Program-made: the position numbers and the translations under genes | Part shown: one piece after another, positions 1 to 8,971 of the stretch | How positions within the stretch are numbered: the stretch's first letter is position 1 | How the letters are laid out: every line of letters begins with the position of its first letter | Source of the DNA: an uncultured SAR116 cluster alpha proteobacterium | Lineage (GTDB): Bacteria > Pseudomonadota > Alphaproteobacteria > Puniceispirillales > Puniceispirillaceae | Direction: 5' to 3' | Assembly (NCBI GenBank): GCA_902520575.1 | Contig: CABYOG010000037.1 | Location: 1 to 8,971, forward strand | Length of the DNA: 8,971 nt | Notes under the pieces: generated by a model | What the model was told of the DNA's origin: nothing | The model's input: only the letters and a program-made list of their open reading frames with translations | Database searches by the model: none

Positions 1-907
1 AATATTTGTGATGATTGAATGTTTCGTCGATCGCGGTGGAAAATGGTTTGTATGAAACATCAAAAATTTTAGGCCAATCAATCACTTCAAATTCATCCCT
101 TGCAACGAGCGCCTCTAGTTGTTGAGTCGTAAATGGAGGATTTTTATCAAACAGCGCCCAAACCCAAAGAAGAATATAAAACAGGCGATAAGGGATGTTA
201 AGCAACAATGTCCGCGATTGGGTCGCCTGTTTAATTTCACGAATAATATCGATGTAATCCACTTTTTCATGACCGGAAATGTCAAATTCTCCAGATGTGA
301 TATGATTAGAGATACAGCTTATAATAATGTTGCAAAAATCCCCGGCATAAAGAGGTTGACGCATAAAGCGACCATTCCCTGGAATGGGAAAGACCGGCAT
401 GATGTTCATGAAGCGTGAAAGCCAACCCAAATGTTTTCGGTCAAACCAACCAAACATAAGCGTTGGTCGTAAAATGACAGAGGATACAGAGCTGTTCTTG
501 ATCAAATTTTCTTGTTCTGTTTTGGTTGTCGTATAAAAATCTTTTGCCACAGATTCAACAACGGATGAACTGACATGAATCAACTGTTGAATATTGTGGG
601 TTTTGACAGCGTCGAGAATATGCCGGGTAGTCTCGACGTTATTTCGTTGAAATTTCTGAAGATCATTTCCGCCAATTTGTGCCTGCAACATAACGACGAC
701 ATCTGCGTCAGAAAAGTGCGCTTGCCACTCGCCGGCTTCTGCTAAGTCTGCGTATTCTGCTATGATGTCAGGCTGAATTTTCTTTAAGATCGCCAAGTTA
801 GTCTTGTGCTTATCAAGAACGACAATATCCTTATAACCGCGTTCTTTCATTCGCACCACAAGGTTCTGACCGACAAGGCCTGCACCACCTGGAATAATTA
901 TTTTCAT
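1..907 (-). CDS. NAD-dependent epimerase/dehydratase, extended SDR (3' end beyond window)
   Basis: The minus frame opens with ATG at 907 and stays open to the left edge, giving 302 visible codons. It begins MKIIIPGGAGLVG, the Rossmann dinucleotide-binding loop (GGAGLVG, residues 7-13). Catalytic features of extended short-chain dehydrogenases follow: a serine-rich strand end HVSSS (111-115), the YxxxK pair Y125-TTT-K129, an LRP motif (146-148), and the PGNG and QPLYAGD segments (about 176-190) typical of sugar-nucleotide epimerases. The family is usually 300-330 residues, so only a few C-terminal residues are probably missing. It should be a cytosolic NAD(P)-dependent enzyme acting on a nucleotide sugar or similar substrate; the exact substrate cannot be read from sequence. 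The ribosome site is weak (AAAGG about 13 bases upstream, or CAGG at 6). It lies 150 bp downstream of the glycosyltransferase on the same strand, consistent with joint glycan metabolism (inference). Confidence 0.9.
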   Translation of the reverse strand, partial: MKIIIPGGAGLVGQNLVVRMKERGYKDIVVLDKHKTNLAILKKIQPDIIAEYADLAEAGEWQAHFSDADVVVMLQAQIGGNDLQKFQRNNVETTRHILDAVKTHNIQQLIHVSSSVVESVAKDFYTTTKTEQENLIKNSSVSSVILRPTLMFGWFDRKHLGWLSRFMNIMPVFPIPGNGRFMRQPLYAGDFCNIIISCISNHITSGEFDISGHEKVDYIDIIREIKQATQSRTLLLNIPYRLFYILLWVWALFDKNPPFTTQQLEALVARDEFEVIDWPKIFDVSYKPFSTAIDETFNHHKY

Positions 908-1057
908 TAGCCTGATAGCTACCTTTATTCACCAACAACAAATGAGTAAATAATATAACACCGTCCATACATAGGAAGAATCACCCCCAACAATCTCGAT
1001 TGACCAAGAAATAGTGATTTTTTAAGTAAAAGCCAAGATTTTCTTCAATAATGAACT

Positions 1058-2533
1058 TTAATTTCGTGGATTTGGGTTAGGCGGAGCGGTAGGAATTAAA
1101 GAATATGATTTTTGAAAATTTGCAAACCCTTTTTTGCTTGTCATGGTCGCATCAGGGTGCTCGCCAGGAACCACAACATATTTTCGTTCTGTCATATCCA
1201 AGGGAAAGCCAACATGTGACCAAATAGTGCCAATGTCTGTAACTTCTCCCAGTCCTGCCTGCTCAATTTGGGACAACATCTGTTCTGCAGCACCTCCTGT
1301 TCTCCATTGATTGTAGCCTAAGGTGGCATTAACCGTGATGAAGACTCCAAAGATACAGCTCAGTATCAAACGGCTGCGATAGACTGAAACGGGAAGTGCT
1401 ATCATAAATACAGGCAGAACAAACATTAAGTATCGTTGTGCCGGACGGGTAAGCGAAAATGCCAGCAAAATGATAATCACGGCAAGGCTGAGGCTTGCCA
1501 TAAGCTTATTTGAATGATTTTTTTTGCCTATGAAAAGTAAAAGGGGAATAAAGACGCCCGCTGCAAGAATAGCAAGGATGCCATTCATGACATTAAGATT
1601 CAGCCAGTCATCAAATGGTCCAAATGCCATTTCGCCCGAAACTCGAATGCCAAAGAGGCCAGAGATAAAAATCGCTAATATAACAGGAAGTAAAATCAGA
1701 TGACGAGGCTTGAAAAAAGACCAAGTCATAGAATTCAGAATGGGCAAAACTCCAGCCATCAACACGAGGTAACCGGCATAAACGACGAACTTTGAAAGCG
1801 GATTTGAGTCGGTATGCTTTACAAAATCCATTTGGAATTTATCTGGGATTATCCAAAACCCAAAAAGATCATGGATGACGACAAGGTATGTGCCAAGCAT
1901 TGCCAATGCGATTATCACTATGATGACAAAGGAAGCTCGTGCAGACTTCTTGTCTTCGTCGAACAACAGCAGGGCCATCAACACAACCGATAGGGAAAGT
2001 GCATGATATTTTAAGAGCGTTGCCAAGCCTAAGAGTAAGCCAGAAATAACCGCACGCCATAGTCTATGATTATGTTTAAGCACAATCGAGATCGCAAAAA
2101 TACCTACTGCTGCTGATATAAAATCTGTTGTTGCTCGCGTTGAAAAGGTCCACACGAGTGGGTTAAACAAAAGTAACGCCACAATAATTGTATGATCTTG
2201 ACGTCCGACAAATCGGCAAATGTTCATAACACCTATGGTCAACAATATGACACTGGCAACGGATAATCCTCGAATGATAACGAGTAAGCTTGTATCTGGC
2301 ATTATGTAAGCGATCTTGCTTGCCAAATAGGAGAGGGCAACGGGATTCGCTTGAACATCGAAGAAAAGTTCGATCAATAATTTGTCTTCTGTAAGAAAAT
2401 ATTGAGCAGCATTTACAAATGCATACTCGAGGTTCACCATCGGTAGAGAAATGTTTACAAGGTGGGCGACGAGAAACCCGGCAACGATGAGAACAATCCT
2501 TCTGAACTCCCCTGTATTTAATACCTGGAACAA
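1058..2533 (-). CDS. polytopic membrane glycosyltransferase, GT-C fold (GT39/ArnT-like)
   Basis: A 491-residue integral membrane protein with about ten or more hydrophobic helices. Features match GT-C enzymes, which move a sugar from a polyprenyl-phosphate donor on the outer face of the inner membrane. After the first helix there is an acidic loop residue (NLEYAF, E36) where these enzymes carry the catalytic acid. RATTD (133-137) lies where a charged motif is common, and TRPAQRYL (362-369) precedes a late helix. The C-terminal 80 residues are soluble and end in a Pro/Asn-rich tail (PTAPPNPNP). The start is TTG at 2533: GAGGA sits 9 bases upstream, and an in-frame TGA lies two codons before, so no longer form is possible. 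The family call rests on topology and motif placement only; acceptor and donor are unknown. The epimerase gene follows 150 bp downstream on the same strand. Confidence 0.75.
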   Translation of the reverse strand: MFQVLNTGEFRRIVLIVAGFLVAHLVNISLPMVNLEYAFVNAAQYFLTEDKLLIELFFDVQANPVALSYLASKIAYIMPDTSLLVIIRGLSVASVILLTIGVMNICRFVGRQDHTIIVALLLFNPLVWTFSTRATTDFISAAVGIFAISIVLKHNHRLWRAVISGLLLGLATLLKYHALSLSVVLMALLLFDEDKKSARASFVIIVIIALAMLGTYLVVIHDLFGFWIIPDKFQMDFVKHTDSNPLSKFVVYAGYLVLMAGVLPILNSMTWSFFKPRHLILLPVILAIFISGLFGIRVSGEMAFGPFDDWLNLNVMNGILAILAAGVFIPLLLFIGKKNHSNKLMASLSLAVIIILLAFSLTRPAQRYLMFVLPVFMIALPVSVYRSRLILSCIFGVFITVNATLGYNQWRTGGAAEQMLSQIEQAGLGEVTDIGTIWSHVGFPLDMTERKYVVVPGEHPDATMTSKKGFANFQKSYSLIPTAPPNPNPRN

Positions 2534-2843
2534 TTCTCACGGTCCTCGTTGTTGCTAGCTCGAAAAGCGGTCAAACGAATTAATGAGCGGTGCTAGTCGA
2601 TGTATTGAACTTAAATCTAAAATTTTATTAGTTTCTCGTGAGTGTGTTTTTTTGGGAACGTAATTTTTCTGGGTAAAAAAAACAAGGTTTTTTTCTTCGA
2701 TGAGCCTCGATCAGACTTGCGGACTTGCAAATGGTTCATTTCATCGTGACTTGTTTGTTTAAAAGTAAGTCCACCTCTATTCCGTCGAATAATCAAATTG
2801 ATACCATAAATTATTTCTATATCTATCGAACTGTTAAAATCAT
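2534..2843. other. long spacer upstream of the glycosyltransferase, no supported gene
   Basis: No recognisable gene. It contains A/T tracts, including AAAAAAAC/GTTTTTTT arms (2676-2683 and 2687-2694), a short AT-only inverted repeat too weak to call a terminator. A minus-strand open frame (2617-2931) runs through it, but it has no ribosome site at its TTG, no recognisable domain and a lysine-rich end produced by the A/T tracts. It presumably holds the glycosyltransferase promoter, but no convincing -35/-10 pair is seen. Confidence 0.5.
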
Positions 2844-2854
2844 TAAGGAGGTGA
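2844..2854 (+). promoter_or_regulatory. perfect extended Shine-Dalgarno sequence
   Basis: TAAGGAGGTGA is an eleven-base match to the complement of the usual 16S rRNA 3' tail, the strongest ribosome-binding sequence in the window. The next ATG is at 2864, nine bases past the end of the match and about 12 past GGAGG, somewhat long. Read on the minus strand, TCACCTCCTTA could also be a chance resemblance to the 16S rRNA 3' end. Confidence 0.45.
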
Positions 2855-2863
2855 GAGCCCAGC

Positions 2864-2998
2864 ATGTGTTTCCGTATAGAAGCTGTCTCTCCTGACCAAG
2901 TGTTTGGAAATTTGTTGACCAAGGAACCCAAGGCAACACGACTGTTGATTAGCCCTTATTATCTTACCTCCCATCCGATGCACAACATGACAACATAA
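2864..2998 (+). CDS. possible small protein, 44 residues, unknown
   Basis: Open frame ATG to TAA, beginning MCFRIEAVSPDQVFGNLL and ending HPMHNMTT. No family recognised, no signal peptide, no membrane segment. Support is the very strong ribosome site just upstream plus mixed, protein-like composition; the long spacing from the site and the shortness argue against it. The stop codon and last codons lie inside the first copy of the palindromic repeat (ACAACATAA), so the repeat may have supplied the end of the frame. No other coding frame on either strand is clearly better here. Confidence 0.3.
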   Translation: MCFRIEAVSPDQVFGNLLTKEPKATRLLISPYYLTSHPMHNMTT

Positions 2999-3063
2999 TA
3001 CCTACGCACCCCCTATGGCTCATGCGTGGGGTGGGTCACATGATGTGTAATCATGTCTAACGC
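2990..3063 (+). repeat. dispersed palindromic repeat, copy R1
   Basis: First of three copies. The core has a perfect stem CACCCC (3007-3012) with GGGGTG (3028-3033); the 15-base loop contains ATG-GCT-CAT. It aligns with R2 over about 74 bases (shared blocks ACATAA, CGCACCCCCTATGGC, TACATGAT or CACATGAT, TCATGT) and with the reverse complement of R3 from ACAACATAATACC through GGGGTGGGT. It lies about 85 bp downstream of the minus-strand secreted-protein gene. It could be a REP-type or MITE-like element, or act in 3'-end formation. No run of T follows the stem, so it is not a classical intrinsic terminator. Confidence 0.75.
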
Positions 3064-3149
3064 TCATCAGACTAATCCATAGTTCGGAAGATGGAGTAAT
3101 TGGAAGCTTTCAAGTAAAAAGTTTGAAGACCGGTGACCCCCCAAGACAA

Positions 3150-3497
3150 TTACATCTTACAACCAACAACCGTGATATATGTCCCTGACTGGCCATCATT
3201 GTCGCTAAGCCAACACATTTTAACCCGCCTTCCATATTTGATACTTCTAACTGAAATACTGGAGAGCATCACTCCAGTCTGCGCGTTGACGATGGAAATT
3301 TTTTCATCTAGAGCAATAGAGTTTGTGCTGAGTTTGATATTCCTGAATGTCTTGCAACTTGCTTCGGTGCAAAATTTGAAAGTTTGTGCACTAGTCCATT
3401 GGACACTTGAAACTTCTACTTGGGCAGAAACAGCAATTGGCATTATAAATAAAAACAAGACCGGCAAGGCAGGTCGAAAAAATCTAATCCCTGACAT
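3150..3497 (-). CDS. small secreted protein with four cysteines, unknown function
   Basis: A 115-residue precursor. The N terminus is a clear Sec signal peptide: basic residues (R5, R8), a hydrophobic core LPVLFLFIMPIAV, and an A-x-A-like site VSA|Q, giving cleavage after residue 25. The mature ~90 residues look beta-rich and carry four cysteines (C43, C48, C95, C113), an even number that suggests two disulfides in the periplasm or outside the cell. No known domain is recognised. Start choice: ATG 3497 has AAGGGGG about 8 bases upstream. A GTG at 3518 opens the same frame but would put a charged leader in front of the signal peptide. Repeat R1 lies downstream. A large plus-strand open frame over the same DNA is the antisense shadow. 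Confidence 0.75.
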   Translation of the reverse strand: MSGIRFFRPALPVLFLFIMPIAVSAQVEVSSVQWTSAQTFKFCTEASCKTFRNIKLSTNSIALDEKISIVNAQTGVMLSSISVRSIKYGRRVKMCWLSDNDGQSGTYITVVGCKM

Positions 3498-3567
3498 TGT
3501 CGTTACCCCCTTTTTCACTTTAGTTCACATTTTGCTGCAATGGTCTGCCACACTACAATTGAAACAC

Positions 3568-3579
3568 GTAATATATTAC
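3568..3579. promoter_or_regulatory. 12-bp perfect palindrome upstream of the secreted-protein gene
   Basis: GTAATATATTAC is a perfect palindrome about 70 bases upstream of the ATG at 3497. On the minus strand it overlaps TATATT, a plausible -10 element, although no good -35 is seen. It could be an operator or simply AT-rich chance symmetry. Confidence 0.25.
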
Positions 3580-3631
3580 AATTACAATGCTATAACACCT
3601 GATATTCGTGAAAGACATGTTCCTTTTGATG

Positions 3632-3787
3632 TTAGGCAGTGTTGGGTAGGAAGAGAAGCAAGAATGAAGACCATATTACAATAAAGCCCAACCAATAAGA
3701 TTGTGCTCGCAAGCGTTTCTTTCCGCAGAAATGACCCCAGAATATCTCAGATAGAAGAAAGATAGTCACTGCTATAAAAACAAGCAT
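3632..3787 (-). CDS. possible small double-span membrane protein, 51 residues
   Basis: Frame from ATG 3787 to TAA 3632. It has two hydrophobic segments, LVFIAVTIFLLSEIFWG (residues 2-18) and YWLGFIVIWSSFLLLFL (31-47). A basic loop with CGKKRLR lies between them, a charge pattern that predicts a hairpin with its loop in the cytoplasm. It is too short for standard gene callers. An in-frame stop lies eight codons before the ATG. The ribosome site is poor (GGGA at a spacing of about 5), which limits confidence. It sits 134 bp upstream of the secreted-protein gene on the same strand and just downstream of another hydrophobic mini-ORF. No family recognised. Confidence 0.42.
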   Translation of the reverse strand: MLVFIAVTIFLLSEIFWGHFCGKKRLRAQSYWLGFIVIWSSFLLLFLPNTA

Positions 3788-3831
3788 TATTATCCCAATT
3801 TCTATGAGTTATTACCCTTTTTCCATCGACG

Positions 3832-3951
3832 CTAAAACCAATTTTCTAAATAAGCAACTATTATGATTATAAAAGTATAGCTGAAGGCATACCACTTAAA
3901 AATGTAACTAAATGGCTTACCCTGGCTATTCATCTTATGTATTTTGAACAT
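3832..3951 (-). CDS. possible small single-span membrane protein, 39 residues
   Basis: Frame from ATG 3951 to TAG 3832 (alternative ATG 3933 gives 33 residues). A basic, polar N terminus (MFKIHKMNSQGKP) leads into an aromatic-rich hydrophobic stretch (residues 16-35, with FIIIIVAYL), a single membrane-spanning helix with the N terminus probably inside. The ribosome site is weak at both starts. It is followed 44 bp later on the same strand by the two-span mini-ORF. I treat the pair as a tentative cluster; either could be AT-rich noise, since AT-rich DNA readily encodes hydrophobic runs. Confidence 0.33.
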   Translation of the reverse strand: MFKIHKMNSQGKPFSYIFKWYAFSYTFIIIIVAYLENWF

Positions 3952-4087
3952 CTGTTTTTCTTAAGGTATATGGTTGGTGTACTCTAATTCTGAGGCAAAT
4001 CTTTATCAAAAGCAAATCTGTAACCAAGAAACGTATTGAAGTTTCGCAAATGACAATAAGCAAAAATTAAGAGTGAGGAACGGTTAT

Positions 4088-4477
4088 ATGATTACAAATG
4101 GTGTAATAATACTGATTATGTTTGGAAATTTCTTCTATGCTTATCGCTGCATTTTTCAAACTCAAAGTTATATACAGCAATATGGATTTGGTGAGGGTAG
4201 CGCAATAATGACTAGGCTCGTCGGAACTTTTGCGGCTGGTTTTGGCGTTGTCCTGATCATTGCGTTATTAACCACAATCAAAGGGGGATGGCTGCTTTTC
4301 ACTTATGGTTTTATTCAAGCTACTATAGGCGCAATCGTCTGTTACCAAACGATAAATAGCCATTGGGGAATGGTAGAAGGTTTGAAAACTTCGCCTGAAG
4401 GATATATTGCACCCGGAGTAATTGCTGGTTTAAACTTAGTTGTGCTCGTTACAGGAAGAGAATTGCTGTTTTTGTAA
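4088..4477 (+). CDS. four-helix small integral membrane protein, unknown
   Basis: A 129-residue protein with four predicted membrane helices at about residues 4-22, 43-63, 67-87 and 107-125, and little soluble sequence. The longest loop (88-106) contains SHWGMVEGLKTSPEG. No catalytic motif is visible and no family is recognised with confidence; it resembles in layout the many small four-helix inner-membrane proteins of unknown function. Start choice: ATG 4088 has TGAGGA about 8 bases upstream. A GTG at 4073 in the same frame overlaps that ribosome site and is less likely. It stands alone on the plus strand with divergent mini-ORFs upstream. No terminator is seen after the stop. Confidence 0.72.
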   Translation: MITNGVIILIMFGNFFYAYRCIFQTQSYIQQYGFGEGSAIMTRLVGTFAAGFGVVLIIALLTTIKGGWLLFTYGFIQATIGAIVCYQTINSHWGMVEGLKTSPEGYIAPGVIAGLNLVVLVTGRELLFL

Positions 4478-4486
4478 CTCATCAGT

Positions 4487-4926
4487 CTAAGAGATTATCC
4501 AATCATTGTTAACATTCTCTGGTGCGAAGCTGATTAGACTGGCTTTAGCGCCATCATCTGTCTTGATATGCACATAAAATATCTTCTCAAACTCTTCATG
4601 CATCACATTCACCAACTCGCTGTAAAACCCACGTATGATGAGTACATGAGTCGGACTGATAGTAAGCTGACTTGTGAGTATAGGTTAAAATCTTCTTCTC
4701 TCTCTCTTAGCTGCTGGTGAATGCCGACACAGGTAAACATTTTATTCTGCAAAAGAGGATCATTTTCAATTAATGTGGCGTCTTTATCGTGATTTCGGTG
4801 AAGCCGACCAAAATACTGAGTTTGATGATCATGAATATCAGGATCAACCTCAATCACGTTTTCGGTATAGGAGTCTTGATTTAATTCTACCCCTCTTATA
4901 GCTTGAACAAGAACTCTAAAACTAAA
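4487..4926 (-). pseudogene. probable frameshifted gene remnant, unknown family
   Basis: Two overlapping minus-strand frames with coding-like codon use (many G- or A-first codons). The upstream frame is open from 4926 to 4609 and includes FRVLVQAIRGVELNQDSY and FGRLHRNHDKDATLIENDP. Its first start codon, GTG 4857, has no ribosome site. The downstream frame is open from 4684 to the TAG at 4487 and reads THVLIIRGFYSELVN, then YVHIKTDDGAKASLISF, ending FAPENVNNDWIIS. The 3' frame looks like a genuine protein C terminus but lacks a good start. A single frameshift between about 4610 and 4684, next to a GA-rich run, would join them into a protein of about 140 residues. Alternatives are two unrelated small genes, a sequencing error, or noise: the plus strand also shows short open frames here. 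Confidence 0.4.
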
Positions 4927-4954
4927 TTAATCTATATCACTTCATTCTAGTCTT

Positions 4955-4984
4955 TTGACAAAACTAATTTTTTGTCGTTATCTT
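4955..4984 (+). promoter_or_regulatory. sigma-70-like promoter for the cysteine-rich peptide
   Basis: A perfect -35 TTGACA (4955-4960), an 18-base spacer and a fair -10 TATCTT (4979-4984, four of six matches). Transcription would start near 4990, leaving a leader of about 20 bases before the ATG at 5012. Confidence 0.45.
4957..4976. promoter_or_regulatory. inverted repeat inside the promoter spacer, possible operator
   Basis: GACAAAA (4957-4963) and TTTTGTC (4970-4976) are perfect inverted arms separated by six bases. They overlap the -35 box and fill the spacer before the -10. That is the usual place for a repressor or MerR-type activator site. Which regulator, if any, binds is unknown. Confidence 0.35.
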
Positions 4985-5011
4985 TAAGGCTGGTTAAAAA
5001 TGGAGTTTACC

Positions 5012-5152
5012 ATGACAGATTCAGAGGACATTTGCTGCGCAAACACTTGCTGCGCAGACGGATGTTGCAGCGATGATTGCGCTGACAACTGCGAGGCTTC
5101 ATGCTGCAACGATGGGTGCTGTAATGAATATTGCAATGATAACTGTTGCTGA
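5012..5152 (+). CDS. cysteine-rich acidic peptide with regular C/CC spacing
   Basis: A 46-residue peptide, ATG to TGA, with 15 cysteines (33%), 11 acidic residues and no lysine or arginine. Cysteines occur singly or as pairs at 8/9, 13/14, 18/19, 23, 27, 31/32, 36/37, 41 and 45/46, and exactly three residues separate every consecutive block. The intervening residues are mostly Asp, Asn, Ala and Gly. There is no signal peptide. A ribosome site GGAG (5002-5005) lies six bases before ATG 5012; an in-frame ATG at 5000 would add MEFT and has its own AAGG site. A promoter and palindrome lie just upstream. The composition suggests a metallothionein-like metal-binding peptide or a thiol-rich precursor, but the strict repeat fits no family I recognise. 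The antisense frame, rich in Gln, Ser and Leu, is a shadow of the TGC/TGT repeats. Confidence 0.7.
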   Translation: MTDSEDICCANTCCADGCCSDDCADNCEASCCNDGCCNEYCNDNCC

Positions 5153-5265
5153 AGCGAAAAACTCATGGTGGATAATTTTTCCGGAGCCCTTGCTCAAAGA
5201 TTAACTGATAAAGAATTTACAATGAGATAATTTTACCCAAATGGTTGTTTTGGGAGAGCTTAGAA

Positions 5266-5583
5266 ATGGCAGAAATAGTAATTATTGGACACTTTAGATA
5301 TAAAAATGGAAAAATTATGGGGGTGGGTCATGATTGGGCCGAAGAGAACGCTGACCTAACATGGATCAAGGGCTTAACAAAAGTTGACACTTTTCACATA
5401 GCGCCAGACAAAGGCATGGCGATATACTTTTTTAAGTCAACGGAGCAGGCGAAACAATCGCTTCCAAGACTAAAAGAATTCTTTGCTGGTTATTCTGGGA
5501 TGTTTGAGTGCAGGGTCAATTTTGAATTAGGTGCATTCAATGCGACTCTGAGTGAAAAGTTAACTTCCCAAGCCGGTGGATAA
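5266..5583 (+). CDS. small cytosolic protein, 105 residues, unknown
   Basis: No signal peptide and no membrane helix. Alternating strands and helices (AEIVIIGHFRY, then DKGMAIYFFKSTEQAKQSLPRL, then a strand with MFECRVNFELG) look like an alpha/beta ferredoxin-like or dimeric alpha-beta-barrel fold, but this is an impression from pattern only. There is one cysteine (C82). ATG 5266 is chosen because GGGAG (5252-5256) lies nine bases upstream; the TTG at 5245 would place that site inside the gene. It follows the cysteine-rich peptide by 113 bp on the same strand, so co-transcription is possible. Repeat R2 begins about 30 bp after its stop. Confidence 0.68.
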   Translation: MAEIVIIGHFRYKNGKIMGVGHDWAEENADLTWIKGLTKVDTFHIAPDKGMAIYFFKSTEQAKQSLPRLKEFFAGYSGMFECRVNFELGAFNATLSEKLTSQAGG

Positions 5584-5615
5584 TTTAAGACTTCTACCCC
5601 CGTCCATTACACACC

Positions 5616-5691
5616 CCATATACATAACACCTGCGCACCCCCTATGGCCTATGCATGGGGAGGGTTACATGATATGTACTCATGTTAAATG
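5616..5691 (+). repeat. dispersed palindromic repeat, copy R2
   Basis: Same orientation as R1. It shares CGCACCCCCTATGGC (5634-5648), then ATGCATGGGG and GGGTTACATGAT. The inner CCCC/GGGG arms surround a loop of ATG/CAT words; outer arms CATATACATAA and TTACATGATATG are imperfect inverted repeats. It lies just downstream of the 105-residue gene. Immediately after it, TAAGTGAC occurs twice (5698-5705 and 5711-5718) with a 13-base period. Confidence 0.75.
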
Positions 5692-6019
5692 CATAGTTAA
5701 GTGACACATGTAAGTGACTATTCATAAGGGTTATAAATACACCTAAATGCTTATCCATAGATTTTTGGGAGTAGCACTCTCAGTGATACACTTACTCTGT
5801 ACTGATAACGGTAAGCATTTTCTGATGTATAAACTGAGGTACATTTCGTGCCTATTGACAGTGAAGGCAGAAAACATAACCTATTGATAAGTCTTACATA
5901 GAGATGCAGCTTGGTGCATGGCTAGAGCATTTAACCTCTCCACCAGCACCATTCTTTCCATCAAATGATGTGTATCTCATTGAATTGTAAGCATGTGCTA
6001 TGTTTGCAGGAGATGAGTA
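5692..6019. other. spacer without a supported gene
   Basis: Between repeat R2 and the 73-residue gene. It holds the 13-base tandem TAAGTGAC pair, a long-range inverted pair AATGCTTA (5746-5753) with TAAGCATT (5812-5819), and the strong hairpin at 5912-5951. A 46-codon plus-strand open frame (5747-5887) has no ribosome site and is not called. Confidence 0.5.
5912..5951 (+). other. strong interrupted hairpin, possible structured RNA or terminator
   Basis: TGGTGC (5912-5917) pairs with GCACCA (5946-5951), TGG (5919-5921) with CCA (5943-5945), and AGAG (5924-5927) with CTCT (5936-5939). The eight-base loop is CATTTAAC: 13 pairs with small internal bulges. ATTCTTTCC follows, a weak T-rich tail. 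Words such as GGCTAGAGCA and CTCTCCACCA resemble tRNA D-arm and 3'-end sequence, but no complete cloverleaf can be drawn. It could be a terminator, a leader structure for the gene at 6020, or a tRNA-derived remnant. Confidence 0.4.
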
Positions 6020-6241
6020 GTGGAGTTTCTGCTTCTATGGGTGTTATCAGGAAATTTTGTGGATAGTGGTCTTCGCTATGAGGATGCTGGTAGTTGTTAT
6101 GCTGAAGCGCAAAACACAGGCATGGAGATGAGAGAAATAGGAATGCCGCCACCAAATTTTACATGTGTTCCTGTAGCTGAAGGTAAAAACCTCAAGTTAG
6201 TAATTCCTGCCGCTCCACGCTCTTCATTTCCATTCAATTAG
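6020..6241 (+). CDS. small protein with hydrophobic N terminus, 73 residues, unknown
   Basis: It starts at GTG 6020, supported by AGGAGA (6009-6014) six bases upstream, a strong site. The N terminus MEFLLLWVLSG is short and hydrophobic. The body has the pattern EDAGSCYAEAQ (21-31), then FTCVPV (47-52): two cysteines (C26, C49) about 23 residues apart, followed by a loose C-terminal tail. Short proteins with a hydrophobic start, a C-x2-A-type helix and a final F-x-C-x-P strand are common uncharacterised genes in proteobacteria and phages (general impression, not a named family). It lies 92 bp before the amidotransferase on the same strand. Confidence 0.6.
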   Translation: MEFLLLWVLSGNFVDSGLRYEDAGSCYAEAQNTGMEMREIGMPPPNFTCVPVAEGKNLKLVIPAAPRSSFPFN

Positions 6242-6333
6242 GTAAAGGCTTTAGTCAACCAATCTTCGAGCTTGGAAAAGGAAACTGGCTATTGACGCAC
6301 TAGTGGCCCATTTAAAAGAAGAAATAAGTAACG

Positions 6334-7197
6334 ATGAAATCAGTAGATGAATCCGGTAAAAATATCCTAGTTGTTGAGGGCAACCATGAAGGGCTCGTTA
6401 CACAGTGCAACGACGGCAAACTAGTCGGGGCGGCAGAGCGTTATGCCGCGGTTCTCCAAGGTCTAGAAAAAAATATGCAAATTACAATTACCCGCCCGCA
6501 TTTTTCAAATGACCCTGCCCCTCCTGTTCATTGGCAAGATATAGATGGAGTGGTATTTACAGGTTCTGGCGTCTATTGGTCAGCAGACGAAGATGAGGCA
6601 GCGCCTGCCCGAAAAATAATGGAAGCAGCTTTTAAAAGCAGCAAGCCTGTTTTTGGGTCATGCTATGGCATGCAGTTGGGGGTTGCTGTATTGGGTGGGC
6701 GAATTTGGGCCAATCCATTAGGTCCAGAAATCGCTATAGCCCGCGATATTCAGATAAATGACACTGGTGAAAAACATGCATTATATAAAAATAAACCAAC
6801 CCTATTCGACGCTTTATGTATGCACCGTGATGAAGTGCAGCATACAGGGCATGCGGTAGATATCTTATCTGGAAATTCGCATTGTGCCATACAGGCTGTG
6901 GCGGCCAAGGCATCGGATATCCGGTTTTGGGGAGTGCAATATCATCCTGAATTGCATTTTAGTGATATTGCGAAATGTCTTGAACGTTCTGATTTTGTGG
7001 ATATTTTTGAAGCGCCATCCGCTATTAGGTTAAATGCTCCGGCAGGGCTTAGCAGGGAAGAAATCATCAATGATTTTTATCACCTAAATGAAGATAAGAA
7101 TAGAGCGGCATTAAAAGAGCGTTATAATCTTAGCCAAACGGTTTTCAAAAGGTCGGTACATGAGTGTGAGCTTTCCAACTGGCTAGACAGTTTTTAA
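6334..7197 (+). CDS. class I glutamine amidotransferase-like protein
   Basis: A 287-residue cytosolic protein of the GATase1 fold. The nucleophile elbow is GSCYGMQ (108-114) with catalytic C110. The His/Glu partners are in WGVQYHPE (H204, E206), so the triad is intact. FTGSGVYW (75-82) matches the oxyanion-loop strand, and MHRDEV (163-168) matches the H-x-D-x-V segment of GMP-synthase-like amidotransferases. The ~75-residue C-terminal extension after YHPE is longer than in stand-alone GATases. Such enzymes release ammonia from glutamine or hydrolyse gamma-glutamyl bonds. No synthase domain is fused and none is next door, so its acceptor is unknown. The ribosome site before ATG 6334 is weak (an AAGAAG run about 11-15 bases upstream). 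The SOUL gene follows 36 bp later, probably in one operon. Confidence 0.9.
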   Translation: MKSVDESGKNILVVEGNHEGLVTQCNDGKLVGAAERYAAVLQGLEKNMQITITRPHFSNDPAPPVHWQDIDGVVFTGSGVYWSADEDEAAPARKIMEAAFKSSKPVFGSCYGMQLGVAVLGGRIWANPLGPEIAIARDIQINDTGEKHALYKNKPTLFDALCMHRDEVQHTGHAVDILSGNSHCAIQAVAAKASDIRFWGVQYHPELHFSDIAKCLERSDFVDIFEAPSAIRLNAPAGLSREEIINDFYHLNEDKNRAALKERYNLSQTVFKRSVHECELSNWLDSF

Positions 7198-7233
7198 AAT
7201 ATTATAAAATGAGAAACTATATGGAAAGACAAT

Positions 7234-7851
7234 ATGGTGGAGCGGAATAACCTAATCCGAGGTGGCATTGTTTTATTTGCTTTCTTTTCCTACATAACTG
7301 TATCTGTTCCAGCCATGTCTTATAAAGAGCCAAACTTCACAATCATCAAAAAGTCTCATGTTTATGAGGTCAGACGCTATGAGAGGCGCACAGTAGCAGA
7401 AGTGACTCATGGTGACGAAGATAGCGGGTTCCGGGTCCTGTTTGATTATATATCTGGGGCAAATAAAGACATTCAAGAAATCCAAATGACAGTGCCAGTT
7501 ACTCAATCCAAAGAAATTGATATGACTGCACCAGTCACTCAATCAGAAAACAATGGCCAGATGGTAATGAGGTTCTTTTTGCCAAGTCGGTATTCAAAGC
7601 AAAATGCTCCAAAGCCAACTGATAAACGAGTTCAGATAATTGACCTGCCAAAGGAGTATTTTGCTGTTATTTCATATTCCGGCTTTGCCTCTGACAGCAA
7701 CTTTATAAAACACCATGAAGAGTTAAAAGCTGCCATGGAGAAAGACGGCTTGGTTACAATAGGACCACCTTTGAAAGCAACTTTTAACCCTCCATTCACC
7801 CCACCTTTTCTTAGGCGCAACGAGGCAATGTACCCCCTAAAGTGGAACTAA
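7234..7851 (+). CDS. SOUL family heme-binding protein, exported or membrane-anchored
   Basis: A 205-residue protein. Residues 9-28 form a hydrophobic segment ending VSVPAMS, so it is either exported to the periplasm or anchored there. The SOUL/HBP domain follows: YEVRRYERRTVAEV (44-57), the helix GFRVLFDYISGAN (65-77), and the MTAPVT motif (97-102), duplicated in degenerate form as MTVPVT (85-90). The diagnostic C-terminal end is FNPPFTPPFLRRNEAMYPL (184-202). Family members bind heme or tetrapyrroles; bacterial roles are poorly defined. Start ATG 7234 has GGAAAG about six bases upstream; GTG 7237 is an alternative. It sits 36 bp after the amidotransferase stop, and repeat R3 follows within 10 bp of its own stop. 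Confidence 0.9.
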   Translation: MVERNNLIRGGIVLFAFFSYITVSVPAMSYKEPNFTIIKKSHVYEVRRYERRTVAEVTHGDEDSGFRVLFDYISGANKDIQEIQMTVPVTQSKEIDMTAPVTQSENNGQMVMRFFLPSRYSKQNAPKPTDKRVQIIDLPKEYFAVISYSGFASDSNFIKHHEELKAAMEKDGLVTIGPPLKATFNPPFTPPFLRRNEAMYPLKWN

Positions 7852-7857
7852 CGCGCC

Positions 7858-7914
7858 ATATATATAATACCCACCCCATGCATGGGCCAGGGGGGGTGTG
7901 GGTATTATGTTGTT
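7858..7914 (-). repeat. dispersed palindromic repeat, copy R3, inverted; possible bidirectional terminator
   Basis: This is the most symmetrical copy. ATAATACCCAC (7864-7874) and GTGGGTATTAT (7898-7908) form a perfect 11-bp stem, extended by CCC/GGG across a one-base bulge. Its reverse complement aligns with R1 from ACAACATAATACC to CCCATGCATGGGGTGGGT, so it is inverted relative to R1 and R2. It lies between convergent genes, seven bases after the SOUL stop and about 80 before the DsrE-like stop. That placement fits a two-way transcription end, although the flanks have only short A/T runs. Confidence 0.75.
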
Positions 7915-7996
7915 AATGACTGCACTATGCCTCACATTCAAAATGGGAGACCTGTGATTTCACAAAAGTATTTCTTTTGAGAAAACTTTTTGTTCG

Positions 7997-8359
7997 TTAG
8001 TAGCACAGCACACTGTCCGCATTTATGGAGCGCTTGATCAATGTATCTGGCATTGCAAATTCCGCATTATAACCTTCTAGCAGACTTTCATCGTACCCTC
8101 GTGCTTTTGACGACATTCCAGATACGAACATTTTAACATTTCCTTCTGTTAGTGCATCGAGATGAAGTTTAACATCTCCTGTTCCTTGCCCAACTATTTC
8201 ACCCTCATTTTTACAATTGAGAAGATGTACTCCATCTGCTGCAAAGAAGATTTCGACATCATGTCCCTCTTTTAGGCCTGTCACCGCAACCAATAGACCC
8301 ATTGTGACGTTATTCTTCATTTCTGGATGACTGTGAATATGTACTAATAGTTTTGCCAT
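7997..8359 (-). CDS. DsrE/DsrF-like family protein
   Basis: A 120-residue cytosolic protein, the usual length for single-domain DsrE-like proteins. The N-terminal strand KLLVHIHSHPE leads to a glycine-bearing helix (VTMGLLVAVTGLKEGHDV), then the strand VEIFFAADGVHLL (35-47), C49, and KMFVSGMSSKARG (76-88). In that last segment sulfur-relay homologs often carry the active cysteine; here residue 80 is Ser. C119 lies at the extreme C terminus. The fold is that of the DsrE/TusD sulfur-transfer and peroxiredoxin-like group, but loss of the usual cysteine makes sulfur transfer uncertain. Start choice: ATG 8359 has AAGGAG about seven bases upstream, whereas the upstream GTG at 8419 would add an unsupported leader. 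The gene runs convergently towards the SOUL gene. Confidence 0.85.
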   Translation of the reverse strand: MAKLLVHIHSHPEMKNNVTMGLLVAVTGLKEGHDVEIFFAADGVHLLNCKNEGEIVGQGTGDVKLHLDALTEGNVKMFVSGMSSKARGYDESLLEGYNAEFAMPDTLIKRSINADSVLCY

Positions 8360-8450
8360 GATATTCTCCTTCCAAGATAGGTGTTCCGCAATAAATACAA
8401 GGGGCGTTGAGAAAGGCACTACTCCGTTGCATGTCGTTTAAATTTTGTTT

Positions 8451-8480
8451 AAGCCTATCATTATCTGTTCTAAAGCCTAT
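8451..8480. promoter_or_regulatory. 22-bp-period direct repeat with palindrome upstream of the DsrE-like gene
   Basis: AAGCCTAT occurs at 8451-8458 and 8473-8480, each preceded by TGTT, a spacing of two helical turns. The second copy overlaps the perfect palindrome CTATGCATAG (8477-8486). It lies about 92-127 bases upstream of the ATG at 8359. It could be a regulator site; no clear -35/-10 pair is seen. Confidence 0.25.
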
Positions 8481-8567
8481 GCATAGATTAGGGGTCTCTC
8501 CCAATTGAGTGTTTTTTAGTATTTAATTAACTACCTTGTGTTGGACACTCATCAATTTGTTTGCTTG

Positions 8568-8971
8568 TTAATTTTTTTGTATTTTGGCTAGCGCACTTTT
8601 CAATGAGGCAATAACCTCCGCTTTTGGTGAGACATCAAGATCAATAGATAATGAAAAACCATCATAATTATCTTTAAGTTTGGTAACCCTTTTTTCATTT
8701 TTTTCTTTCTTGTCTATCACTTGATATGTTCGCACCTTATGCGCTAGTCCTTTGACATTAATCTCTTCACGTTCTTCACAAGTGATTGAATTTTTTATTA
8801 ACGAGTAGGTTTCATGAGAAACCAGTATTTGTCCAACTGATGCATTAGATTCGAGACGGCTTGCTAAATTCACCTCACCTCCAATAATTGTGTAATCTAA
8901 TCGGTCTTCAGAACCAAAGTTGCCAACGTTACAATACCCAGTGTTAATGCCTATTCTAATATTTAGGGGTT
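8568..8971 (-). CDS. class III adenylate/guanylate cyclase, C-terminal part (5' end beyond window)
   Basis: The minus frame enters from the right edge and ends with TAA at 8568, giving 133 visible residues. The first forty are the signature end of a class III cyclase catalytic domain: IRIGINTGYCNVGNFGS (visible residues 4-20), RLDYTIIGGEVNLASRLE (23-40). The D25-Y-T segment is the base-recognition region, and N34 with R38 (NLASR) are the transition-state residues, so this half of the active site is intact. The metal-binding aspartates lie outside the window. After INVKGLAHKVRTYQVID comes a tail of about 50 residues with no known domain. It makes cAMP or cGMP; sensor domains, if any, would be upstream. 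The DsrE-like gene follows 208 bp downstream on the same strand. Confidence 0.92.
   Translation of the reverse strand, partial: PLNIRIGINTGYCNVGNFGSEDRLDYTIIGGEVNLASRLESNASVGQILVSHETYSLIKNSITCEEREEINVKGLAHKVRTYQVIDKKEKNEKRVTKLKDNYDGFSLSIDLDVSPKAEVIASLKSALAKIQKN

Follow-up and report, generated by a model that had tools for sequence, protein, structure and literature searches.

A conserved cysteine-block peptide of SAR116 bacteria, probably a new and metallothionein-like family

Introduction

Is a very short open reading frame packed with regularly spaced cysteines a gene, and if so, what would its product do? This question is raised by a contig of 8,971 nucleotides from an uncultured SAR116 cluster alphaproteobacterium (the window, meaning that whole stretch). 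Few families of bacterial metallothionein are known to us. SmtA carries CxC and CxxC motifs with histidine ligands among the cysteine motifs, while MymT, the copper metallothionein of mycobacteria, is a short, thiol-rich protein for which no large fold is expected, and which holds a Cu(I) cluster and guards against copper. A preliminary description of the frame, made from the letters of the window, proposed a real gene distinct from the SmtA/BmtA type that might bind metal or be the precursor of a modified peptide.

Results

The reading frame and its upstream signals

Translation of positions 5012-5152 on the forward strand yields a peptide of 46 residues, MTDSEDICCANTCCADGCCSDDCADNCEASCCNDGCCNEYCNDNCC, which contains 15 cysteines, 11 acidic residues and one tyrosine, and no lysine, arginine or histidine. 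Inspection of the spacing reveals nine blocks of single or paired cysteines separated by eight gaps, all of three residues, with the first CC at residue 8; the composition and spacing first described are thus confirmed. An antisense frame of 60 residues overlaps the cysteine frame. Structure prediction of the peptide gave no fold (mean pLDDT 57). The assignment of a metallothionein-like peptide to this frame draws on translation, homologues, codon selection and alignment.

The closest relatives lie in three other genomes of the SAR116 order (Puniceispirillales): G067 (80% identity, E 6.5e-16), G102 (76%) and G082 (71%). Alignment of these four sequences, referred to here as subtype I, brings the -35 region, the ribosome site, the ATG at 5012 and the cysteine codons into register. 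The ribosome-binding site, GGAG at 5002-5005 (+), precedes the ATG by six bases and is invariant across the four aligned genes; the ATG at 5000, also in frame, is not kept. A promoter-like site at 4955-4984 (+) consists of TTGACA (4955-4960) and TATCTT (4979-4984) across a spacer of 18 bases, a 10/12 match, and its -35 element is retained in G067 and G102 and is one base off in G082. Four such sites occur in the window versus 3.6 expected from shuffles, so the promoter-like site alone proves nothing. That is to say, the ribosome site and promoter-like signal first offered in support of a gene are both conserved, but the promoter match by itself occurs at shuffle frequency. The block conserved with G067 spans 4940-5161 (+) at 81% over 222 bases and takes in promoter, ribosome site and reading frame; window positions 4950-5180 are 76% identical to G102. 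In G067, a block resembling window positions 4474-4531 directly precedes the match to 4940-5161, where the window carries about 400 extra bases.

Selection on the gene

Comparison of the window gene with those of G067, G102 and G082, a set found by similarity, gave dN values of 0.08, 0.13 and 0.16 and dS values of 1.45, saturated and 3.18. The resulting dN/dS was 0.06 against G067 and 0.05 against G082, with dS saturated for G102; the remaining three subtype I pairs gave 0.24, 0.12 and 0.12. At the cysteine columns, the same three comparisons contain 5, 8 and 4 synonymous and 0, 0 and 1 non-synonymous changes. For 22 distinct genes of a second spacing subtype (subtype II, described below), the median dN/dS was 0.13 over 189 usable pairs, and the cysteine codons showed 1071 synonymous and 13 non-synonymous changes, a count biased toward conservation because this set was chosen by its cysteine pattern. 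The cysteines are conserved, and the gene is under purifying selection. The preliminary description had staked the gene on finding a homologous frame in relatives that keeps its cysteines through synonymous codons, and such frames were found. Comparative evidence thus indicates that the 46-residue frame is a real, conserved gene, a chance frame being ruled out by homologues of the cysteine pattern in tens of genomes together with low dN/dS.

Family distribution and spacing subtypes

The peptide itself, used as the query, matched 35 of the 136 SAR116-order genomes at E<=10, and a profile of 24 rows recovered members in 29 of the 136 at E<=0.001. The remaining 107 genomes yielded no copy, an absence that may reflect incomplete assemblies. 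Across the class, the same profile was positive in 4 of 385 drawn genomes, of which three belong to a single further order. A second profile (23 rows) found members in 17 of 32 genomes of that second order and in 1 of 13 genomes in the family of G240, the fourth class-wide positive, and in none of 398 genomes drawn from the phylum, a draw without a known positive. The search of relatives first proposed thus has its answer in homologues from two orders.

The spacing of 34 sequences was then tabulated (the window, L308-L336 and L341-L344; loci L337-L340, weak matches without the cysteine pattern, were left out). Every gap equals three in four sequences, namely those of subtype I, where the G082 copy is without the last cysteine. 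Gaps of 3,3,3,4,3,3,5 characterize subtype II (23 of 34), and the other seven sequences have other, shortened or broken spacing. A lysine follows the first CC in most subtype II members, so the lack of basic residues is not family-wide. Strict three-residue spacing without basic residues, as first described, accordingly holds for the window's subtype but not as a rule of the family. Net charge is negative in all 31 distinct sequences, which together hold 4 histidines and 16 aromatic residues in 1488. Some cysteine genes look degraded, with cysteines missing or the pattern interrupted: L333 and L334, which are the second copies carried by G041 and G102, and L373, where the pattern is gone after the third CC.

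A search of a protein database with the 24-row profile returned 89 proteins, 57 with subtype II spacing and none with that of subtype I, in line with the earlier claim of a real gene missed by length cut-offs. Gene catalogues tend to miss this gene. In 74 of the 89 proteins, more than 14 residues lie ahead of the first CC-x3-CC; these long N-termini are probably over-long start calls, and rows of the second profile with a full N-terminus have the first CC at residue 8 to 11.

Comparison with known families

Searched as a single sequence, the window peptide gave no match to Pfam or NCBIfam families (threshold E<=1) or to PDB chains (threshold E<=10), and in a set of 5.8 billion proteins nothing shared three words with it. 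Among 24 family members, none matched PF02069 (Metallothio_Pro), the SmtA/BmtA metallothionein family, and the other Pfam families gave two chance-level matches (E 0.5 and 0.76); NCBIfam and PDB searches with the family returned nothing significant. PF02069 was likewise found in 0 of 136 SAR116-order genomes, with Synechococcus elongatus positive as the control. These results uphold the earlier view that the peptide is distinct from SmtA/BmtA. Like SmtA/BmtA, the family is cysteine-rich at about 50 residues; unlike it, the family is not recognized by PF02069, sets its C/CC blocks 3-5 residues apart and is almost without histidine, where the histidine ligands of SmtA/BmtA have no counterpart at all in the window peptide. 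Of the features of metallothioneins as a class, small size, high cysteine content, few aromatics and conserved cysteines under purifying selection are present. The family also resembles MymT in being short and thiol-rich, a likeness of description and not of alignment. The cysteine family is probably new and probably metallothionein-like in action.

A tblastn search of phages and plasmids with the peptide gave no match, although the low-complexity filter may conceal some. Matches to CC-x3-CC in viral contigs (at least 120 stretches) were set aside, being mostly antisense-like or repeat strings among the matches listed. Matches at 2589-2741 (-) of IMG/VR contig L080 lie in an 861-residue open frame with 141 cysteines in CC-rich repeats. 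Searches of the open-licence PMC literature found neither the peptide nor a SAR116 metallothionein described, and the term metallothionein has no occurrence in the available text of PMC12262181.

Gene neighbourhoods

Flanking genes vary between SAR116 loci, with no frame of at least 60 residues common to every locus. The subtype I copy of G102 adjoins a plastocyanin-like gene. Small frames with a ribbon-like C..C...C...W..C..C pattern lie directly beside several subtype II genes, for example L313:4964-5209 (+) and L313:5403-5696 (-); some end in YGGTWKS, and none has a significant Pfam match. Several subtype II copies sit among small four-cysteine, ribbon-like frames, for which raw regular-expression matches occur in 18 of 50 sources.

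Within the window, a protein of about 100 residues at about 5272-5583 (+) has relatives in 55 of 136 SAR116-order genomes and in two SAR116 cluster bacterium records; it has no Pfam or NCBIfam match and no relatives in a viral scan. Its family falls inside the fetched cysteine-gene locus in four cases (the window, L317, L322 and L329), and a cysteine-family frame is absent from 32 loci (L121-L152) around its relatives, reaching about 1.5 kb past the match for most. The window's amidotransferase (6334-7197) shares 96% identity with its counterpart in G073, 74% with that in G069 and 73% with that in G070, all of the SAR116 order, and window positions 6047-7854 are 94.6% identical to G073, which places the window in that order. 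The matching contig of G073 stops short of the cysteine gene, and a profile search of that genome found no family member at E<=0.001. A dispersed intergenic repeat occupies 5585-6025, with pieces at about 2992-3056 and 7869-7915; matches of 73-94% occur at several places in G073, in G066, G069, G070 and G125, and at other loci of the order. The repeat has no Rfam match, and Rfam and tRNA scans of the whole window returned nothing.

Of the 17 copies in the second order, 11 are followed on the same strand by a Fur-family gene, at 104-194 bases in nine loci and at 723 and 1801 in two. The best NCBIfam match of this Fur-family protein is Zur, at 98.5 bits under a cut-off of 167, and its PDB matches are 7dh7, a Fur-family entry, and 4mtd, which is named as a zinc uptake regulation protein. 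Genes nearby encode a DUF3299 protein in 11 loci, an FtsX permease in 10 loci and an ABC ATPase in 9 loci. This make-up corresponds, respectively, to zrgE, zrgB and zrgC of Vibrio parahaemolyticus as described in the available text of PMC9817125, so that ATPase, permease, DUF3299 protein and Zur-like regulator recall the Zur-controlled Zrg locus of Vibrio. Unlike the second-order locus, the zrg operon as given there is without a cysteine peptide. DUF2796 (ZrgA) was not recognized among the few second-order neighbours scanned. Because a 93-residue protein on the other side of the cysteine gene is also conserved (12 loci), inherited synteny accounts for part of the Zur neighbourhood; seen in one order, this neighbourhood appears to be largely inherited synteny. 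A search for Zur boxes found the great majority of upstream regions to be no better than shuffles, where one of 16 second-order loci reached 1%, with the Vibrio-type box only. In the SAR116 order, a Zur query matched 95 of 136 genomes; because these matches mix Fur-family paralogues, no co-occurrence of Zur and the cysteine gene is claimed there.

Discussion

What, then, would such a peptide do? We think it rather likely that it represents an undescribed metallothionein-like family, a small cytosolic thiolate protein whose most likely role is to buffer or store zinc. A metal-thiolate buffer is suggested by the thiol content, the selection on the cysteines, the acidic spacers, the absence of a leader and the Zur/Zrg neighbourhood. 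Single and paired cysteines, with acidic or small residues between them, would wrap a metal-thiolate cluster, most likely of a few Zn(II) ions (four or five, as a guess based on the number of ligands). The peptide would be expressed from its own promoter and ribosome site, would buffer or store zinc and could also accept Cd(II) or Cu(I). In the second order it would form the storage arm of zinc control, ahead of a Zur-like regulator and Zrg-type uptake genes, and would act as BmtA does in marine Synechococcus. In strain WH8102 of that genus, bmtA is activated by Zur (the available text of PMC9337993), and the second-order copies may be under similar Zur control. Metal binding, zinc as the metal, the cytosolic location and the regulation are all features we infer, and among metals we would rank zinc first and copper second. 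Several results weigh against this reading: the largely negative search for Vibrio-type Zur boxes, the score of the Zur-like protein under its cut-off, a Zur neighbourhood confined to one order and largely inherited, SAR116 loci with no neighbour common to them all, the plastocyanin-like gene next to the G102 copy, a structure prediction without a fold, and 107 SAR116-order genomes in which no copy was found. In its favour, besides the points named above, BmtA-type metallothionein was found in none of the 136 SAR116-order genomes.

A copper(I) metallothionein, that is, a nearly histidine-free thiolate peptide with a Cu(I) cluster that protects against copper as MymT does, is unlikely yet the foremost of the alternatives. 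The scarcity of histidine and the plastocyanin-like gene beside the G102 copy are consistent with it, but among the neighbours scanned a copper-related gene occurs at that one locus, and where a metal link recurs, in the second order, it points to Zur and Zrg-type genes. A thiol or redox buffer, or a carrier of iron-sulfur clusters in which metal binding is secondary, would account for the very high thiol content and is improbable, given a neighbourhood of metal regulator and zinc transport genes and no redox partner common to the loci. That the product is the precursor of a modified peptide, as first suggested, or of a secreted, disulfide-rich one is more improbable again: it is indeed short, cysteine-rich and regularly spaced, but with the first CC at residue 8 no space is left for a leader, the loci do not all have any one neighbour in common, and no peptide-modifying enzyme was found among the subset of neighbours scanned. 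Finally, a spurious frame, whether it stems from repeat DNA or shadows a Gln-rich frame on the antisense strand, is scarcely credible despite the overlapping antisense frame and the mostly antisense-like or repeat nature of the viral matches listed, since start, ribosome site, frame and cysteines are kept between genomes at low dN/dS.

Beyond the zinc-buffer reading, we tentatively propose, at somewhat less than even confidence, a fuller picture in which a hitherto undescribed, nearly histidine-free metallothionein family with two spacing subtypes would buffer zinc in SAR116 and in a second small-genome alphaproteobacterial order, where it would replace BmtA, be tied to Zur and Zrg in the second order, and have been overlooked at a length of about 46-50 residues. 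SAR116 isolates are available, according to the accessible text of PMC12262181, and the function of the peptide is therefore testable. The peptide may offer a compact all-thiolate cluster scaffold, and the family a marker for ocean transcriptomes and proteomes. If it is a conserved metallothionein in a ubiquitous surface-ocean clade, it would show trace-metal buffering by small-genome heterotrophs.
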